From positions 1 through 64,000 of the forward strand of contig JAPOQK010000003.1 of assembly GCA_026710795.1 (NCBI GenBank): a stretch of DNA of 64,000 bases, given 5' to 3'. The first letter of the stretch is position 1; each line of letters opens with the position of its first letter. Positions 1-64,000 of this stretch are shown in pieces. The stretch is from Candidatus Poribacteria bacterium (GTDB lineage Bacteria; Poribacteria; WGA-4E; WGA-3G). The notes beneath the pieces are model-generated. The model was not told the DNA's origin, did no database searches, and worked only from the letters and a program-made list of their open reading frames with translations. The position numbers and the translations under genes are program-made.

Positions 1-44
1 AGAAGGAGGTAGGTATAAACACAAATTCACCTATTTTGTAGTGA

Positions 45-310
45 ATGGTTTCTGTGCCTAAGGGACTGTATATGGGTTTTCTAAGTTTCATATCTTACGA
101 ATTATGAAGGTAGGTCAAGATAAGAAAAAGAACAAAAAAGGAGCCCTGAAAAAAAAGCGAAATTCGCGTCACATTCCTTATCCTGACTGAATTCTTTAAG
201 TCACAGGTGACGTGCAAAAGGTCACAATTTATAGCACATACGGATAAACAATATAACGGTAAATTAACGGATATAAGTTTTGCTTCTCTCTACCGGACCG
301 ACAAGAGATT
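45..310 (+). repeat. Dispersed repeat, degraded copy A
   Basis: This stretch matches the reverse complement of 53655-53945 over about 265 bases, with scattered substitutions and small indels; the best block is 160-305. In copy B the repeat carries a 96-codon frame. Here the last ~50 codons of that frame are still open and end at a similar place, but the upstream part is closed by a stop just before an A8 run near 149-156. I read it as a decayed copy of a repeated element or small gene. The rest of 1-569 holds only the gltB promoter; no other gene is seen. Confidence 0.75.
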
Positions 311-380
311 ATATTGAATTGTGAAAAATATATCCGAAAAATCCGAAAACTAAATTACCCTACCCATTAGGAAAATATAC

Positions 381-409
381 TTGACGATTTAATGAATTTA
401 AGATATACT
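381..409 (+). promoter_or_regulatory. Predicted sigma-70 promoter for gltB
   Basis: TTGACG at 381-386 and TATACT at 404-409 are separated by 17 bases, close to the housekeeping consensus. The site lies about 160 bases upstream of the preferred gltB start, leaving a long leader in which I see no recognisable riboswitch. Confidence 0.6.
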
Positions 410-569
410 ATTAAGTTGAGAAAAGAGTTACCTTAAAGAGAATTGAAAGCGAAAAAAGCCTATACGTGCTAATGAATTCGGTATCCAAATCATATATTTT
501 TCCTTTTATTATCATACACAACTTTAACGGATACCTGATAAATTGATTACTTGGAGTATTAGTTTACAA

Positions 570-3500
570 ATGTACGAACATTTATATGAGAAAGATGCCT
601 GTGGAGTCGGTTTTATCGCAAACCGTTCAGGGAGCCGAAGTCATGAAATCCTGAAAATGGCGATACAAGCAGTCACAAATCTGACACACCGAGGGGCAGT
701 TGCTGCTGATGCAAAAACAGGGGACGGTGCAGGCATACTGACACAGATTCCGGAGAAACTATTTAATAAAGAATTAGAGAAACTCGGAGTAAACCTGGAT
801 TCAATTAACGACCTCGCCGTTGGCATGATTTTCCTGCCGGGGAATGACCCTGTTGCACAAGAACGGGGACGAGAAATCATCGCTAACATTTTACAACAAT
901 ACGGATGTCCACTCTTAGGGTGGCGTACAGTTCCTATTGATGTTTCCGCTCTTGGTGAAAAGGCGTTAGCTACACTGCCATTAATTCAGCAGGTGCTTAT
1001 TGGCAGACCAACCCACATACACACCGACCAGTTTGAACGTCGTCTCTATCTTATCTGTAAAGAGTTGGAACATAAAATTACAGATGAGAACCTTGACGAC
1101 TGCCACATTACCTCTTTTTCACATCGGACTATTGTCTATAAAGGACTTCTTGTTGCCTCACAACTTGCAATGTTCTATTCAGACTTGCAAGACATAGACT
1201 TTGAAGCATCATTAGCAGTTTTTCATCAGCGTTACAGTACGAATACATCACCATCATGGTCACTGGCACAACCTTTCCGAATGCTTGCACACAATGGTGA
1301 AATAAACACGTTGATGGGAAATAGGAATTGGATGCGTGCACGTGAAGCAGAAATGAACTCACCTGTATGGAATGAAGATATTAAGAAGCTTGCACCGATT
1401 ATCAACCCTCACGGCAGCGATTCAATGAGTCTTGATAACGTCTTGGAGTTGCTAACACATTCTGATCGTAGTATTCTTCATTCAATGATGTGTTTATTGC
1501 CAGAGGCATACGAGCAGATACCAGATATGCCTCCCGCTTTAAAAGCGTGCTATGAATACCTCTCATGTGTTAGTGAACCATGGGATGGTCCGGCTGCTGT
1601 GGCATTCACAGATGGGAATATCGTTGGTGCCAGTTTGGACAGAAACGGTCTAAGACCGGCTCGCTATAAAGTTACCGATGATGGACTTGTTGTAATGGGT
1701 TCTGAAGTCGGGATTATTGAATTGGACGATAGACGTGTTGTCAAAAAAGGACGTTTAGGTCCAGGGCAGATGATCGCGGTTGATACTTTACGCGGGCAAT
1801 TGTTCATGGATACAGATATCAAAACTGAAGTGGCAAATCATAAGCCTTATAGCAATTGGGTTAAACAGATAATCCATTTAAATGAACTAAAACCTAAACC
1901 CATAGGAACGATAACTCCAGTTCCCGATAATTTGCAGACACAACAGAAAGCATTCGGATATATGATTGAAGATGTGGAACGGTTTATTAAACCGATGGTT
2001 TTGCAAGCCAAAGAAGCGATTGGGTCAATGGGTGATGATACACCTCCCGCAGTCATTTCACGGCATCCACGTTTACTCTATCACTATTTTAAACAACTTT
2101 TTGCACAAGTTACCAATCCGCCAATTGATTCCTTGCGAGAGCGATTGGTCATGTCTCTGACAACGTATCTGGGAAAACGACACAGTTTGCTGACAGAAAC
2201 CGAAAAACATTCCAACGTAATCCGATTGACTTCACCAATTTTGACAAATGGAGAATTGGAAGCATTAAAAACACAAGAATTACCTGAGTTCAAGTACACC
2301 ACTATACCTGTCTGTTTCCGTGTTGCTTCTGGAACACAAGGATTGGAGAGTGCTTTAGATACTTTGTGTGATACAGTTTCAGATGCGGTAACTGCTGGGA
2401 ATACACTCTTGGTCTTGAGTGACAAGGATGTCAATGCTGATTTCTCTCCGATCCCAATGCTACTCGCTGTTGGAGCAGTACATCACTACTTGATCCGTGA
2501 AGGCAAACGGAGACAGGTCAGTATAATCGTTGAAGCAGGAGATCCGCGTGAAGAACATCACTATGCCGTACTACTCGGATATGGAGCGGATGCTATCAAT
2601 CCCTACCTCGCCTTCTCAACTATCGCTGAACTTGCTGAGAACGACGAATTTGAGGATCTTTCAACCGAACAAGCAATTAATAACTATAAAGAAGCGGTTG
2701 AAAAGGGAATCTTGAAGATTATGGCAAAGATGGGTATTTCCACTGTGTCAAGTTATCGTGGTGCACAGATTTTTGAAGCTATCGGTATCAATTCATCAGT
2801 TATTGATCGATGTTTTGTTGGCACGCCATCAAGGTTAAGTGGTATCGGTTTTGAGCATATTGCCGCAGAAACACTGCATTTCCATACTAAAGCTTTTGGT
2901 GGGGTTGATGATAGAAAGACATTACAAGAAGCAGGTTATTTCCGATTTCGGAGAAATGGTGAATTTCACGCATTTAATCCGACTGTTTTCAAAGCATTGC
3001 ATAAATTCGTTAAAAGTGGAGATATTGAAGATTATAACGTATATGCTGAAGCTGTAGAAGTAGGAGAACCTTCCAGCCTTCGAGATTTACTTGATTTCAA
3101 GCCAAGTACTCCGATACCTATTGAAGAGGTAGAATCCGCAGAAGATATTGTTCGTCGCTTTACCACTGGAAGTATGTCTTTTGGTGCCTTAAGCCGTGAA
3201 ACACACGAAACTTTGGCTATCGCAATGAACCGTCTCGGTGCCAAATCAGGTAGTGGTGAAGGTGGCGAGGATAGTGGTCGTTTTGTAAAACAACCCAATG
3301 GTGATCTGGCATCCAGTGCTCTCAAACAGGTTGCCTCTGGACGTTTTGGCGTAACACCGCAGTATCTTGCTTCCGCACGGGAATTGGAAATCAAGATGGC
3401 ACAAGGGTCAAAACCAGGAGAAGGCGGACAAATCCCCGGACATAAAGTTACACTGGAGATTGCGAAGATTCGCCACTCAATTCCTGGGGTTCCCTTAATA

Positions 3501-5051
3501 TCACCACCACCACATCACGATATCTATTCGATAGAAGACCTTGCACAGTTAATTTATGACCTAAAACAGGTGAACCCACGTGCAAAAGTCGCTGTAAAAC
3601 TCGTGTCAGAATTTATGATTGGTACAATTGCATCGGGGGTTGCGAAAGGATACGCAGATGTGATCCAGATAAGTGGACACGAAGGTGGGACTGGGGCTTC
3701 TCCACTTAGCTCCATCAAAAATGCTGGCACACCATGGGAACTCGGTCTTGCGGAAACACAACATCGACTCGTTGAAAATGAATTGCGTGACCGTGTTGTA
3801 CTAAGGGTTGATGGCGGTATGCGTTCAGGACGTGATATCGTCATTGCAGCTATGTTAGGTGCCGAAGAATACGGTTTCGGAACAACTGCGATGGTTGCAA
3901 CGGGGTGTGTAATGGCACGCCAATGCCATTTAAACACTTGTCCTGTCGGTGTTGCTACACAAGATCCAGCACTTCGGGCAAAATACCCTGGCACTCCTGA
4001 AATGGTTGTCAACTTTATGCTCGGTGTAGCAAATGAAATCCGAACAATCCTTGCGAATCTTGGACATCGTTGTCTCAACGATATTATTGGTCGTCCAGAG
4101 TTACTGGAACTTGCTGACTTAGTTGAATATCCAAAGGCAGCAACCCTTGACCTAACCGAGATCCTCTCATCCGCTGATCCAACAGGAGAGATGCCTCGCT
4201 ACCATTTACAAGAACGTAATGACCGTGTAGATACTCCCTTAGATGATCAGATTTTAGATGATGCAGCAACCGCAATTGAGAAGAAAGAACCAATTCAACT
4301 CTCATATCCAATTCACAATACGCATCGAACGGTTGGTGCTAAGTTGTCTGGTGAAATTGCCCATCGATATGGGGATACACCTTTACCCAAAGAAACCATC
4401 CGAATCTACTTTACGGGTAGTGCAGGACAGAGTTTTGGGGCTTTCTGTATCAATGGTATCCAACTTGTTTTGACTGGCGAAGCAAATGATTACGTCGGCA
4501 AAGGAATGGCAGGAGGAGAATTGGTAATTAAACCTTCACCTAATGTCCGATTCAAAACCCATGAAAATACCATCATTGGTAACACTGTGCTATACGGAGC
4601 TACCAACGGGTTTCTATATGCTGCAGGTACAGCCGGTGAACGTTTCTGTGTTCGGAACAGCGGTGCAACTGCTGTTGTTGAAGGTGTAGGAGACCACGGA
4701 TGTGAATATATGACAGGTGGTACCATCGTCATTCTGGGTGAAACAGGTCGAAACTTTGGGGCAGGAATGACAGGTGGAACAGGCTATGTCCTTGATGAAA
4801 ACCAACAATTCGAGAACAAAATCAATCCACAACTAATTAAGTTAGAACGTATTACCGAAAAGGTGGATGAAGACACGTTGGTTGGATTGATACAAAAGCA
4901 TCTTGAGTTGACTGGAAGCCAACGTTCAGAACATATCCTTGATGATTGGGATGAGTTCTTACCTCTTTTCTGGAAAATAGTTACACCGCCACCACCACCG
5001 CCGGCATCGTTGAATCGCAGAACGAGAAAGACTCCTCGAAAGAAAAAGTAA
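570..5051 (+). CDS. Glutamate synthase, large (ferredoxin- or NADPH-type) subunit
   Basis: Makes two glutamates from glutamine and 2-oxoglutarate. The N-terminal class II amidotransferase domain begins with the DACGVGF motif, whose Cys is the glutaminase nucleophile once the short propeptide is removed. The central and FMN domains follow (for example the SMSFGALS segment). The 3Fe-4S cysteines lie in C-x5-C-x4-C near residue 1120, encoded around 3906-3941. A C-terminal Gly-rich beta-helix (GAGMTGGTGYV) comes next. Length, about 1490 residues, is normal. A TTG at 543 would add nine residues; I prefer ATG 570 because GGAG at 553-556 precedes it. The C-terminus is odd: six consecutive prolines followed by a very basic tail. 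No gltD lies beside it, so the electron-donating partner is elsewhere or ferredoxin is used. Confidence 0.96.
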   Translation: MYEHLYEKDACGVGFIANRSGSRSHEILKMAIQAVTNLTHRGAVAADAKTGDGAGILTQIPEKLFNKELEKLGVNLDSINDLAVGMIFLPGNDPVAQERGREIIANILQQYGCPLLGWRTVPIDVSALGEKALATLPLIQQVLIGRPTHIHTDQFERRLYLICKELEHKITDENLDDCHITSFSHRTIVYKGLLVASQLAMFYSDLQDIDFEASLAVFHQRYSTNTSPSWSLAQPFRMLAHNGEINTLMGNRNWMRAREAEMNSPVWNEDIKKLAPIINPHGSDSMSLDNVLELLTHSDRSILHSMMCLLPEAYEQIPDMPPALKACYEYLSCVSEPWDGPAAVAFTDGNIVGASLDRNGLRPARYKVTDDGLVVMGSEVGIIELDDRRVVKKGRLGPGQMIAVDTLRGQLFMDTDIKTEVANHKPYSNWVKQIIHLNELKPKPIGTITPVPDNLQTQQKAFGYMIEDVERFIKPMVLQAKEAIGSMGDDTPPAVISRHPRLLYHYFKQLFAQVTNPPIDSLRERLVMSLTTYLGKRHSLLTETEKHSNVIRLTSPILTNGELEALKTQELPEFKYTTIPVCFRVASGTQGLESALDTLCDTVSDAVTAGNTLLVLSDKDVNADFSPIPMLLAVGAVHHYLIREGKRRQVSIIVEAGDPREEHHYAVLLGYGADAINPYLAFSTIAELAENDEFEDLSTEQAINNYKEAVEKGILKIMAKMGISTVSSYRGAQIFEAIGINSSVIDRCFVGTPSRLSGIGFEHIAAETLHFHTKAFGGVDDRKTLQEAGYFRFRRNGEFHAFNPTVFKALHKFVKSGDIEDYNVYAEAVEVGEPSSLRDLLDFKPSTPIPIEEVESAEDIVRRFTTGSMSFGALSRETHETLAIAMNRLGAKSGSGEGGEDSGRFVKQPNGDLASSALKQVASGRFGVTPQYLASARELEIKMAQGSKPGEGGQIPGHKVTLEIAKIRHSIPGVPLISPPPHHDIYSIEDLAQLIYDLKQVNPRAKVAVKLVSEFMIGTIASGVAKGYADVIQISGHEGGTGASPLSSIKNAGTPWELGLAETQHRLVENELRDRVVLRVDGGMRSGRDIVIAAMLGAEEYGFGTTAMVATGCVMARQCHLNTCPVGVATQDPALRAKYPGTPEMVVNFMLGVANEIRTILANLGHRCLNDIIGRPELLELADLVEYPKAATLDLTEILSSADPTGEMPRYHLQERNDRVDTPLDDQILDDAATAIEKKEPIQLSYPIHNTHRTVGAKLSGEIAHRYGDTPLPKETIRIYFTGSAGQSFGAFCINGIQLVLTGEANDYVGKGMAGGELVIKPSPNVRFKTHENTIIGNTVLYGATNGFLYAAGTAGERFCVRNSGATAVVEGVGDHGCEYMTGGTIVILGETGRNFGAGMTGGTGYVLDENQQFENKINPQLIKLERITEKVDEDTLVGLIQKHLELTGSQRSEHILDDWDEFLPLFWKIVTPPPPPPASLNRRTRKTPRKKK

Positions 5052-5091
5052 CTATTTCCGATTGAAAATAAAACATTAGCAATGTTAGAAA

Positions 5092-5135
5092 AGCATAAAG
5101 CCTCTAATTGAAACTATCATTAGAGGCTTTATGCT
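5092..5135. terminator. Bidirectional terminator between gltB and exbD
   Basis: A perfect 16-bp stem (AGCATAAAGCCTCTAA pairing with 5120-5135) encloses a 12-base loop. It lies between convergent genes, 40 bases past the gltB stop, and probably serves both strands. The U-tract is weak. Confidence 0.7.
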
Positions 5136-5241
5136 ATTTATGTCAATCTAACTTCACTGAATAGTGATGCTTAAGTATGAAAGTAGCACGTAATGCAATT
5201 TCGGTATAATGAGTCTAACTCATCATCTTAGCATCGTGCTT

Positions 5242-5682
5242 TCAATTAACTGATCCGCCGCCTTCATCTTCAGCGACAGCGAATGCAACTTCAAGTCCTT
5301 CAACTTTAGCGGATCGCATCTTTGCTCGTTCTACCACGTCAATGACACGTCCATGTTTTGCTCGTTTATCTGCTTTAATAATCAAAGTGCTAATTTGGTG
5401 TTCATTGGCAGCTATAAAGAGTCCTACCTCTTCCAAAGTTTGCATCTCACGATCATCAATAGCAATTCTGCCATCGCTACTGATAAACAAGTTATATTTT
5501 TTCCTCGGAAATTCGTGTTCTGTCGAGGAATCTGGCAAAGTGACACTAAATGGGGGTGGAACCCGCATAATGGCAGAAACCATGAAAAAAATGAGTAATA
5601 GGAATACGCAATCAATCATAGGAGCCATCGGTATATCGTCGTCACTACCGGTATTTCGTCTACGTCTCATTTGGAGAGCCAT
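5242..5682 (-). CDS. ExbD/TolR-family proton-channel protein (second copy)
   Basis: An inner-membrane partner of ExbB that converts proton-motive force into motion of TonB- or TolA-type proteins. The short basic cytoplasmic N-terminus (MRRRR) is followed by one membrane span, residues about 21-40, containing Asp24, the conserved proton-pathway aspartate, in MAPMIDCVFLLLIFFMV. The rest is a periplasmic domain of about 100 residues. Length (146) is typical of ExbD. A strong ribosome site (GGAAGGAGG) precedes the ATG. It is the last gene of the exbB-exbD-exbD operon, 48 bases after the first exbD. The two ExbD proteins share the membrane segment but differ in the periplasmic part, so they may form a mixed ring or address different partners. 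Confidence 0.93.
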   Translation of the reverse strand: MALQMRRRRNTGSDDDIPMAPMIDCVFLLLIFFMVSAIMRVPPPFSVTLPDSSTEHEFPRKKYNLFISSDGRIAIDDREMQTLEEVGLFIAANEHQISTLIIKADKRAKHGRVIDVVERAKMRSAKVEGLEVAFAVAEDEGGGSVN

Positions 5683-5730
5683 GTGTATCCTCCTTCCAAA
5701 ATGGTTGGAACCGTAATCAAATTACACGCG

Positions 5731-6180
5731 TCATTCTCGCGCGGTAATAGCGAATCCAATTTTGTCAATACCCGCATCTTTTGCTGTATCCATTACCCTT
5801 ACAATCTGTTCGTGAAGGACATCACGTTGGGATTGGATAATAAGCATTGTTTTCTGTTCTTCAGGTGCATTAAGAAGAAGTGAAAACATTTCATCAAACT
5901 GTACAACCGCCCCATTCAAAAGCATTGTGCCGTCTTTATCGCTAACCGTAGGATTATCGATCTTGACAACAAGTCCTTTGGGTTTGTCCTTTGAAGGTTC
6001 ACCGGGAGGTGGAAGTTGCACCCGAATACCCGGCATAGGAGCAAAGGTTGTGGACACCATGAAGAAAATCAGGAGCAGGAATACACAATCAATCATAGGA
6101 GCCATACTGAGCGTAGGCGGTTTACGTTCACGTATTCGTGTTGCCATAAGGCTTAATTTGGCTTCACCAAGTTGTTGCAT
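5731..6180 (-). CDS. ExbD/TolR-family proton-channel protein (first copy)
   Basis: An ExbD-type subunit of the energy-transducing complex. One membrane span lies at residues 28-46 (MAPMIDCVFLLLIFFMV), with Asp31 as the conserved proton-handling residue; a periplasmic domain of about 100 residues follows. The ATG at 6180 has GGGAGA upstream; Met12 (MATRIRE) is a possible alternative start. It lies 60 bases downstream of exbB and upstream of a second exbD, an arrangement common in bacteria with several TonB-like systems. No tonB is present in the window. Confidence 0.92.
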   Translation of the reverse strand: MQQLGEAKLSLMATRIRERKPPTLSMAPMIDCVFLLLIFFMVSTTFAPMPGIRVQLPPPGEPSKDKPKGLVVKIDNPTVSDKDGTMLLNGAVVQFDEMFSLLLNAPEEQKTMLIIQSQRDVLHEQIVRVMDTAKDAGIDKIGFAITARE

Positions 6181-6240
6181 TTCAAGATTCTCCCTTATTT
6201 AGGAGCAAGGCGAGGAGCAAAAGCCCGCGCCAGGCTATAA

Positions 6241-7305
6241 TTAGGCGTTCGCTTCACCAACAATCAACTGGTTGACGATTTCAGTAGAAACCTGTGAGAT
6301 TTCGACCATATGCCTATTAACCCAACTATCAAACAATTGGAAGAAAATCAAGCACGGAATAGCAACTGTCAAACCACCAGCAGTCGTTAGAAGAGCCTGT
6401 GAGATACCACCTGCGAGCTGTTGCGGGTCACCAGTACCTTCAAGCGCGATTGTGGTAAAGGCTGTAATCATACCTGTAACAGTTCCAAGCAGACCGAATA
6501 AAGGTGAAACCACTGCTACTGTTCCAAGCACTGGTAGGTTCCGTTCTAATTCCGGAATTTCAAGGAGACTTGCTTCTTCAATGGCTTCCTGGATTTCCTC
6601 TTTTGTAATATCTCTTTCCTCAATCTGAGCTTGACTATATCTGAGTAGTCCAGCCTTTAGGACATTAGCAAGCGGTCCTCCTGCTTCTTCGCAAGTTGAG
6701 ACTGCTTCCATAATATTCTCTTTCCGTAATGAATCGGCAATGCTTGCTATGAACTGCTCAGTGCCAATTCGTGAACGACTACGAATGAAAGTGAAAAGTC
6801 TTTCAATAATGAAAGTTAATGCGACAACAGAACAGATGGCTAACGGATAGAACACAAAGCCAAATTTCTTGAAAAAAGAGACGATGTTATCTTTTTCTCT
6901 CATTTTGATGCGGTCAAAAATTTCACCACCAGCTGCAACGACTTTAGACTTACCAAATCGGTCACCGTACCCTTCTTTTGAAACACTAATTGTGTAACGT
7001 CCAGCAGGTAGACCTGTTTTTTCATAGATACCGTCTTTGTCTGTAGTGACTATATGTTCCTCTCCATCAGCACTATTCACGATTTTAACGGTAACATCTT
7101 CAATTGGTTTCTGTTCTGTAGAAGTATCTATAATTTCACCCTTAATTGTTGCACCAACTCCCATAGAATCGCCTACATCTTGGGTTTCTGCACTTTCATC
7201 TGCAGCATCAACAGTAGGTGCTTCAACTTCATCTTGTGCCAAAACTATGCCAGCAGACATAAACATACATGCTACTAACATTAAAATTAAACTTAAACGA
7301 GTCAT
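6241..7305 (-). CDS. ExbB/TolQ-family proton channel with signal peptide and regulatory-like beta domain
   Basis: The C-terminal 210 residues form a MotA/TolQ/ExbB channel: three membrane segments, including PLFGLLGTVTGMITAF and AGGISQALLTTAGGL. It powers a TonB- or Tol-like system with the two ExbD downstream. Unusually, the protein begins with a signal peptide (MTRLSLILMLVACMFMSAG...AQ). An acidic linker follows, then a domain of about 80 residues resembling the carboxypeptidase regulatory-like/Cna-B fold (GEIIDTSTEQKPIEDVTVKI... LPAGRYTISVSKEGY). A start at 7356 is possible, but ATG 7305 has AAAGGAG upstream and gives a clean signal peptide. The 312 bases before it hold a palindrome and the upstream gene's terminator. 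Confidence 0.92.
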   Translation of the reverse strand: MTRLSLILMLVACMFMSAGIVLAQDEVEAPTVDAADESAETQDVGDSMGVGATIKGEIIDTSTEQKPIEDVTVKIVNSADGEEHIVTTDKDGIYEKTGLPAGRYTISVSKEGYGDRFGKSKVVAAGGEIFDRIKMREKDNIVSFFKKFGFVFYPLAICSVVALTFIIERLFTFIRSRSRIGTEQFIASIADSLRKENIMEAVSTCEEAGGPLANVLKAGLLRYSQAQIEERDITKEEIQEAIEEASLLEIPELERNLPVLGTVAVVSPLFGLLGTVTGMITAFTTIALEGTGDPQQLAGGISQALLTTAGGLTVAIPCLIFFQLFDSWVNRHMVEISQVSTEIVNQLIVGEANA

Positions 7306-7375
7306 TCGTCCTGGTTCTCCTTTAGTAAAATGCCTATTCGGCAAATATGTATTCAATAAGAACTAATAATGTGAT

Positions 7376-7397
7376 TAGCACATCTCCAGATGTGCTA
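7376..7397. promoter_or_regulatory. Palindrome upstream of exbB (possible operator)
   Basis: TAGCACATCT and AGATGTGCTA form a perfect 10-bp inverted repeat around two bases. It sits about 70 bases before the exbB start, in the gap after the outer-membrane lipoprotein gene. With a two-base spacer it suits a dimeric repressor better than a terminator. No regulator can be assigned. Confidence 0.35.
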
Positions 7398-7573
7398 TAG
7401 TATGTGAATTATCAACACCTGATAACTTCAATAGATACGTGTCTTTCAGGCTCCGCTATATGTTAAAATAATTAACCTAAACAACATACTCATATAAGGT
7501 AACACCTGAATGGATACGAAGTTGCGCTTCATTTGATAATAGGCACAAAAACATAACCATATATTTCGAAATG

Positions 7574-7606
7574 TTATGCTGGATGCAAAAATTGCACCCA
7601 GCATAA
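7574..7606 (-). terminator. Hairpin after the outer-membrane lipoprotein gene
   Basis: A 14-bp stem with one G-U pair (TTATGCTGGATGCA / TGCACCCAGCATAA) starts 12 bases past the stop at 7618. No clear U-tract follows, so it may act as an mRNA 3' stabiliser or a weak terminator. Confidence 0.5.
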
Positions 7607-7617
7607 GGCTAAGGTAT

Positions 7618-10600
7618 TTAGAAACCCATCATTGCTCGCACAAACGTTGTATTACTGGTTGTGTTCTTGAGTAAGATGGTTGTTCTGCGGTAACCAGCCA
7701 GTACGACGATATTGAAACCGAGCCATTCACCTCTGTTAATTGCTTGTATTTCAAATATTCGCTTTCGCAAATCTGGTCTATAGCGAATTGGTACCGATTC
7801 ATCTGGTCCGAAAATAGACAGATAGTCTCTAAAGTTTTTGTCTCGGTTCGTAAACTTCCTATATTGGAAGCCGCCTAAGATGTTCATTCTCGGTGAGAAT
7901 TGGTAATCCAGACGTATACCAAGGACATCCTCTCTACTTCTACGGTTAAAACGCAGATATTCAACTGGTTCATCGTCTGTGGGAACGAAGTGTCGTGCGT
8001 TGAGTACTTCACCAATTTCTTCTGCGGTTCTATCAAAAGCACGATCCCAAATATATTTGACCATTGGTGTCAACGTTAAATCTTCACCGATTCTATCAAC
8101 ATACGGAAGATCGCCGAGTGGGATTTCATATTTTGCCTTGAGAATAGTCTGTTGGCTACGTATGTTCCGTTCGGGATAACGACGCAACTTCCAGTTATCT
8201 ACATCGTAGATTAGACCGGTGTCAGCAGGATCAAGTGCATTAATACCGTGGTCAGGGTAGAACGGATATTCTCTCCTTTGTCCACTTGTCCGAACTTGTT
8301 CATCGGGAACAAGGAAATCTACACGTTCATCCGGTTCAAACAACTCTGCCCCTGAATCGTACTCAACATCTAAGAATATAGCATCCTCTTCATCAAGTTC
8401 AAATTGCTTCTGCAAGACGACGAGGAGTTTTGCTTCCAGTGTCAGGTTTGGTATAGCCTGATAGAGGAATTGCAGTGTTGTTGTGTTTACGCGGGCATTG
8501 TAGTAATCAAGTTCGTCCTCGGTTTGTTCTGCTTCCAAGTCACCAACCTGTAATGTTATGGTGTAATCAGGGATATCGTCTCTTACGCGGACGAATCTAT
8601 TTTGGAATAGAACGGTACCGAAATCAGGAATGTCACGTTGATAAATGACGTGTAGGTATTTAGAGTCATTTTGACGACGACTTGAAACTTCGCTTTCATT
8701 CAACCATCCGACATGAAGGGATAGATTATCAAGTAGATCATATTCTGCTTTGATATGATAACCTTCTCTGTCAATACCGTATTCATATTGTGGTTCAAAA
8801 TCATCTTCTAATGAATCGATTGTTCCGTTATTATTCAAGTCGATTAAATCGGTGAAGACTGGGGGATCTGCCTCAAAAATGAGAAAATCTTCTTGGTAGT
8901 CTAAGATACCATTCTGATCTCTATCATCAGCGCGAGGGAGAACTCCATCAAAGTCAACATCGTCAGGCCAATCGTCATCATCATCATCATCTTCAACCAG
9001 CGCATAATTGGTATCATCCCAAGGGGCTCGCTCCAATGAAGGACCGGCAGGTGGAAGAGTATAAGTTTGGTCACGTCCACCATTTGCACCGAAGTTCAAA
9101 TATGTTGTGGTATAACCAGGATCAATGTGGTATAAGACACCTTCAAGGTAAAGTTTACCAAAACGTGATTTGAGCTGGACGAACCATGCGGTTTCCCTAC
9201 CCAGCATACCATCGCCGTCTTCATCTGTGCCATCTCCACCGAGCATGGCTTCAAAACGTTCACCCGTGGATTCTGAATATGTAGGGATACCGTTGGCATC
9301 TATGGCAACTCCATCTGCACCGATTGAGGTATTAGTCGTTTCTTCCCCGTCTTCAGTTTCAATAACGGTTTTGACACGACTAAATCCGACCTGATCTTTT
9401 GGAATAGTGGGATATTGTTTATATTTGCCGTTAATAGAATAGTGTGCTCTTACAAATACATTCCCGATTGTTCCTTCCAGATCTAAGCCGTAGAGAAGCG
9501 CAGCTCTTGCAGCACCATAACGATATGTAACCTTTCGTGGTCTTCCTTCACCATCCCATTCAGTAGGATTATCAAGGAGAACTGCTCTGTTGTCAGTATA
9601 ATCTGGAGACTGACCATAGTTTCCGGGAGCTTCAATGATATCACGATAAGGCATTTGTAAATGCCCATCTTCAGTTTTTATCCATTCTTGAATTTCAGGA
9701 TCGGATTCGGCTTGATTTGCTTCACTAAAACCGATAACTGCGATGTTGTAATCACCCGCAACGACCATTTCAAACATAACATCTTTAACTGTCCGTGGGT
9801 CAATATCATGATCAGCAAATATTAGGTCGTATTTCATTTTACTGAAACCGTCAACGATTTTCCATTCACCATCAACGGAATCACGCACTTGATCAGTAGC
9901 AGGATCAACAGGCTCAATATCATCTATGAATATCTCAATTTCCTGTTTTGCTTCTGGCAGAAGATTTGGTTCATATCCTGCTTCAAGGTCTTCTGCGCTT
10001 GTTTCTTCAAGTGCTTGTGTAATAACCGTAATTTTCATCATTTTGAAAGCAGCACCAACGCCACCCTGAAACCTATCCTCAAGAATGTTCTGGAGTTCAT
10101 CTCCTGAAAGTGCAGCACGGTCATTCGTATTAATAAAGGTTTCGTATAGGTGATTATCTTCGGGAGAATCATCACGGAAGACAACTGTAATGCTTTCTGG
10201 TGGGGTATTTGCAACGGTTCCCATAAACGGGTTTTCTACGCGTTCTGGATGTTCTTTATGCAAGTTGATATAGGTAAACCCGACACGGAAAATGTCTCCT
10301 AAAAGACCTTGTCCACGGAAACCTACAAGACGTGCGTTTTCAATATGTCGTAATCCCGCATCTTCGTTTAACCCATTTCTGCGACCAAGGTTAGGTGCAA
10401 GGTTCGCTGCTGTATCTGCAAGTTGCACTGGGTTTGAGATACGTGAATTGATTAAGGTAAAGAGATGTCTTTCCTGTGCAAAAGAGATGTCCCACCGAAA
10501 TCCGTCAAATTCTGTTTTGTATATCGCATACCGATTTGGGAATAAGGTGGACGGTTTGAGACGTATGTGGTCACCAATAGCAAACTCGGTATATCTACCT

Positions 10601-10950
10601 CGGTATGAATCTTCAGTCAAGATGGTACGGTCTAACTGAATTGTGAAACGTTCACTATCAAGTTGACCAGTCCAACCAACAACCAATTCACCGTTTTGAT
10701 TAAACTCTTTCCGTTCGCGATAGTTATGTACTTCGCTACCTTCCAGTAGTTCTTTACCGAATAGATCGTAGAAAAACTTCGGTTCTTCTTCTAATCGGAA
10801 ACGGTCTGAGAATTTAGAGTCCCCCTCAATAGTTGGCAAGAGAGGTTCCTGCGGTCCAAGACTCTGTGCTCCACAACCGTACAGCACAATTATGCTTAGG
10901 ATGCAAGAGACTACAAGCAAAACATCTATAATTCGTTTTAACTTGTTCAT
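7618..10950 (-). CDS. Very large outer-membrane lipoprotein, probable beta-barrel with acidic Ca-binding-like segment
   Basis: Not assigned to a named family. It starts with a lipoprotein signal (IVLYGC, lipid Cys near residue 27). The body is rich in alternating hydrophobic/polar strands and ends in phenylalanine, as outer-membrane barrels do. Around residues 645-715 (encoded near 8805-9015) there is a run of seven aspartates, then two EF-hand/thrombospondin-3-like loops: DRDQNGILDYQED and DLNNNGTIDSLEDD. These are likely calcium sites. The Asp run is coded by a GAT-type microsatellite that could vary in length. It is the first gene of a cluster with exbB-exbD-exbD, 312 bases upstream of exbB, which suggests the motor may energise this protein or a partner. 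The 1110-residue length is unusual for a barrel alone. Confidence 0.75.
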   Translation of the reverse strand: MNKLKRIIDVLLVVSCILSIIVLYGCGAQSLGPQEPLLPTIEGDSKFSDRFRLEEEPKFFYDLFGKELLEGSEVHNYRERKEFNQNGELVVGWTGQLDSERFTIQLDRTILTEDSYRGRYTEFAIGDHIRLKPSTLFPNRYAIYKTEFDGFRWDISFAQERHLFTLINSRISNPVQLADTAANLAPNLGRRNGLNEDAGLRHIENARLVGFRGQGLLGDIFRVGFTYINLHKEHPERVENPFMGTVANTPPESITVVFRDDSPEDNHLYETFINTNDRAALSGDELQNILEDRFQGGVGAAFKMMKITVITQALEETSAEDLEAGYEPNLLPEAKQEIEIFIDDIEPVDPATDQVRDSVDGEWKIVDGFSKMKYDLIFADHDIDPRTVKDVMFEMVVAGDYNIAVIGFSEANQAESDPEIQEWIKTEDGHLQMPYRDIIEAPGNYGQSPDYTDNRAVLLDNPTEWDGEGRPRKVTYRYGAARAALLYGLDLEGTIGNVFVRAHYSINGKYKQYPTIPKDQVGFSRVKTVIETEDGEETTNTSIGADGVAIDANGIPTYSESTGERFEAMLGGDGTDEDGDGMLGRETAWFVQLKSRFGKLYLEGVLYHIDPGYTTTYLNFGANGGRDQTYTLPPAGPSLERAPWDDTNYALVEDDDDDDDWPDDVDFDGVLPRADDRDQNGILDYQEDFLIFEADPPVFTDLIDLNNNGTIDSLEDDFEPQYEYGIDREGYHIKAEYDLLDNLSLHVGWLNESEVSSRRQNDSKYLHVIYQRDIPDFGTVLFQNRFVRVRDDIPDYTITLQVGDLEAEQTEDELDYYNARVNTTTLQFLYQAIPNLTLEAKLLVVLQKQFELDEEDAIFLDVEYDSGAELFEPDERVDFLVPDEQVRTSGQRREYPFYPDHGINALDPADTGLIYDVDNWKLRRYPERNIRSQQTILKAKYEIPLGDLPYVDRIGEDLTLTPMVKYIWDRAFDRTAEEIGEVLNARHFVPTDDEPVEYLRFNRRSREDVLGIRLDYQFSPRMNILGGFQYRKFTNRDKNFRDYLSIFGPDESVPIRYRPDLRKRIFEIQAINRGEWLGFNIVVLAGYRRTTILLKNTTSNTTFVRAMMGF

Positions 10951-11399
10951 TAGTTTGGTATTCCTCCTTAGGAAAATATTAGTTCGGATATTAGATATCC
11001 CACATTAGTATTTAACGGTTATTGTTGTTTGCAGGAATCTGATTTCCGAAATCCTTAAAATGAATTAAACCAATAATATTTGTTAACCGAAAGAGAAAAT
11101 ACACGTTAAAGTATTGTAACAGACGAAGTTTCTTAGTCATTTGGATACAATTCGGTTATATTTTCACATCTGCTTATGAAACTTGATAGTAAAGATTAGC
11201 AGAAATTTGGTTCTCTCCATTGTTTAAGGGTGTTTTGGGAGATACTCTCCCAAAAACTCTTATTAAGCGTTTAGAATATCAAAGATATGATTTTTTGTCA
11301 AGTTATTGAGAAAATGAATTGTGTCATAACTATATAATTCAATAAAATCATATCAAAAGTGGCAAAATTTTGCAACAATAAAATAATTCCAAAGTACAT
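10951..11399. other. Intergenic region, no gene seen
   Basis: About 450 AT-rich bases upstream of the large lipoprotein gene. The only clear structure is a perfect 10-bp stem with a three-base loop (TTTTGGGAGA / TCTCCCAAAA) at 11233-11255. It has no U-tract on either strand and no gene end nearby. The lipoprotein promoter must lie in this stretch but I cannot choose one. Confidence 0.5.
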
Positions 11400-11435
11400 A
11401 AAAAACTCCCTTATCAACAATAATGATAAAGGGAG
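11400..11435 (-). terminator. Rho-independent terminator of the Wzz-like gene
   Basis: On the minus strand, CTCCCTTTATCA pairs with TGATAAGGGAG (one bulge) and is followed at once by six T. It lies just past the stop of the gene ending at 11444. Confidence 0.8.
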
Positions 11436-11443
11436 GATTGATT

Positions 11444-12847
11444 TCAACTTTGGAATCTATTCGTAGTATGGTTTATATATTCAATTAACAAAGCAATAGT
11501 TATACCCATACATAATCCAACAACACCTGCAAGTATAACAATCAATTTGTATTGAGGGCTAACTGGAACCTTTCTCGGTACAGCAACATCAACAATCTCA
11601 ATTCCGCCTTTCTGGTTAGGTGTAACATCCGTCTCAGCACTTATAATCTCGGATTCAAGATAACGTTTTTCAATTTCTTCTTTCAGAGATCCAGCAAGTT
11701 CTATTTTCGTCCGTAGCTGCGTAAAGGTATGTTGATTTTCTGGTATTTGGTTTAATAATTTCTGCAGTTCTCCGTTGCTATCTCGTAATTCCTTCCTGAG
11801 TTGTATTGTTTCGTTCTCATAACCATTGATGATTGGCGGTAATTCAATTAGTTGATTTTGTATATAGGTATAATGTGCAGAAGTTCCAAAAGTGCTGGTA
11901 GTGGTAGTCTGGGAAGTAGTTTCAGATTTCTTCTGGATATCCTCAATTTGCACGTTTAGAGCCGCAATTTCATGAGGACTTTTTCCAACCTTTTCACTGT
12001 CACCAATACGCTGGGTTTCTAAGTCAAGTAACTTCTCGCGTTGGTGTAGCCAAAGCGGGTTAAGGTTGTGGGTTTCAGATATTTGTGTCTGTTTTGGAAG
12101 GTTTTCAAGTTGGGATTTATAATGGGTTAATTGTCCAATGGCTGTGTGAAGTGCCTGTTCCGAGATTCCCAGACGTTCCTGCAATTTGCGATGTTGTTCT
12201 AACAAACTTGCTAACATAGGGTACCACGTCTCAGGACTCCTGTTTTCACGTATGAAGTTAAGGGTATCGCCTATGAGTTGTTGTATTTCTGTATCAATTT
12301 CCTCTCGTTTTTGCAGTAGGAATTTTTGCCTTCTTGCCAACTTCGTTTTTTCATCTTCACTACGTAGCGTTTGCATATCTCGTGCCAGTTGGTTAACCAG
12401 AAGTGCTGCATTACGTTCCCCTCCTTCGTCTTCAGTTAATTCAATTGACAGTTTAATATAATCAGCCTCTGGGTGTATTTGTGCTTTTAGTTTTCGCTTT
12501 AGGTTTCCTACACTTGGGAGGTGTTGTATACCTCCCAAGTAATTGTCTTCAAGGTTTTCAACCGCAGCGTTTAGCATCGATTCTGTTGAAAATCTTTCAC
12601 TAATTGTCGCCATATCTCTCCTATTCACACCACCTGAAAACACCGATTGAAACAAATTAGAAGAGATAGGGGAGGAGGAGTTTGATTGGATTATGCGTAT
12701 CGACGTGGCAGCCGAATATGTTTTAGGGATACGAAGTGAAATGATTAATGCAGTTCCTAAAACCAAGAATGTGCACAGAAAAATAACAAACACGTGCTTC
12801 CAAACGAAATGTAGGTAGTCACGCAACGGTTCCTCTTTTTGAGGCAT
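11444..12847 (-). CDS. Wzz/GumC-type polysaccharide chain-length or export protein
   Basis: An inner-membrane protein expected to control polymer length or export of surface polysaccharide. A cytoplasmic N-terminus (EPLRDYLHFVWKH) and first span (VFVIFLCTFLVLGTALIISL) precede the Wzz domain. A long coiled-coil periplasmic region of about 330 residues follows (many Glu/Gln/Leu heptads). A proline-rich segment (VPRKVPVSPQYK) leads into the second span (LIVILAGVVGLCMGITIALL) and a short tail. It lacks the C-terminal tyrosine-kinase domain found in some relatives. ATG 12847 is preferred over a TTG three codons earlier. No glycosyltransferase or polymerase gene lies nearby, so its polymer is unknown. 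A strong terminator follows. Confidence 0.85.
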   Translation of the reverse strand: MPQKEEPLRDYLHFVWKHVFVIFLCTFLVLGTALIISLRIPKTYSAATSIRIIQSNSSSPISSNLFQSVFSGGVNRRDMATISERFSTESMLNAAVENLEDNYLGGIQHLPSVGNLKRKLKAQIHPEADYIKLSIELTEDEGGERNAALLVNQLARDMQTLRSEDEKTKLARRQKFLLQKREEIDTEIQQLIGDTLNFIRENRSPETWYPMLASLLEQHRKLQERLGISEQALHTAIGQLTHYKSQLENLPKQTQISETHNLNPLWLHQREKLLDLETQRIGDSEKVGKSPHEIAALNVQIEDIQKKSETTSQTTTTSTFGTSAHYTYIQNQLIELPPIINGYENETIQLRKELRDSNGELQKLLNQIPENQHTFTQLRTKIELAGSLKEEIEKRYLESEIISAETDVTPNQKGGIEIVDVAVPRKVPVSPQYKLIVILAGVVGLCMGITIALLIEYINHTTNRFQS

Positions 12848-12910
12848 GAATATCAATTTTCATCGAAGAATCGAGAGAAAATTGTCCTCTTTCCTTAAGA
12901 CTAAATGAGT

Positions 12911-13471
12911 TTATAAATTGTTAGCAATGCGAATTTCTTCATCGTTGAAGGCTTCGTCATACCATTCGGTGATACGCCATTCACCATCTCTTTTTTCAAA
13001 GATAAACAAGTTGTCACCTTCAGCGAACCATCCAGTATATCCACCTTCAAGCGATTCACCATCAGCCACAAAACCTTGGATTCGGTAATGATTTCTTACC
13101 TCGGCTTGATCGCCGTCTTCATTTATGACTATTTCTGGTGGTACAGAAAGTTCTATTTCAATATCCTGAAACCTGCTGAAGACGCGAGTCGCAGAATCAC
13201 GTTCGTCTCTGATATCGTCAAACAACAGATCATCAGTTTTGTCACCATCAGTTCCCATGTCAGATTCGTAGCGAAATCCTTGTGCCCAATACGCACTCAT
13301 ATAGGTTTCAACGTCTTCAGTTTCATAACCTTCTCGCCACCGTTTCAAAACTCCATTAATAGCCAAAAAGTCCTCGGGTGGCACTTGATTCACCTTATCA
13401 ACATCCCCACATCCAATAAATAATGCTACTAAAGCGAGCATAATGCTTATTTTTCTTAATTCCTTTAACAT
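12911..13471 (-). CDS. Lipoprotein with NTF2/SnoaL-like domain
   Basis: A 186-residue exported lipoprotein (signal ending LFIGC, lipid Cys near 21). The body resembles the cone-shaped NTF2-like fold: an opening helix (VLKRWREGYETEDVETYMSAYW), then strands ending with the usual FEKRDGEWRITEWYDE signature. Such domains in exported proteins (DUF4440-like) often have no catalytic role; none is claimed here. The ribosome site GGAGG lies 11 bases before the ATG. The gene sits 18 bases downstream of the small membrane protein gene that begins at 14041, and is probably co-transcribed with it. Confidence 0.75.
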   Translation of the reverse strand: MLKELRKISIMLALVALFIGCGDVDKVNQVPPEDFLAINGVLKRWREGYETEDVETYMSAYWAQGFRYESDMGTDGDKTDDLLFDDIRDERDSATRVFSRFQDIEIELSVPPEIVINEDGDQAEVRNHYRIQGFVADGESLEGGYTGWFAEGDNLFIFEKRDGEWRITEWYDEAFNDEEIRIANNL

Positions 13472-13489
13472 AGTAATCTAACCTCCAAA

Positions 13490-14041
13490 TTAAAATGTCT
13501 TGACGACTCCTAAATAGAGTCGTGATGGATTGATTCCAACTTGGAGCCCCAATTTCTCAATATTTTGTGCGTCTTCTTGAATTGAACGAACTTGCGAATT
13601 AGCATTGTAAAAGTTCGCACTTACGTAGGAATCTATAATACTATATGCCCAGATTCCTATTCCTGTATAAATAAAAAACATTCTGAGTTTATATCTCTGA
13701 TTTGCCTTGTCGTAACTTGCAAATACAATGTCAGAATTGTCTGGTTCATAACTTGCAGTAAGTATGTAATTGTCATATTGCGTTTGTAATGATTGATTTG
13801 CGTAATATGCTCCCACTGCTGAAGCACCAATTCCGAGAAGAACTAAACTTCCACGAAAGTAGTTGCGACTATGAAATTGTCCCCAGCTGGGAAAAACAGC
13901 TGAACGGACCATAGTTCCAATAGGTGAGATCAGCCTGATGGATTTTTCAGGTTCAGCAGGGACGGTTATGTTGCTTGCCTCCTGTGCAAAACAATATTGC
14001 AGACTCATTAGCAATATTAGGAATGTCAATAATAAACGCAT
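13490..14041 (-). CDS. Exported small membrane protein, DUF5683-like
   Basis: A start at ATG 14041 (GAGGAATTA upstream) gives a normal signal peptide, MRLLLTFLILLMSLQYCFAQ; the longer frame from 14083 lacks one. The motif FPSWGQFHSRNYFRG matches the 'P-G-x-GQ-x-Y-x(n)-G' pattern of the small DUF5683-type membrane proteins. Two further hydrophobic stretches follow (SLVLLGIGASAVGAYY and FFIYTGIGIWAYSIIDSYVSA). The C-terminus could be a few envelope-associated strands. Function is not known. It precedes the NTF2-like lipoprotein gene by 18 bases. Confidence 0.65.
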   Translation of the reverse strand: MRLLLTFLILLMSLQYCFAQEASNITVPAEPEKSIRLISPIGTMVRSAVFPSWGQFHSRNYFRGSLVLLGIGASAVGAYYANQSLQTQYDNYILTASYEPDNSDIVFASYDKANQRYKLRMFFIYTGIGIWAYSIIDSYVSANFYNANSQVRSIQEDAQNIEKLGLQVGINPSRLYLGVVKTF

Positions 14042-14126
14042 TAATTCCTCTATTGTTGACAATGCCTCGCGCAAGGAATACACGAGGCATCGTATATGTT
14101 ATAAACACTATATTGCTTACACTGGT

Positions 14127-15710
14127 TTATCTTCTTCGTTTTGACCTATCGGATGTAGATGTCCTACTCCGAGTTGTATTGCTCTTGTCATCGTCATCAT
14201 CATTACTGGAACTTGAACTTGATGAAGTTCGAGTGGGTGTTGATGTTTTACTGCGCGAACTGGACGATGGAGTGCGACTAACCCTTTGTGGTTCTGTCCG
14301 TGTCGACGTAGATCTTGATGACGTAAGTGACGAGTTACGTTGTTTTGTTCGGTCAATGGTACTGCTGCTTGTCCGTGAACTTGATGAAGTGGACGTCCGG
14401 CTTGAAGAAGATACCGATCTTCTTTGATATGTAGAAGATCTATTATTTAATGCTGACGTTCTACTCCTATTTGTATTCATACTTGAACGTGAATTAAGTA
14501 TAAGTCTTCGCTGCCTGTCTGTTGTCTGGACAGAGGAACGTGTTCGACTACTATATGTCCGGACTGCATCGTTTCGTTGAGATGACAACCTTGCAACAGA
14601 CACTCGTTGTTTTTGGGATATGATGGCTGATCGGCTTACACGTTCTGTCGAAGGCGGTGCTTGTCTACGATGGTTTTCCATAACCGCACGAACATCAGTC
14701 TGAATTTGCGTGCGTTCTGCAGTTCGTGAAGGTGTTGCTAACCGGCTCCGCGAATATTGCTTGCGTACCGTATCGTGTTTGGCACTCCATCTATTTAACT
14801 GTGTTCGCTTCCGATATACAGGTGTAACTCTCCCATAACTACCGTAGTAATAAGGTGAATGGTAATACATATATCGTGAAGGATAGTATGAGCGGTAACG
14901 CCCTAAGTAGCCGCCATAATGGGAACGAATTGTTAGGAAATGATGATCGTAGACTGGATAACTCCAACACAAGTATGAATCGTATCCAGAACTGTAAAAT
15001 ATAGGTCCATCGTAAAAGTATAGATATGTATATCTATGCCATGGACGCCAACGGTAGGTTGGTGTATAGTGCTGAATTACACGGACTTTAGGTGCTTTGC
15101 GATAAGTTGATACCTCAATATATTCAACATCAAGTTGTTCACCACCTTCAGCAACGATATGAAGTTCCATCCATCCTTTGTCAACATGTCCTGTGACCGG
15201 TATCTTGATTGTTTCAGAACGATTTTTTGCGCGAAGGACAAAGGTGTCACCATATCTTGTTTCTGATGCACTTTGGTCATGGTAACCACGGCGTGTTGTC
15301 TCACGTTTGAGATTCCGAATCCACACACGTCCTGCAATTGGTTCATAATGGTCATTTATTTCTAATTTGTTTGGTTCACCTTTGTACCGCACTAATATTT
15401 CAATAGATTGTGCGTTGCGCGGTATTTCAAAAAGATATACACCGCTTGCAATTGCAAATTCATAGTTCTCCGGATCCTGATGTGTACTTGCCCAAGCGGT
15501 AAGCCGCATGCCGTTTTCAAAAATAGGACTGGCAGTGATTGTCGCATTACCACGTTCTATCCATTCATCTACATCACTTGCAACTCTATGTTCACGACTC
15601 AGTCTATCTGCATAATAATCGTAATCGGCGAAACTTACTGCTGCCAATGTTCCAATCAGCATGCAACTGAGGAGTCCTGCGATTGTCAAAGTAAAAATTC
15701 GTTTTATCAT
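14127..15710 (-). CDS. Secreted protein with Tyr-rich middle and Arg/Ser/Thr-rich low-complexity tail
   Basis: I do not recognise a family. A signal peptide (residues 1-28, ending SFA) is followed by about 200 residues predicted to be beta-rich (LFEIPRNAQSIEILVRYKG...). A Tyr/Trp/His-rich segment follows at about 225-300 (WRPWHRYTYLYFYDG, YYPSRYMYYHSPYYYG). The final 220 residues are almost entirely Ser, Arg and Thr, with an acidic patch NDDDDDK near the end and a basic finish (RSKRRR). This composition suggests an unfolded, strongly cationic surface- or matrix-binding tail. AGGAGA lies before the ATG. The low-complexity DNA may be prone to length variation. Confidence 0.75.
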   Translation of the reverse strand: MIKRIFTLTIAGLLSCMLIGTLAAVSFADYDYYADRLSREHRVASDVDEWIERGNATITASPIFENGMRLTAWASTHQDPENYEFAIASGVYLFEIPRNAQSIEILVRYKGEPNKLEINDHYEPIAGRVWIRNLKRETTRRGYHDQSASETRYGDTFVLRAKNRSETIKIPVTGHVDKGWMELHIVAEGGEQLDVEYIEVSTYRKAPKVRVIQHYTPTYRWRPWHRYTYLYFYDGPIFYSSGYDSYLCWSYPVYDHHFLTIRSHYGGYLGRYRSYYPSRYMYYHSPYYYGSYGRVTPVYRKRTQLNRWSAKHDTVRKQYSRSRLATPSRTAERTQIQTDVRAVMENHRRQAPPSTERVSRSAIISQKQRVSVARLSSQRNDAVRTYSSRTRSSVQTTDRQRRLILNSRSSMNTNRSRTSALNNRSSTYQRRSVSSSSRTSTSSSSRTSSSTIDRTKQRNSSLTSSRSTSTRTEPQRVSRTPSSSSRSKTSTPTRTSSSSSSSNDDDDDKSNTTRSRTSTSDRSKRRR

Positions 15711-15988
15711 GAGAACTCTCCTAAGAACGGATCTTTAACCATTACGGATAACCGATGGTTAACAAGATTCAGTTAATATAATAATCTTTTCTGCTGTTTG
15801 TATCTCGTTTAATTCTATTTAATTCTCATCCTTAGTTTAAGTTATTCTGGTTCTAATATAAATAGGACTGACTGTCTTAATTTTCATTTTCTATCATATT
15901 GATAAAAATTATACTATTTCTTATCATAATTGTCAAGAAATATATTACATCAGATAACAGAAATATTTCTGAAATCTTACATATTTTA

Positions 15989-16729
15989 TTACGACTTTGG
16001 TGTGAGTTTGATACCCCGTTTTTGTGCGTGCTCGCGCGCTAGGGGTGTGATGATTGCAGTTTTGCTATAAACTAACTCTTGGACATTGGATTCCAGATTT
16101 GCAATAACAGTAGTACTAATAACAGGTGTTGAAACATCTACACTATTAGTTATAGCACCGTCACGAACTGTTTTCGCAATCTGATCAACTTTTATCCATT
16201 TAACGCCAAATTCGGTTAATGCGTTTACATGAATCGGGTCAATTTGGTCAAGAGTACGAGCTTTTTTATCTATATACTTTCTTGTGTCCGAAAGGTCTGA
16301 TGCTGCTATAACTTGTTTTCCACAACAAAGTGCTTGGTAGACCAGATAGGTACAAGGAGTATCAACTATCTTCAAAGCCAACTTTCCAGCCATTGGATAG
16401 GAAAGTGCAGGCAAGACAATCTGCGAACAACTTTCAACAATAGATGGTAAATCTGTTAACTTATTTTCCAGCAATATGTTTTCTTCACCAAACGTCGAAT
16501 TGATAATTTCAAGATTTACTACTTTAGTTGCAAGTTCGGATAGAATAATTCGAATATTCCATCCTTCGTGAAAACATATTTGAAATTGTTGGAGTGCATC
16601 TTCTAATGGAAGCTGCGTTGCACCTATTATTGCCAGCAGACTTTTTTCGGATTGTTGGGTCTTTCGGGTATGTTCTTGAAGAACACGTTCAACGATGTTC
16701 TCAATTTGTGCGATCTGTTCGGGTGTCAT
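15989..16729 (-). CDS. Flavoprotein-family protein of the microcompartment locus
   Basis: A 246-residue protein with weak similarity to the flavoprotein (Dfp/UbiX-like) Rossmann fold. LLAIIGATQLPLEDALQQF resembles the first beta-alpha unit, and SQIVLPALSYPMAGKLALKIVDTPCTYLVYQALCCGKQVI the flavin-contact region with its conserved Pro-x-x-x-x-x-A-K pattern. The C-terminus (ITPLAREHAQKRGIKL) resembles tails of other microcompartment enzymes. It begins two bases after the PduL stop, so it is translated with PduL and likely acts in the same compartment. Similar flavoproteins occur in some planctomycete-type BMC loci (recalled, not checked). The reaction is unknown. Confidence 0.65.
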   Translation of the reverse strand: MTPEQIAQIENIVERVLQEHTRKTQQSEKSLLAIIGATQLPLEDALQQFQICFHEGWNIRIILSELATKVVNLEIINSTFGEENILLENKLTDLPSIVESCSQIVLPALSYPMAGKLALKIVDTPCTYLVYQALCCGKQVIAASDLSDTRKYIDKKARTLDQIDPIHVNALTEFGVKWIKVDQIAKTVRDGAITNSVDVSTPVISTTVIANLESNVQELVYSKTAIITPLAREHAQKRGIKLTPKS

Positions 16730-16731
16730 GT

Positions 16732-17439
16732 TTAGTCGCGTAGCAGTTCAACAGCCTCGCCACCTTTTAAACCAGCGGCATTGGAATCATCAGTATCCAG
16801 ATGCATCTGAAGTACATAGGATTCATGGATTTTCGGACGAATATTCTCAAACGTTAATGCACGTTCACCCGGAATACGGATTTTTAATAGGTCTGTTTCT
16901 GTGATACCGAAAGCTACAGCTTGCTCCGGTGTCATGTGGATATGTCTTGCTGCGCAGATCGCGCCTTCTTCTAAATAGACGCTTCCAACAGGACCAACAA
17001 GTGTGATCGGTTCTGCACCTGAGAGGTCTCCTGAATCACGAATTGGCGGATTCAATCCGAGTCGGATTGCTTCTGTCTGTGCAACCTCAATTTGTGAATA
17101 ATCTCTTACCGGACCAAGAATACGAACATGTTCAATTGCGCGCATCCGTTTACCAACGACAGTAACTGTTTCATTTGCAGCAAATGCTTCTGGTTGATAA
17201 AGCGGGGCAAAGACAGTAAGTTGATGTCCAGGTCCGTAAAGGATTTCAAGGTCTTCTTGTGTCACGTGTGCATGTCTGGCAGAAACACCGACCGGTATTT
17301 TCTGCTCTGCCAATACAACATCACATGCACGATTCCCTGCGTCACAAGTTCGCAAAGCGCACCCGCTACAAGATTGGTCATTAGACAATCGATCCACTAC
17401 TCTGCGGGTAATTAGTTTGACTAAGTCTTGGTCATGCAT
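16732..17439 (-). CDS. PduL-type phosphate acyltransferase (microcompartment phosphotransacylase)
   Basis: Converts acyl-CoA plus phosphate to acyl-phosphate inside a microcompartment, recycling CoA. Both PduL halves are present: VGVSARHAHVT (His56, His58, zinc ligands) and CAARHIHMTPEQA, with RDSGDLSGAEPITLVGP between and MHLDTDDSNAAGL near the end. The first ~20 residues (DQDLVKLITRRVVDRL) form an amphipathic helix of the type used as an encapsulation peptide. A Cys cluster (CSGCALRTC) follows; it is unusual and could bind a metal. The gene lies between the shell-protein gene (56 bases upstream) and the flavoprotein gene (two bases downstream). Confidence 0.93.
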   Translation of the reverse strand: MHDQDLVKLITRRVVDRLSNDQSCSGCALRTCDAGNRACDVVLAEQKIPVGVSARHAHVTQEDLEILYGPGHQLTVFAPLYQPEAFAANETVTVVGKRMRAIEHVRILGPVRDYSQIEVAQTEAIRLGLNPPIRDSGDLSGAEPITLVGPVGSVYLEEGAICAARHIHMTPEQAVAFGITETDLLKIRIPGERALTFENIRPKIHESYVLQMHLDTDDSNAAGLKGGEAVELLRD

Positions 17440-17495
17440 CTTAACTATATTTCTATGTATTCAAACATTCCTAAGGATTGTTCATGAAACTAAGA

Positions 17496-17768
17496 TTAAC
17501 TTGGTAGAATAGTTTCAACATCGTTGTGTGGTCTTGGGATCACATGGACTGAAACAACTTCTCCTACACGTGCTGCTGCTTCTGCGCCGACATCTGTAGC
17601 AGCCTTTACAGCACCTACATCTCCACGCACCATCACAGTGACATAACCGCCACCAATCTGTTGGTATCCGATGAGTCGAACATTTGCAGCCTTAACCATT
17701 GCATCTGCTGCCTCAATGCTGCCAACTAAACCTCTTGTTTCAACTAAACCTAATGCTTCTCCAGTCAT
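17496..17768 (-). CDS. Hexameric microcompartment shell protein (BMC-H, PduA/EutM type)
   Basis: A single BMC domain of 90 residues. [26 protein letters not shown] is the classic first half; [23 protein letters not shown] and [11 protein letters not shown] complete it. Such proteins form the hexagonal tiles of a protein shell, with a central pore for substrates. It is the first gene of a three-gene set with PduL and a flavoprotein. No vertex (BMC-P) protein, aldehyde dehydrogenase or signature enzyme is nearby, so the complete compartment must draw on genes elsewhere. The gene is followed by a 56-base gap to pduL. Confidence 0.97.
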
Positions 17769-17816
17769 ATTGATACCTGTTTCTCCTGTTGTGTGTTGTG
17801 GATTTTGTAATCTATC

Positions 17817-18719
17817 CTATAGTATATCAAAATTCCCTATATTATTCAAGTAAAATTGGATAAAGAGCACGTAAATCCTCTTAACATCATTTTGTGCTTT
17901 GTCTATCTGATTGTTTTTATAAAATGCTACGGAACGCCATAGATAAATAGGAATTAATTGGTATGGTTCAATTTCCCAGTTCTCAATTGCTTCCGTGAGT
18001 AGGTCAATTGCCCGAGAATTGTCAGATACTTTTTTATTTTCTTGTCCTAAATCTCCATAAATATAACTTCGATTCAGATATGCTATTGCGTAGTGTGGTT
18101 GCATCTCTATTGCTTTGTCAAAATCCGCTAAGGCATGTTTTGGCAATTCGTCTTTCTTGTGTGATAATAGATACTTTTTATGGTATGCTCTGCCACGGTT
18201 GTTGTAAGCAATCGCAGTTGGTCGGTTCTTAACAATGTCAGAATAATCGCGAATTGCTTCATCTGGTTTTCCTATCTCCAGATAACATTTTGCCCGTTTT
18301 GACAAAACAAGGGCATTTTTTCTTTTTTCAAGTGAAAAGGTGTAATCGTCTATAGCACGTGAAACATCATTTATGGTGCGATAAACGTCCCCACGACTTG
18401 CGTATGCATCTGCTGTATACTGTTTAAGTGATATGGTTTTGGTATAATCTGCTATTGCTTCTTGATAACGTGCTAAATAATAATAGGCACGTCCACGATT
18501 GATATATGCCTCAGCATATTTGGGTTCAATCTCAATTGCACGGGTTAGTTCGGTTATGGATCGGTAAAATTCCCCTTTTCCAAGCAATTGTGTTCCGTGA
18601 GTTAGGTGTTTATCTGCCTCACTATCAAACCCTTTTAGTCTTTCCCATGATACGAAGCGCGATGCAAGAATAATCGTCAGAATTAGAATTGGGGTCATTA
18701 TGTAGATTAACGCACGCAT
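17817..18719 (-). CDS. Membrane-anchored TPR-repeat protein
   Basis: Met at 18719 starts a hydrophobic anchor (ALIYIMTPILILTIILA), after which about six tetratricopeptide repeats fill residues 35-260. Examples are EAYINRGRAYYYLARYQEAIADYTKTI and IAYNNRGRAYHKK. These helical repeats bind protein partners; no enzyme domain is present. The frame stays open to 18779, but that start would overlap the upstream gene by 38 bases and add a non-signal segment. It is the last gene of the apparent serpin-peptidase-phosphatase operon, 22 bases after the metallophosphatase stop. Confidence 0.8.
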   Translation of the reverse strand: MRALIYIMTPILILTIILASRFVSWERLKGFDSEADKHLTHGTQLLGKGEFYRSITELTRAIEIEPKYAEAYINRGRAYYYLARYQEAIADYTKTISLKQYTADAYASRGDVYRTINDVSRAIDDYTFSLEKRKNALVLSKRAKCYLEIGKPDEAIRDYSDIVKNRPTAIAYNNRGRAYHKKYLLSHKKDELPKHALADFDKAIEMQPHYAIAYLNRSYIYGDLGQENKKVSDNSRAIDLLTEAIENWEIEPYQLIPIYLWRSVAFYKNNQIDKAQNDVKRIYVLFIQFYLNNIGNFDIL

Positions 18720-18741
18720 ACAGGACACTCTAATTCTATTT

Positions 18742-19722
18742 CTATTGTTTCGGATAGAGAAGGTGAATGTTATCACCAAATGTCAATTCATCAACAGAAG
18801 AATACGTTTTGGCTAAATCAATTTCTATATAAGTTTGTCCACCTTTAGTTCCACTGTAACCTGTGGAAAAGATGAGCTGCTTATCACCGAGTCTGACGAC
18901 TCCATCCTTCATATATTTGGGTGAAAAAAGTCCTACAGGTGTATGTCCAACAACCAAAATATTCGCATTGAGAATTTTAAGAAAATTCTCGGTATGTTTC
19001 AACGTATATCCACCAAACATTACCAATTTTGAACGGTCCCACAACAATTCGTCAAGTGTGTCTTTAGCTGGTGTAACAAGGTCTGATAGGCTGCTAATGC
19101 TGCGCGCTGGACCTGCATGGACGGCGACAAATCCGTTTTTACCGATAACCACTGTCGGAAGGTTCATAATGAAATCGAAATGTGTATCAGTCATTCGTTC
19201 AATGAAATTAAATTGTTTATAATAGCTACCGTTTATACCGTTGTATAATCGATGAATGAAAGCCTGTCTGTTTTTTTCATTCATTCCGTGTCTTTTCATC
19301 ACAGCATAAGTGTCTGCTGCCGCGAATTCGTGGTTACCTCTAATATAGATCAATCTTTTTCCATTTTCTCCAAGTTCTTGCTGTATTTCCATTACTCGGT
19401 CAACAATTTGGATGTCCCCGTACGGGGGTTTTGGTTGTTCATCGGGTTTATAATCAATTGCATCACCAAGCATTATCCCGTAAACATCTTCATCTGCTTT
19501 AATCCGATCAATTAATTTGGTTTGTTCCAGCCACTGATTAAAATCTTTCCAATGTGCATGTAGGTCAGCAACAATGTAGGCAGTGCCGTGATCGGGTAGG
19601 ACAATTATGTGTCCATCTCGGGTAATTTCATTGGGATACTGTGAGAGGTGTTTCGGTTGGGCATTTACAACCATTGTGAAACATACGAGCAAAAAGGTTA
19701 TTGGATAAAGATAAGTGTTCAT
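18742..19722 (-). CDS. Exported metallophosphatase (calcineurin-like / PPP type)
   Basis: The signal peptide (residues 1-21, ending VNA) is followed by the five metal-binding blocks of the metallophosphoesterase fold. These are VADLHAHW (D-x-H), MLGDAIDY (GD), IRGNHEF (GNHE), VAVHAGPA (H) and LVVGHTPVG (GH). The GNHE and HAGP forms point to the protein-phosphatase-like PPP branch rather than to phosphodiesterases. It would act in the periplasm or outside. It begins six bases after the stop of the peptidase gene, so the two are very likely co-transcribed. Substrate unknown. Confidence 0.87.
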   Translation of the reverse strand: MNTYLYPITFLLVCFTMVVNAQPKHLSQYPNEITRDGHIIVLPDHGTAYIVADLHAHWKDFNQWLEQTKLIDRIKADEDVYGIMLGDAIDYKPDEQPKPPYGDIQIVDRVMEIQQELGENGKRLIYIRGNHEFAAADTYAVMKRHGMNEKNRQAFIHRLYNGINGSYYKQFNFIERMTDTHFDFIMNLPTVVIGKNGFVAVHAGPARSISSLSDLVTPAKDTLDELLWDRSKLVMFGGYTLKHTENFLKILNANILVVGHTPVGLFSPKYMKDGVVRLGDKQLIFSTGYSGTKGGQTYIEIDLAKTYSSVDELTFGDNIHLLYPKQ

Positions 19723-19728
19723 AGGTTC

Positions 19729-20649
19729 TCACTCTCTGAAGAAGACATCAACGACTTCTTCCTGTTGTGCAAGTTTATTTAGTCGCAATCGTCTACGATT
19801 CCAACTAATGAAATAGAAAAACAAGAATAACATTGCTAAACCACCCCAAAAAATGTATGAACTGGAAAGCAGAGATGCCCAGTGATAACGTTTTGGCAGT
19901 GATTCTCGCCATTGCTTATCAAAGGTTGCGAGATCGTAACCGAGAACAGATTCAAATGCTGTGTTTAGATTAGTCTCGTTGTGGAGACGGTCAATAACTG
20001 TCCATAAAGGTTCAGTGCCGTTAATCTCAACAAACCAACGGAGTGCGTCTTGACTTTGTGCATAAGCTAAATCCGCACCATTCTGTGAAGCGGGAAATTT
20101 GCTTGTTAATTCGTGAAGCGGCAAAATAGATTTTGTGAATACATTTTTCAGTAAGGTTTCGTGTCGACCGGGAACCCATTCCTTTGAGAAATGCATTGCA
20201 ATGCCTTCCACAAACCATAACGGAATTCCTTTGACCGACTTTTTTGTGTATTGTCCAAAAAGAACATGTGCAATTTCGTGACGAAGAACTTGTGCTAATT
20301 GGAGTTTCGCAACTGAGATCTGAGCAGGATTTTGTATTATGATACGCCGACTTAACGGAAACGCACATCCAACTGCCCAATCTTGTATCGGTGCATGTAC
20401 AAAGGCTTGAAACGCTTTTTGAGTGTCGCAAACATAAATTTTAATTGTTTCGTCAGGGATGTGACGTGTAATCCGATACAATTCTGCATAGAAATCTTCC
20501 GCTATTTTGAGTATAGATGCCGGATCTACTGTGTTTTCTCTGTAGTATATGCGAAAATGTGTACTTTCTGATGTTTCCCATGAAGCAGCTACGGAGAATG
20601 ATGGAAGTAATAATAAAACAAAAACAACGTTTTTCATTTGAAACATCAT
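19729..20649 (-). CDS. Membrane-anchored gluzincin metallopeptidase (peptidase MA-like)
   Basis: After a signal peptide the catalytic domain carries HEIAH (zinc ligands and catalytic Glu) and, 21 residues further, WFVEGIAMHFSKE, which supplies the third (Glu) ligand. This is the pattern of the peptidase MA-like families. Near the C-terminus (residues about 264-290) a membrane span (SSSYIFWGGLAMLFLFFYFISW) and a basic tail anchor it with the active site outside the cytoplasm. Met5 is an alternative start. It lies 12 bases after the serpin stop and six before the metallophosphatase, so a protease inhibitor and a protease share one transcript. Confidence 0.83.
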   Translation of the reverse strand: MMFQMKNVVFVLLLLPSFSVAASWETSESTHFRIYYRENTVDPASILKIAEDFYAELYRITRHIPDETIKIYVCDTQKAFQAFVHAPIQDWAVGCAFPLSRRIIIQNPAQISVAKLQLAQVLRHEIAHVLFGQYTKKSVKGIPLWFVEGIAMHFSKEWVPGRHETLLKNVFTKSILPLHELTSKFPASQNGADLAYAQSQDALRWFVEINGTEPLWTVIDRLHNETNLNTAFESVLGYDLATFDKQWRESLPKRYHWASLLSSSYIFWGGLAMLFLFFYFISWNRRRLRLNKLAQQEEVVDVFFRE

Positions 20650-20661
20650 ACATGCTTATGC

Positions 20662-21918
20662 CTACGGATCTACCACAGTGCCCATGAACAGCACCGTCTT
20701 TGTTTCATTATCACGAATAGCAAAGAAAAATGGTCTATCTGCAATAAACTGAGGTGGAAGTGATGTGACGGCAATACCGATCCCAGTTACTGCTGCAGCT
20801 TCTGAACCCTCTTCGTTGACATCAATGAAAGTTTTATGTTTCACCTTCGCAATATACAAATTGCTATCTAAATTATCTAATTGTGCCATGCGGCTGAAAT
20901 CTGCACGACCTTCGTCAAATGCTACTGACATACCAAGAGACTTTAGAGAATCAATTAGACTTGTTTCATATTCTAATTTGAATTTTGGAATTTGCACCCA
21001 GATTTTACGTTTCTGGAACTGCGACATCCAATTCTCCCAATTTTCTGCGTTCAAACTCTCTAAAAAGTCGGTAAGATTGGAATCACGAGATGGCAGAAAA
21101 ATATACATGCTTATGCTCCCATCTCCATAAGGGAGACTAATCGCCTGTAGACCATCTTCGTGGTTTACGTAGTGCAGGTATTCATCTGTCCTATTCATCA
21201 TTGGCACTTGCTTTGTGCTTCCACTTTCAAGATGGAACGTTGCATCACGCGTGTTTTCGGAATCAAATTTTGTTTGCCAAGACCCTTTGAAATAGACAGC
21301 ATTTATTAGGAACAATACCATTTGGGGGTCAATGTTATCGTCTACGATTTTCTGTATTTTGCCATTGGTATGGGTATCAACCCACATATTAATCGTTTGT
21401 GATGCACTCGGATCAGAGAAATCCAATGTTGTAATTTCTGCTTTGAAAAATTGGGAGTTTCTATCCAAGAAATCCTGTTTGAATGGTATCCCTTGTTTCC
21501 CCCAGAGTGAATTTGCTATTGTAAGTATCAATTCCGAATCAGTTGACTGAAGGTTCTGATTCAAATGTGAATACCCAGAATTAATCAAGTCGCTGTCTAT
21601 CCCTTGTAGCTGCAACGTATTAACCATCGCTTGCTCCGTTTCACCTGCTGCGCCATTAAGCGTCATTGCCAATGCAACGGATACACTGTAAGGTGAGACG
21701 AATATATTCTTATCTTGCTCAATTTTGCGGATTTCACTGAAAAGATTAAAAGCGAATTTAGTATTTGCCGAGACAACTATTGGGTCAACAGCACCCGGTT
21801 CACTTTTGATTATCTCCGGATCTAATTCACGTTCACAACCAGCGACAATAAGCAGTGTCAGTCCACACATCATCAGGACAATGGAAAATAAATTGACATT
21901 ACAAATTTTTGTTTTCAT
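20662..21918 (-). CDS. Serpin lipoprotein 1 (predicted P1 Thr)
   Basis: A full-length serpin of 418 residues with a lipoprotein signal (LLIVAGC, lipid Cys near 28), so it should sit on a membrane facing outward. Family marks: NIFVSPYSVSVALAMTLNGAAGET in the first helices, the NAVYFKGSWQTKF shutter strand, and the C-terminal DRPFFFAIRD. The reactive-loop hinge EEGSEAAAVT has the small residues needed for loop insertion, so it should be an inhibitor. Aligning with alpha-1-antitrypsin places P1-P1' at Thr385-Ser386 (20761-20766), which suggests elastase-like or other non-trypsin targets. AAAGGAAA precedes the ATG. A peptidase gene follows 12 bases later. Confidence 0.93.
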   Translation of the reverse strand: MKTKICNVNLFSIVLMMCGLTLLIVAGCERELDPEIIKSEPGAVDPIVVSANTKFAFNLFSEIRKIEQDKNIFVSPYSVSVALAMTLNGAAGETEQAMVNTLQLQGIDSDLINSGYSHLNQNLQSTDSELILTIANSLWGKQGIPFKQDFLDRNSQFFKAEITTLDFSDPSASQTINMWVDTHTNGKIQKIVDDNIDPQMVLFLINAVYFKGSWQTKFDSENTRDATFHLESGSTKQVPMMNRTDEYLHYVNHEDGLQAISLPYGDGSISMYIFLPSRDSNLTDFLESLNAENWENWMSQFQKRKIWVQIPKFKLEYETSLIDSLKSLGMSVAFDEGRADFSRMAQLDNLDSNLYIAKVKHKTFIDVNEEGSEAAAVTGIGIAVTSLPPQFIADRPFFFAIRDNETKTVLFMGTVVDP

Positions 21919-22217
21919 CAGAAATGGTTTCCTTTTGAATGTAACCTTTGTATCGTGTTTTCTACGAAAGTTGATGTGTACGGAATAAATTCTTGTGAGT
22001 TGTACAACTATGATTCTGTCTCATGAAATACTATTTATAGTGTAATACAACACACCATAAATTGCAACTCATTATAATCGGTTGGGTGTGTAAAGTATTG
22101 TCGGATCAACTCTCTACATTGTAGGTGCAAGTCTGCGTGTCCACCTTACTTGACAAATTAGACATAACAACAGTATTATTGGTCGGAGCGAGCAAAGCGA
22201 CCTCCGACATAGGAACC

Positions 22218-22289
22218 CCATAGGTGTCAACTTAAGGTAAATATATGTTCGGACAAGCGCATTTCATTCCCTTAAGTTGACACCTATGG
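22218..22289. repeat. Perfect 20-bp inverted repeat (MITE-like)
   Basis: CCATAGGTGTCAACTTAAGG at 22218-22237 is the exact reverse complement of 22270-22289; the spacer is 32 bases. A 13 of 14 match to the right arm recurs at 54173-54186 (CTTAAGTTGAGACC). It looks like a small non-autonomous element or its two ends. Nearby GTCGGA/TCCGAC (about 22173-22210) forms another hairpin. The whole stretch 21919-22941 between the two serpin genes holds no gene. Confidence 0.7.
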
Positions 22290-22477
22290 ATTTTCCTAAC
22301 TCAATTCACACACATAAATTATTATTTTAGATTTTCTCAAACATAACTATCCAAATCTAAAAGTTTTAGAGTCATTCCTGACTATTTTAGTTATATATAA
22401 GTCGTAAATCCAGTTCTGGTAAGGATTTATAGCAAAATACAAAAATCCGAAAAATTACGATTGACTCTAAAAACTCT

Positions 22478-22591
22478 AAAGTTTTTGGCATTAACCGTAT
22501 AATTCATTGTAGGAGGGAACTCTGATTCCCGATAGGCGCGATTCGGAGATCGTTCCTACAAGTATTTTGATCATATTTTGCCAAAAACTTT
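22478..22591. repeat. Nested inverted repeat, 114 bases
   Basis: The outer arms AAAGTTTTTGGCA (22478-22490) and TGCCAAAAACTTT (22579-22591) are exact complements. Inside lies a long imperfect stem, 22507-22561, bounded by TTGTAGGA and TCCTACAA. The nested palindrome is typical of small mobile or REP-like elements; I see no coding capacity. Confidence 0.65.
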
Positions 22592-22690
22592 ACATACCCT
22601 AATTGGTTTCAGGGTCATTTAGTTTTAAGAATACTCAGTTGATGGTTGTTACAAGGAGGTTATATCGTAGGTTGGGAGAGCTAAGCGACA

Positions 22691-22910
22691 GCCATAAGTC
22701 TCAATTTAAGGTGATAAATCCGTTTTTTCTGGTATTTATTGTTGTTCCACTGTTTACACACCTTTCGCACCGCTGGTGCTATGATGCGATTTGCCAAAGC
22801 CTCGGAGAGGCGAAAGGTGTATAGCAACTGATGTCTATGTTTACCAAGCCCCAGAGGGGCAACAGGTATATCAGATGTATAAATGTTACTCACTAAATTG
22901 ACATCTATGG
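22691..22910. repeat. Imperfect inverted repeat with internal hairpin
   Basis: GCCATAAGTCTCAATTTAAG at 22691 is an imperfect inverse of CACTAAATTGACATCTATGG at 22891-22910. Both resemble the arms of the perfect repeat at 22218. Between them ACACCTTTCGC (22758-22768) pairs exactly with GCGAAAGGTGT (22810-22820), and CCCCAGAGGGGC forms a small hairpin near 22850. I read this as an older relative of the 22218 element. Short frames here are not convincing genes. Confidence 0.55.
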
Positions 22911-22941
22911 TATCCGTATTGGTTACCCGCCTGTTTTACTT

Positions 22942-24204
22942 CTACGGGTCCACAACAGTTCCCATGAATAACACAGTTTGTGTTTGGTTATCTCGGATTG
23001 CAAAGAAAAACGGTCGATCCGCATTAAATACTGTGCGTAGGATTGACTTTACCCCAATTCCTACACTTGTTGCAGCAGCAGCCTCCGAACCCTCCTCGTT
23101 GACTTCAATGAAGGTTTTATGTGCTACTTTCTGAATATATAAATTGCCTCCAATGTCGTCTAAATGTGCCATTCGACTGAAATCAGCACTATCTTCATCA
23201 AATGCGACACCCATACCGAGACTTGTCAGCGCGTCATTAAGTTCCTTTGTGCCATATTCCAATTTGAATTTTGGAAAATAAACCATCACTTCCTGTTCCT
23301 GTAACTCTGAAATCCAATTTTCCAAATTTTCCGCAGTTAAAGTCTGTATAAAAGTATTTAGGTTGGACTTACTTGAGGGCAGGAAAATATACATACCCAT
23401 CTTCCCCTCTCCATAAGGGAGACTAATTGCCTGAAAATTTTCCTCGCTATTTTCATAATAGGCGAAATCACCTTTCCTTGACATCATCGGGACCTGTTTC
23501 GTGCTTCCAGTTACCAGATGGAACTTCCTATCACTCGTTGCTGACGGATCAAACTCTGTTTGCCATGTACCTTTAAAATAGATAGCATTAATTAAGAATA
23601 AAACGGCATTTGATTCAATTTCATCAAGTATTTTTTTGATCTTGCCGTTAGTGTTTGTATTTACCCACTGATTAATAGTTGTGAGGGAATTTGGATCTGC
23701 AAAATCAAGCGTTGAGATTTCCGCATTGAAATATTGGCTATTTCTCTGTTGGAAATCCTGCTTGAACGGAACACCTTCATGCCCCCAAAGCGAGTTGGCA
23801 ATTGTGAGAGTAACTTTCGGGTCTGATGTCTGAAGTGTCTGGAGTAATTGATAGTAACTGGAATTGATTGAATCCGTTGTAATACCTTGTAGTTGTAATG
23901 TATCAATCATTGCTTGTTCTGTTTCACCAGCTGCACCGTTTAACGTCATAGCAAGTGCTGTGGAAACACTGAACGGGGATAGAAAGATATTCTGGTTCTG
24001 TTCAGTATTCCAGATTGTATTGAATAGGTTAAAACCGAATTCAGTATTTCCTAAAGAAACGTTGGAATCTATGGGAGCAACAACAGAATCCTCCATCGCT
24101 TGGTTTAGTGTATCCACAACTGAATCAAAACACCCAACAAATAACAGAAAAACGAGCATCATCAAACTTAGCACGGTTTTTCCGACTATATGTTTGCTAT
24201 TCAC
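22942..24204 (-). CDS. Serpin lipoprotein 2 (predicted P1 Lys)
   Basis: A paralogue of the serpin at 20662-21918 (420 residues), with lipobox LLFVGC, shared shutter motifs (SPFSVSTALAMTLNGAAGETEQAM, INAIYFKGTWQTEF) and an almost identical C-terminus. The hinge EEGSEAAAATS is intact, so it should be inhibitory. The exposed loop differs completely: by the same alignment P1-P1' is Lys386-Ser387 (around 23044-23049), predicting trypsin-like targets. GGAGG precedes the ATG. The two serpin genes are a tandem duplication now separated by about 1 kb of inverted repeats. The msrP stop is 45 bases upstream, so the two may be co-transcribed. Confidence 0.93.
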   Translation of the reverse strand: MNSKHIVGKTVLSLMMLVFLLFVGCFDSVVDTLNQAMEDSVVAPIDSNVSLGNTEFGFNLFNTIWNTEQNQNIFLSPFSVSTALAMTLNGAAGETEQAMIDTLQLQGITTDSINSSYYQLLQTLQTSDPKVTLTIANSLWGHEGVPFKQDFQQRNSQYFNAEISTLDFADPNSLTTINQWVNTNTNGKIKKILDEIESNAVLFLINAIYFKGTWQTEFDPSATSDRKFHLVTGSTKQVPMMSRKGDFAYYENSEENFQAISLPYGEGKMGMYIFLPSSKSNLNTFIQTLTAENLENWISELQEQEVMVYFPKFKLEYGTKELNDALTSLGMGVAFDEDSADFSRMAHLDDIGGNLYIQKVAHKTFIEVNEEGSEAAAATSVGIGVKSILRTVFNADRPFFFAIRDNQTQTVLFMGTVVDP

Positions 24205-24249
24205 CTGTATCCTCCATATTGGTGTGTAATTTGCTACTTAACATTATCT

Positions 24250-25209
24250 TTAGTAAAGGTGCGCGACATATTCACCGTAACCGTTGTATATCTTTGTCGG
24301 ATGTCTGTCCATTGAGCCAATCATCCATTCAGAGGCTTGTGACCAACGGGGATGTGGAACTTTTGGATTGACGTTTGCTTCAAATCCGTATTCCCTCGGA
24401 AGAATAACATTCCAAAAGTTACGCGGTTTCTTATCGGTGAGTTCTATGCTGACAATTGATTTAATGCTTTTAAACCCATATTTCCATGGCACAATCAATC
24501 GTAAAGGTGAACCGTGTTGTGGTGGTAGAACATGTCCGTAGATACCAACAACCATAAGTGTTAGTTCGTTCATGGCTTCGGCAAGTGTCAATCCTTCAAC
24601 ATAGGGCCACGGCAAACGAGCATCGTTTTGATGCGGTGCAACATCAGGATCAAAAAATGTTTCCATCCGGACATATTTTGCAGATGATTTCGGTTGAACT
24701 TTTTCAAGGAGTGCTTTCATCGGAAAACCGACCCACGGCACTACCATTGCCCAAGTTTCAACACACCGAAAACGATAGATACGTTCTTCAAGCGGCATCT
24801 GTTTAATCAAGTCGTCCACATCTATCGTCATAGGATTTTCGACGTGTCCGGTAATTTCAATTTCCCATGGACGCGTTTTGAACCTTTCTACACGTTTCCA
24901 AACGGTACTTTTTGACGATGTAAACTCATAGAAGTTGTTGTAGGTTGCTGCGACGATTTCTTTAGTTTGTTCTCTTGTGACATTAAAATTCTCATTCTTT
25001 ACTGCTGAGAGTTTTTCTTTTTGATAAGCTTCAAGTTGTTTCGCAACACCTTTATTTTGTGCACATGCGGTTGAACTAAACAATGATAAAGCACCTGCAC
25101 CTACTATGCCGAGGTCTTTTATAAACTTTCTGCGGTTAATATAAGTTGATTCAGGAGTTACACGGTTTTCTGGGATTTCCCATCCCTTAGGAATCTTTAT
25201 ATTTGCCAT
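24250..25209 (-). CDS. Protein-methionine-sulfoxide reductase catalytic subunit MsrP (YedY)
   Basis: A periplasmic molybdopterin enzyme that repairs oxidised methionines in envelope proteins. The twin-arginine signal is clear (NRRKFIKDLGIVGAGALSLF), as expected for a folded molybdoprotein exported by Tat. The Mo-ligand cysteine lies in YRFRCVETWAMVVPWVGFP; other family blocks are LPPQHGSPLRLIVPWKYGFKS and NVILPREYGFEANVNP. Length (319) fits. AGGAGA precedes the ATG. The usual haem partner msrQ is not adjacent, so another quinol-side donor is needed. The neighbouring serpin gene follows after 45 bases. Confidence 0.95.
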   Translation of the reverse strand: MANIKIPKGWEIPENRVTPESTYINRRKFIKDLGIVGAGALSLFSSTACAQNKGVAKQLEAYQKEKLSAVKNENFNVTREQTKEIVAATYNNFYEFTSSKSTVWKRVERFKTRPWEIEITGHVENPMTIDVDDLIKQMPLEERIYRFRCVETWAMVVPWVGFPMKALLEKVQPKSSAKYVRMETFFDPDVAPHQNDARLPWPYVEGLTLAEAMNELTLMVVGIYGHVLPPQHGSPLRLIVPWKYGFKSIKSIVSIELTDKKPRNFWNVILPREYGFEANVNPKVPHPRWSQASEWMIGSMDRHPTKIYNGYGEYVAHLY

Positions 25210-25356
25210 CGGATTCTCCTATACCCTAATATATCTTATGTGTTCACACTGTGAAACTATGTTATTTTAAGGTTAATTCGTTGATACAAATTATACAGAT
25301 TTACTATTTAAAGTGCAATCCATATTTACGAATGTGTTCTGATGTTACATTTTTTT

Positions 25357-25386
25357 TTGCAACTATTTCGGACTATGGTGTATAAT
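25357..25386 (+). promoter_or_regulatory. Predicted promoter for the Cys-rich/His-rich island
   Basis: TTGCAA (25357-25362) and a perfect TATAAT (25381-25386) are separated by 18 bases. The site lies 56 bases before the ATG at 25443 and faces the plus-strand genes. Confidence 0.6.
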
Positions 25387-25442
25387 ACCCTATAAGAGTA
25401 AATTTGTTCCTGTCATTAATTAAAGAGTGGAGTTATTGAGCA

Positions 25443-25883
25443 ATGATTCGTAAATATTGGCTGTTTCACATAATACTTGGTGCATTGGTCTGTGTTCAGT
25501 TCGTATGTCCGCTTTTTTGCGTTGCATTTGAACAAACGGTGTGCAACAGTATGTCCACAGAAAAACAGCCAGGGTCTACTGAATTTGGTTCATCTTGTTG
25601 CAATAATACGAGAACAAATACCACAGATAAGTCTAAAACTCCGTCAGAGAAAGACAACTCTTGCTGTGTTTCAGATTTAGATGTAATACTACCTAGCGAC
25701 ACATTCAATGCTAACTCTGTTAACGATTTTGCTGAACAACGCCTTGTTACTATTGTTCCAATATCTTCAACTCAGCCAGTTGCTCAGGAGCAACTGCTTC
25801 ATTTCACACTTCCACCAAAATTAGTTATCTCATCACTCAACCGCAATCTTTCCCGCCGCGGCCCACCTAATACCCGTTCTTAA
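25443..25883 (+). CDS. Small exported cysteine-rich protein
   Basis: Not a recognised family. The N-terminus (residues 1-28) is hydrophobic with a signal-like sequence, followed by several cysteines, including two CC pairs (SSCCNN and NSCCVSD) in a Ser/Thr/Lys-rich stretch. The C-terminus ends with a basic RRGPP segment, of a kind I recall from small exported proteins encoded beside metal-efflux or outer-membrane receptor genes. Cys-rich composition and the His-rich neighbour downstream suggest metal binding, but this is inference. A good promoter lies upstream and the next gene starts 122 bases later. Confidence 0.6.
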   Translation: MIRKYWLFHIILGALVCVQFVCPLFCVAFEQTVCNSMSTEKQPGSTEFGSSCCNNTRTNTTDKSKTPSEKDNSCCVSDLDVILPSDTFNANSVNDFAEQRLVTIVPISSTQPVAQEQLLHFTLPPKLVISSLNRNLSRRGPPNTRS

Positions 25884-26005
25884 AGAGTACATTCAATCAG
25901 AAGATTAAACGATTATTCTTTCCATGTGCTTACACGAGCAATGGAAATTGACTGTCAATAATAATTATACCTATTTTATTAAGGGTTATATTTGGAGGAA
26001 TCAAA

Positions 26006-27016
26006 ATGCAATCCCGGAATTTCACATTATACATTATTCGTAATGCCATAGCAATCATCGTTGTAACGTTGCTTTTTCTAAACTTCAGTTATGCTGAACA
26101 ACATACAAAGCACGACACACATAGCAAACACAAAACCAGTAACTTAAATGTTACATTAAACACCGAACCTCAAAAGATTGAGGTAGGGAAACCCGCAACG
26201 CTTATGTTCAAACTCACCGATGCAATGGGTGAACCTTTTACCGATCTGATGATACATCATGATCGGATTCTCCACGTGCTAATAGTCAGTGAGAATTTAC
26301 AGATTATTGGACATATCCATCCAGAAGATTTTGAGTCACGCGATTTAATTGCAGAACTTGATGGAACTTATACTGTGCACTTCACATTTCCTTATGCCGG
26401 CAGATACATATTAGCACTTGATGTGATGACAGCAGATGACGAATTCGCAAAATACTTGTATGTAGATGTCACAGGTGATAAGAAGATGGCGGATATTGCT
26501 GAGGACCTTCGCACGGAAAAAACTGTCTACGGATATAAGGAAGAAGGGGGAGATAGGTTTACAAAAGCTGTTTCCACTGCCGATGGAAAAGGGTCATCGG
26601 AATATCATGTGAAGATAGAAGTACCTGAACAAATCAAGGTTGGCGAGATGGTTCATATTATCTATCATTTTTCACGTGATGGAAAACCGGTCACCGATCT
26701 TGTTCCATTTTTAGATGCACCGATGCATTTTGCTATCGTCAGCACCCGTTTAGATGGTATACTGCATACACATGGTACAGTTCCAATGAATGGAAAAATG
26801 GATAAGATGGCAGAGAAGGATCCGCATGCCGGACACAAAATGAAAAAGAAAGCCTCAACAGGGCATCAACATCAAGGTACTACACCAGATAAATTCGGAC
26901 CTAAAGTGATGCTCATGACCACCTTTTCAAAAGCAGGAAAGTATCAGATTTTCGGACAACTCAAACATGCTGACCAGATTCTGTTTCCTACTTTCATGGT
27001 GGAAGTTGTAGACTAA
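26006..27016 (+). CDS. Exported His-rich two-domain protein, probable metal binding
   Basis: The signal peptide ends near SYA (residue 30). Two similar beta-sandwich-like units follow. The first, residues about 45-155, contains MIHHDRILHVLIVSENLQII and GHIHPED. The second, about 200-335, contains LDAPMHFAIVSTRLDG and ILHTHGTV. Each places conserved His in the same strand positions. An additional His-rich loop (HAGHKMKKKASTGHQHQG) and an N-terminal His cluster (HTKHDTHSKHK) add likely metal sites. The pattern recalls YtkA/copper-associated exported domains; the metal is not determined. GGAGG lies upstream of the ATG. Confidence 0.6.
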   Translation: MQSRNFTLYIIRNAIAIIVVTLLFLNFSYAEQHTKHDTHSKHKTSNLNVTLNTEPQKIEVGKPATLMFKLTDAMGEPFTDLMIHHDRILHVLIVSENLQIIGHIHPEDFESRDLIAELDGTYTVHFTFPYAGRYILALDVMTADDEFAKYLYVDVTGDKKMADIAEDLRTEKTVYGYKEEGGDRFTKAVSTADGKGSSEYHVKIEVPEQIKVGEMVHIIYHFSRDGKPVTDLVPFLDAPMHFAIVSTRLDGILHTHGTVPMNGKMDKMAEKDPHAGHKMKKKASTGHQHQGTTPDKFGPKVMLMTTFSKAGKYQIFGQLKHADQILFPTFMVEVVD

Positions 27017-27082
27017 AACTCCGTATCTGCTGTCGCTAAACAAACAGCGGCAGCAGACAACTACATTAGAAGGAGATTACTG

Positions 27083-28060
27083 ATGTTTTTCCAACACTAC
27101 CGTTACATTCAATCAGGCATTATGTTTGCGTTAGTTTTCTTTATGGTAATTTCACCGATACTGACTGAAGCTCATGAAACAGAATGGCCCGGGGAGAAAC
27201 TTGCGGCTATTTTCCCGAAAGCGAAGAAATTTGTTCAACGAAATGTAGTACTTACTAAAGAAAAAATCGCTTCTATTGAGAAGGAACTCGGTTCAAAACT
27301 ACGTCAAGAAGATCATAAACCAATATTTTATATTGCAATGAACGACAAAAAGAAACCTGTCGGTTTGGTGTTGTTCGTTGATGTGAAGGGACCGCGCGGG
27401 ACTATTGATGGTGCTGTTGGTCTCAACATGAAGGGAAAGGTCGTAAAAGTTGCAGTCTATGAACACAAGGAATCGGAAGCGATTGTTTCAGATAAGTTCC
27501 TCAAACAATTTATTGATAAAGGCATAGACGATGATTTTAAAGTTGGTGATGATATTGAGGCTGTTAAGGGGCATGAAGAAGCCTCAAAAGCAGTTGCACT
27601 GATACCGAAAAAGACTTTGGTCATCAGTTATGCGCTTTTCCTTAAACGCAAACCAAAGACAGATGTGGAGAAGAAACCGCAACCTGAGGAACCGCCAGAA
27701 GAGTTAACCGAAGTTGAAGACCTTAAGGAACTCATGATTTTAATGGTGGATGAGTATTTTGTGATTGTTGATTATTTTGATTCAGAAGAAGGCAAAGCAG
27801 ATGCTGTCAAAGCTGCAAAAAAACTTGCTACCTATGCAAAGGCAATCTCTCAATTTGAGCCGCCGAAGAATGCCGATCAGCAGGAAGAATATGTTGAAAT
27901 GCAGGATAAATTCAGTAAAATACTCAAGCAATTTGCTGAAGCAATTGATGAGAACGGTATCTCAGACGAGACACGTAAACAGTGGAAAGAAATTGACGCA
28001 TTAATCAAACAGGCACATATACGATTTAGCGAAGAAGAGATTGACCTCGAATCGTATTAA
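27083..28060 (+). CDS. FMN_bind-like exported protein lacking the flavinylation motif, with helical C-terminal domain
   Basis: The signal peptide (ending TEA) leads into a domain of about 150 residues that resembles the FMN_bind fold of RnfG/NqrC/NosR. VGLVLFVDVKGPRGTIDGAVGLNMKGKVVKVAVYEHKES and DKFLKQFIDKG match its core. Where those proteins carry S/T-GA-T for covalent FMN, this one has AVKGHEEASKAV, so the Thr acceptor is missing. A Pro/Glu/Lys linker (about 195-210) joins a helical bundle of about 110 residues reminiscent of cytochrome c' folds but without CxxCH. GAAGGAG precedes the ATG. The next gene, a haem-containing barrel, starts 61 bases on. Confidence 0.7.
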   Translation: MFFQHYRYIQSGIMFALVFFMVISPILTEAHETEWPGEKLAAIFPKAKKFVQRNVVLTKEKIASIEKELGSKLRQEDHKPIFYIAMNDKKKPVGLVLFVDVKGPRGTIDGAVGLNMKGKVVKVAVYEHKESEAIVSDKFLKQFIDKGIDDDFKVGDDIEAVKGHEEASKAVALIPKKTLVISYALFLKRKPKTDVEKKPQPEEPPEELTEVEDLKELMILMVDEYFVIVDYFDSEEGKADAVKAAKKLATYAKAISQFEPPKNADQQEEYVEMQDKFSKILKQFAEAIDENGISDETRKQWKEIDALIKQAHIRFSEEEIDLESY

Positions 28061-28121
28061 CCACACAAACATTTAGTGTGGATGTTTACATCTCACGATC
28101 ATTGCTTATGAGGAATTTACC

Positions 28122-29648
28122 ATGCGAAAATTCATTTTCTCCTTTGTAATTGCTTTCTCTTTTTTCCTAATTGCCGAACAGTCCTTTGCTCTGCCAGCTT
28201 TCTACAAGATGTTCCGATCAAAATATGAATGGGCAGGTGGTTGTAATGTTTGCCATTTTTCCAAGAAGGGAGGCGATTCTCCAAACCCTTATGGTAGAGC
28301 ATTCCTACACAACGGTATGAATCTGTCAACCTTCATTCGTATCGCTGAAGCGGATTCAGATAAAGATGGGTTCAGCAACATCGCTGAAATTATCGCTCGT
28401 TCCTACCCTGGAGATGCTGCAAGCACTCCTGAAAATGTGGAGTCTCCAAACGAACTCTCTGAATCAGAAGATTCCTTTAACACCGATGATGAGGATGTAT
28501 TTAGTTTTGATGAAGTAGAAACATCAGGAGACTCTGAGGGGTCAGACTTTCTTAGTGGTGCATTCGGAAACTTAGTCTTCGGTGGTGCCTTGGATATACG
28601 TCGTCCGACGCGCGGACAGGATTTAGTTCCCGATGCAACTAATTGGGATACCGGTACCACACTTATCCATGTTGCGGAGTTCGTGGTAACAACTAATGTA
28701 GGTGACCATGTCAGTTTATTAGGAGAGCAGTTATTGACTACCTCTCCGTTAGGGACACAGGTTGCAGACGACCACGGTTTTATCTACGCTATTTTGACTG
28801 GATTGCCGGTTATACCAAAAGGAGCATCGTTGAAGATTGGACGGTTTCGCCACGGTTTCGGTATTGACACAAGATCAGATGCCGCAGCCAATCCACTGTA
28901 CAATCTTGTTCGGAAAAATATCGGTTTTATTTCTGACCGCGGATTACAACTCAACGGATTTGTTGGTCCTGTATCATATACATTATCACTTGCAGATGGA
29001 CCAGATTCATTACGTACAGTTACTGATGGCACAGTAACAACGGGTATCCGAATCGGTCCGCACGGAAGCGGTGGCGGCATTTTGAAACCGATTCGCAATA
29101 ACAGTCCTCCACTGTTTTTACATTTGAACGGCACACTTCCGATTTTCGGTAAACGGATATGGCTTGGAACATCCTATTTTGATGGCAATAGTTATCCGTT
29201 TAATCCGATAAATGGGGATGTCAACCCGTCAACATTGTTATACAAACGCCGCTTAGGTCTCGCAACAAGTTTTAAGTTGTGGCGGTTTGATTTGGCAGCG
29301 GAATGGGTTCGTGGACAAGATACACAACTGTTGAAATACTTACAAATTCCAATACCAGCAGAAGACCGTAAGGCAACGGTGGAAGGGTATTATTTACACG
29401 CTGAATTGCCTTTAACAGAAACCTTAGATGTTCGGTTGAAGTATGATATATGGAATCCGAATACAGCAAAGTATAATACGTTTGCATTCAATAGGGAACA
29501 GGATGAACAAGTTTGGACAACACTTGGTGGGGCATTGACATGGCATTTCGCAGAAGGGGCATCAGCACGTGTTGTTTACCAAGTAAATAACGTTGAAAAG
29601 ACCACGCGAAGTGCCACTATAATACCACAACTGCTGATTGAATTTTGA
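28122..29648 (+). CDS. Fused c-type haem domain, EF-hand and outer-membrane beta-barrel (porin-cytochrome-like)
   Basis: The signal peptide ends near residue 23. The mature N-terminus has one c-type haem site, C41-N-V-C44-H45, followed by NPYGRAFLHNGM, as in small exported cytochromes. A perfect EF-hand loop comes next: D78-S-D80-K-D82-G-F-S-N-I-A-E89. After an acidic linker (about 95-140) roughly 370 residues of alternating strands follow, ending in IEF with the terminal Phe of outer-membrane barrels. A single-haem plug fused to a porin recalls Cyc2-type outer-membrane cytochromes, which pass electrons from extracellular iron; homology to Cyc2 is not claimed. It is the last gene of the island with the FMN_bind-like protein. 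Confidence 0.78.
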   Translation: MRKFIFSFVIAFSFFLIAEQSFALPAFYKMFRSKYEWAGGCNVCHFSKKGGDSPNPYGRAFLHNGMNLSTFIRIAEADSDKDGFSNIAEIIARSYPGDAASTPENVESPNELSESEDSFNTDDEDVFSFDEVETSGDSEGSDFLSGAFGNLVFGGALDIRRPTRGQDLVPDATNWDTGTTLIHVAEFVVTTNVGDHVSLLGEQLLTTSPLGTQVADDHGFIYAILTGLPVIPKGASLKIGRFRHGFGIDTRSDAAANPLYNLVRKNIGFISDRGLQLNGFVGPVSYTLSLADGPDSLRTVTDGTVTTGIRIGPHGSGGGILKPIRNNSPPLFLHLNGTLPIFGKRIWLGTSYFDGNSYPFNPINGDVNPSTLLYKRRLGLATSFKLWRFDLAAEWVRGQDTQLLKYLQIPIPAEDRKATVEGYYLHAELPLTETLDVRLKYDIWNPNTAKYNTFAFNREQDEQVWTTLGGALTWHFAEGASARVVYQVNNVEKTTRSATIIPQLLIEF

Positions 29649-29700
29649 TTGGGTTTTTCGGTTATTTGGTATGGTAGATATAGATAAGATATTTACTTTG

Positions 29701-31737
29701 TCAATGAGTAGGTTCTGCTTTTCGTTTACCAACTCCCATCTGAATAGCAGGTAAGATATTGTCTGAAATGTTCACAGAATAGTCGAAAATCGTCCAACCG
29801 GAAGCACCTAAGAACCGCGTGAGATGAATCTGACCAATGACACCATCCGGTGTTAGCAGAGAATTTGAGGCAGTAGCACCGATACCGGGATAAATTGCCA
29901 CCTCTTTCGGCATTAAGGCAAGTTGCTTCTCCAAGAGATCAGTAAAATATTTGGAATCTTCTGTGTAATTCATTGGGCAAACGAAATCAATATATCCTTC
30001 TTTTGCCCAAGAAATCCAATCCTGTCCGATGGAGGTAACGCACGATGGATATCCACCGAAAACGGCAGTCGATACCTTGACATGAGGTTTTATCTCGCGC
30101 ACCCTTTTGCTGATTAAACGAACTAAACGTGTTATCTGATGGACACGCCATTTGTTGTAAGATTCCCCATACTGTCCAGTTTTAAGTAAAACAGAAGCTG
30201 GAAAATCAGTGATATATTGTCTTGTCGCGAGCATAAACCTTTTACGACATCCTTCGCAAAAACAAGCGTGACTTCCCGGATAACGGATATAATCCAGATG
30301 TATCCCATCAACATCATAGTTCTGCACAATTTCCATGATACTATTCAGTTCTAACTTTACATTTTCCGGATGTGAAGGACAGAGCCAGTTGATCGGTGCG
30401 CCTTTATCAGATACTTGTGTGCGTCCAGCCTTTCGTAGTTCTTCCACAAATTCTTTCGGTGCACCTTCCAAATTCCATGTTATCTTCCAAACATGAACCT
30501 GCAGTTCGTGTTTATGGGCTGCCTTGACACACTGAGAAATCTGGTCTCCATATTGCGTGAATTTCTTACTACGCGGCAATACACTACTATCATAATGTGC
30601 GACACCTCCCCAAGCCATATTCGGAAGGATCATGTTTATACCAACATCAGCCAATTCTTTCGCAGAACGTTCCCAATCACCAGGATATGCACCAAGACCA
30701 GAATGATTCCAAACCGCACGTCCTTCTGTTTCATCACTCAGATGTGATAAAGAATAGGCTTTTGATAGTGCCTTTTGGCTTTCACGAGCAGTAGTCATAG
30801 AGGCATGATAATCTTTTTGGGCATATTCTGTTCGCGCTTGAGTTGTTAGGGTTTTTCCTGATTGTAATGCTTGTTTTGCCTCTGATACCTCACCAAACGC
30901 TACAAATTTCGTTAATGTGTTAATGTCTTTGATGTGTCCCACAGTTGTCATCGCATCCAATTCACGTTTTGCTATTGCATGCTTAAACTCCGGTACAAGA
31001 TGTGTGATAAGTGCTGCAAACAGTTGGGTTTTAGTTTGAATGTCATCTGGAAGAAACACGTGGCTGAAAAACACCCCTGTATTGCTCAGGAAAAGTGCAG
31101 GATGTCCTGTAGACCCACCATCCTTGTTGTACCAGTGACCGATTATTTTTGTATGGGGATTTGTCGACTCTGCAACTGTGATATTCCACGACTCTTGTCG
31201 GATAGACTTTGGAATACCTAATACCTCAGGAGCATCTAATTGAACGGAAGCAAACTGACCAGGGCTTTCTGCTCGTGTCCATTCTACGGCACGCAAGTTC
31301 AACAGTTGTGCCACCTCATCTGCAAGACTGTAAGTTACGAATAGTTTACCACCATGTGCGACAAAATTCTTTAGAAGAGTGGCTGTTTCATCACGTATTT
31401 TAGCGTTCAACGGGAGTATAATCAAACGGTATGGATTAGAAGATGTATGTTGTAAACGAGGAAGGTTGACTGCAGTTGTCTCATCAAATTGATCAGCAGA
31501 AAAACCAATACCTTTCAACATTCGGACGAATCGCTTACTGACAGTTCGAGAATAGTTGACATCCCCTTCTGCAATACCCGATGCCGTTGATGGTAATAGA
31601 ATTACAATATCAGCCTGTTGAGCTGCAATATCCGATATTGATACCATACCGTATACGAAAAAGAACACAAAGATAATGACTATAGTAGTGTTGGTCTTGT
31701 AAAGTTGATCTCTCTGGTGAAGGAGAGAAAAATTCAT
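29701..31737 (-). CDS. GHL10-type glycoside hydrolase with N-terminal amidotransferase-like domain
   Basis: An N-terminal membrane signal (about residues 15-40) precedes a domain of about 190 residues resembling the class I amidotransferase/ThuA-like fold (YRLIILPLNAKIRDETATLLKNFVAHGGKLFVTY). A short helical linker joins it to the hydrolase barrel of about 330 residues. Signature blocks are GINMILPNMAWGG, ELQVHVWKITWNL, YDVDGIHLDYIRYPG (acidic residues at the active-site strands) and DFVCPMNYTEDS. Substrate is probably a peptidoglycan-like or other glycan, as the GHL10 family is poorly defined. A Cys-rich loop (CFCEGC) follows the DYIRYPG motif. The amidase gene upstream ends 54 bases away. 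Confidence 0.87.
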   Translation of the reverse strand: MNFSLLHQRDQLYKTNTTIVIIFVFFFVYGMVSISDIAAQQADIVILLPSTASGIAEGDVNYSRTVSKRFVRMLKGIGFSADQFDETTAVNLPRLQHTSSNPYRLIILPLNAKIRDETATLLKNFVAHGGKLFVTYSLADEVAQLLNLRAVEWTRAESPGQFASVQLDAPEVLGIPKSIRQESWNITVAESTNPHTKIIGHWYNKDGGSTGHPALFLSNTGVFFSHVFLPDDIQTKTQLFAALITHLVPEFKHAIAKRELDAMTTVGHIKDINTLTKFVAFGEVSEAKQALQSGKTLTTQARTEYAQKDYHASMTTARESQKALSKAYSLSHLSDETEGRAVWNHSGLGAYPGDWERSAKELADVGINMILPNMAWGGVAHYDSSVLPRSKKFTQYGDQISQCVKAAHKHELQVHVWKITWNLEGAPKEFVEELRKAGRTQVSDKGAPINWLCPSHPENVKLELNSIMEIVQNYDVDGIHLDYIRYPGSHACFCEGCRKRFMLATRQYITDFPASVLLKTGQYGESYNKWRVHQITRLVRLISKRVREIKPHVKVSTAVFGGYPSCVTSIGQDWISWAKEGYIDFVCPMNYTEDSKYFTDLLEKQLALMPKEVAIYPGIGATASNSLLTPDGVIGQIHLTRFLGASGWTIFDYSVNISDNILPAIQMGVGKRKAEPTH

Positions 31738-31791
31738 AACTGGTTTCCCCCAGCAAAATGGTTTGACAACTGTAGTATCCTTGTCGCAAAC

Positions 31792-33219
31792 TTAATATCT
31801 AATTGCGAAATATCTACGGTTCTTAACAGCGTTGTCTTGACTAATTTGTGTATTGTTATCTAAAAACATTTCAACACCTCGGACAATAGCAGTGGCGAGT
31901 TTTTGTTGGTAATTGTCAGAATTTAGCTTTTGTCCTTCTGTAGGATTCGTAACGAACCCTGTCTCAATAAGTATAGCGGGGACACGCGTTCCGATTAACA
32001 CAACAAAACGTGCATGTTTGACACCACGGTCTGTTGCACCTGACGCTGCAACTAATTCCTGCTGCACGTATTTAGCCAATCGACGGCTATCTTCACTTTT
32101 ACTCTCTACTATCAATCCCTTCAAAAGGGTTTCCAATTCTTGAATACTATAACCTGAGTTTGCATTTTCCCGCGCGGCGATGAGTTCTGCGTTTTTATCT
32201 GTACTCGTTACATCTAAATAATATGTTTCAATACCGTTAGCTTTTGGATTTTTACTTGCATTGGCATGAATGCTCAGAAACAGGTCTGCGTTGTGTCTTG
32301 TAGCAAAGGCTGTTCGTTCCTTTAACGGTATGAAACGGTCAGAATCTCGTGTAAGCAGCACAGTGTAACCCTTTGCGGATAAGATAGCACCGACCTTCTT
32401 TGAGATGCTAAGTGCAATCGGTTTTTCGATGGGATTGCCTGTGCCACCACCCCCAGGATCTTTTCCACCGTGTCCAGCATCTATTACTATTGTCTTCGCG
32501 GTTAATCCGAATTCACGTGTAAGCGATCCAGGCGTTATTGTTTCTGGATCAGTTATTTCAGGTTTCGGTTTAACTTGGGGGTGTTCTTCAGAAGGAGTTT
32601 CATCTGGTTGTTTCGTGTGATTTTTAGGGGTCTTTAACGCCTTTAGTTCTTCTGTGGCGAGGTCAACTATCTCTTTTGTCTTGGCTGATTCGACGATTTC
32701 AACGTATAATGTTTCTGCACGGGTTTCGTAACCATGTTCAGCATAAGAACGTCCTAATGCCAATAGCGCATCTGCCGCTATGTCAGTATCAGCATATTGA
32801 TTAGTAACAATCTGGTAATGATATGCTGCGCGTGCAGAATCTCCAATCAGTGTATAGCAACGGGCTATCCAGTAGTGCGCATGAGGTAAATGTTCAGAAT
32901 CGGGATAGGTGTAAATCAACCTTCGAAATGCTGAAATTGCTTGGTTCGGTGCCTCTGGATCTCCAACTTTGATACACCACAACCAACTGGACGCAATCGC
33001 ATACTGAACCTTATCCTTCGTTGCACTTTCCGTATCTGTGCGAATGACATTCTCAAACTCCGAGATTAATTTGTGCCATTCATCAAGGGTTGGCTGTGTT
33101 TCTCCGCTTGTATAATCGTAATGTCGATTGGCTAATTCATTGTAACTTGTGATGGTAGCACACCCCGCGAAAATAGTACATAAGATGAGCAATACCATCC
33201 ATGGATAACACGATTTCAC
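31792..33219 (-). CDS. Lipoprotein N-acetylmuramoyl-L-alanine amidase with TPR-like N-terminal region
   Basis: Cleaves the bond between MurNAc and the stem peptide of peptidoglycan. A lipoprotein signal (TIFAGC) is followed by about 150 residues of TPR-like helices (HAHYWIARCYTLIGDSARAAYHY) and a Pro/Glu/Lys linker. The Amidase_3 catalytic domain fills about 235-455. Zinc ligands are His in IDAGHGGKDPG, Glu in NPIEKPIAL and His in LSIHANASK; ILIETGFVTNP supplies the catalytic Glu. The short tail after 455 is basic. The TPR part likely docks the enzyme on other envelope proteins. It shares a strand and spacing with the GHL10 hydrolase. Confidence 0.94.
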   Translation of the reverse strand: MKSCYPWMVLLILCTIFAGCATITSYNELANRHYDYTSGETQPTLDEWHKLISEFENVIRTDTESATKDKVQYAIASSWLWCIKVGDPEAPNQAISAFRRLIYTYPDSEHLPHAHYWIARCYTLIGDSARAAYHYQIVTNQYADTDIAADALLALGRSYAEHGYETRAETLYVEIVESAKTKEIVDLATEELKALKTPKNHTKQPDETPSEEHPQVKPKPEITDPETITPGSLTREFGLTAKTIVIDAGHGGKDPGGGGTGNPIEKPIALSISKKVGAILSAKGYTVLLTRDSDRFIPLKERTAFATRHNADLFLSIHANASKNPKANGIETYYLDVTSTDKNAELIAARENANSGYSIQELETLLKGLIVESKSEDSRRLAKYVQQELVAASGATDRGVKHARFVVLIGTRVPAILIETGFVTNPTEGQKLNSDNYQQKLATAIVRGVEMFLDNNTQISQDNAVKNRRYFAIRY

Positions 33220-33477
33220 TGTTTTTTACTCCTGCCGATATATTTTATTTTCTTGTTTTTTCAATCTATTACCATGTTGTAAAACGATATTTCTATGACT
33301 TTCGTTACTAAAAAGTTTGACTGCAGAGTGTTCAATGAATTGTGCTATTCAGCAATGACAATACAATAAATGGAGACCATGTGCAAATATAATATTAGAT
33401 AAGAAATGTGATACACAACGAACCCCCGACTGGAAAATGATACAATAAGTTATAATTTTGAGAAAAAGGAAATTTTC

Positions 33478-33506
33478 TTGACAAATCCTAAAGTATGTGA
33501 TATACT
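33478..33506 (+). promoter_or_regulatory. Promoter of the tRNA-Val/tRNA-Asp transcript
   Basis: TTGACA (33478-33483) and TATACT (33501-33506) are separated by exactly 17 bases, with an extended TGa before the -10. It lies 41 bases before the first tRNA. The rest of 33220-33477 holds nothing recognisable. Confidence 0.85.
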
Positions 33507-33546
33507 TAAAAACGTCCTTGAGATGAGATAATATCAATCTCATTTT

Positions 33547-33620
33547 GGGCGGGTAGCTCAGGTGGCTAGAGCGACAGCCTTACAAGCTGTAGGTCACAGG
33601 TTCAAGTCCTGTCCCGCCTA
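33547..33620 (+). tRNA. tRNA-Val (UAC anticodon)
   Basis: A complete cloverleaf of 74 bases. The acceptor GGGCGGG pairs with CCCGCCT (first pair G-U), the D stem is GCTC/GAGC, and the anticodon stem ACAGC/GCTGT encloses CTTACAA with anticodon TAC. The T stem ACAGG/CCTGT holds TTCAAGT. Discriminator A; no CCA is encoded. Confidence 0.96.
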
Positions 33621-33639
33621 TTTGTTTGAGGAATCTTAA

Positions 33640-33714
33640 GGGCTCGTGGCGCAGTTGGTTTAGCGCGCCTGCCTGTCACGCAGGAGGTCGCGGGTTCAAG
33701 TCCCGTCGGGCCCG
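33640..33714 (+). tRNA. tRNA-Asp (GUC anticodon)
   Basis: A complete cloverleaf of 75 bases. The acceptor GGGCTCG pairs with CGGGCCC, and the D stem is GCGC/GCGC. The anticodon stem CCTGC/GCAGG encloses CTGTCAC with anticodon GTC. The T stem is GCGGG/CCCGT. Discriminator G; CCA is not encoded. It lies 19 bases after tRNA-Val. Confidence 0.96.
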
Positions 33715-33733
33715 TTTAAATTTATTGAATTAG

Positions 33734-33767
33734 CCACAGGTTGTGTTAAACAATGCTGTGGTTTTTT
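33734..33767 (+). terminator. Terminator of the tRNA operon
   Basis: CCACAG pairs with CTGTGG around a partly paired interior (TTGT/ACAA) and is followed by six T. It lies 20 bases past tRNA-Asp, so serS downstream is expressed separately or by readthrough. Confidence 0.8.
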
Positions 33768-33845
33768 CGTTACAGAACACACTACATATTTCACTTCTAT
33801 AACGCGCATACTAACAAAATCTTACAATAGAGGAGCATAACCGAA

Positions 33846-35135
33846 GTGCTTGACCTCAAGTTTATTCGAGAAAATACCGATGCCGTACGTAAAATGTTAG
33901 CAGACCGTCAGACTGAGGCAGATTTAGACAGACTAATTGAATTAGATACGCGCTGGCGAGAAAATTTGACACATACCCAAACGCTGCAGGCACACCAGAA
34001 CCAAGTATCACAACAAATTGCACAATTGAAGAAGGAAAAGCAAGATGCATCAGAGACGATTGCAGAAATGCGGAAACTCTCTCAGGAAATAAAGGAACGA
34101 AATGCAGAAGCCACTGACCTAAAAACTGAGATAGATGAAATCTCTTTGACGATTCCGAATATGCCAGAGGAAAGCACACCCTTTGGCACAGGTGAAGAGG
34201 ATAACATTGAAATTGAGACTTGGGGTGAACTACCGAGTTACGATTTTGAACTGAAACCACATTGGGAGATTGCAGAAGAATTAGATATTGTCGATTTTCA
34301 GCGTGGTGCGAAGGTCGCTGGAAGCAACTTTGTTGTCTTCAAAGCGTTAGGCGCACGACTGGAACGCGCTTTGATCCAGTTTATGCTTGACCTACATACC
34401 ACTCAACACGGTTATACCGAAATATCTCCTCCGTTTCTCGCAAATCGTCCAACAATGACAGGTACAGGTCAAATTCCAAAATTAGAAGCAGATATGTACC
34501 GATGTGATAGAGACGAAGAAAATCCTGATACCGACCTATTTCTTATCCCGACTGCCGAAGTGCCTGTGACCAACCTATTTGCAGGTGAAATTCTGTCGAC
34601 AGAAGATTTACCTATCTATTATACCGCCTACACTCCCTGTTTCCGACGCGAGGCAGGTGCGTATGGCAAAGATACGCGCGGTTTACAACGCATTCATCAA
34701 TTTGATAAAGTAGAAATGGTGAAGTTTACCACACCTGAAACATCTTATGCAGAACATGAATCGTTATTAGAAAATGCCGAGAGTGTACTGCAAGCACTCG
34801 GATTACCGTATCGTGTTGTGCAACATTGCACGGTAGAACTTTCTTTTGCCGCCGCGAAATGCTACGATATTGAAGTATGGGCACCCGCAAGAGAAAGGTT
34901 TTTAGAAGTTTCCTCGTGTAGCAACTTTGAGGCGTTCCAAGCGCGTCGCGCAAATATCCGATACCGTCCAGAACCCGGTGCCAAACCTGAATTTATCCAC
35001 ACGCTCAATGCATCTGGTACGGCACTACCGCGTGTCGTCATTGCACTCCTTGAGACATATCAAAACCCTGATGGGACAGTGCGTGTACCTGCAGTGTTAC
35101 AGCCGTATATGGGTGGTTTAAAACAGATTGGGTGA
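33846..35135 (+). CDS. Seryl-tRNA synthetase
   Basis: Charges tRNA-Ser. The N-terminal long antiparallel coiled coil (residues about 27-105, rich in Gln/Glu/Lys) grips the tRNA. The class II catalytic core follows: motif 2 is TPCFRREAGAYGKDTRGLQRIHQFDKVE, and motif 3 NASGTALPRVVIALLETYQ has the conserved Arg. Length (429) is standard. The start is GTG at 33846 with GAGGAG at 33831-33836; the ATGs further in would cut the first helix. The gene follows the tRNA-Val/Asp pair. Confidence 0.98.
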   Translation: MLDLKFIRENTDAVRKMLADRQTEADLDRLIELDTRWRENLTHTQTLQAHQNQVSQQIAQLKKEKQDASETIAEMRKLSQEIKERNAEATDLKTEIDEISLTIPNMPEESTPFGTGEEDNIEIETWGELPSYDFELKPHWEIAEELDIVDFQRGAKVAGSNFVVFKALGARLERALIQFMLDLHTTQHGYTEISPPFLANRPTMTGTGQIPKLEADMYRCDRDEENPDTDLFLIPTAEVPVTNLFAGEILSTEDLPIYYTAYTPCFRREAGAYGKDTRGLQRIHQFDKVEMVKFTTPETSYAEHESLLENAESVLQALGLPYRVVQHCTVELSFAAAKCYDIEVWAPARERFLEVSSCSNFEAFQARRANIRYRPEPGAKPEFIHTLNASGTALPRVVIALLETYQNPDGTVRVPAVLQPYMGGLKQIG

Positions 35136-35174
35136 GATAATCCGGTTAAAAACCGCATTCGTTAGACTTGTCTA

Positions 35175-36254
35175 TTAACTATTGGATCCCATTCGCGGAC
35201 GAAGCACTTCCAATTCCTTGAGAAGCACTCCTTCTTTCTCAACCTTCGCATGATGTGATAGTTCAGATATATCTCCGTTTGCTTCAATAGTAAAACCCGC
35301 ATCCTGTATCATCTGAAACGTGCGTGATGTTTCTTTGCCAGTTGCATTTAGGTAACCTTCCACAAACATGGAATTCGCTGGATAAAGTGACATCACCTCC
35401 ATGCCACGCAAATGGTGTTCTCTGCCAGCAGCCACACGAATCTCTGCCCTTGGATTGATAAACCGATATAAACACAAAACACGTAAACAGTAGTCAGGTG
35501 TCATAGATGGTGTATCCTTAAGTTGTGTGCCATCTATTGGAAGGAAAAAATTGACTGGAATTGATTCTACTTCTAAACTACGGAGTTCTTTAGCAACCCT
35601 GATTAAATCCTCGTTTTGTTCACCCATCCCAACAATAACACCTGAGCAACACGCAAGTCCTGCCGATTGTGCAGCGCGTAAGGTATCCATCCTATCCTGA
35701 TAGGTGTGTGTCGTACATATCTTTGGATAGTGTGATTCCGATGTGTTGAGGTTGTGATTCAATCGGTCAAGTCCTGCATCTTTCAAAGTATGCGCAGCGG
35801 GTTCGTCAATCAATCCGACAGATAGACACACTTCCAGTGGATATTTAGTTTTTACCGTTTGGATTAAGTTCGCCAACTGGTCAACGCGTTTCGGACTCGG
35901 ACCTCTTCCACTCATAACTATGCAGTAGCGGTACGCACCAGATTGATATGCACGTTCTGCCTCAGCAAGGACTTCAGACTCCGATTTTAATGAATAAGTA
36001 TCTATATCGGTTGTTGCAGTTTTTGCTTGTACACAGTAGAAGCAATCCTCTGGACAGTTCCCGTTCTGTGCATTGTTGAGAATATGGAGTTGTACCTTGT
36101 TTTGAAAGTATGTTTTGCGAATTTGATACGCAGAGTCCAATAATGGAAGTAACTCTATTTCTGTGGAAGATAGAATCTTCTCACAACAAGAATCTGAAAT
36201 AAGTTCGTTGTCCAGACTTGTTGATACTAATTCGCTATAGAATTTTCGTTTCAT
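35175..36254 (-). CDS. Biotin synthase
   Basis: A radical-SAM enzyme inserting sulfur into dethiobiotin. The 4Fe-4S site is in NGNCPEDCFYCVQ (C-x3-C-x2-C). The 2Fe-2S cluster ligands fit the family: Cys in YRYCIVMSGRGP and in LACCSGVIVGMGE, and the Arg in AEIRVAAGRE. The family blocks LDRLNHNLNTSE and VNFFLPIDGTQL are present. At 359 residues it is slightly longer than E. coli BioB. It lies 21 bases after pyrK on the same strand and is probably co-transcribed. No other biotin genes are in the window. Confidence 0.95.
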   Translation of the reverse strand: MKRKFYSELVSTSLDNELISDSCCEKILSSTEIELLPLLDSAYQIRKTYFQNKVQLHILNNAQNGNCPEDCFYCVQAKTATTDIDTYSLKSESEVLAEAERAYQSGAYRYCIVMSGRGPSPKRVDQLANLIQTVKTKYPLEVCLSVGLIDEPAAHTLKDAGLDRLNHNLNTSESHYPKICTTHTYQDRMDTLRAAQSAGLACCSGVIVGMGEQNEDLIRVAKELRSLEVESIPVNFFLPIDGTQLKDTPSMTPDYCLRVLCLYRFINPRAEIRVAAGREHHLRGMEVMSLYPANSMFVEGYLNATGKETSRTFQMIQDAGFTIEANGDISELSHHAKVEKEGVLLKELEVLRPRMGSNS

Positions 36255-36275
36255 TTTATCAGTTAATATTATGCT

Positions 36276-37082
36276 TTATTCAATTTCCCAAGCAATGTCA
36301 GTAGCATTAAAAACGGGACCTTCTGTGCAAACACGTTGATATTCAATGCGATTGTCATCAATATAGACAGGACAAACACACCCAAGACAAACACCCATTG
36401 CACACCCCATCCGATTTTCCATCGCAACTTGTGTTGGAACTTCAAATTCTTCTGTAATCTTTGCTACGGTAGCCAGCATACCATGTGGTCCACACGCGTA
36501 AATTAAAGGGTGATGCAGGTCATTTTGACGAAGCATATCTGTTAAAATATCGGTAACAAAACCGTGGTGTCCAGTGCTGCCATCATCTGTAGCAAAATGT
36601 ACCTTCACTCCTATTTCTTCCAAATCATCCACACTTAGAAGTCTGTCCTTATGTTGTGCCCCTACCAATCCAAATGTTCGTATATCTTGTTCACGCAAAG
36701 CAACCGCAAGTAACATCAAAGAAGCGATTCCTGCCCCACCACCTACTAAAATGGCTGGTTCTGGATTGTTGGCAATGTCAAAAGTATTTCCAAGTGGACC
36801 AAGCACTTGTATTGACGCCTCTTTTGGCATTGTTGACAATTGTTTTGTCCCCTCACCGATAATCTGATAGAGCATTGTAATTTCTCTACCATTAACTGTA
36901 TAGATTGTAAAGGGACGACGGAGTAATAGTCCACTACCTTGCGAAATCATGACATGAATGAACTGTCCCGGGCGTGCATACTTAGCAATTTCAGAACACT
37001 CACAACGTAATAGGTAATGATCTTCCGCTACTTTCTCATTTGAGATGATAGTGGTATGTGTATCAAAAGTGTTCATGGACAA
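36276..37082 (-). CDS. Dihydroorotate dehydrogenase electron-transfer subunit PyrK-like flavoprotein
   Basis: A ferredoxin-reductase-type protein of 268 residues. The FAD-binding barrel (residues about 10-100) contains LLRRPFTIYTV. The NAD-binding fold begins with AILVGGGAGIASLMLLA. The C-terminal 2Fe-2S loop has MGCAMGVCLGCVCPVY plus a distal Cys in YQRVCTEGPVF, the arrangement of PyrK. PyrK normally lends electrons from dihydroorotate dehydrogenase B (PyrD) to NAD; no pyrD is adjacent, so the partner is elsewhere or the protein serves another dehydrogenase. bioB follows 21 bases later. Confidence 0.88.
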   Translation of the reverse strand: MSMNTFDTHTTIISNEKVAEDHYLLRCECSEIAKYARPGQFIHVMISQGSGLLLRRPFTIYTVNGREITMLYQIIGEGTKQLSTMPKEASIQVLGPLGNTFDIANNPEPAILVGGGAGIASLMLLAVALREQDIRTFGLVGAQHKDRLLSVDDLEEIGVKVHFATDDGSTGHHGFVTDILTDMLRQNDLHHPLIYACGPHGMLATVAKITEEFEVPTQVAMENRMGCAMGVCLGCVCPVYIDDNRIEYQRVCTEGPVFNATDIAWEIE

Positions 37083-37249
37083 TATATGCAGCTGGATGAA
37101 CGTTCTACGATTATGATCTAACCGTTACGGACTCAATTCTTGTGGTGTATTAAATAGGTTTCTAATTATACCACTACTTGTATGGAATCACAACAAAAAA
37201 CGATTGGGATTACACTATATCAGAAGAAGTGTAAAAAGCATACGCACAG

Positions 37250-37285
37250 ATAAAGACACCGTGAATTTATTCAAGGTGTCTTTAT
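37250..37285. terminator. Hairpin downstream of the small membrane protein gene
   Basis: ATAAAGACACC and GGTGTCTTTAT form an 11-bp stem, extended with one mismatch through GTGAA/TTCAA. It lies about 150 bases past the minus-strand gene that ends at 37437. The 354-base gap 37083-37436 holds nothing else recognisable. Confidence 0.55.
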
Positions 37286-37436
37286 ATTATGCTATAAACT
37301 CTGAAATATGCAGATGCAGCGTAAAATGTTAGTGTAGACTGGCGATATATACTATCAAATTCTACTGCAAGATATTGCTTGAACTGAAAAGAGTGTAATT
37401 AACGTACGTTGTGTATTTTCTCCAACAATCCTTATA

Positions 37437-37793
37437 TTATAAAATAGGGGTAACTGGAACCTGTTTTCTCAAACGGATATGGGAAAATATACCGCGCCAC
37501 AGCCCCAATAAAATACCAACAATAGGCCATAGTAAAAATCCAAATTCACCTCCGGGAGTGCATATCAAAACCACTTTTTCTGGAACGGTAAGTGGTACTC
37601 CCTTTCTTGCAAGTTCGTGCGTTTCGTTGACAATCCTATAGAATTCAATCAAATCTTCATCCATCTGTTGTTTCATTTCAGAATCTGCGAGCGTGTTATA
37701 AAAGAGAAATGGCATTATTGGGTAATACCATAAGACTCCCAAAAAAACAAAAACAGTGAAATTGATACATATTAATAGAAGTATTTTTTTCAT
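37437..37793 (-). CDS. Small membrane protein of unknown function
   Basis: 118 residues. The N-terminal span (ILLLICINFTVFVFLGVLWYYPIMPF) may be a signal anchor; a polar stretch follows, and a second span (EFGFLLWPIVGILLGLWRGIF) precedes a basic C-terminus. I see no motif that suggests an activity. AGGTGA lies eight bases before the ATG. It stands alone, flanked by a 354-base gap and a 703-base gap, so it is probably a single-gene unit; the hairpin downstream supports this. Confidence 0.55.
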   Translation of the reverse strand: MKKILLLICINFTVFVFLGVLWYYPIMPFLFYNTLADSEMKQQMDEDLIEFYRIVNETHELARKGVPLTVPEKVVLICTPGGEFGFLLWPIVGILLGLWRGIFSHIRLRKQVPVTPIL

Positions 37794-38496
37794 AATTAAT
37801 CACCTGATTTTGTTAAGTATCCTGTCTTGGAAACCTAAGTTTATCTCATACGGGTCGCATGATATGTATGTCAATATTCACATATAGACTATTCAGCAAA
37901 TAACTGGATTGTGTATTTTGCTAATACATTAGACCTATGTGCTTTTTTGGTATAATTGTCAGAATAATTCGCATGTTAATTTAAAAGTTCTAACTCATAT
38001 TGAGTCCCTCGATCAACACGCTTATCCATCTGCTGCATCAAAATGCGTGCAATAATTACTATAAAATCATGCCGTTAACTTGAAATGATTAACGTCTCTT
38101 TTTTATATCTGTTACCAAAAATTGGGTAACAGGATAGGTCTTCTCTTTAATGATCAGATGTATATCAACTATTCTATTTGTTGTAAATTTTCCATATTTT
38201 CTTCAAGAAGACAAGCAATGTAAACACAAAACTGCAAACTTAATATATGTAATCTTGGTATGGAACGTTGATTCTTACTCAGTAGTTCTGGAATATGAAT
38301 GTTTGTTTTACTGTTTTGCAATCCTATTCAATTTTTGTGTCTCTATAAATTAATCACAAATTACAAAGTCCTCATACTGAGATGTCTTGTAATTGAATGT
38401 ATTAAATTCGTGATGTGTCTTATTTTTCTTGCTTTTTTTTAGAATTATGTTTATAGTTACACGGGGAAATAATTACACGGAAGGAAATAATAGAGA
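37794..38496. other. Intergenic region of about 700 bases, hairpins only
   Basis: No credible gene. Structures seen: CGTTAA/TTAACG at 38074-38095 followed by a T-run (possible terminator, plus sense); CTGTTACC/GGTAACAG at 38110-38133, a perfect 8-bp stem; and ATTACAA/TTGTAAT around 38357-38390. A 67-codon frame at 38150 has no ribosome site and an unusual composition, and I do not call it. Confidence 0.5.
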
Positions 38497-39441
38497 GTGG
38501 AAAATGAATTAAAGTTTAATAAGAACGGATATTTTAAGATCGTTCAATTCACAGATATTCATTGGCACAATGGAGAACTTCCCGATCAGAAATCTGCTGC
38601 TTTGATGGAAAGTATAGTCAGTGCAGAAGCACCTAACTTGATTGTACTAACCGGAGATATCTTGTCTGGGGGAGGATGTCATGATGCTGTTAAATCACTT
38701 AAACAGATAGTTCAAATATTGGAACGGTGTGGTGTACCTTGGGCAGCTGTTTTCGGCAATCATGATGACGAAGGCACGGCAGACCGTCACGAATTGATGG
38801 CAGTGATGCAGGAAAGTGAATTGGCACTTGTAGAACCGGGACCAGAAGAAATTTCTGGTGTTGGGAATTATGCCTTAGCAATTCATCAGACAAATAAATC
38901 CATCCCTGCAGCACTTCTCTATTTTATAGATTCTGGAAGTTATGCACCAACAGATATTGGTGGTTACGATTGGATTAAACGCGACCAAATAGAATGGTTT
39001 CTCAGTGAATCCTCAAAACACACCTTATCAGCAGAACATCAACTTCCTGCTCTTGCATTTTTCCATATTCCAATTCCTGAATACGATGAAGTCTGGGATT
39101 TTCACACCTGCTACGGTGTAAAATATGAGGATATTTGCCCGCCTCGGATTAATACTGGTTTTTTTGCCGCCCTACACGAAGCAGGGAATGTTATAGGGAC
39201 CTTCGTTGGGCATGATCATATCAACGATTTCTGGGGAGAACTACACGGAATTCGTCTCTGTTATGGTAGAGCCACTGGGTACAATACCTATGGCAAAGAT
39301 GGGTTTCCGCGTGGAGCACGAGTTATTGAATTAAAAGAAGGTGAACGTCAATTTAATACATGGCTTCATCTTCATGATAATACTATAGTGCATGAGCAAC
39401 AAGAACATATTCCGCAAAAACGCACTTACACTGAAGCTTAA
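38497..39441 (+). CDS. Metallophosphoesterase (Dcr2/purple-acid-phosphatase-like)
   Basis: Calcineurin-like fold with all metal motifs: FTDIHWHN (D-x-H), VLTGDILSGG (GD), VFGNHDDEGT (GNHD), AFFHIPIPEY (H) and TFVGHDHINDFW (GHDH). The FGNHDDEG form and the late E-Y-D-E region resemble the Dcr2 branch of cytoplasmic phosphatases. No signal peptide. The start is GTG 38497 with AAGGAA upstream; the next Met is far inside the first motif. Substrate is not predictable. A STAS gene follows 110 bases later. Confidence 0.9.
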   Translation: MENELKFNKNGYFKIVQFTDIHWHNGELPDQKSAALMESIVSAEAPNLIVLTGDILSGGGCHDAVKSLKQIVQILERCGVPWAAVFGNHDDEGTADRHELMAVMQESELALVEPGPEEISGVGNYALAIHQTNKSIPAALLYFIDSGSYAPTDIGGYDWIKRDQIEWFLSESSKHTLSAEHQLPALAFFHIPIPEYDEVWDFHTCYGVKYEDICPPRINTGFFAALHEAGNVIGTFVGHDHINDFWGELHGIRLCYGRATGYNTYGKDGFPRGARVIELKEGERQFNTWLHLHDNTIVHEQQEHIPQKRTYTEA

Positions 39442-39551
39442 CGCTCATGATTATATGCAATTATAGGATTTATACTTAATTTTCCGCACTTGAAAGGTGA
39501 GATATAAACCCACCTATACACTGATTAAATAAGGGGATTCATTAACATATT

Positions 39552-39923
39552 ATGGATGTAGTTCTTGAGGAGGAAAATGTGAGAGCACAACCACAGATCT
39601 CTATCCGACACGAAGACGACGTAGCTATTTTTGATATTACAGGATATTTAACGAACGAATCTGAAGAAGCAATAAACGATGCTTATGCTGACGACGAAGT
39701 ACAGAAGGCAACAAAACTCCTGCTTAACTTTGATCGGCAAAGTTTTATTACAAGTAGTGGATTTGGAACAATTATCAAGTTATTGTGGAAAACGCGGGAT
39801 AAAGGACAAGAAATGAGAATTGCTCATCCTGCGACACAGGTACGCACTATTTTTAATACCATTGGCTTGACACAGAGCATCGGTGTCTATGCATCTGAAG
39901 CTGAGGCATTGGAAGACTTTTAA
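39552..39923 (+). CDS. STAS-domain (anti-anti-sigma-factor-like) protein
   Basis: A single STAS domain of 123 residues: strands VAIFDITGYLTN and KLLLNFDRQSF, then ITSSGFGTIIKLL. The Ser in SSGFG stands where SpoIIAA-type proteins are phosphorylated by an anti-sigma kinase. The C-terminal helix (VRTIFNTIGLTQSIGVY) completes the fold. No kinase or sigma-factor gene is adjacent, so its partner is unknown. The stop is four bases from the convergent 636-residue membrane protein. Confidence 0.88.
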   Translation: MDVVLEEENVRAQPQISIRHEDDVAIFDITGYLTNESEEAINDAYADDEVQKATKLLLNFDRQSFITSSGFGTIIKLLWKTRDKGQEMRIAHPATQVRTIFNTIGLTQSIGVYASEAEALEDF

Positions 39924-39927
39924 GTTA

Positions 39928-41838
39928 TTATGGGAAAAGGGTGTACATGTTCTTATTCAACAGTACACCTAATAAACTCCATAGACTTCCAGCAAGGAAT
40001 TGACCAAAGATCAGTCCTAAGAATAAAGGTAACGCTTGGCGATAGGCTCGTACCCCTCCTCCTGTGAAAAGTAGTCTTTTGAAAAGCCAACCTAAGAAGA
40101 TTGAAAACCACATCCAGCCGATTGCCCAACCGTTACCTACTGCATAACCTACAGGATAAAAAGGCCACCACAAAAACTGCCGTTTGAGAATCGTCAACAC
40201 CCCAGTTAAAAGGAAACCAAAACCCATGTGTTGAATAGCAGTTAGGTTCGGGGTACGCGGTGCTGTTATCCAGTTTTGCAGACGATTAAATTCACCAACT
40301 CCCCAGCGCGCAAACCTGTACTCATAATAGAGTGCTACATGTCCGATAATGGATATGAATGCCCCTACTATTGAGGCTACAATCAAGGCAATAACTATAC
40401 GATTTTCTCGCAGGCGAAAATGTCTACCAATCTTAAACGCCTCTAATTGATGAGGCATCGGATGGCATCGATATCCGTATGCAAGCCACGATAACAAAGT
40501 CGTGTTTGTCAAATTCTGTGCTCCCAATGGACGACTACCTAAAAACAACAGCATGATACGGTCAGGATGTACACCATGCAACTCATGGGTTGGAGGTCCA
40601 AGTTCAGCACGCATACGTGTCATTCCAATGCACAATACTAAATAGATACCAAAATACCCAAGGGCAACCCACGTTGATAAACCTGCCAAATACCAAAATA
40701 CTAATACTATCGCTAATCCGAATATCAACCCGAAGACAGCAAGTTGATATAAACGGTCTTTTGTTCTAAATGAGAATACTCCTCCCAGCACTCTTAGTAT
40801 CTCTCTTCGACTTGTAAACAGAGCAAGTAAACCTATTCCTATCCAAGCACCAGTCCTTTGTTCAGTTTGGAATCCAATTGCCGTTGTCCATCCTGTTGCA
40901 CTAAAAAAGACACGTTGTAAACCCCAAAACAGATAAAAACTCCAAAATGACAGTGCTAAATCTAACGGCATAAGATAACCGAGACCTATCGCAAATGGAT
41001 AAACGTATACCGGTAAACGACCCATTGCATTCCAAGGTCTATCTGGAAAAAAGAGCTGATATTTTATTTTTAGTGATGGTATAACTGGGTAAATATAATT
41101 CAGTCCTGCCAACATCTCAAGACCAAACGCTATTCCAAAACCGAGCCAAATCAGTTTATTACGAAATAGATTGGAGGTGTTTCCAAGCAATTCCACTGGG
41201 AGCGTAGTCAGCGGATAACTCAACTTTTCATGGTCTATCCACTGCTTCCGAATGATGATGTTGATACATAACATCATAAATAGCAAAACAATTACTAAAA
41301 AACTCCATGCAACAATCGGGAAAAACCATGCCTCCATGTAACGTTCTTGCCAGAAGGAATCGTCCGCTTCAAAGTAACCTTGTAAAATTTTTCGATCGGT
41401 TATTGTCAACCATGTAGGTAGGAAGCGAAAGAAGATGTCTGCCCATTCATTTTCAGGTGTTGCAAACCACCCAGCATTAGCTATCATTGGAACTAATTGG
41501 CGCACTATATCATGTCCAGCAAGTGCTGTTGCAACCGAGACCATGATATACGTCATTGCAAGTTCACGAGATGTTGGGGCGGCGTGTTTGAATATTCTTC
41601 TCAGAAAAGGAGCAAGTGCAGCCAGAATAAAAAATGTAAAAAGCACCGTGGGAAAAATTGAGAAATCTGTCAGTTCCCAAACCACACGGTTTTCAGCAGA
41701 AATAATCCAATAACAGGTTAGAATGATGAGGACAGAACCGAAGAGGAGAGTACCTACAAAAAAACGGAGGGTTGAAGGTTTCTCAACGTCTCGAATCGCA
41801 CTTTGCTCATTGTGATGCATACTGCTATCATACCACAT
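39928..41838 (-). CDS. Polytopic membrane protein of 636 residues, DUF6784/6785-like (paralogue 1)
   Basis: At least ten hydrophobic spans with short loops. Recurring blocks shared with the protein at 55939-57849 include ATPENEWA, IIRKQWIDHEKL/ILRKQWVERERF, LSYPLTTLPVELL and the C-terminal QRQFMWW-like segment (LKRQFLWWPFYPVGYAVG). Such proteins are catalogued, as I recall, as DUF6784/DUF6785 in Poribacteria and planctomycetes; the function is not known. Identical length (636) of both copies argues for strong structural constraint. No substrate-binding domain or ATPase is attached. Its neighbour on the other strand is an NHL-repeat gene, 111 bases away. Confidence 0.7.
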   Translation of the reverse strand: MWYDSSMHHNEQSAIRDVEKPSTLRFFVGTLLFGSVLIILTCYWIISAENRVVWELTDFSIFPTVLFTFFILAALAPFLRRIFKHAAPTSRELAMTYIMVSVATALAGHDIVRQLVPMIANAGWFATPENEWADIFFRFLPTWLTITDRKILQGYFEADDSFWQERYMEAWFFPIVAWSFLVIVLLFMMLCINIIIRKQWIDHEKLSYPLTTLPVELLGNTSNLFRNKLIWLGFGIAFGLEMLAGLNYIYPVIPSLKIKYQLFFPDRPWNAMGRLPVYVYPFAIGLGYLMPLDLALSFWSFYLFWGLQRVFFSATGWTTAIGFQTEQRTGAWIGIGLLALFTSRREILRVLGGVFSFRTKDRLYQLAVFGLIFGLAIVLVFWYLAGLSTWVALGYFGIYLVLCIGMTRMRAELGPPTHELHGVHPDRIMLLFLGSRPLGAQNLTNTTLLSWLAYGYRCHPMPHQLEAFKIGRHFRLRENRIVIALIVASIVGAFISIIGHVALYYEYRFARWGVGEFNRLQNWITAPRTPNLTAIQHMGFGFLLTGVLTILKRQFLWWPFYPVGYAVGNGWAIGWMWFSIFLGWLFKRLLFTGGGVRAYRQALPLFLGLIFGQFLAGSLWSLLGVLLNKNMYTLFP

Positions 41839-41949
41839 TTCCTAAATCCAGACAATGGATATTTATCGTTCTTGGTAATAATTCTACTTGAAATATCGAA
41901 ACCTATCTGTTAAAATGACTCACAATTCATTTGACAATTGGAGACCCTA

Positions 41950-42810
41950 ATGGTATTTGGACAAGGAACGCATCAGTATACTGTAGAAGAAAATTGGTGG
42001 ACACTACCGGACGGTTGGGAATTCGGTTGGATCCCTGCTGTTGCTGTGGATTCACAAGACCGAGTCTATGTTTATAGTCGAAGTGAACATCCGATGGTCG
42101 TTTTTGACCGCGAAGGTAATTTTCTTACCTCATGGGGAGACGACATCCTCAAGGATGCACACGGCATTTTTATTGATGCAGATGATAATATATATTGTGT
42201 AGAACGAGAAACGCATGTTATGCACAAGTTCACAACCGATGGTGAACTGCTTATGACACTCGGAACTATGGATAAACCCGGTGCAGAGGGTGAACCATTT
42301 AATCTACCAACAGATTTCGCACTCGGACCTGACGGTGAGATGTTTATCAGTGATGGCTACGGTAACGCTCGTATACACAAATATTCACCTGATGGAGAGT
42401 TGATCAAGTCATGGGGAAAACCCGGAACAGGTCCAGGCGAGTTTGACCTACCCCACTGTGTGCGTATTGACCCACGAAATAGAGTTATGGTCGCTGACCG
42501 AGAAAACAATCGGATTCAATTTTTCACATTGGATGGAGAATATATTGAAGAATGGGGTGATCTCCTACAACCTGATACGATATTTATTGACGATGATGAT
42601 CTTGTATACATTGCTGAATTGGAGCAACGCATTTCTATTATGACACTCGATGGTGAAGTTGTTTCACAATGGGGTAGTGAACGCGGGAGTACTGTTCCTG
42701 GGGAATTTCTCGCATGTCCACACGGTATCTGGTTAGACTCGCACGGTGATATGTACGTCGGTGAAGTTCAAGCAGATGCAAGGTTACAGAAATATATTCG
42801 ACAAAGGTAA
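41950..42810 (+). CDS. NHL-repeat beta-propeller protein
   Basis: About six NHL repeats with the typical D-x-x-D/G-N-x-x-Y spacing. Examples are AVDSQDRVYVYSRSEHPMVVFD, GNFLTSWG, FNLPTDFALGPDGEMFISDG and FDLPHCVRIDPRNRVMVADREN. The family forms propellers used in protein or glycan binding, and includes peptidyl-alpha-hydroxyglycine lyases. No signal peptide is evident. ATG 41950 is chosen because GGAG at 41940-41943 precedes it by the right distance; the TTG at 41938 has none. Transcribed away from the 636-residue membrane gene. Confidence 0.8.
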   Translation: MVFGQGTHQYTVEENWWTLPDGWEFGWIPAVAVDSQDRVYVYSRSEHPMVVFDREGNFLTSWGDDILKDAHGIFIDADDNIYCVERETHVMHKFTTDGELLMTLGTMDKPGAEGEPFNLPTDFALGPDGEMFISDGYGNARIHKYSPDGELIKSWGKPGTGPGEFDLPHCVRIDPRNRVMVADRENNRIQFFTLDGEYIEEWGDLLQPDTIFIDDDDLVYIAELEQRISIMTLDGEVVSQWGSERGSTVPGEFLACPHGIWLDSHGDMYVGEVQADARLQKYIRQR

Positions 42811-42904
42811 TATTACGCTGTTCTTTGTTATGCATGGAATAACCTACGATGTAAGGATATACTGATCAGTAAGACGTTGCAACTTCCACTGCAAGGGTGC
42901 ACAT

Positions 42905-44320
42905 ATGGCAGAAAACCTATCGTTTTTTCAGAAAGTGAACGAGAATTTTGACAAAGCTGCGAAGTTCACAGATTATCCGAAGGGATTATTGGAACAGATA
43001 AAGATCTGTAACAGTTCCTGCCATTTTACTTTTCCAATAAAACGAGACGATGATACCATTGAGACGATTCACGGGTGGCGCGCTGAACATAGTCATCACA
43101 ATCTCCCGACGAAGGGTGGTATTCGCTATAGCATGCTGGTGAACGAAGATGAAATAATGGCACTGGCTGCATTGATGACATATAAATGCGCCGTAGTGGA
43201 TGTACCTTTTGGTGGGGCAAAAGGAGGCATCCAACTCAATAGGAACGAGTACACCGAGAGTGAATTGGAACGAATTACGCGCCGTTATACCTATGAACTG
43301 ATCCAAAAGAACTATATCGGTCCCGGCATAGATGTACCCGCACCTGACTTCGGAACAAGCGAAATTGAGATGGCATGGATCTTTGACACATATCTTACTA
43401 TGTCACCAGACAAACTGGATGCTATCGCTTGTGTTACAGGAAAACCTATTAAACATAGCGGAATCCATGGACGAAAAGAGGCTACCGGACGCGGAGTTGT
43501 CTTCGGTTTGGAAGAAGTATGTAGTTATATTGACGATATGAACCAAATTGGATTTGACCCCGGTATACAAGGGAAAACTGTTGTAGTTCAAGGCTTTGGA
43601 AATGTTGGTTATCATGCATCTAAATACTTAACTCTAACGGAAGCAAAAGTTATCGGGATTGCTGAAATAGATGGCGCAATCTATAATCCGAAAGGATTAG
43701 ATATTGATAAATTATCTATGTTTCGAAAAGAAACAGGTTCAATTCGCCACTATCCAGATGCAACCTTACTTGAGAATCCTAACGACATTTTTGAGTTAGA
43801 ATGCGATATACTTATACCTGCTGCACTTGAAAACCAAATAACTGCTGAGATTGCACCGCGTATAAAAGCACGCATTATCGGTGAAGCCGCAAACGGTCCA
43901 ACAACTGCAAAAGCACATGAAATACTCCAAAAACGGGGTGTGCTAATTATACCAGATACCTATCTCAACGCAGGAGGCGTTACCGTCTCATATTTTGAAT
44001 GGATAAGAAACCTATCACACGTAGGATTCGGTAGACTTGCCAGACGTTACGAAGAAAGCACATACAATGCCATGTTTCGGGCAGTTGAAAAAGCAACAGG
44101 ATACCAGTTTTCTGACGTAGAACGTCAGACTGTACACGGTGCTGATGAGACAGATTTAGTCAACTCTGGACTTCAAGATACAATGGTAAATGCATATCAA
44201 GAAATACGCGAAACCCGTATGAAATATGGAAAGGATATTGTGGATTGTAGAACAGCAGCGTTTATCAATGCCATTCACAAAATCGCACAATCGTATATGC
44301 AGCTCGGCATTTTTCCATAA
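42905..44320 (+). CDS. Glutamate dehydrogenase (Glu/Leu/Phe/Val family)
   Basis: Interconverts glutamate and 2-oxoglutarate plus ammonia. The substrate domain has LPTKGGIRYSM and AALMTYKCAVVDVPFGGAKGG with the catalytic Lys, then GPGIDVPAPDFGTSEIEMAWI. The Rossmann domain has VVVQGFGNVGYHASKYL; the coenzyme is not certain from sequence. Length (471) is at the upper end for bacterial forms. Substrate choice within the family is inferred from GIDVPAPD and the glutamate-type KGGIR motif. With gltB at the left end of the window, ammonia can be assimilated by two routes. Confidence 0.93.
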   Translation: MAENLSFFQKVNENFDKAAKFTDYPKGLLEQIKICNSSCHFTFPIKRDDDTIETIHGWRAEHSHHNLPTKGGIRYSMLVNEDEIMALAALMTYKCAVVDVPFGGAKGGIQLNRNEYTESELERITRRYTYELIQKNYIGPGIDVPAPDFGTSEIEMAWIFDTYLTMSPDKLDAIACVTGKPIKHSGIHGRKEATGRGVVFGLEEVCSYIDDMNQIGFDPGIQGKTVVVQGFGNVGYHASKYLTLTEAKVIGIAEIDGAIYNPKGLDIDKLSMFRKETGSIRHYPDATLLENPNDIFELECDILIPAALENQITAEIAPRIKARIIGEAANGPTTAKAHEILQKRGVLIIPDTYLNAGGVTVSYFEWIRNLSHVGFGRLARRYEESTYNAMFRAVEKATGYQFSDVERQTVHGADETDLVNSGLQDTMVNAYQEIRETRMKYGKDIVDCRTAAFINAIHKIAQSYMQLGIFP

Positions 44321-44392
44321 GAAAAGTTGGAATGAACATCATAATGTCTGTAGGTATCAACTTGATCCAACATACGGCAATAAGGAGAAAAT

Positions 44393-45142
44393 ATGATCGC
44401 TCTAAGCGTCAACGTCAACAAAGTCGCAACTTTACGCAATTCCAGGGGAGGTGAAATTCCAAAAGTCCTAACTGCTGTTGACACCTGCATTGATGCAGGG
44501 GCACAGGGTATTACGGTACATCCTCGCGAAGACCAACGCCACATTAGACCAACGGATGTTTATGAGATTTCTGATCACTTAAATAAAATAAATTCAGAAA
44601 AGAACTCTAATATTGAATATAACATTGAAGGAGATCCGCGTCCAGAACTCATTGATATGGTGTTGGAAGTGCAACCAACACAATGCACACTCGTCCCAGT
44701 TGTAAGCGGTGAAATAACCAGTCACACCGTTTGGAATATTGAAAAAGATGGAGACTTGTTAAAACCTATAATCAAATCTCTTAAGGATGCTGGCATCCGT
44801 GTTAGTCTATTTAGCGGTACAGATCTTCAACAGATAGAAAGAACAGTTGACATAGGTGCAGATAGAATTGAACTCTATACTGCCCCTTATGCGATGGCAC
44901 AAACTGATGTGGAAATTACGCACGAATTCTCTCTCTTGAAAAAGGCTGGTGAAAAGGCACTTGATTTAGGTCTTGGCTCAAATGCAGGACACGATCTCAA
45001 CCTTGACAATCTCCCTTTGATGCAACAATTACCTGGACTACTGGAAGTTTCAATCGGACACCATTTGATGGCAGATGCACTTTATATTGGATTGGAAGCT
45101 GCAGTTAAAGCTTATCGGCAAGCGTTAGGACAAAGTATATAA
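44393..45142 (+). CDS. Pyridoxine 5'-phosphate synthase
   Basis: Joins 3-amino-2-oxopropyl phosphate and deoxyxylulose phosphate in vitamin B6 synthesis. PdxJ signatures: LSVNVNKVATLRNSRGG at the N-terminus, the active-site GITVHPREDQRHIR, and GLGSNAGHDLNLDNLP near the end. The sixth strand carries SIGHHLMADALYIGL. Length (249) is standard. AAGGAG precedes the ATG. The stop codon overlaps the HAD gene start (TAATG), so the two are translationally coupled. Confidence 0.97.
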   Translation: MIALSVNVNKVATLRNSRGGEIPKVLTAVDTCIDAGAQGITVHPREDQRHIRPTDVYEISDHLNKINSEKNSNIEYNIEGDPRPELIDMVLEVQPTQCTLVPVVSGEITSHTVWNIEKDGDLLKPIIKSLKDAGIRVSLFSGTDLQQIERTVDIGADRIELYTAPYAMAQTDVEITHEFSLLKKAGEKALDLGLGSNAGHDLNLDNLPLMQQLPGLLEVSIGHHLMADALYIGLEAAVKAYRQALGQSI

Positions 45143-45777
45143 TGAAAAAAACATGTGCAATTTTTGACCTTGACGGAACACTAATTCGACAATCTTCAGA
45201 GAAAATATTTCTCAAACACCTATTGAACCGAGGGGAAATCCCTATATCAAATTTGCTTTCGTGGACCTCCCATTTTTTGAAAGTCAAATCCTACACTGTA
45301 GCAAAATCAAACAAAATTCATCTCCGTGGTTTAGAACAACGAAACCTTATTAAACTTGCGCATGAATGTTTTGACAATTCTCTTCGTGCAAGCATTGTCC
45401 CCCGCATTTCAACTCTCATACGCACACATCGCAATGAGGGTCGGGCAGTTATCCTAATGTCTGGATCGTTATCGTTTTTAGTAGAACTTTTTCATAATCA
45501 TTTTCAAACCGACTTCATGGTCGCAGATGAGTTGGAAGTGACTGATGGTAGATTTACAGGTAACCGTGTTGGATTGCGTCCTTATGCGCAGAACAAAGCT
45601 GCCCTTGCAAAAGAACTGGCAACTACACATGGGTTTGATCTTGACGCATCTTATGCTTACGGAAATCATCACTCAGATGTATATAAACTGGAACTCTTTG
45701 GCAATCCTGTTGCGGTAAATCCTGATCGTGAACTCCGACGAATCGCAACGGAGAGAAATTGGGAAATAGAACTATAG
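45142..45777 (+). CDS. HAD-IB-type phosphatase (SerB-like)
   Basis: A haloacid-dehalogenase-superfamily phosphatase of 211 residues. Motif I is IFDLDGTLI (nucleophile Asp and acid Asp), motif II ILMSGS, motif III NKAALAKEL (Lys) and motif IV AYGNHHSDVY. Motif IV has His-His where G-D-S-x-x-D is usual, yet keeps the final Asp. The helical cap between I and II is small, as in HAD-IB. Location in a pdxJ-HAD-rluB cluster, overlapping pdxJ by one base, suggests a role in cofactor metabolism, but the substrate is unknown. Confidence 0.85.
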   Translation: MKKTCAIFDLDGTLIRQSSEKIFLKHLLNRGEIPISNLLSWTSHFLKVKSYTVAKSNKIHLRGLEQRNLIKLAHECFDNSLRASIVPRISTLIRTHRNEGRAVILMSGSLSFLVELFHNHFQTDFMVADELEVTDGRFTGNRVGLRPYAQNKAALAKELATTHGFDLDASYAYGNHHSDVYKLELFGNPVAVNPDRELRRIATERNWEIEL

Positions 45778-45796
45778 GTACAGGTGGAATGTAATA

Positions 45797-46543
45797 GTGC
45801 GGCTGGAAAAATATATCGCTACCTCAGGCATTGCCTCTCGTAGAGCAGTAAAACGTGCTATTCGTGAAGGATTTGTGACCGTTAACGGAAATGTAATACA
45901 CATCCCCGGTCATCCGATCGACATAGAAACAGACGATATTGAATATGATGGGAAAGTGGTTAAGCCACTAACCGAACGTATCTATATCATGTTAAATAAA
46001 CCGACAGGTTATTTAACAACTCGACATGATGAACGGGGACGTCCGACTGTTATGGACCTGTTGGCAGACCTCCCGAAATCTATTTATCCTGTTGGACGTT
46101 TGGATTTGAACTCTGAAGGACTTCTTTTATTCACTAACGATGGTAGTTTTGCATATCGGATGATGCATCCCAGTCATGAAATTGAAAAGACATATCTGGC
46201 GTGGGTAAATGGTGTTCTGAGTAGACGGGCACTTAAACGACTGCGAAGTGGTGTCAATATCTCTGGTGGTATAACTTCTCCTGCCAAAATCAAACAACTA
46301 AATGTTAAAACTGCACATATACCTAATACTAAAAAGAAAAAAGTTAGATACGGAGAAGTGGCAAAATATCAGGTAATAATCCACGAAGGAAAAAAACGAC
46401 AGGTCCGTTTAATGTTTAAGGCGGTAGGACATAACGTCATCCGTTTGAAGCGGACACGCATTGGTAGGTTAGGGTTAGGCAATCTCCCGCAGGGGAAGTA
46501 TAGATTACTGACCCCCGCGGAAGTTGCTGAATTACAAGATTAA
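45797..46543 (+). CDS. 23S rRNA pseudouridine synthase, RsuA/RluB/E/F family
   Basis: The N-terminal S4 domain (RLEKYIATSGIASRRAVKRAIREGFVTVNG) recognises RNA. The catalytic domain has YIMLNKPTGYLTT and the Asp-containing YPVGRLDLNSEGLLLFTNDG. EGKKRQVRLMFKAVGHNVIRLKR closes the family pattern. Start is GTG 45797 with AGGTGG upstream. I name it RluB-like by size (248 residues); RsuA or RluE is possible. The stop overlaps the convergent thioredoxin-TPR gene by four bases. Confidence 0.9.
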   Translation: MRLEKYIATSGIASRRAVKRAIREGFVTVNGNVIHIPGHPIDIETDDIEYDGKVVKPLTERIYIMLNKPTGYLTTRHDERGRPTVMDLLADLPKSIYPVGRLDLNSEGLLLFTNDGSFAYRMMHPSHEIEKTYLAWVNGVLSRRALKRLRSGVNISGGITSPAKIKQLNVKTAHIPNTKKKKVRYGEVAKYQVIIHEGKKRQVRLMFKAVGHNVIRLKRTRIGRLGLGNLPQGKYRLLTPAEVAELQD

Positions 46544-47667
46544 TTGTCAGATGTCTCTCCGGCTTCTGCAGCCAATCCTTTGACACGTTCCAATTGTCTC
46601 GTAGCAGACTGTATTATCCGATCATCAGAACTATGGCTTATCAACTTCTCAAACAACGCAATAGACTTATCATACTGTTTGTTGAGTGAATATGTGATCC
46701 CAAGATAATATTGGGCAGTTTCATAGTTTGTGCTTTTCGGATATTTATCAATGATTGTTTGGAAATACATTATTGCATTTTCTGCTAACTCAGACACGTC
46801 AGTGCCTTCTTTTCCAGCTTCTACCTGAAGTTTCATTGCATAAGCGAGACCAATTTGGATATGCAAGTTAGGCAGCAGGCCCGAACTGTTTTTTGGATCT
46901 TTTTCAATAACCTTTTTGCTGTACGGAAGTGCTGCTTCTATTTGCCTTTTTTGCAGGTAGGTAACAGCAATCTGATTATTCAACTTAACATCGTCAGGCA
47001 TCTTCTCGCTTATCTGAAGTGCTTCATCAATTTGATCCTTACCAAGATAATAGAAACCAAATTCTCTATTCAACTCAACATCATCAGGCATCTTCTTACT
47101 AATTGGAAGAGCTTTTTCAACTTGTTGACGTTGTAAGAAGAGGATGGCAATCTCACGGTTCAGTTTGACATCATCAGGTTTCTCTTTATATTCCGCCAAT
47201 TTCTCTTGGAATTCCGACTCTGTTTTCAGTACATTTTCCATTACAGGCAAAAAATCATTAGGAGGCATATAACCTGAGTGGTTTTTTATAACACCCCCAT
47301 CCGGACTAATAAAAAGAATTGCTGGAAATCCTCTAATTCCGTATTTTTGCTGTGCTTCCAAATTTTCAGGACGTTCTTTATCTTCCGGGTTAACTTTAAC
47401 AGGAATGAAGTTCTCAGCGATGGCGATAATGCGTGCATCGGTGAATGTGTCGGCATCCAGCCGTTTACACCATCCTCACCATTCTGTATAGAAATCCATC
47501 ATCATCGGTTTACCGGTTTCAACGGATTGTGAAGTAGCTTCCGCAATAGACATTCCCCATTGAACTTCTTCTCCTTCTGCCAACACAGGTATTGATACCG
47601 TGAGCAGTAACAGGACACAGAGTCCTGTAAGATAGGGTGAGTGTCTGTGAAAAACAGAATTAATCAT
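46540..47667 (-). CDS. Candidate selenoprotein: exported thioredoxin-fold/TPR protein with in-frame UGA at the first active-site Cys
   Basis: A conventional reading stops at UGA, 47476-47478. Reading through gives one frame of 375 residues with no other stop. Signal peptide (about 1-30), thioredoxin-like domain (about 34-135) with MMDFYTEW-U64-GWCK, and the cis-Pro block GFPAILFISPDGG. Residues about 150-370 are TPR-like repeats (PDDVKLNREIAILFLQRQQVEKAL and near copies). The UGA falls exactly on the first Cys of CGWC. A hairpin with a GG-containing loop starts six bases after it. TGA is the normal stop elsewhere, and the downstream half is intact, so selenocysteine is more likely than decay; a recent TGC/TGT to TGA mutation or a sequencing error is the alternative. 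TAAGGAGAG precedes the ATG. Confidence 0.8.
47447..47470 (-). other. Bacterial SECIS-like hairpin after the UGA
   Basis: On the minus strand, counting from the first base after UGA, GTGT (6-9) pairs with ACAC (26-29). CGGC (13-16) pairs with GCCG (22-25), the loop is TGGAT (17-21), and a three-base AAA bulge lies between the stems. The apical loop has G at its second position, 18 bases from the UGA. These match the published bacterial SECIS consensus (loop 16-37 bases away, G among the first two loop bases, short upper stem) as I recall it. Covariation is untested. Confidence 0.65.
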
Positions 47668-47773
47668 TAATTCTCTCCTTAAAATTTAACTTGAGTGATA
47701 GTATGAGGATGAGTCTAACCTGTAATCTTATGTGAAATATCCACATTTCCATCTACCACACTTAGTTGGTAGA

Positions 47774-47803
47774 ATTGTATCATATTTAACAATGCATGTC
47801 CAA
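47774..47803 (-). promoter_or_regulatory. Predicted promoter of the candidate selenoprotein gene
   Basis: On the minus strand TTGGAC (47798-47803) and TACAAT (47774-47779) are separated by 18 bases, with TGA before the -10 (extended form). It lies about 107 bases upstream of the ATG. The divergent murJ promoter is 60 bases away. Confidence 0.5.
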
Positions 47804-47862
47804 CTTAAGTTTACAACGGTGTAAAGTTGACAACGAAATAACACTGATAACTTATACCCACC

Positions 47863-47891
47863 TTGACATTTTTCTCAAGCAGACGTATAAT
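47863..47891 (+). promoter_or_regulatory. Consensus promoter of murJ
   Basis: TTGACA (47863-47868), 17 bases, TATAAT (47886-47891): an exact match to the sigma-70 consensus, 58 bases before the ATG. Confidence 0.8.
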
Positions 47892-47949
47892 AAACCTATA
47901 TGCACAGGGCAACTATATTGGATGAAAAAAACACCACCCCAACCATTCC

Positions 47950-49308
47950 ATGCCGAATAATGATACTCATCCCCAAAGTTCTCTCCTCAAAAATATCCTA
48001 CTTATTACGCCACTTAGTCTTATAGGACGAGGTGGAACATTACTCATCTACATCGCCCTCGCCAATTGGTTCGGTGATACTGCGGAGATGGATTTCATCT
48101 ACTATTATTGGGGTATCGCTGAATTCCTGATTGCGTTGCTTAGTGGAGCGACTGCATATTCTGTCCTTGTCCCATTGTTAGCTGAAGCAAGACAGAAAGG
48201 TGAAACCGATGCACAACGTTGTGTCCAATCCATCTTTACTCGTTACATCATGCTTATGCCGTTACTCAGTTGCATTTTAGGGACAGTTTCATGGGGAATC
48301 TCACAACTCTTTTTCCCAAATGTCGGACTCACGGCATCAACCACAATCGCTATTATCTGCGGATTTCTCTGTTTAACAATCATTTCATCTGTCCGTTGGA
48401 TTTTGAAGGCTATTTTAGACACATACCAAGCGTTTTACATACCGGTTATTGTGCATGCACTCCGCGCAGTTATTGTTATCGTTGCTATCTTCTTATGCAA
48501 ACCTTATGTGAGTTGGTTTAGTATCCCAATCGCACTCATCCTCGGTGAACTTTTTCAAGTAGTTATTCTATTTCAACGCTGCGGTGCTACCCTTAACATA
48601 CCAATACGCAGTCTATTCACAGGAACACGAAACCGAACAGAGACATCAGAAGTTCCATATACCAAACAATTCTTGCGACAATGTTTAGTAATGGTAGGTG
48701 CAGCTATTTCAGATGGAATGAATCCTGTTGTTGACAGAGGGATGGGAAGTGCACTCGGTCCAAGTTCGGTCTCAAAACTGGATTATTCGTTCCGTTTGTG
48801 CGCAATACCAGAAACACTCACAGGTGTGACACTTCCAGTGCTACTTTCACATTGGGCAAAGATATCGTCGTCCGAAAACATTCAGAAGTTGCAGCAAAGT
48901 GTGTGGAGAGGCGTTTTAGCAGTAATCATTCTGATGGTGCCGTTCCTTCTGGGATTTTATCTCTTTCGGTCTAACATTGTCGCAATCTTATTTGGACATG
49001 GACAAATGTCAGCGGCGGGACAACAGCATATTGCTTCCCTGTTAGGCATTTATCTAATCGGCATGCTTCCGCGGCTAATCAGCAGATTACTTATCCGCGC
49101 GCATCTTGCCCGACAAAATCACTTCACAGTTCTCACCACAACATTAATCAGACTTATATTGAATCCTGTCCTGAATTGGATTTTCATGCGGTATTGGGGA
49201 TTAGAAGGGATTGCTTGGTCAACTGCACTACTTTCCTATCCAATCTGTGCGTTTATTGCGATTGAATTTTGGCGCAAATGTCAAACATCGGAAAAACGGT
49301 CTGGGTGA
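47950..49308 (+). CDS. Lipid II flippase MurJ/MviN-type membrane protein
   Basis: Flips lipid-linked peptidoglycan precursor, or a related glycolipid, across the inner membrane. About 14 hydrophobic segments over 452 residues. Family blocks: GDTAEMDFIYYYWGIAEFLIALLSG near the start (matching the T/E-DAFxxA helix of MurJ), and VDRGMGSALGPSSVSKLDYSFRL in the second half with the charged pair of the central cavity. It is slightly short for MurJ (about 500), so a general polysaccharide flippase is possible. ATG 47950 sits downstream of a perfect promoter; the ribosome site is weak. The 3' end overlaps the convergent GDPD gene by 28 bases. Confidence 0.85.
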   Translation: MPNNDTHPQSSLLKNILLITPLSLIGRGGTLLIYIALANWFGDTAEMDFIYYYWGIAEFLIALLSGATAYSVLVPLLAEARQKGETDAQRCVQSIFTRYIMLMPLLSCILGTVSWGISQLFFPNVGLTASTTIAIICGFLCLTIISSVRWILKAILDTYQAFYIPVIVHALRAVIVIVAIFLCKPYVSWFSIPIALILGELFQVVILFQRCGATLNIPIRSLFTGTRNRTETSEVPYTKQFLRQCLVMVGAAISDGMNPVVDRGMGSALGPSSVSKLDYSFRLCAIPETLTGVTLPVLLSHWAKISSSENIQKLQQSVWRGVLAVIILMVPFLLGFYLFRSNIVAILFGHGQMSAAGQQHIASLLGIYLIGMLPRLISRLLIRAHLARQNHFTVLTTTLIRLILNPVLNWIFMRYWGLEGIAWSTALLSYPICAFIAIEFWRKCQTSEKRSG

Positions 49309-49997
49309 TTAGACGTGATACCCCGCACGCCAAACGTAAGCATCTCTTCCATCCGATCAACATCATCTACTGTCCAACTCCATAATGTGATACCTCGTCG
49401 ATAGACTTCCTGAGCGAATTCTGCGGTTATCAGACGGTGATTGACGTTAAGCAGACTACTACCGAGTGAACTGATTTGTTGACAAAGTTGAATGGGATGT
49501 GTGTTGCCATTGTTACTACCGATAAGCCATCCTGTTGGAATACGTGGTTCCAACTGACGAACGGTTTGTAAAACGGAGATATGGAAGGAGATAATAACAA
49601 CCTGTTCAAGCACATTCATGCCGCATATTTTTTCCACAACTGCTTCGGCAATCAAAGGATCCTTTATTTCTAAAACAGTCATAGCCTTGCCTGCGATACA
49701 TTCAAATGCTTCAGCAAGTGTTGGCACGGGTTCACCTGTGAACTGTGCATTGAACCATCTACCCGCATCCGCCTGTTTGATAGTCTCTAAGGTTGTTTGG
49801 TTGACTGGACCACGCAAATTTGTGGTGCGATCTAAGGAAGGGTCGTGTATCACAACAACCTCACCGTCAGCAGTACCGTGCACGTCAAGTTCAATCGCAT
49901 CCACACCGATTTCTATTGCTTTATTGAATGCAGCAAGTGTGTTTTCTGGAGCGATATTTGAAGCACCACGGTGTGCAATCCGAACCCACGAATTCAT
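49281..49997 (-). CDS. Glycerophosphodiester phosphodiesterase
   Basis: Hydrolyses glycerophosphodiesters to glycerol 3-phosphate plus alcohol. AHRGASNIAPENTLAAF and IELDVHGTADGEVVVIHDPSLDRTT contain the catalytic His pair (HRG, HDP) and the Glu/Asp metal ligands. WSWTVDDVDRMEEMLTFGVRGITSNHPDRF is the usual C-terminal block. Length 238, no signal peptide, so cytoplasmic, UgpQ-like. It begins six bases after the NtrC-type regulator stop, so it is co-transcribed. The end overlaps murJ by 28 bases. Confidence 0.94.
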   Translation of the reverse strand: MNSWVRIAHRGASNIAPENTLAAFNKAIEIGVDAIELDVHGTADGEVVVIHDPSLDRTTNLRGPVNQTTLETIKQADAGRWFNAQFTGEPVPTLAEAFECIAGKAMTVLEIKDPLIAEAVVEKICGMNVLEQVVIISFHISVLQTVRQLEPRIPTGWLIGSNNGNTHPIQLCQQISSLGSSLLNVNHRLITAEFAQEVYRRGITLWSWTVDDVDRMEEMLTFGVRGITSNHPDRFSDV

Positions 49998-50003
49998 ATT
50001 ACC

Positions 50004-51440
50004 CTATTCCTCATTATTTCCAATTTTGTGTTGTTTTATCTTTTTGATGAGTGTGGTTCGACTAATACCGAGTAACTCGGCTGCTCTGCTCTGATTATCC
50101 GAACATTCCTCTAAGGCAAGTTCAATAACAGTCTGATCCAACAAGGCGAGAACATCATCATACAATTGATTGTTACCTTCAGCGATACTCTTTTTCGTAA
50201 TATCATGTAATACTGATTTTAGGGAAGTTTCCATGTTTGATACGCCTGTTATGACTGCGCTTGATGGTGAATGGATTTCATCGGGCAAGTCGTCAGGTAA
50301 GATTACATCTGAACGTGAAAGTGCAACTGCACTTCTGATGCAGTTCTCTAACTCACGAACATTACCTGGCCAAGAATAATTTTGGAGTAGTTCCATGCCC
50401 TCTTCAGAAATGCCGCGTATCGGTTTTCCAAGTTCATCTTGTACGAGTTGAAGGAAATGAGTGATTAGTAACGGTATATCCTCTTTCCGTTCTCGCAACG
50501 GTGGGAGATGTAATGCGATACGTTTGAAGCGGTAATACAGATCAGCACGGAACAGCCCAAGGTTGACCATTTGTCCCAGTTCCTGATTGGTAGCAGCTAT
50601 GACACGCACATCCACCTTAAGGGTTCGTGTACTACCTAACCTCTCAATCTCTTGGGTTTGCAGCGCGCGGAGTAACTTCACCTGCAATGCCGCAGTCATA
50701 TTCGCTATCTCATCGAGGAAAAGTGTGCCACCATTTGCTAACTCAAAACGTCCAGGTTTTCCTTCTTTTTTAGCACCGGTGAATGCACCCGATTCATATC
50801 CGAACAACTCACTTTCTAAAAGTTCGTCTGGAAGCGCGCCACAGTCAACTGGAATGAACGGCATGTCTTTACGTTCACTCCCTGCGTGAATCGCACGCGC
50901 AACAAGGTCTTTTCCGGACCCCGTTTCTCCTTCTATTAGCACTGTGGTCGTATTGCTTGCCAACACCCCGATGAGTTTATAGATCTCACGCATCTGCTCA
51001 CTTTTTCCAACAAGTCGATGCCCGCGTTGTTCAGTTGGAGAATCGGGTTGTGTTTCTATTGGCAAAGTACTGCGAACGGACTGTGTGCGGAACGCTCGTT
51101 CAAGTACACTTTTGACGACTTCCAAATCAATCGGTTTTGGTACGAAATCAAACGCCTGTAGACGCATCGCCTCTATTGTCGTCTCAACATCGTCGTAAGC
51201 AGTTATGATAACCACAATGACAGACGGATGTTGGATTTTAATCTTCTCTAACGCTTCCAAGCCGCTCATTCCGGGGAGTCCAACATCAAGCAAAACGACA
51301 TCTGGATTGTCAGAAGCAATGTGACGCAGACCTTCCTCGGCATTATTTGCTATACTGGGAGAGTATCCCTCACTCTCAAGGAACTGCTGAAATGCCCAAC
51401 AGATTTTCTCGTCGTCGTCAACTACCAACACGTTTTTCAT
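50004..51440 (-). CDS. NtrC-family sigma-54-dependent response regulator
   Basis: Receiver domain at 1-120 with phospho-acceptor Asp in PDVVLLDVGLPGMSG and the DDD/T/K pocket (VVDDDE, ITAYDD, VPKPID). The AAA+ domain (about 155-390) has Walker A GETGSGKD, Walker B GGTLFLDEI and GAFTGAKKEG, the sigma-54 contact loop. The C-terminal Fis-type helix-turn-helix is RAAELLGISRTTLIKKIKQHKI. All elements for activating sigma-54 promoters are present. The start at ATG 51440 (MKNVLVVDDDE) is chosen over the longer frame from 51476. No histidine kinase gene is adjacent. It lies between an oxidoreductase and a GDPD gene. Confidence 0.95.
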   Translation of the reverse strand: MKNVLVVDDDEKICWAFQQFLESEGYSPSIANNAEEGLRHIASDNPDVVLLDVGLPGMSGLEALEKIKIQHPSVIVVIITAYDDVETTIEAMRLQAFDFVPKPIDLEVVKSVLERAFRTQSVRSTLPIETQPDSPTEQRGHRLVGKSEQMREIYKLIGVLASNTTTVLIEGETGSGKDLVARAIHAGSERKDMPFIPVDCGALPDELLESELFGYESGAFTGAKKEGKPGRFELANGGTLFLDEIANMTAALQVKLLRALQTQEIERLGSTRTLKVDVRVIAATNQELGQMVNLGLFRADLYYRFKRIALHLPPLRERKEDIPLLITHFLQLVQDELGKPIRGISEEGMELLQNYSWPGNVRELENCIRSAVALSRSDVILPDDLPDEIHSPSSAVITGVSNMETSLKSVLHDITKKSIAEGNNQLYDDVLALLDQTVIELALEECSDNQSRAAELLGISRTTLIKKIKQHKIGNNEE

Positions 51441-51453
51441 GATAATTTGTCCA

Positions 51454-52737
51454 TTACTTCTCTTTCCTGGGACCACCCTCTATTGAAAGCAGAAAATTTT
51501 TCCCGTCGTCGCCGATCTCAGGTTTACTGACTTCTGTAGCTTGCTCCTCAAGTTTTTTCTTGAGCACTGGGTAAGAATCTACTATTGGAGTCTCGCTCAG
51601 AGATGTTAAGGCAGGCTTACGTTTTTCTGCATTTATGATCGCATTCTTCAGTCTTTCATCTTTTCGTGTTGAGTGCACTGCATCACGTGCCTTGAAGTCT
51701 GGTAGCACCTTGTCAGCAAATAAATGTAAGGATTCACAAATATCTTCATGCCGATTTTCACCTGCCTGCTGTATGAAAACGACCTGATCTACACCTGCGT
51801 TTTCCATTATTTCTAAATGTTCGCGCACCTGTTCGGGAGTGCCGATCCCCGCACGTGCTTCAGTTGGGTCCTGTTTTGACTGTTTATACAGTTTCCAAAT
51901 ATCTGTTTCACCCGGTATCTGTGAACCGTTGTAATAATAGTGTGCAAGGGCAAATCGGAAGAAGCGAAATCCATCTAAACCGCGAGCGAGTGCGGTCTTC
52001 TCGTTTTCATGGCAAGAAAAACCAGAAACCATCGCGATATTTGGGTTAACGCTTTGTGTGAGTGGTGTGCATTCCTTCTCAAAGATTTCGTAATATTCCT
52101 CTACCCAAAATTTAGCATCAGATGCATCAATAAATGCGAAGGTTAATGCCCCTAAACCGTATTTGGCAGCAAATCGGATACTGTCTCGACTGGAACAAGC
52201 CACCCATGGCGGTGGGTGTGGTGTTTGCAAGGGTTTTGGGACGACGTTACGCACCGGCATTGAGAAGTGTTTCCCATCATAACCCGAATAAGGAGATTGG
52301 ACCATCATCTTAGCAGTTTCTCGCGTACATTCTTCCCACATCTCACGTTTACATTTTGGGTCTACGTTAAATCCACCCAGCTCCATGTGTGAAGCGGATT
52401 CACCTGTTCCCCATTCTACGCGTCCGTTTGACACAAGGTCAAGCGTAGAGATACGTTCTGCCACGCGGGCAGGATGGTTATATGCAGGCGGCATCAGGAC
52501 GATTCCATGCCCAAGCCGAATCTGTTTTGTCCGTTGACTACATGCAGCGAGGAATACCTCTGGGGCAGATGAGTGTGAATACTCTTCAAGGAAATGGTGT
52601 TCTACCTCCCATATATAGTCGAATCCAAGTTTGTCAGCCAATTCTACCTGTTCTAAAGCATCTTGGAATAGTTTGTGTTCTGCCCCTTCTTTCCACGGGC
52701 GCGGGATTTGGTGTTCATAAAATAACCCGAATTTCAT
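51454..52737 (-). CDS. LLM-class (luciferase-like) flavin-dependent oxidoreductase
   Basis: TIM-barrel enzymes using reduced FMN. MKFGLFYEHQIPRPWKEG begins the fold; LAACSQRTKQIRLGHGIVLMPPAYNHPARVAERISTLDLVSNGRVEWGTGES is the conserved flavin-contact block. GIGTPEQVREHL closes the pattern. The C-terminal ~90 residues are an additional Lys/Glu-rich tail. ATG 52737 is preferred over the TTG at 52761 because it matches the family N-terminus. It begins 27 bases after the aldo/keto reductase gene and is followed 13 bases later by the regulator. Substrate unknown. Confidence 0.9.
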   Translation of the reverse strand: MKFGLFYEHQIPRPWKEGAEHKLFQDALEQVELADKLGFDYIWEVEHHFLEEYSHSSAPEVFLAACSQRTKQIRLGHGIVLMPPAYNHPARVAERISTLDLVSNGRVEWGTGESASHMELGGFNVDPKCKREMWEECTRETAKMMVQSPYSGYDGKHFSMPVRNVVPKPLQTPHPPPWVACSSRDSIRFAAKYGLGALTFAFIDASDAKFWVEEYYEIFEKECTPLTQSVNPNIAMVSGFSCHENEKTALARGLDGFRFFRFALAHYYYNGSQIPGETDIWKLYKQSKQDPTEARAGIGTPEQVREHLEIMENAGVDQVVFIQQAGENRHEDICESLHLFADKVLPDFKARDAVHSTRKDERLKNAIINAEKRKPALTSLSETPIVDSYPVLKKKLEEQATEVSKPEIGDDGKNFLLSIEGGPRKEK

Positions 52738-52764
52738 GCGATAATGTTTTTCCTTTCTCAAAGC

Positions 52765-53535
52765 CTACGTATTTTCAAGTGCCTGCATTTCCTTGTCTGT
52801 TAACTGCCATTCAAAGATGTCTAAATTCTCACGCAGATGCGGCTCCGAACCAGATTTAGGAATCGTTATTATATCTTTTTGTATAAGCCATCGTAATGCG
52901 ACTTGTGCTGCTGTCTTCCCGTGTCTGTCCCCTATTTCTGTTAATTCTCTGTCATCCGCAAGATTTCCCACAGCGAGGGGTCTGTGTGCAGTGATAGGAA
53001 TGTTACGTGTTTCACAATGAGCACGTAACTCCTCTTTTTGACTACGGACGTGGTACTCAACTTGATTTGTGCAAATCGGCAGGTCGGATATCTCACATGC
53101 ACGGTCGACTTGCGCGATACTGAAGTTGCTGATACCGATACTTTTCACCTTGCCAGCATCATATATTTCTTGAAAGGCAGCAAAAGTTTCTTCAAACGGC
53201 ACAGAATCGCTTGGCCAATGGATTAGTAGCAAGTCAACGTAGTCCATCTGTAAATCACTTATACACACATCAAATTGCGAAAGCACATCATCATGTTTCA
53301 GATGCGTATTCCATATCTTGGTTGTAATAAATAGTTCATCACGGTCAGTGCCAACATCACGCAATGCTTTGCCAACCGCTCGTTGATTTTCATACATCCA
53401 CGCAGTATCAATATGCGTATATCCCAATTCAATCGCTATTTTGATGACCCGTTCACACTCCTTGCCTTTGAGTCTCCAAGTTCCTAAACCCAACATCGGC
53501 ATTTCGTGTCCAGATGCAAGTTTGACGTTTTTCAT
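52765..53535 (-). CDS. Aldo/keto reductase
   Basis: A TIM-barrel NADPH-dependent carbonyl reductase, 256 residues. Catalytic tetrad: Asp in YTHIDTAWMYENQ, Tyr in the same block, Lys in LFITTKIWN, His in LLLIHWPSD. NADPH contact IPKSGSEPHLRENLDIFEW. Closest in pattern to the diketogluconate reductase group. First gene of the operon leading to the oxidoreductase, regulator and GDPD. It begins about 120 bases from copy B of the dispersed repeat. Confidence 0.95.
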   Translation of the reverse strand: MKNVKLASGHEMPMLGLGTWRLKGKECERVIKIAIELGYTHIDTAWMYENQRAVGKALRDVGTDRDELFITTKIWNTHLKHDDVLSQFDVCISDLQMDYVDLLLIHWPSDSVPFEETFAAFQEIYDAGKVKSIGISNFSIAQVDRACEISDLPICTNQVEYHVRSQKEELRAHCETRNIPITAHRPLAVGNLADDRELTEIGDRHGKTAAQVALRWLIQKDIITIPKSGSEPHLRENLDIFEWQLTDKEMQALENT

Positions 53536-53654
53536 AGGTAATAACCCTATACTCCTTTTTATTCCATGATAGTTATTTATGGAAAATAGTCAAGCGAAAT
53601 TAAGTATTGGGTGTGTAAATATATTGCCTGTGTTTTCCGCTCCCCCAGCACCTT

Positions 53655-53945
53655 ATAATTTTTTATAGGTCGGGTAGAGAGAAGCGAAACCTATATCTGT
53701 TAATTTACCGTTACATTGTTTATCAGTATGTGCAATAAATTGTGACGTTTTGCACGTCATATATGACGTAAAGAATTCAGTCAGGACAAGGAATGTGACG
53801 CGAATTTTACATTTTTTATTTTGCTCCTTTTTCGGTTTTGTACCGCTCAATCCTATCTTCACAATTAGTTCTACATGGCAATAATAGTTACAGATTATGT
53901 AGAAAGCGAAGCCAATAAAAAACTTTTGTGTCACAGAAACCACAT
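53655..53945 (-). repeat. Dispersed repeat copy B, with intact 96-codon frame
   Basis: Matches copy A (45-310) in inverted orientation. On the minus strand a 96-codon frame runs from GTG 53943 to 53653. It starts with a hydrophobic stretch (FFIGFAFYIICNYYC), then KIRVTFLVLTEFF and CNGKLTDIGFASLYPTYKKL. No ribosome site is evident. In copy A the last ~50 codons remain open with about eight amino-acid changes, which suggests some past coding. It could be a small protein or merely a mobile repeat. Confidence 0.7.
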
Positions 53946-54416
53946 ACTACAAACCGTGTTAATTTAAGGTTATTCCTCCTCTTTGTATATCTAACTTGTG
54001 TCGTTGATACACACTTGAATTATAAACAAATGTTAATTATATAGTATCTTTTTGTGTGTGTCAAATTAAAAAGTGAAATGTTTTATTGGAAATATATTGG
54101 TATTTTATAGGTATATTATATTGTGTTTGTCTGAACTAGGATTTACCAAATCAAGAATCAGCAATTTTTTCTTAAGTTGAGACCCGCTGAATGCCAACAG
54201 CGCATTCACAGCGTTGATTTATGTGTAGAACGTGCGAAACCGACCTACGATATAAACTCATAAGTAACACTCGTCTACAGAGAATTCTAAAAACTAAATT
54301 ACCCTGCCATTCCATAAATTTTACTTACTCAAAACCCTAACATTTGATAAAATAGTAGATAATACACAACTTTACAACCACCCAAGTTTATTCAGCACAA
54401 CACGGAAAGGAAAACA
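53946..54416. other. Intergenic region upstream of the sulfatase gene
   Basis: No gene seen. CTTAAGTTGAGACC at 54173-54186 matches the arm of the inverted repeat at 22218-22289 except at one base. It is followed by an imperfect hairpin around 54188-54214 (AATGC/GCATT). A short block AACTAAATTACCCT at 54294 also occurs near 350, next to copy A. The sulfatase promoter is not clear. Confidence 0.45.
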
Positions 54417-55883
54417 ATGGAAAAAGATAAACGTCCAAATATACTGTGGTATTGCACAGACCAACAACGTTTTGATACTATTGGTGCGTTAGGAAATCCA
54501 CATATCAACACGCCAAGACTTGACGAATTCGTCCGTCAATCAACATCATTTACACACGCCTATTGCCAATCGCCTATATGCACACCCTCTCGCGCAAGTT
54601 TTATGACCGGTATGTATCCTTCAGCTATAAGCGTTACCGGGAACGGCAATCCGGTTTTTCCTGAATATTATGAAGATAGGCTAATCTCACATGTGCTTGC
54701 TGAAAACGGTTATGACTGTGGATTGATCGGCAAACTCCATCTCGCAAGTGCGTTTGATGGGCAAGAAAATCGCGTGAATGACGGATATCGCTACTTTCAA
54801 TATAGCCATGACCACGGAAAACCAAAAGCATTCGGACACGAATACGCAGATTGGTTACGCGAACAGGGTGAGGACCTTGGAAAACTTCTGCAACAACGCG
54901 TAGTTGTGCAACAACCGAAGAAAAAAACAGGACGTTTTCCTGAACCAACACCAGATTGTGACAATATCCCTCCCCATCTCCACCAAACCTATTGGTGTAC
55001 TGAAAAAACGATTGAATTCATCAACAAAAATCGCAAGAAAGACCAACCTTGGATGCTAAACATCAATCCGTTTGACCCGCATCCAGGTTTTGATGCACCT
55101 TGGGAATATTATCGACGGTATGACCCAGAAACCCTGCCCGGTTGTCACTTTCAGGAAAGCGATATCTCCTTTCAAGCAAAATTAACAGATGCGGGAATCG
55201 ATTTTCAATCTCAGGCAAAGCCACCAGCCGAGTGGGACGATAAGCAGATGCAGGCTTCATATTACGCTATGATAGAACAACTTGACCATGAATTTGGACG
55301 TGTACTTGACTACCTTGATACTGAAGGACTACGTGAGAACACCATCGTAATTTTTACCTCCGACCACGGGGAATCACTTGGAGACCACGGGTTAGCATAC
55401 AAAGGGTGTCGTTTTTATGAAGGTTTATCCCGTGTGCCACTTATCATTTCCTATCCGACTGATTTCATGAAAAACGTGCAAAGCGACGCACTCGTTGAAT
55501 TACTTGACATCGTTCCTACACTATACGACGTATTAGGTATAGACATCCCTTATTACGTTCAGGGTAAATCGATCACGCCATTGTTGCGCGGTGATACACC
55601 TGTTCATGAACATCGCGAGGCTGTTCGTTGCGAATTCTTCGGGGCACTCGCAACGCCAGACCAGACTCATGCCACCATGTATCGCAACAGACGATGGAAA
55701 CTTGTCACATATCATCAAAAAGGAATTTGCGAGTTGTACGACCTTGACAATGACCCATGGGAACACAACGACCTCTCCGAACATGACGATTTTCAAGATA
55801 TCAAGTGGGAGCTGATGCAAAAGAGTTTCGACGCAACTGTCTACGCACATCCACAAATGGTACCCCGAGTCGCTTCACATTAG
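54417..55883 (+). CDS. Type I sulfatase
   Basis: Hydrolyses a sulfate ester. RPNILWYCTDQQRFDTIG supplies the first metal Asp pair. C55-T-P-S-R59 (ICTPSRASFMTGMYP) is the formylglycine site, with Cys to be oxidised by a maturase. EFGRVLDYLDTEGLRENTIVIFTSDHGESLGDHG contains the remaining metal ligands (TSDHG). No signal peptide, so cytoplasmic or exported by another route. Length 488. AAGGAAAA precedes the ATG. The 636-residue membrane protein gene follows after 55 bases, suggesting transport of the substrate or product. Natural substrate not predictable. Confidence 0.95.
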   Translation: MEKDKRPNILWYCTDQQRFDTIGALGNPHINTPRLDEFVRQSTSFTHAYCQSPICTPSRASFMTGMYPSAISVTGNGNPVFPEYYEDRLISHVLAENGYDCGLIGKLHLASAFDGQENRVNDGYRYFQYSHDHGKPKAFGHEYADWLREQGEDLGKLLQQRVVVQQPKKKTGRFPEPTPDCDNIPPHLHQTYWCTEKTIEFINKNRKKDQPWMLNINPFDPHPGFDAPWEYYRRYDPETLPGCHFQESDISFQAKLTDAGIDFQSQAKPPAEWDDKQMQASYYAMIEQLDHEFGRVLDYLDTEGLRENTIVIFTSDHGESLGDHGLAYKGCRFYEGLSRVPLIISYPTDFMKNVQSDALVELLDIVPTLYDVLGIDIPYYVQGKSITPLLRGDTPVHEHREAVRCEFFGALATPDQTHATMYRNRRWKLVTYHQKGICELYDLDNDPWEHNDLSEHDDFQDIKWELMQKSFDATVYAHPQMVPRVASH

Positions 55884-55938
55884 TGGCTAACCTATTCCAA
55901 TTTCAGAAGTATCTGTTTGTAAAGCGAGGAATAAATAG

Positions 55939-57849
55939 ATGACCTTGAGGGCAATACTCATCGGTTTAGCACTCGTCATCGTTCAAACAGCAATCACTCC
56001 ATATAACGACTACTACCTTCAAGGGACAGACATATCCGGTAATCACTTCCCTTTAGGGGCAGTCTTTACACTGATTTTTCTTACGCTTGTCATAAATCCT
56101 GTTGTAAAAAAGATATTACCGCGAGCGCAGCTAAATCCTGCAGAGTTGATTGTAATTTGGGTGATGATGGGTGTAAGTTCAGCCATACCATCAAAAGGGA
56201 TGATTGGCTTCTTGCTGCCGTATTTAGCTGCCCCAGTCTATTTTGCCACACCTGAAAACGAATGGGCAGAAACACTACACCCACACTTCCCAGAATGGTT
56301 GATTGTGTGGGATAAAAACGCAGTCACCAATTTCTATGAAGGAGAATCGTTTGTTCCGTGGGTGCTCTGGATAAAGCCGATACTTGTGTGGACAGTTTTT
56401 ATCCTTTTGCTCTATTGTTTAACAATCTGTGTCTCAATCATTTTACGAAAACAGTGGGTTGAGCGCGAAAGATTTATATTTCCCCTCGTGACCATTCCCG
56501 TAGAAATGGTACAGCAAACCGCAACACAAGGCAGATTAAACGGCTTTTTCAACAAAAAAATCCTCTGGATAGGGTTTGGGATTGCTGCAGCATTTCATCT
56601 ACTCAACGGATTGCACGAGTACGTACCCGCACTACCTTCTATTCCAAATCGGTACGACCTTTACGCGCCCTTCACGGAACGTCCATGGATTGTTATGAGA
56701 TGGTGGCCCCAGTTTCGTTTCTTCCTCTATTTCTCTGTCATCGGTATAACCTACTTTCTTGCAATGGATGTATCTTTTAGTTGCTGGTTCTTCTTTCTCG
56801 TATTTAAGTTGCAGTACATCATAATCAACGCATTTGCAATCCCTATCAGTCCATGGATTTGTGCAAGGGGACAGACAATGGCTGCATACGTAGTCATGGT
56901 TATTGCTTTTCTGATTAACAGTCGAAGGCACATCATGGATATTGTAAAGCGAACATTTCAACAATCTTCAACCACAGCAATTGACGATTCAAATGAAGTG
57001 TTACCGTATAGATGGGCAGTAATTGGAGGTTTTATTAGTTTCCTGTTACTTGTTATGCTCTGTGCTTATGCTGGGATGTCGCTATGGGTTGCCTGTAGCA
57101 TTATTGCGTTGTTCCTGATTGCTTCTATCGCGCTATCGTGGATGGTGGTCAATGGCGGTATGTTGCTGATTCAAGCACCGATGTACCCCGTAGAATACTT
57201 TGAGATCGTTACCGGTTCAAGGATCATCAATGCCAATAGTTTAGCACTCTTAGGTTTTCAACGCGTCATGATGCGGGACTGGGGAGGAATTCTAATGCCG
57301 AGTGTTCTGCACGGGTTCAAAGCTGCAGACCCACTAAACTTGAATCGTAAAAGGATACTCGGTGCAATGATGCTTGCGATTACTGTCGCTATTGGTGTTT
57401 CGTTCGCAGCATCTCTACCTTTGATATATGAAAAAGGGGGAGTAAACTTACAGCGAGGACCATTCGTCGGTGCTCCGAGATACCTAAATCATATCGTATC
57501 CTTAATTCAGTATCCCAGAGATATGAAATTGGGTGAGGCGTACAGCATGCTTTTAGGTGTTGGTATCACTTCATTTCTACTCGTCATGCAACGTCAATTT
57601 ATGTGGTGGCAAATTCACCCTATCGGCTATGTGATGGGTGCAGTTTATTCCTCCTATTTCCTCTGGTCTTGTATGTTTATTGGGTGGTTTCTGAAGTTCT
57701 TAATATTAAAATCTGGTGGAATAGGATACTATCGACGATTCCGACCCCTGTTTATGGGACTAATAATTGGTGAGTTTGGTATAGTCGGTGCTTGGATGGT
57801 ACTCGGTATATTTACCGGTGTAAATTACCAGTACGCACTACCAGGGTAA
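55939..57849 (+). CDS. Polytopic membrane protein of 636 residues, DUF6784/6785-like (paralogue 2)
   Basis: Paralogue of the protein at 39928-41838, same length. Shared blocks: FATPENEWAETLHPHFPEW, SIILRKQWVERERFIFPLVTIPVEMV and QRQFMWWQIHPIGYVMG. About twelve hydrophobic spans are visible. Unknown function; no transport motif is obvious. Here it lies 55 bases after a sulfatase, whereas copy 1 lies beside an NHL-repeat gene, so the pair may serve different substrates. GCGAGGAA before the ATG is a plausible ribosome site. Confidence 0.7.
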   Translation: MTLRAILIGLALVIVQTAITPYNDYYLQGTDISGNHFPLGAVFTLIFLTLVINPVVKKILPRAQLNPAELIVIWVMMGVSSAIPSKGMIGFLLPYLAAPVYFATPENEWAETLHPHFPEWLIVWDKNAVTNFYEGESFVPWVLWIKPILVWTVFILLLYCLTICVSIILRKQWVERERFIFPLVTIPVEMVQQTATQGRLNGFFNKKILWIGFGIAAAFHLLNGLHEYVPALPSIPNRYDLYAPFTERPWIVMRWWPQFRFFLYFSVIGITYFLAMDVSFSCWFFFLVFKLQYIIINAFAIPISPWICARGQTMAAYVVMVIAFLINSRRHIMDIVKRTFQQSSTTAIDDSNEVLPYRWAVIGGFISFLLLVMLCAYAGMSLWVACSIIALFLIASIALSWMVVNGGMLLIQAPMYPVEYFEIVTGSRIINANSLALLGFQRVMMRDWGGILMPSVLHGFKAADPLNLNRKRILGAMMLAITVAIGVSFAASLPLIYEKGGVNLQRGPFVGAPRYLNHIVSLIQYPRDMKLGEAYSMLLGVGITSFLLVMQRQFMWWQIHPIGYVMGAVYSSYFLWSCMFIGWFLKFLILKSGGIGYYRRFRPLFMGLIIGEFGIVGAWMVLGIFTGVNYQYALPG

Positions 57850-57879
57850 CCGAATATGGTTAAAATTACTATTTTTCAG

Positions 57880-57908
57880 TTGTGTATTTTTGACAGTTTT
57901 GCTACAAT
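57880..57908 (+). promoter_or_regulatory. Possible promoter of LamG gene 1
   Basis: TTGTGT (57880-57885), 17 bases, TACAAT (57903-57908) with TGC before the -10. It is 186 bases upstream of the ATG; the leader is AT-rich. Confidence 0.35.
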
Positions 57909-58093
57909 TAATCACATATCAAGGTATTAATGTATTAATTATGACCAATTGCAACTACGAAATATAATATCCGTTATTGTTTTATAATGAATAAACCGAA
58001 ATTAGACTTGAGAATACTAACACTACTTCCTAAATTAAAAATACATTTAATATCGGGAGTAGAATCAACTGCATATATTGGAGGAAAACACAG

Positions 58094-58894
58094 ATGAAAT
58101 TTAACAATCAGAGTAAATCTGTGCTACTTTGTTTAGGTATCATCATCTTTGTGCTGTCGGCTACTGCTATCATCCATGCACGAGTCATTGAAGATTCAAA
58201 TGTTGAAGTTGTCTACCTTTTTGACGAAGGAGAAGGTGATGTTGCATTAGATTCTTCTCCAAATGAGAGGAATGGAACAATCATCGGGGCTCAATATGTC
58301 AACGGTGTCTTTGGTACTGGTCTACAATATGATGGAGTAGACGATAACCTTATTATTGATGGATATGCTGGTGTCGGTGGACAAGATCCCAGAACAACTC
58401 TCTTCTGGTTTAAATCCGACGGAACAAGAGAGCATTCATGGGCGAAATGGGGACCGAATGCTGCCGGTGAAAAATACTACATTCGTGCTCATGTCACAGG
58501 TCAAGAATGTTACTTAAGAATTGAGGTAAACGGAGGACAAAACTACGGAAACGACGACGTGTGTGATGGTGAGTGGCACCATTGTGCCGTTGTTTTCCCC
58601 GCAGGTGCAGACTCCGTGCAAGACCACCACCTTTATGTGGATGGTGTGCTACAAGATAAAATAGGAAACGATAGAGTGATGGACACCAATTCAGTAGCAC
58701 AAGATGTTAACATCGGTGCCCGTCTGACAGGACACGGATTTCTGTTAGGTGCTATAGATGAACTTGCTATTTTTAGCACTGACTTAGATGCGGATCAAAT
58801 TAACGATATCAAAGATAATGGTTTATACGGCAGTGTTAGTGTTGACCCGCAAGACAAGTTAGCAACAAGTTGGGGAAGGATCAAAAAGTACTAA
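58094..58894 (+). CDS. Exported LamG-domain protein 1
   Basis: A signal peptide (ending IHA, about residue 29) is followed by one concanavalin-like LamG domain of about 200 residues. VVYLFDEGEGDVALDSSPNERNGTI is the usual opening; EWHHCAVVFP and LYVDGVLQDK are the jelly-roll core, and LGAIDELAIFSTDLDADQI the closing strand. Such domains bind glycans or protein surfaces; no catalytic residue is evident. The end, DPQDKLATSWGRIKKY, recurs in the second LamG gene. GGAGGAAAA precedes the ATG. Terminator follows at 58920. Confidence 0.9.
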   Translation: MKFNNQSKSVLLCLGIIIFVLSATAIIHARVIEDSNVEVVYLFDEGEGDVALDSSPNERNGTIIGAQYVNGVFGTGLQYDGVDDNLIIDGYAGVGGQDPRTTLFWFKSDGTREHSWAKWGPNAAGEKYYIRAHVTGQECYLRIEVNGGQNYGNDDVCDGEWHHCAVVFPAGADSVQDHHLYVDGVLQDKIGNDRVMDTNSVAQDVNIGARLTGHGFLLGAIDELAIFSTDLDADQINDIKDNGLYGSVSVDPQDKLATSWGRIKKY

Positions 58895-58919
58895 AATAGA
58901 ATAAGATACCAATATTAAT

Positions 58920-58957
58920 CAGGTCTCTAAGATGATTAACATCATCTTAGAGACCTG
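58920..58957. terminator. Bidirectional terminator after LamG gene 1
   Basis: A perfect 17-bp stem with a TAAC loop (AGGTCTCTAAGATGAT at 58921-58936 pairs with 58941-58956) followed by TACTTTTT. It separates two convergent genes. Confidence 0.85.
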
Positions 58958-59029
58958 TACTTTTTATAAACGCACTGTTATTAGTTGACGGTCCTGCAAA
59001 CACAACCAATCACAATTACCTGAATCGGT

Positions 59030-59542
59030 TTAAAAATAGGCATGTATACCCATACCTACGTAAACCCCTGCAAGACCCTTGGTATCTGATTCATAAGTTT
59101 CCCTACCAAATCCTTGACCAACTTCTACATTTAATCCGAGAGGAATCCCTCCAAGTGAGAACACAAGCTCACCGCCAAAGGCGATACCAGCTGCAAGTGT
59201 TGTAGTCAGCATGTCTTCCTCACTCTTATATTGCCATGCACCTTCTAAGGTGAAATAAAGTCGGGATATATTCCACGTACCATGGTGTTCGAATATGGCA
59301 TACGAAACACCAGCACCTATCATATGATCACTATCCTTGTCATTAAGAATAATACGTCCGACAGTTTGAAGATACAACGGTGCCAGTCCTGTATAGCGAA
59401 AACTAACTCCGCCAAACTCAGGAGTCGCGCCCTGAAGTCCAATACCAAAGTCTTTATTGAGGTTAGGTTTTTGGGCATGAGTTGAAAAACTAAATGCTAC
59501 CAGTAAAAAAGTACAAATTATGACGAATAAAAAACGTTTCAT
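59030..59542 (-). CDS. Small outer-membrane beta-barrel protein
   Basis: 170 residues with a signal peptide ending HAQ (about 1-24). The mature part alternates aromatic/hydrophobic and polar residues in about eight strands (GVSFRYTGLAPLYLQTVGRIIL, RLYFTLEGAWQYK). It ends VGMGIHAYF, with the terminal Phe used by the barrel-assembly machinery. This fits an eight-stranded OmpA/OmpW-like barrel; no loop function is evident. GAAAA-type ribosome site only. It lies between the two LamG genes, on the opposite strand. Confidence 0.75.
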   Translation of the reverse strand: MKRFLFVIICTFLLVAFSFSTHAQKPNLNKDFGIGLQGATPEFGGVSFRYTGLAPLYLQTVGRIILNDKDSDHMIGAGVSYAIFEHHGTWNISRLYFTLEGAWQYKSEEDMLTTTLAAGIAFGGELVFSLGGIPLGLNVEVGQGFGRETYESDTKGLAGVYVGMGIHAYF

Positions 59543-59603
59543 TATTGTTTTCCTTGATTGGGTTCTATATGGTACCCGGTTAAAATGTAGAATTACCTTT
59601 CGC

Positions 59604-61154
59604 TTACTGTGAAATCAATATAGTCAATCGATTTGGTTCAGTTGAGGATGCATGATACATAAGGATATCCCTCTTTTTGTCATTATTGAGGTTAGCAAGC
59701 CAAGTGTATTCTTCATAAGTAGGCATGGTGACTGCTATTCTTTTGGATCGCTGAGAAAATAGTTCCTCTCCTTGCACCCCTCTAAAGATACGTAGATGTT
59801 TACCGCTTCTGCCTACCAATAGATCTAAACGTTCATTACCGTTTACATCCCCAAGTAACACAGGTGGAAATGCTGTCCTAATCGCTGTTTTATCTGGATG
59901 ACGAGATCTAATCTTACGGACATCATTGGGTTTATCAGGATAAGTTCCACCTTCCATGCGGTAGATTTCAAAATCCAAAGAACCGGAATGTGTCAGAAGT
60001 GAATCAATAATCATACCGATTGCCTTAAAAACATTGGGATTGATAGTGGTGATAGCAATGTCAGTCTGTCCGTCTCCATCAAAGTCTTGTTGCAGCAAAC
60101 CGAATGGAATACCATCGGACGCAATAGAAGTGCTAACTTGTGAGGCAAAGGTGGTGCTTCCATCTTGTGTTGGTATACCAAAATACACTTCGTAAGTGGA
60201 GTGCATGTGCCACAGATTACCACCCTTAAGCGAGAAAACACCAAGGTCCGCGACACCGTCACCGTTCATGTCAGATACCGTATGTAGCACCCTTCCTGTC
60301 AAATTTCCAAGCGGTTGATGGTCTTTGCGACGATAGCGAACCCCTTCCGGAGCAGCAAGTGTGGTAAGGTCATCGGAATCGAATACTACATCCGTCGTAA
60401 AAGTCGTCACATTTGAGGAAAAGAGACCTTTCTCGTTCTGATGGTATACCTCAAAATGTTCCCCATTCCAGAATACAAGATCGCTACGACCGTCACGATT
60501 ATAATCTGCTTGGTGAATACGACTTTGATCCCAAGGTGTATGTCTATATCCGTCTAATCTATAAAGTATATCCACATCCGTAGGAGGACCTATTTTTATA
60601 GGATTGGCGAAGGTGCCATCATCCATTTGAATGAAAACCCAGAAACCGTCGGAGTTCGGTACTACGAGATCATCACGGACATCTCCGTTTACATCACGAG
60701 TAATGTCTACATGCGGAATACCTTCATTGGGAGGCGGTGTATCAGAAGAAACGTTCACCAGTATATGTTCTGTTGCAGTTTCAAGATCAATCCAATACAA
60801 ACGACCATGTTCATAGGCAATCAATCGGTCGTGTCCATTGATGTTTGCAACATCGACAAATAAGATTTCAGGACGCAATGTTATGTTGAGTTTTGAAACC
60901 CATTTGGAATTGTCAAACACATAGATCCGTAGTAATCTGTTGTTGTTTTGATTGATGTTAACCACGGCAAGTTCGGCAATAGAGTTACCAAGAAAGAAAC
61001 CTGTCAATACAGTTTGGTGATCCGCTGTACCTGTAACGACTTCGTGATGATCAAAAGCAATTTTCGTTGACATCGGCATCGCTGAATCAGATGCTTCATT
61101 TTGCTTACCCGAACAACCCGACAGGCAAACTCCAATAATCAGTATGTAGAACAT
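59604..61154 (-). CDS. FG-GAP/VCBS-repeat lipoprotein
   Basis: From Met 61154 the signal is FYILIIGVCLSGCSG, a lipoprotein type. The rest (about 480 residues) contains several FG-GAP/VCBS repeats forming a propeller: DVNGDVRDDLVVPNSDG, DYNRDGRSDLVFWNGEH, DMNGDGVADLGVFSLKG, DFDGDGQTDIAITTIN and DVNGNERLDLLVGRSGK, each with the Asp-rich calcium loop. These are cell-surface ligand- or calcium-binding domains; no enzyme motif. The frame is open to 61253 but the added segment does not resemble a signal. The 400 bases up to the LamG gene hold no feature I can support. Confidence 0.85.
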   Translation of the reverse strand: MFYILIIGVCLSGCSGKQNEASDSAMPMSTKIAFDHHEVVTGTADHQTVLTGFFLGNSIAELAVVNINQNNNRLLRIYVFDNSKWVSKLNITLRPEILFVDVANINGHDRLIAYEHGRLYWIDLETATEHILVNVSSDTPPPNEGIPHVDITRDVNGDVRDDLVVPNSDGFWVFIQMDDGTFANPIKIGPPTDVDILYRLDGYRHTPWDQSRIHQADYNRDGRSDLVFWNGEHFEVYHQNEKGLFSSNVTTFTTDVVFDSDDLTTLAAPEGVRYRRKDHQPLGNLTGRVLHTVSDMNGDGVADLGVFSLKGGNLWHMHSTYEVYFGIPTQDGSTTFASQVSTSIASDGIPFGLLQQDFDGDGQTDIAITTINPNVFKAIGMIIDSLLTHSGSLDFEIYRMEGGTYPDKPNDVRKIRSRHPDKTAIRTAFPPVLLGDVNGNERLDLLVGRSGKHLRIFRGVQGEELFSQRSKRIAVTMPTYEEYTWLANLNNDKKRDILMYHASSTEPNRLTILISQ

Positions 61155-61557
61155 ACTTCGTAGAAAATACCTTATCCGTTTCCCTGTCAAACCTTGTTTT
61201 TCATACAGATAACTTATACAAAATAAGTTGCAATTAATCATATATATATCCACTGAATCTCTCTGTCAGAATTGCCTGAACTGCTAAGTTGAGATTATTG
61301 TATGATGTAATGTTGTGTGTTGCCATAGTAGATTATACGTTGTAAAATATACGAGTCATTTCAAAACGTTGTGTTTGTTAATGGAGATTATTGCTTTCAA
61401 TTTTACTTGATTTTAATGTGTATAGCAATTAGAATTTAGGTTGAGTTTATGTTTTCTCTTGTTTATACAATGGTATTTTGGTAATATTTCCGAATAGAAA
61501 TCTGATTATATTTCTGAGTTAAATACACTTATGCTGCATAATTATGTTGGAGGAAAA

Positions 61558-62358
61558 ATGAAATATAGATGTCAAAATAGAAGAACATTAGTATGGTTAA
61601 CAGCGCTTATTTTATCGGTGTCAATTGTCGGTATTATCCATGCAGCTGCGATAGAGAAGGGGACTATTGAGGTAGCATATCTCCTTGATGAGAATGACGG
61701 TAATGTTGCCAAAGATATTTCTGGAAACGAACGACATGGTGAAATCACTGGTGCAAAACGCGTTGAAGGTGTGTTCGGAAAAGCTTTAGAATATGATGGA
61801 ACCGACGACAATCTCATTGTTACAGGATATAACGGCATCGGTGGTACTGAACCAAGAACAACTGTTTTTTGGTTTAAATCAGCAACAGTACGCGAACATT
61901 CTTGGGTCAAATGGGGAGTGAATTCTCCAAGCCAAAAATACTACATCCGCGCACACGTCAGAGGAAATGAGTGCAATTTGCGTGTAGAAATCAACAGTGG
62001 AAACAATTTTGGCACTGACAACGTGTGCGATGGTGAATGGCATCATTGTGCTGTCGTTTTTCCTGAAAGGTCAGATGCGGTGAAAGATCACGATCTATAT
62101 GTAGACGGTAAACTTCAGGAAAAAGAGGGTACAGAATTTGCAATGGATACTAACATTGATACCCAAGCTGTCAATATTGGTGCAAGATTGGCTAACCATG
62201 TCTTTATGCTCGGAACATTAGATGAAGTTGCTATATTCAACGTAGAGTTGAGTCTGAGACAGATTGATGCAATCCGTGATAACGGATTAAAAAGCGCACT
62301 CGGGGTTGATCCTCAAGAAAAATTAGCAACAAGTTGGGGAATGATCAAGTCATACTAA
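61558..62358 (+). CDS. Exported LamG-domain protein 2
   Basis: A paralogue of the protein at 58094-58894, with equal length (266 residues) when started at ATG 61558, which has GGAGGAAAA directly upstream; the longer frame from 61531 lacks this. Signal peptide ending IHA, LamG core (VAYLLDENDGNVAKDISGNERHGEI, EWHHCAVVFP, LDEVAIFNVELSL), and the same C-terminus, DPQEKLATSWGMIKSY. The intergenic DNA is not shared, so this is likely an old duplication. The 3' end overlaps the convergent PhyH-type gene by four bases. Confidence 0.9.
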   Translation: MKYRCQNRRTLVWLTALILSVSIVGIIHAAAIEKGTIEVAYLLDENDGNVAKDISGNERHGEITGAKRVEGVFGKALEYDGTDDNLIVTGYNGIGGTEPRTTVFWFKSATVREHSWVKWGVNSPSQKYYIRAHVRGNECNLRVEINSGNNFGTDNVCDGEWHHCAVVFPERSDAVKDHDLYVDGKLQEKEGTEFAMDTNIDTQAVNIGARLANHVFMLGTLDEVAIFNVELSLRQIDAIRDNGLKSALGVDPQEKLATSWGMIKSY

Positions 62359-63188
62359 TCCCACAAATCAAGTCCTAATAACTTTCGTCCCAGAGGAGTT
62401 AATTCCGGTGATCCATAGTTGTTCGCTTCCCAACCACGTGGATCACCAGGATAGGGACCTCTGCCTAATGCTCTTCGTTCTCGCCATAACGTAAGTCGTT
62501 CTTGACGACGTTCTTCATTCATCGGATTCGGAGCACGATAATAGTTCATGTATTGTGCCAACCTGGGTTTGTCGGATGTATTACGTCCGTTACCGTGTGG
62601 CAGTGCCACATGCCAAATCAACAGTGATCCTGCCTTCGCTGGAACTTGTATAAATTTCTCTCTATATACTTCCGGTGTAAGTTCAGGAACCCATGGATTT
62701 TCTTCATCAATGAGTGATTTATGCGCACCAGGCCAACAAACAAAAGAACCTTGATTTTCTGCTGTATCTCTTAGGAACAAAACACCTTGCGTACTAAAGT
62801 GAACCGGAAGTTTAGAGGTGTCTGCATCCCAATGATACATCCCAAGATGATCCCATTCAGGATAATCAGGATGTTTAGGAGGTTTCATGTTGACCCTATC
62901 AATATGAACCCAGATTCTCTCAGTGCCATATACCTCGGTATATATTTGATAGATCGGTGGATGTTGGTAAACGTTCCACATTGCTTGATGAAAATACATT
63001 TCTACCATACCAGCACCGGGTTTGTGCGGTGCACGATACCAGTCGTTTGGATCTGAAGGATCCATCTCCAAATACGCAAAAATCGCATCAACGACTGCCT
63101 CACAGAGTTCAATCGGGACAGCATTTTCGATAACCATATATCCGTATTCATCAAAGTGGTCATGGTGTGCTTGTGTTAATATTGGCAT
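62355..63188 (-). CDS. PhyH (phytanoyl-CoA dioxygenase)-family Fe(II)/2-oxoglutarate oxygenase
   Basis: Double-stranded beta-helix with the facial triad: His119-W-Asp121 (MYHWDAD) and the distal His in ALPHGNGRN (about 198), with Arg nearby (PRLAQYMNYY) for 2-oxoglutarate. The N-terminal YGYMVIENAVP is the usual PhyH opening. The family is broad; small-molecule hydroxylases are likely, phytanoyl-CoA is not implied. No signal peptide. AAAGGA precedes the ATG. The family is abundant in Poribacteria as I recall. Confidence 0.92.
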   Translation of the reverse strand: MPILTQAHHDHFDEYGYMVIENAVPIELCEAVVDAIFAYLEMDPSDPNDWYRAPHKPGAGMVEMYFHQAMWNVYQHPPIYQIYTEVYGTERIWVHIDRVNMKPPKHPDYPEWDHLGMYHWDADTSKLPVHFSTQGVLFLRDTAENQGSFVCWPGAHKSLIDEENPWVPELTPEVYREKFIQVPAKAGSLLIWHVALPHGNGRNTSDKPRLAQYMNYYRAPNPMNEERRQERLTLWRERRALGRGPYPGDPRGWEANNYGSPELTPLGRKLLGLDLWD

Positions 63189-63275
63189 TTTTGGTCCTTT
63201 ACATTAGTGTGTTGCTCAAATCACAGTAGTATTTCTCAAATTATAACACATCTAATGTAAAATTCAATAGAAGAA

Positions 63276-64000
63276 TTAGTGATCTTTTGGATCCAGATGA
63301 ACTCTTGTCATCCCCACGAAGTTCAAGAAATAGAAAACTGCATCGTTTTCCGGTACAATGAAATTGTCCTTTGTGCGAGATGCTAACTTCGCTTCAATTA
63401 ACGTTTTTACCGCTTTCTCTATCTCACTTTCCGAAGTGTCGCATCCTTTTGCTAATTCTTCAACCGAACGCTTTTCTTCTACCAATTGCCTTAGTATCGC
63501 GACCACAGTAGTATCCGTGAATATATTCGCAAGGTTCGCAATCGCTGTATCCGGTGCTTTTGAGAGGAATTCATCAATGCTGGTCGTCCAAATTGAACCT
63601 CGGCTTGATTTCTGTCCGGAAGCGGTATGGTAGGCACCTGCAGAGCACCATGTTATGGGGTCTTTAGCTCCATGATGGAGTTGGAACAATGTATTAATTA
63701 TTTTCCTTTTATGGGAGTCAACAGAAATATCCAAGTTAGTTCCGAGGGTATTAACTTGCTCTTGTAAATCTGTAATCTGCCGTTGTATATCTGCTAATTG
63801 TATGTTAACCTCGGATTCATTTCTTCCTTCGTCTGTCATGCTAATTTCTCCTTTCAATTGTCGTTGGGAATGATGTTCCGTTTCAATTGTAATGTCTAAT
63901 TCCTCTTGTACCATAAATCCGTACTTCTTCAACTGCTGCCGTGCGCGATGTAACCGACTTTTAGTCGTATTTTCTGGTATTCCTAAATATGCACTTATTT
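63276..64000 (-). CDS. 3' part of a frame joining ECF sigma region 4 to a winged-helix-like domain (partial at edge)
   Basis: The frame is open to the window edge. Its first ~25 codons (63933-64000 and on) read ISAYLGIPENTTKSRLHRAR, the region 4 helix-turn-helix of an ECF sigma factor, followed by about 30 residues of Glu/Gln-rich linker. At 63839 an internal ATG has AAAGGAG upstream, so a separate 187-residue protein could be made. That part has a coiled coil (DIQRQITDLQEQVNTLG) and a winged-helix-like end (VVAILRQLVEEKRSVEELAKGCDTSESEIEKAVKTLIEAKL). Fusion versus overlap cannot be settled here; the 5' end is outside. Confidence 0.7.
   Translation of the reverse strand, partial: ISAYLGIPENTTKSRLHRARQQLKKYGFMVQEELDITIETEHHSQRQLKGEISMTDEGRNESEVNIQLADIQRQITDLQEQVNTLGTNLDISVDSHKRKIINTLFQLHHGAKDPITWCSAGAYHTASGQKSSRGSIWTTSIDEFLSKAPDTAIANLANIFTDTTVVAILRQLVEEKRSVEELAKGCDTSESEIEKAVKTLIEAKLASRTKDNFIVPENDAVFYFLNFVGMTRVHLDPKDH

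Follow-up and report, generated by a model that had tools for sequence, protein, structure and literature searches.

One question raised by a minus-strand gene of a Candidatus Poribacteria contig is how a thioredoxin-like protein could be made from a reading frame that carries UGA exactly where the first catalytic cysteine belongs. The gene (46540-47667) lies in the window, the 64-kb stretch of DNA analysed here (64,000 nucleotides), and a preliminary description had proposed that it encodes an exported thioredoxin-TPR protein in which the UGA is read as selenocysteine (Sec). The comparisons presented below support that reading, and the in-frame UGA at codon 64 is almost certainly decoded as Sec, making this a genuine selenoprotein gene; this high confidence rests on the conserved UGA, a full Sec machinery, purifying selection downstream, and the frozen codons of a SECIS-like element. 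What the protein does in the cell is a separate matter, for which a DsbD-fed oxidoreductase and a chaperedoxin-like protein are both considered.

A frame of 375 codons with a single UGA

Translated with UGA as U, the gene gives 375 residues, Sec included, followed by a TAA stop, and contains exactly one UGA, at codon 64. The ATG start occupies 47667-47665 and the TAA stop 46542-46540, both on the minus strand, with a Shine-Dalgarno-like AAGGAG (47675-47680, minus strand) 7 nt upstream of the ATG. Read on the plus strand the same locus contains several stops, placing the gene on the minus strand. The UGA (47476-47478, minus strand) stands in the protein context FYTEW-U-GWCKRLDADTF, that is, in the motif W-U-G-W-C-K, where it is the first position of a UxxC pair (Sec64). 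Translation thus reproduces the frame that had been described, with the UGA as its sole break and at the first catalytic Cys position of the thioredoxin motif, and that observation is confirmed. The expectation that a standard annotation would break the protein also held, as the standard ORF list contains at this locus just a 273-aa fragment, which begins at an internal TTG (codon 103). A second candidate for read-through at a TGA in the window (18742-20649, minus strand) reads as an ordinary gene boundary, with unlike frames on the two sides and a new ATG 6 bases on.

Conservation and decoding of the UGA

The codon aligned to Sec64 was located in 43 loci and is TGA in the 42 that come from the phylum. 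Thirteen loci were retrieved by name, 12 from Candidatus Poribacteria metagenome-assembled genomes and one from candidate division LCP-89; in the LCP-89 locus, which has a 624-aa frame, the aligned codon is TGT. The DsbD-like relative L052 has TGT (Cys) at this position. TGA also occupies the Sec64 codon in twelve further phylum loci and in L082, whose genome belongs to another part of the class. For the phylum as a whole the count is therefore TGA in 55 of 55 loci, with neither TGC nor TGT among them and Cys in the one locus from outside; nine pairs among the 55 are the same sequence retrieved twice, which leaves 46 loci that differ from one another over 600 bases.

Of the 84 genomes of the phylum, all of which were searched, 73 gave a match at E <= 1e-15. 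In the order, 71 of 72 genomes carry a copy with a single TGA, whose position was checked for those loci that were retrieved. The search covered 10 other genomes of the class, and among these G048 carries a divergent copy, again with a single TGA; the two genomes from outside the class gave no match at that threshold. The distribution outside the phylum has the scope of one contig scan. In genome G008 the sole match is a stop-free frame, which is DsbD. This genome carries tRNA-Sec and murJ, and a search for RluB, whose gene commonly neighbors the selenoprotein gene (see below), did not find it in G008 and was positive in 3 of 3 other genomes of the genus. The joint lack of the selenoprotein gene and of RluB means either that the assembly lacks this region or that both genes were lost together.

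Several variants of the family accompany the main set. Second copies with a longer frame (about 434-442 codons) occur in several genomes of the genus (G003, G005, G006, and G007), and in G005 the second copy (contig C130, 21548-22549; L018 3047-4132) adjoins the first. Two loci, L020 (G007) and L022 (G002), have U-YW-C in place of U-GW-C. The divergent relative elsewhere in the class (L082, 510-1454) has the same UGA in the motif U-PA-C.

The identity of the UGA in 46 distinct phylum loci bears directly on the idea that it is a recent nonsense mutation, leaving a pseudogene, or an artefact of sequencing or assembly. Standard ORF calling does yield a broken gene, a point in favour of such an explanation. 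Sequencing error is nevertheless very unlikely, because 55 of 55 phylum loci carry TGA at the same codon, and the sequence beyond the UGA is not decaying. When the window gene is compared with L010, its nearest relative, the 311 codons downstream of the UGA give a dS of 0.55 and a dN of 0.084 (dN/dS ~0.15), and the 63 codons upstream a dS of 0.19 and a dN of 0.071. Furthermore, dN is lower than dS on both sides of the UGA in all eight pairs tested, and the part downstream of the UGA is, judged from these rates, under purifying selection. Mutation or error has next to no probability as the source of this UGA. A second alternative takes the UGA as a real stop, such that the gene would make an exported peptide of 63 residues and the remainder would be restarted at the internal TTG offered by the ORF list. 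This, too, is highly improbable, since a restart at codon 103 would sever the thioredoxin fold and produce a protein without a signal peptide, and all 32 aligned proteins keep Cys67, which lies three codons past the UGA and ahead of the TTG.

Consistent with a Sec reading, the genome of the window (4.70 Mb, 94% complete) encodes the machinery to support it. The genes selA, selB, selC, and selD were all found, each above its curated cut-off. The tRNA-Sec gene on contig C27 scores 73.9 bits (cut-off 47) and is called tRNA-SeC with anticodon UCA by ARAGORN; it is adjoined by selB (360.9 bits, cut-off 242.25), whose product has the SelB winged-helix domains, and selA (611.9 bits, cut-off 267.9) and selD (354.4 bits, cut-off 125) complete the set. 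The selD gene (L063, contig C43) is itself a selenoprotein gene: its in-frame UGA lies in the motif CAGUASK, at the known Sec position of that enzyme. Among 39 genomes searched, the window's own included, tRNA-Sec is found in 35 and was not detected in G003, G010, G017, and G029, three of which are at most 81% complete, with G017 at 93%. All 29 genomes with a completeness of 90% or more and no more than 5% contamination have it.

This machinery also weighs on a third alternative, in which the UGA would be read as another amino acid (tryptophan, for example) through an altered code or a suppressor tRNA, a proposal that fits the conservation of the frame across the UGA. However, TGA is an ordinary stop in other genes, as the preliminary description had maintained: the window has 41 non-overlapping ORFs with a length of 200 aa or more, the selenoprotein gene's own fragment among them, and TGA terminates 7 of these. 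The site is, moreover, the catalytic Cys position of the fold and no Trp position, and the Sec machinery is complete. Recoding to another residue is accordingly very unlikely, and decoding as Sec is the preferred reading.

A SECIS-like element past the UGA

In this reading, SelB together with Sec-tRNA-Sec, guided by a conserved RNA element past the UGA, would insert Sec at codon 64. The candidate for such an element is a predicted apical hairpin, CGGC-UGGAU-GCCG (47451-47463, minus strand), at +13 to +25 after the UGA, set within a whole predicted SECIS (47441-47479, minus strand) whose lower stem, GUGAG with UUCAC in the consensus fold of 40 sequences, includes the UGA. The sequence at +13 to +25 is CGGCUGGAUGCCG in 40 of 44 distinct sequences; in L028 and L038 it is CAGCUGGAUGCUG, with both sides of a pair changed and the pair retained, and in one further sequence of the 44 it is CGGCUGGACGCCG. 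The divergent L082 has AAGCUGGAUGCGA, retaining two of the four apical pairs, and may rely on a different hairpin.

The codons that spell this hairpin are nearly frozen. Arg69 is CGG in 35 of 35 cases (two of the 37 sequences have another residue there), Leu70 is CUG in 37 of 37, Asp71 is GAU in 36 of 37, and Ala72 is GCC in 35 of 37. Conserved residues elsewhere in the protein mostly use mixed codons, for instance Arg180 (CGU 12, CGA 6, CGG 13, CGC 6) and Ala174 (GCC 5, GCU 4, GCG 12, GCA 14). The exceptions with a single codon are Phe59 and, less strictly, Asp166 (GAU 33 of 36) and Lys53 (AAA 33 of 37). Phe59 (47491-47493), five codons upstream of the UGA, is UUC in 37 of 37, with the other conserved Phe codons of the gene mixed, and perhaps forms an upstream part of the RNA element. 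In these alignments the freezing of codons is the strongest evidence for an RNA element, ahead of folding energy or covariation.

The structural evidence is more varied. In a 40-sequence alignment, from which L082 was left out because it is divergent, the apical stem is pairable in all 160 cells, and RNAalifold on these sequences retains the apical hairpin, with the UGA itself drawn into the lower stem. Across the whole structure 87.2% of cells can pair, and slid partners reach 64.1% at most. A GUGU/ACAC lower helix, which pairs in 74.4% of cells, was set aside, as the consensus fold puts the UGA in the lower stem instead. Covariation support for the SECIS is thin: three of the four apical pairs never vary, the sole double change is found in two sequences, and the covariation score is 0.055 for partners slid by +1 versus 0.027 for the actual ones. 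The constraints on bacterial SECIS elements given in the legend to Fig. 2 of PMC13188914 concern the apical loop and include an upper stem of 4-16 bp, a distance of 16-37 nt from UGA to apical loop, and an MFE of at most -7.5 kcal/mol. The poribacterial hairpin has a 4-bp stem and a 5-nt loop, UGGAU, with G at position 2, within those bounds, and the 16 nt that separate the UGA from the loop are the fewest allowed; the 25-nt stem-loop that contains it has -8.3 kcal/mol, and the 13-nt apical part alone -5.5.

Single-sequence folding is equivocal. The window's own 71 nt adopt a competing MFE fold (-27.8 kcal/mol) in which the four apical pairs have a probability of 0.0, and among 43 distinct sequences the apical hairpin is part of the MFE fold in 30 when 51 nt are folded and in 18 when 71 nt are. 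The z-score of -3.28 for the 71-nt fold, equalled by 2 of 200 shuffles, does not count as support for the SECIS, because that MFE fold is not the SECIS hairpin. A ribosome at the UGA would presumably alter which folds can form. A scan of the genome for the same RNA element, blind to other selenoproteins, found none besides that of the selenoprotein gene.

Architecture, relatives, and possible function

The protein begins with a putative signal peptide (residues 1-30; 47578-47667, minus strand), read from the sequence as a hydrophobic core, LCVLLLLTVSIPVLA, followed by EGEE, and residues 1-32 have a pLDDT below 50 in the structure model; export by this signal peptide is likely. A DsbD-gamma-like thioredoxin domain follows (residues ~33-148; 47224-47571, minus strand), assigned from Pfam, NCBIfam, Foldseek, and structural alignment. 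It contains Cys67 (47467-47469, minus strand), the presumed resolving Cys of UGWC, and Pro115 (47323-47325, minus strand), presumably the cis-proline known from the thioredoxin fold. Like Cys67, Pro115 shows no variation among the 32 aligned proteins. The remainder is a predicted TPR solenoid (residues ~149-368; 46564-47223, minus strand), supported by Pfam, the structure model, and structural alignment. In Pfam the read-through protein has matches to Thioredoxin_2/7 and to TPR families, with 59.8 bits for PF13098 (Thioredoxin_2; E 3.7e-16, cut-off 27). Neither DsbD_TM nor another membrane domain is among its 13 Pfam matches.

The gene has a recurrent neighborhood. In a comparison of 29 sources, namely the window and 28 relatives' loci with flanks of 1.5-3 kb, an rluB-like frame with RluB-type domains, convergent in the window, is near the selenoprotein gene in 23, a count that does not represent independent genomes because one locus appears twice, as L010 and L040, and the flanks are short. 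An MnmE-like frame, named from a reading of its sequence alone, is nearby in 19 of the 29. On the other side of the gene in the window is murJ; in G014, murJ and the selenoprotein gene are on separate contigs. The genome also encodes an intact DsbD of 631 aa, whose thioredoxin part has the motif CAAC, as well as a small CGPC thioredoxin. In some loci DsbD is directly followed by a gene that reads as TPR-like (L083 633-2525; L077 838-1926 on contig C35; also L081 of G008), such that a DsbD-type thioredoxin and TPRs would be associated twice in the lineage, the second time by way of a putative TPR gene.

Sec proteins with a thioredoxin fold and a UxxC motif are already well documented. The available tables of PMC9312934 and PMC13188914 include a Sec 'thiol:disulfide interchange protein' with PF13098 and UxxC, and the accessible part of PMC2398784 has 22 sequences of a 'Trx-like 2 (Thiol disulfide interchange protein)' with cd02953 and UxxC from the Global Ocean Sampling. 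The poribacterial protein resembles these in its Thioredoxin_2 domain and in the Sec position of UxxC, and may differ from them by its TPRs, TPR being named in none of the available table rows. The domain cd02953 is that of DsbD-gamma. DsbD-gamma sits within a membrane protein and uses Cys, as in the CAAC of the genome's own DsbD, whereas the selenoprotein has Sec and a TPR solenoid, and the membrane domain DsbD_TM is found in the separate DsbD and not in the selenoprotein. The best NCBIfam match is TsoB (NF045694), profile positions 439-571 of 572 against residues 17-146 (E 3.9e-21), at 74.8 bits versus a cut-off of 805; this profile matches 32 of 32 aligned family members. TsoB is a rhodanese/DsbD fusion-like selenoprotein with two Sec in UxxxxU, in contrast to the one Sec and the TPRs found here. 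The best 25 of the 28 NCBIfam matches are all below their own cut-offs, with DsbD-type models among the best.

The chances are about even that the product is an exported UGWC thiol-disulfide oxidoreductase with TPR-docked clients, fed by DsbD. Once in the envelope, Sec64 would attack disulfides or oxidised cysteines of clients docked on the TPR solenoid, Cys67 would resolve the mixed selenosulfide, and electrons to re-reduce the pair would come from the membrane reductase DsbD, for which the genome has an intact gene. By general selenium chemistry, Sec would be expected to give a more reactive redox centre than Cys.

An alternative, which concerns function alone and leaves the Sec reading intact, is that the selenoprotein is functionally an exported counterpart of the CnoX/YbbN chaperedoxins, with the TPRs holding unfolding or oxidised clients and the Sec thioredoxin repairing or protecting their cysteines. 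The domain order is the same, an N-terminal thioredoxin domain followed by C-terminal TPRs, and the top Foldseek match by E-value is E. coli YbbN (3qou). However, the whole-length TM-scores to YbbN are only 0.22 and 0.28, YbbN is absent among the 50 matches listed in a second structural alignment, in which DsbD-gamma chains are present, and DsbD-type models rank among the best NCBIfam matches. The poribacterial protein looks exported, whereas CnoX/YbbN is cytoplasmic and is not known to contain Sec; CnoX is described as working with GroEL and DnaK. A chaperedoxin role is thus possible though doubtful, and the DsbD-fed oxidoreductase is the working proposal.

In the titles and abstracts of the open-access literature searched, no TPR-thioredoxin selenoprotein and no Poribacteria selenoproteins were found described. 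Of the papers cited above, the available text of PMC13188914 mentions neither Poribacteria nor TPR or tetratricopeptide, that of PMC9312934 does not mention Poribacteria, and that of PMC2398784 does not mention TPR or tetratricopeptide. The TPR-fused form is the part for which no description was found. Because standard ORF calling truncates the gene, a redox protein of nearly every sampled genome of the order is easily missed.

According to the available part of PMC5649159, most sponge symbiont bins, across various phyla, contain both SelA and SelB, and the selenoprotein is a concrete candidate product for that co-occurrence. It is tentatively suggested that this sponge-associated order of Poribacteria has, as one of its core proteins, an exported selenium-dependent thioredoxin-TPR oxidoreductase amounting to an envelope chaperedoxin, whose Sec gave way to Cys in none of the sampled loci and which may be one reason that the lineage keeps its Sec machinery. 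With Sec in an apparently exported thioredoxin, and no Cys form seen across the order, the advantage of Sec over Cys becomes a testable question.
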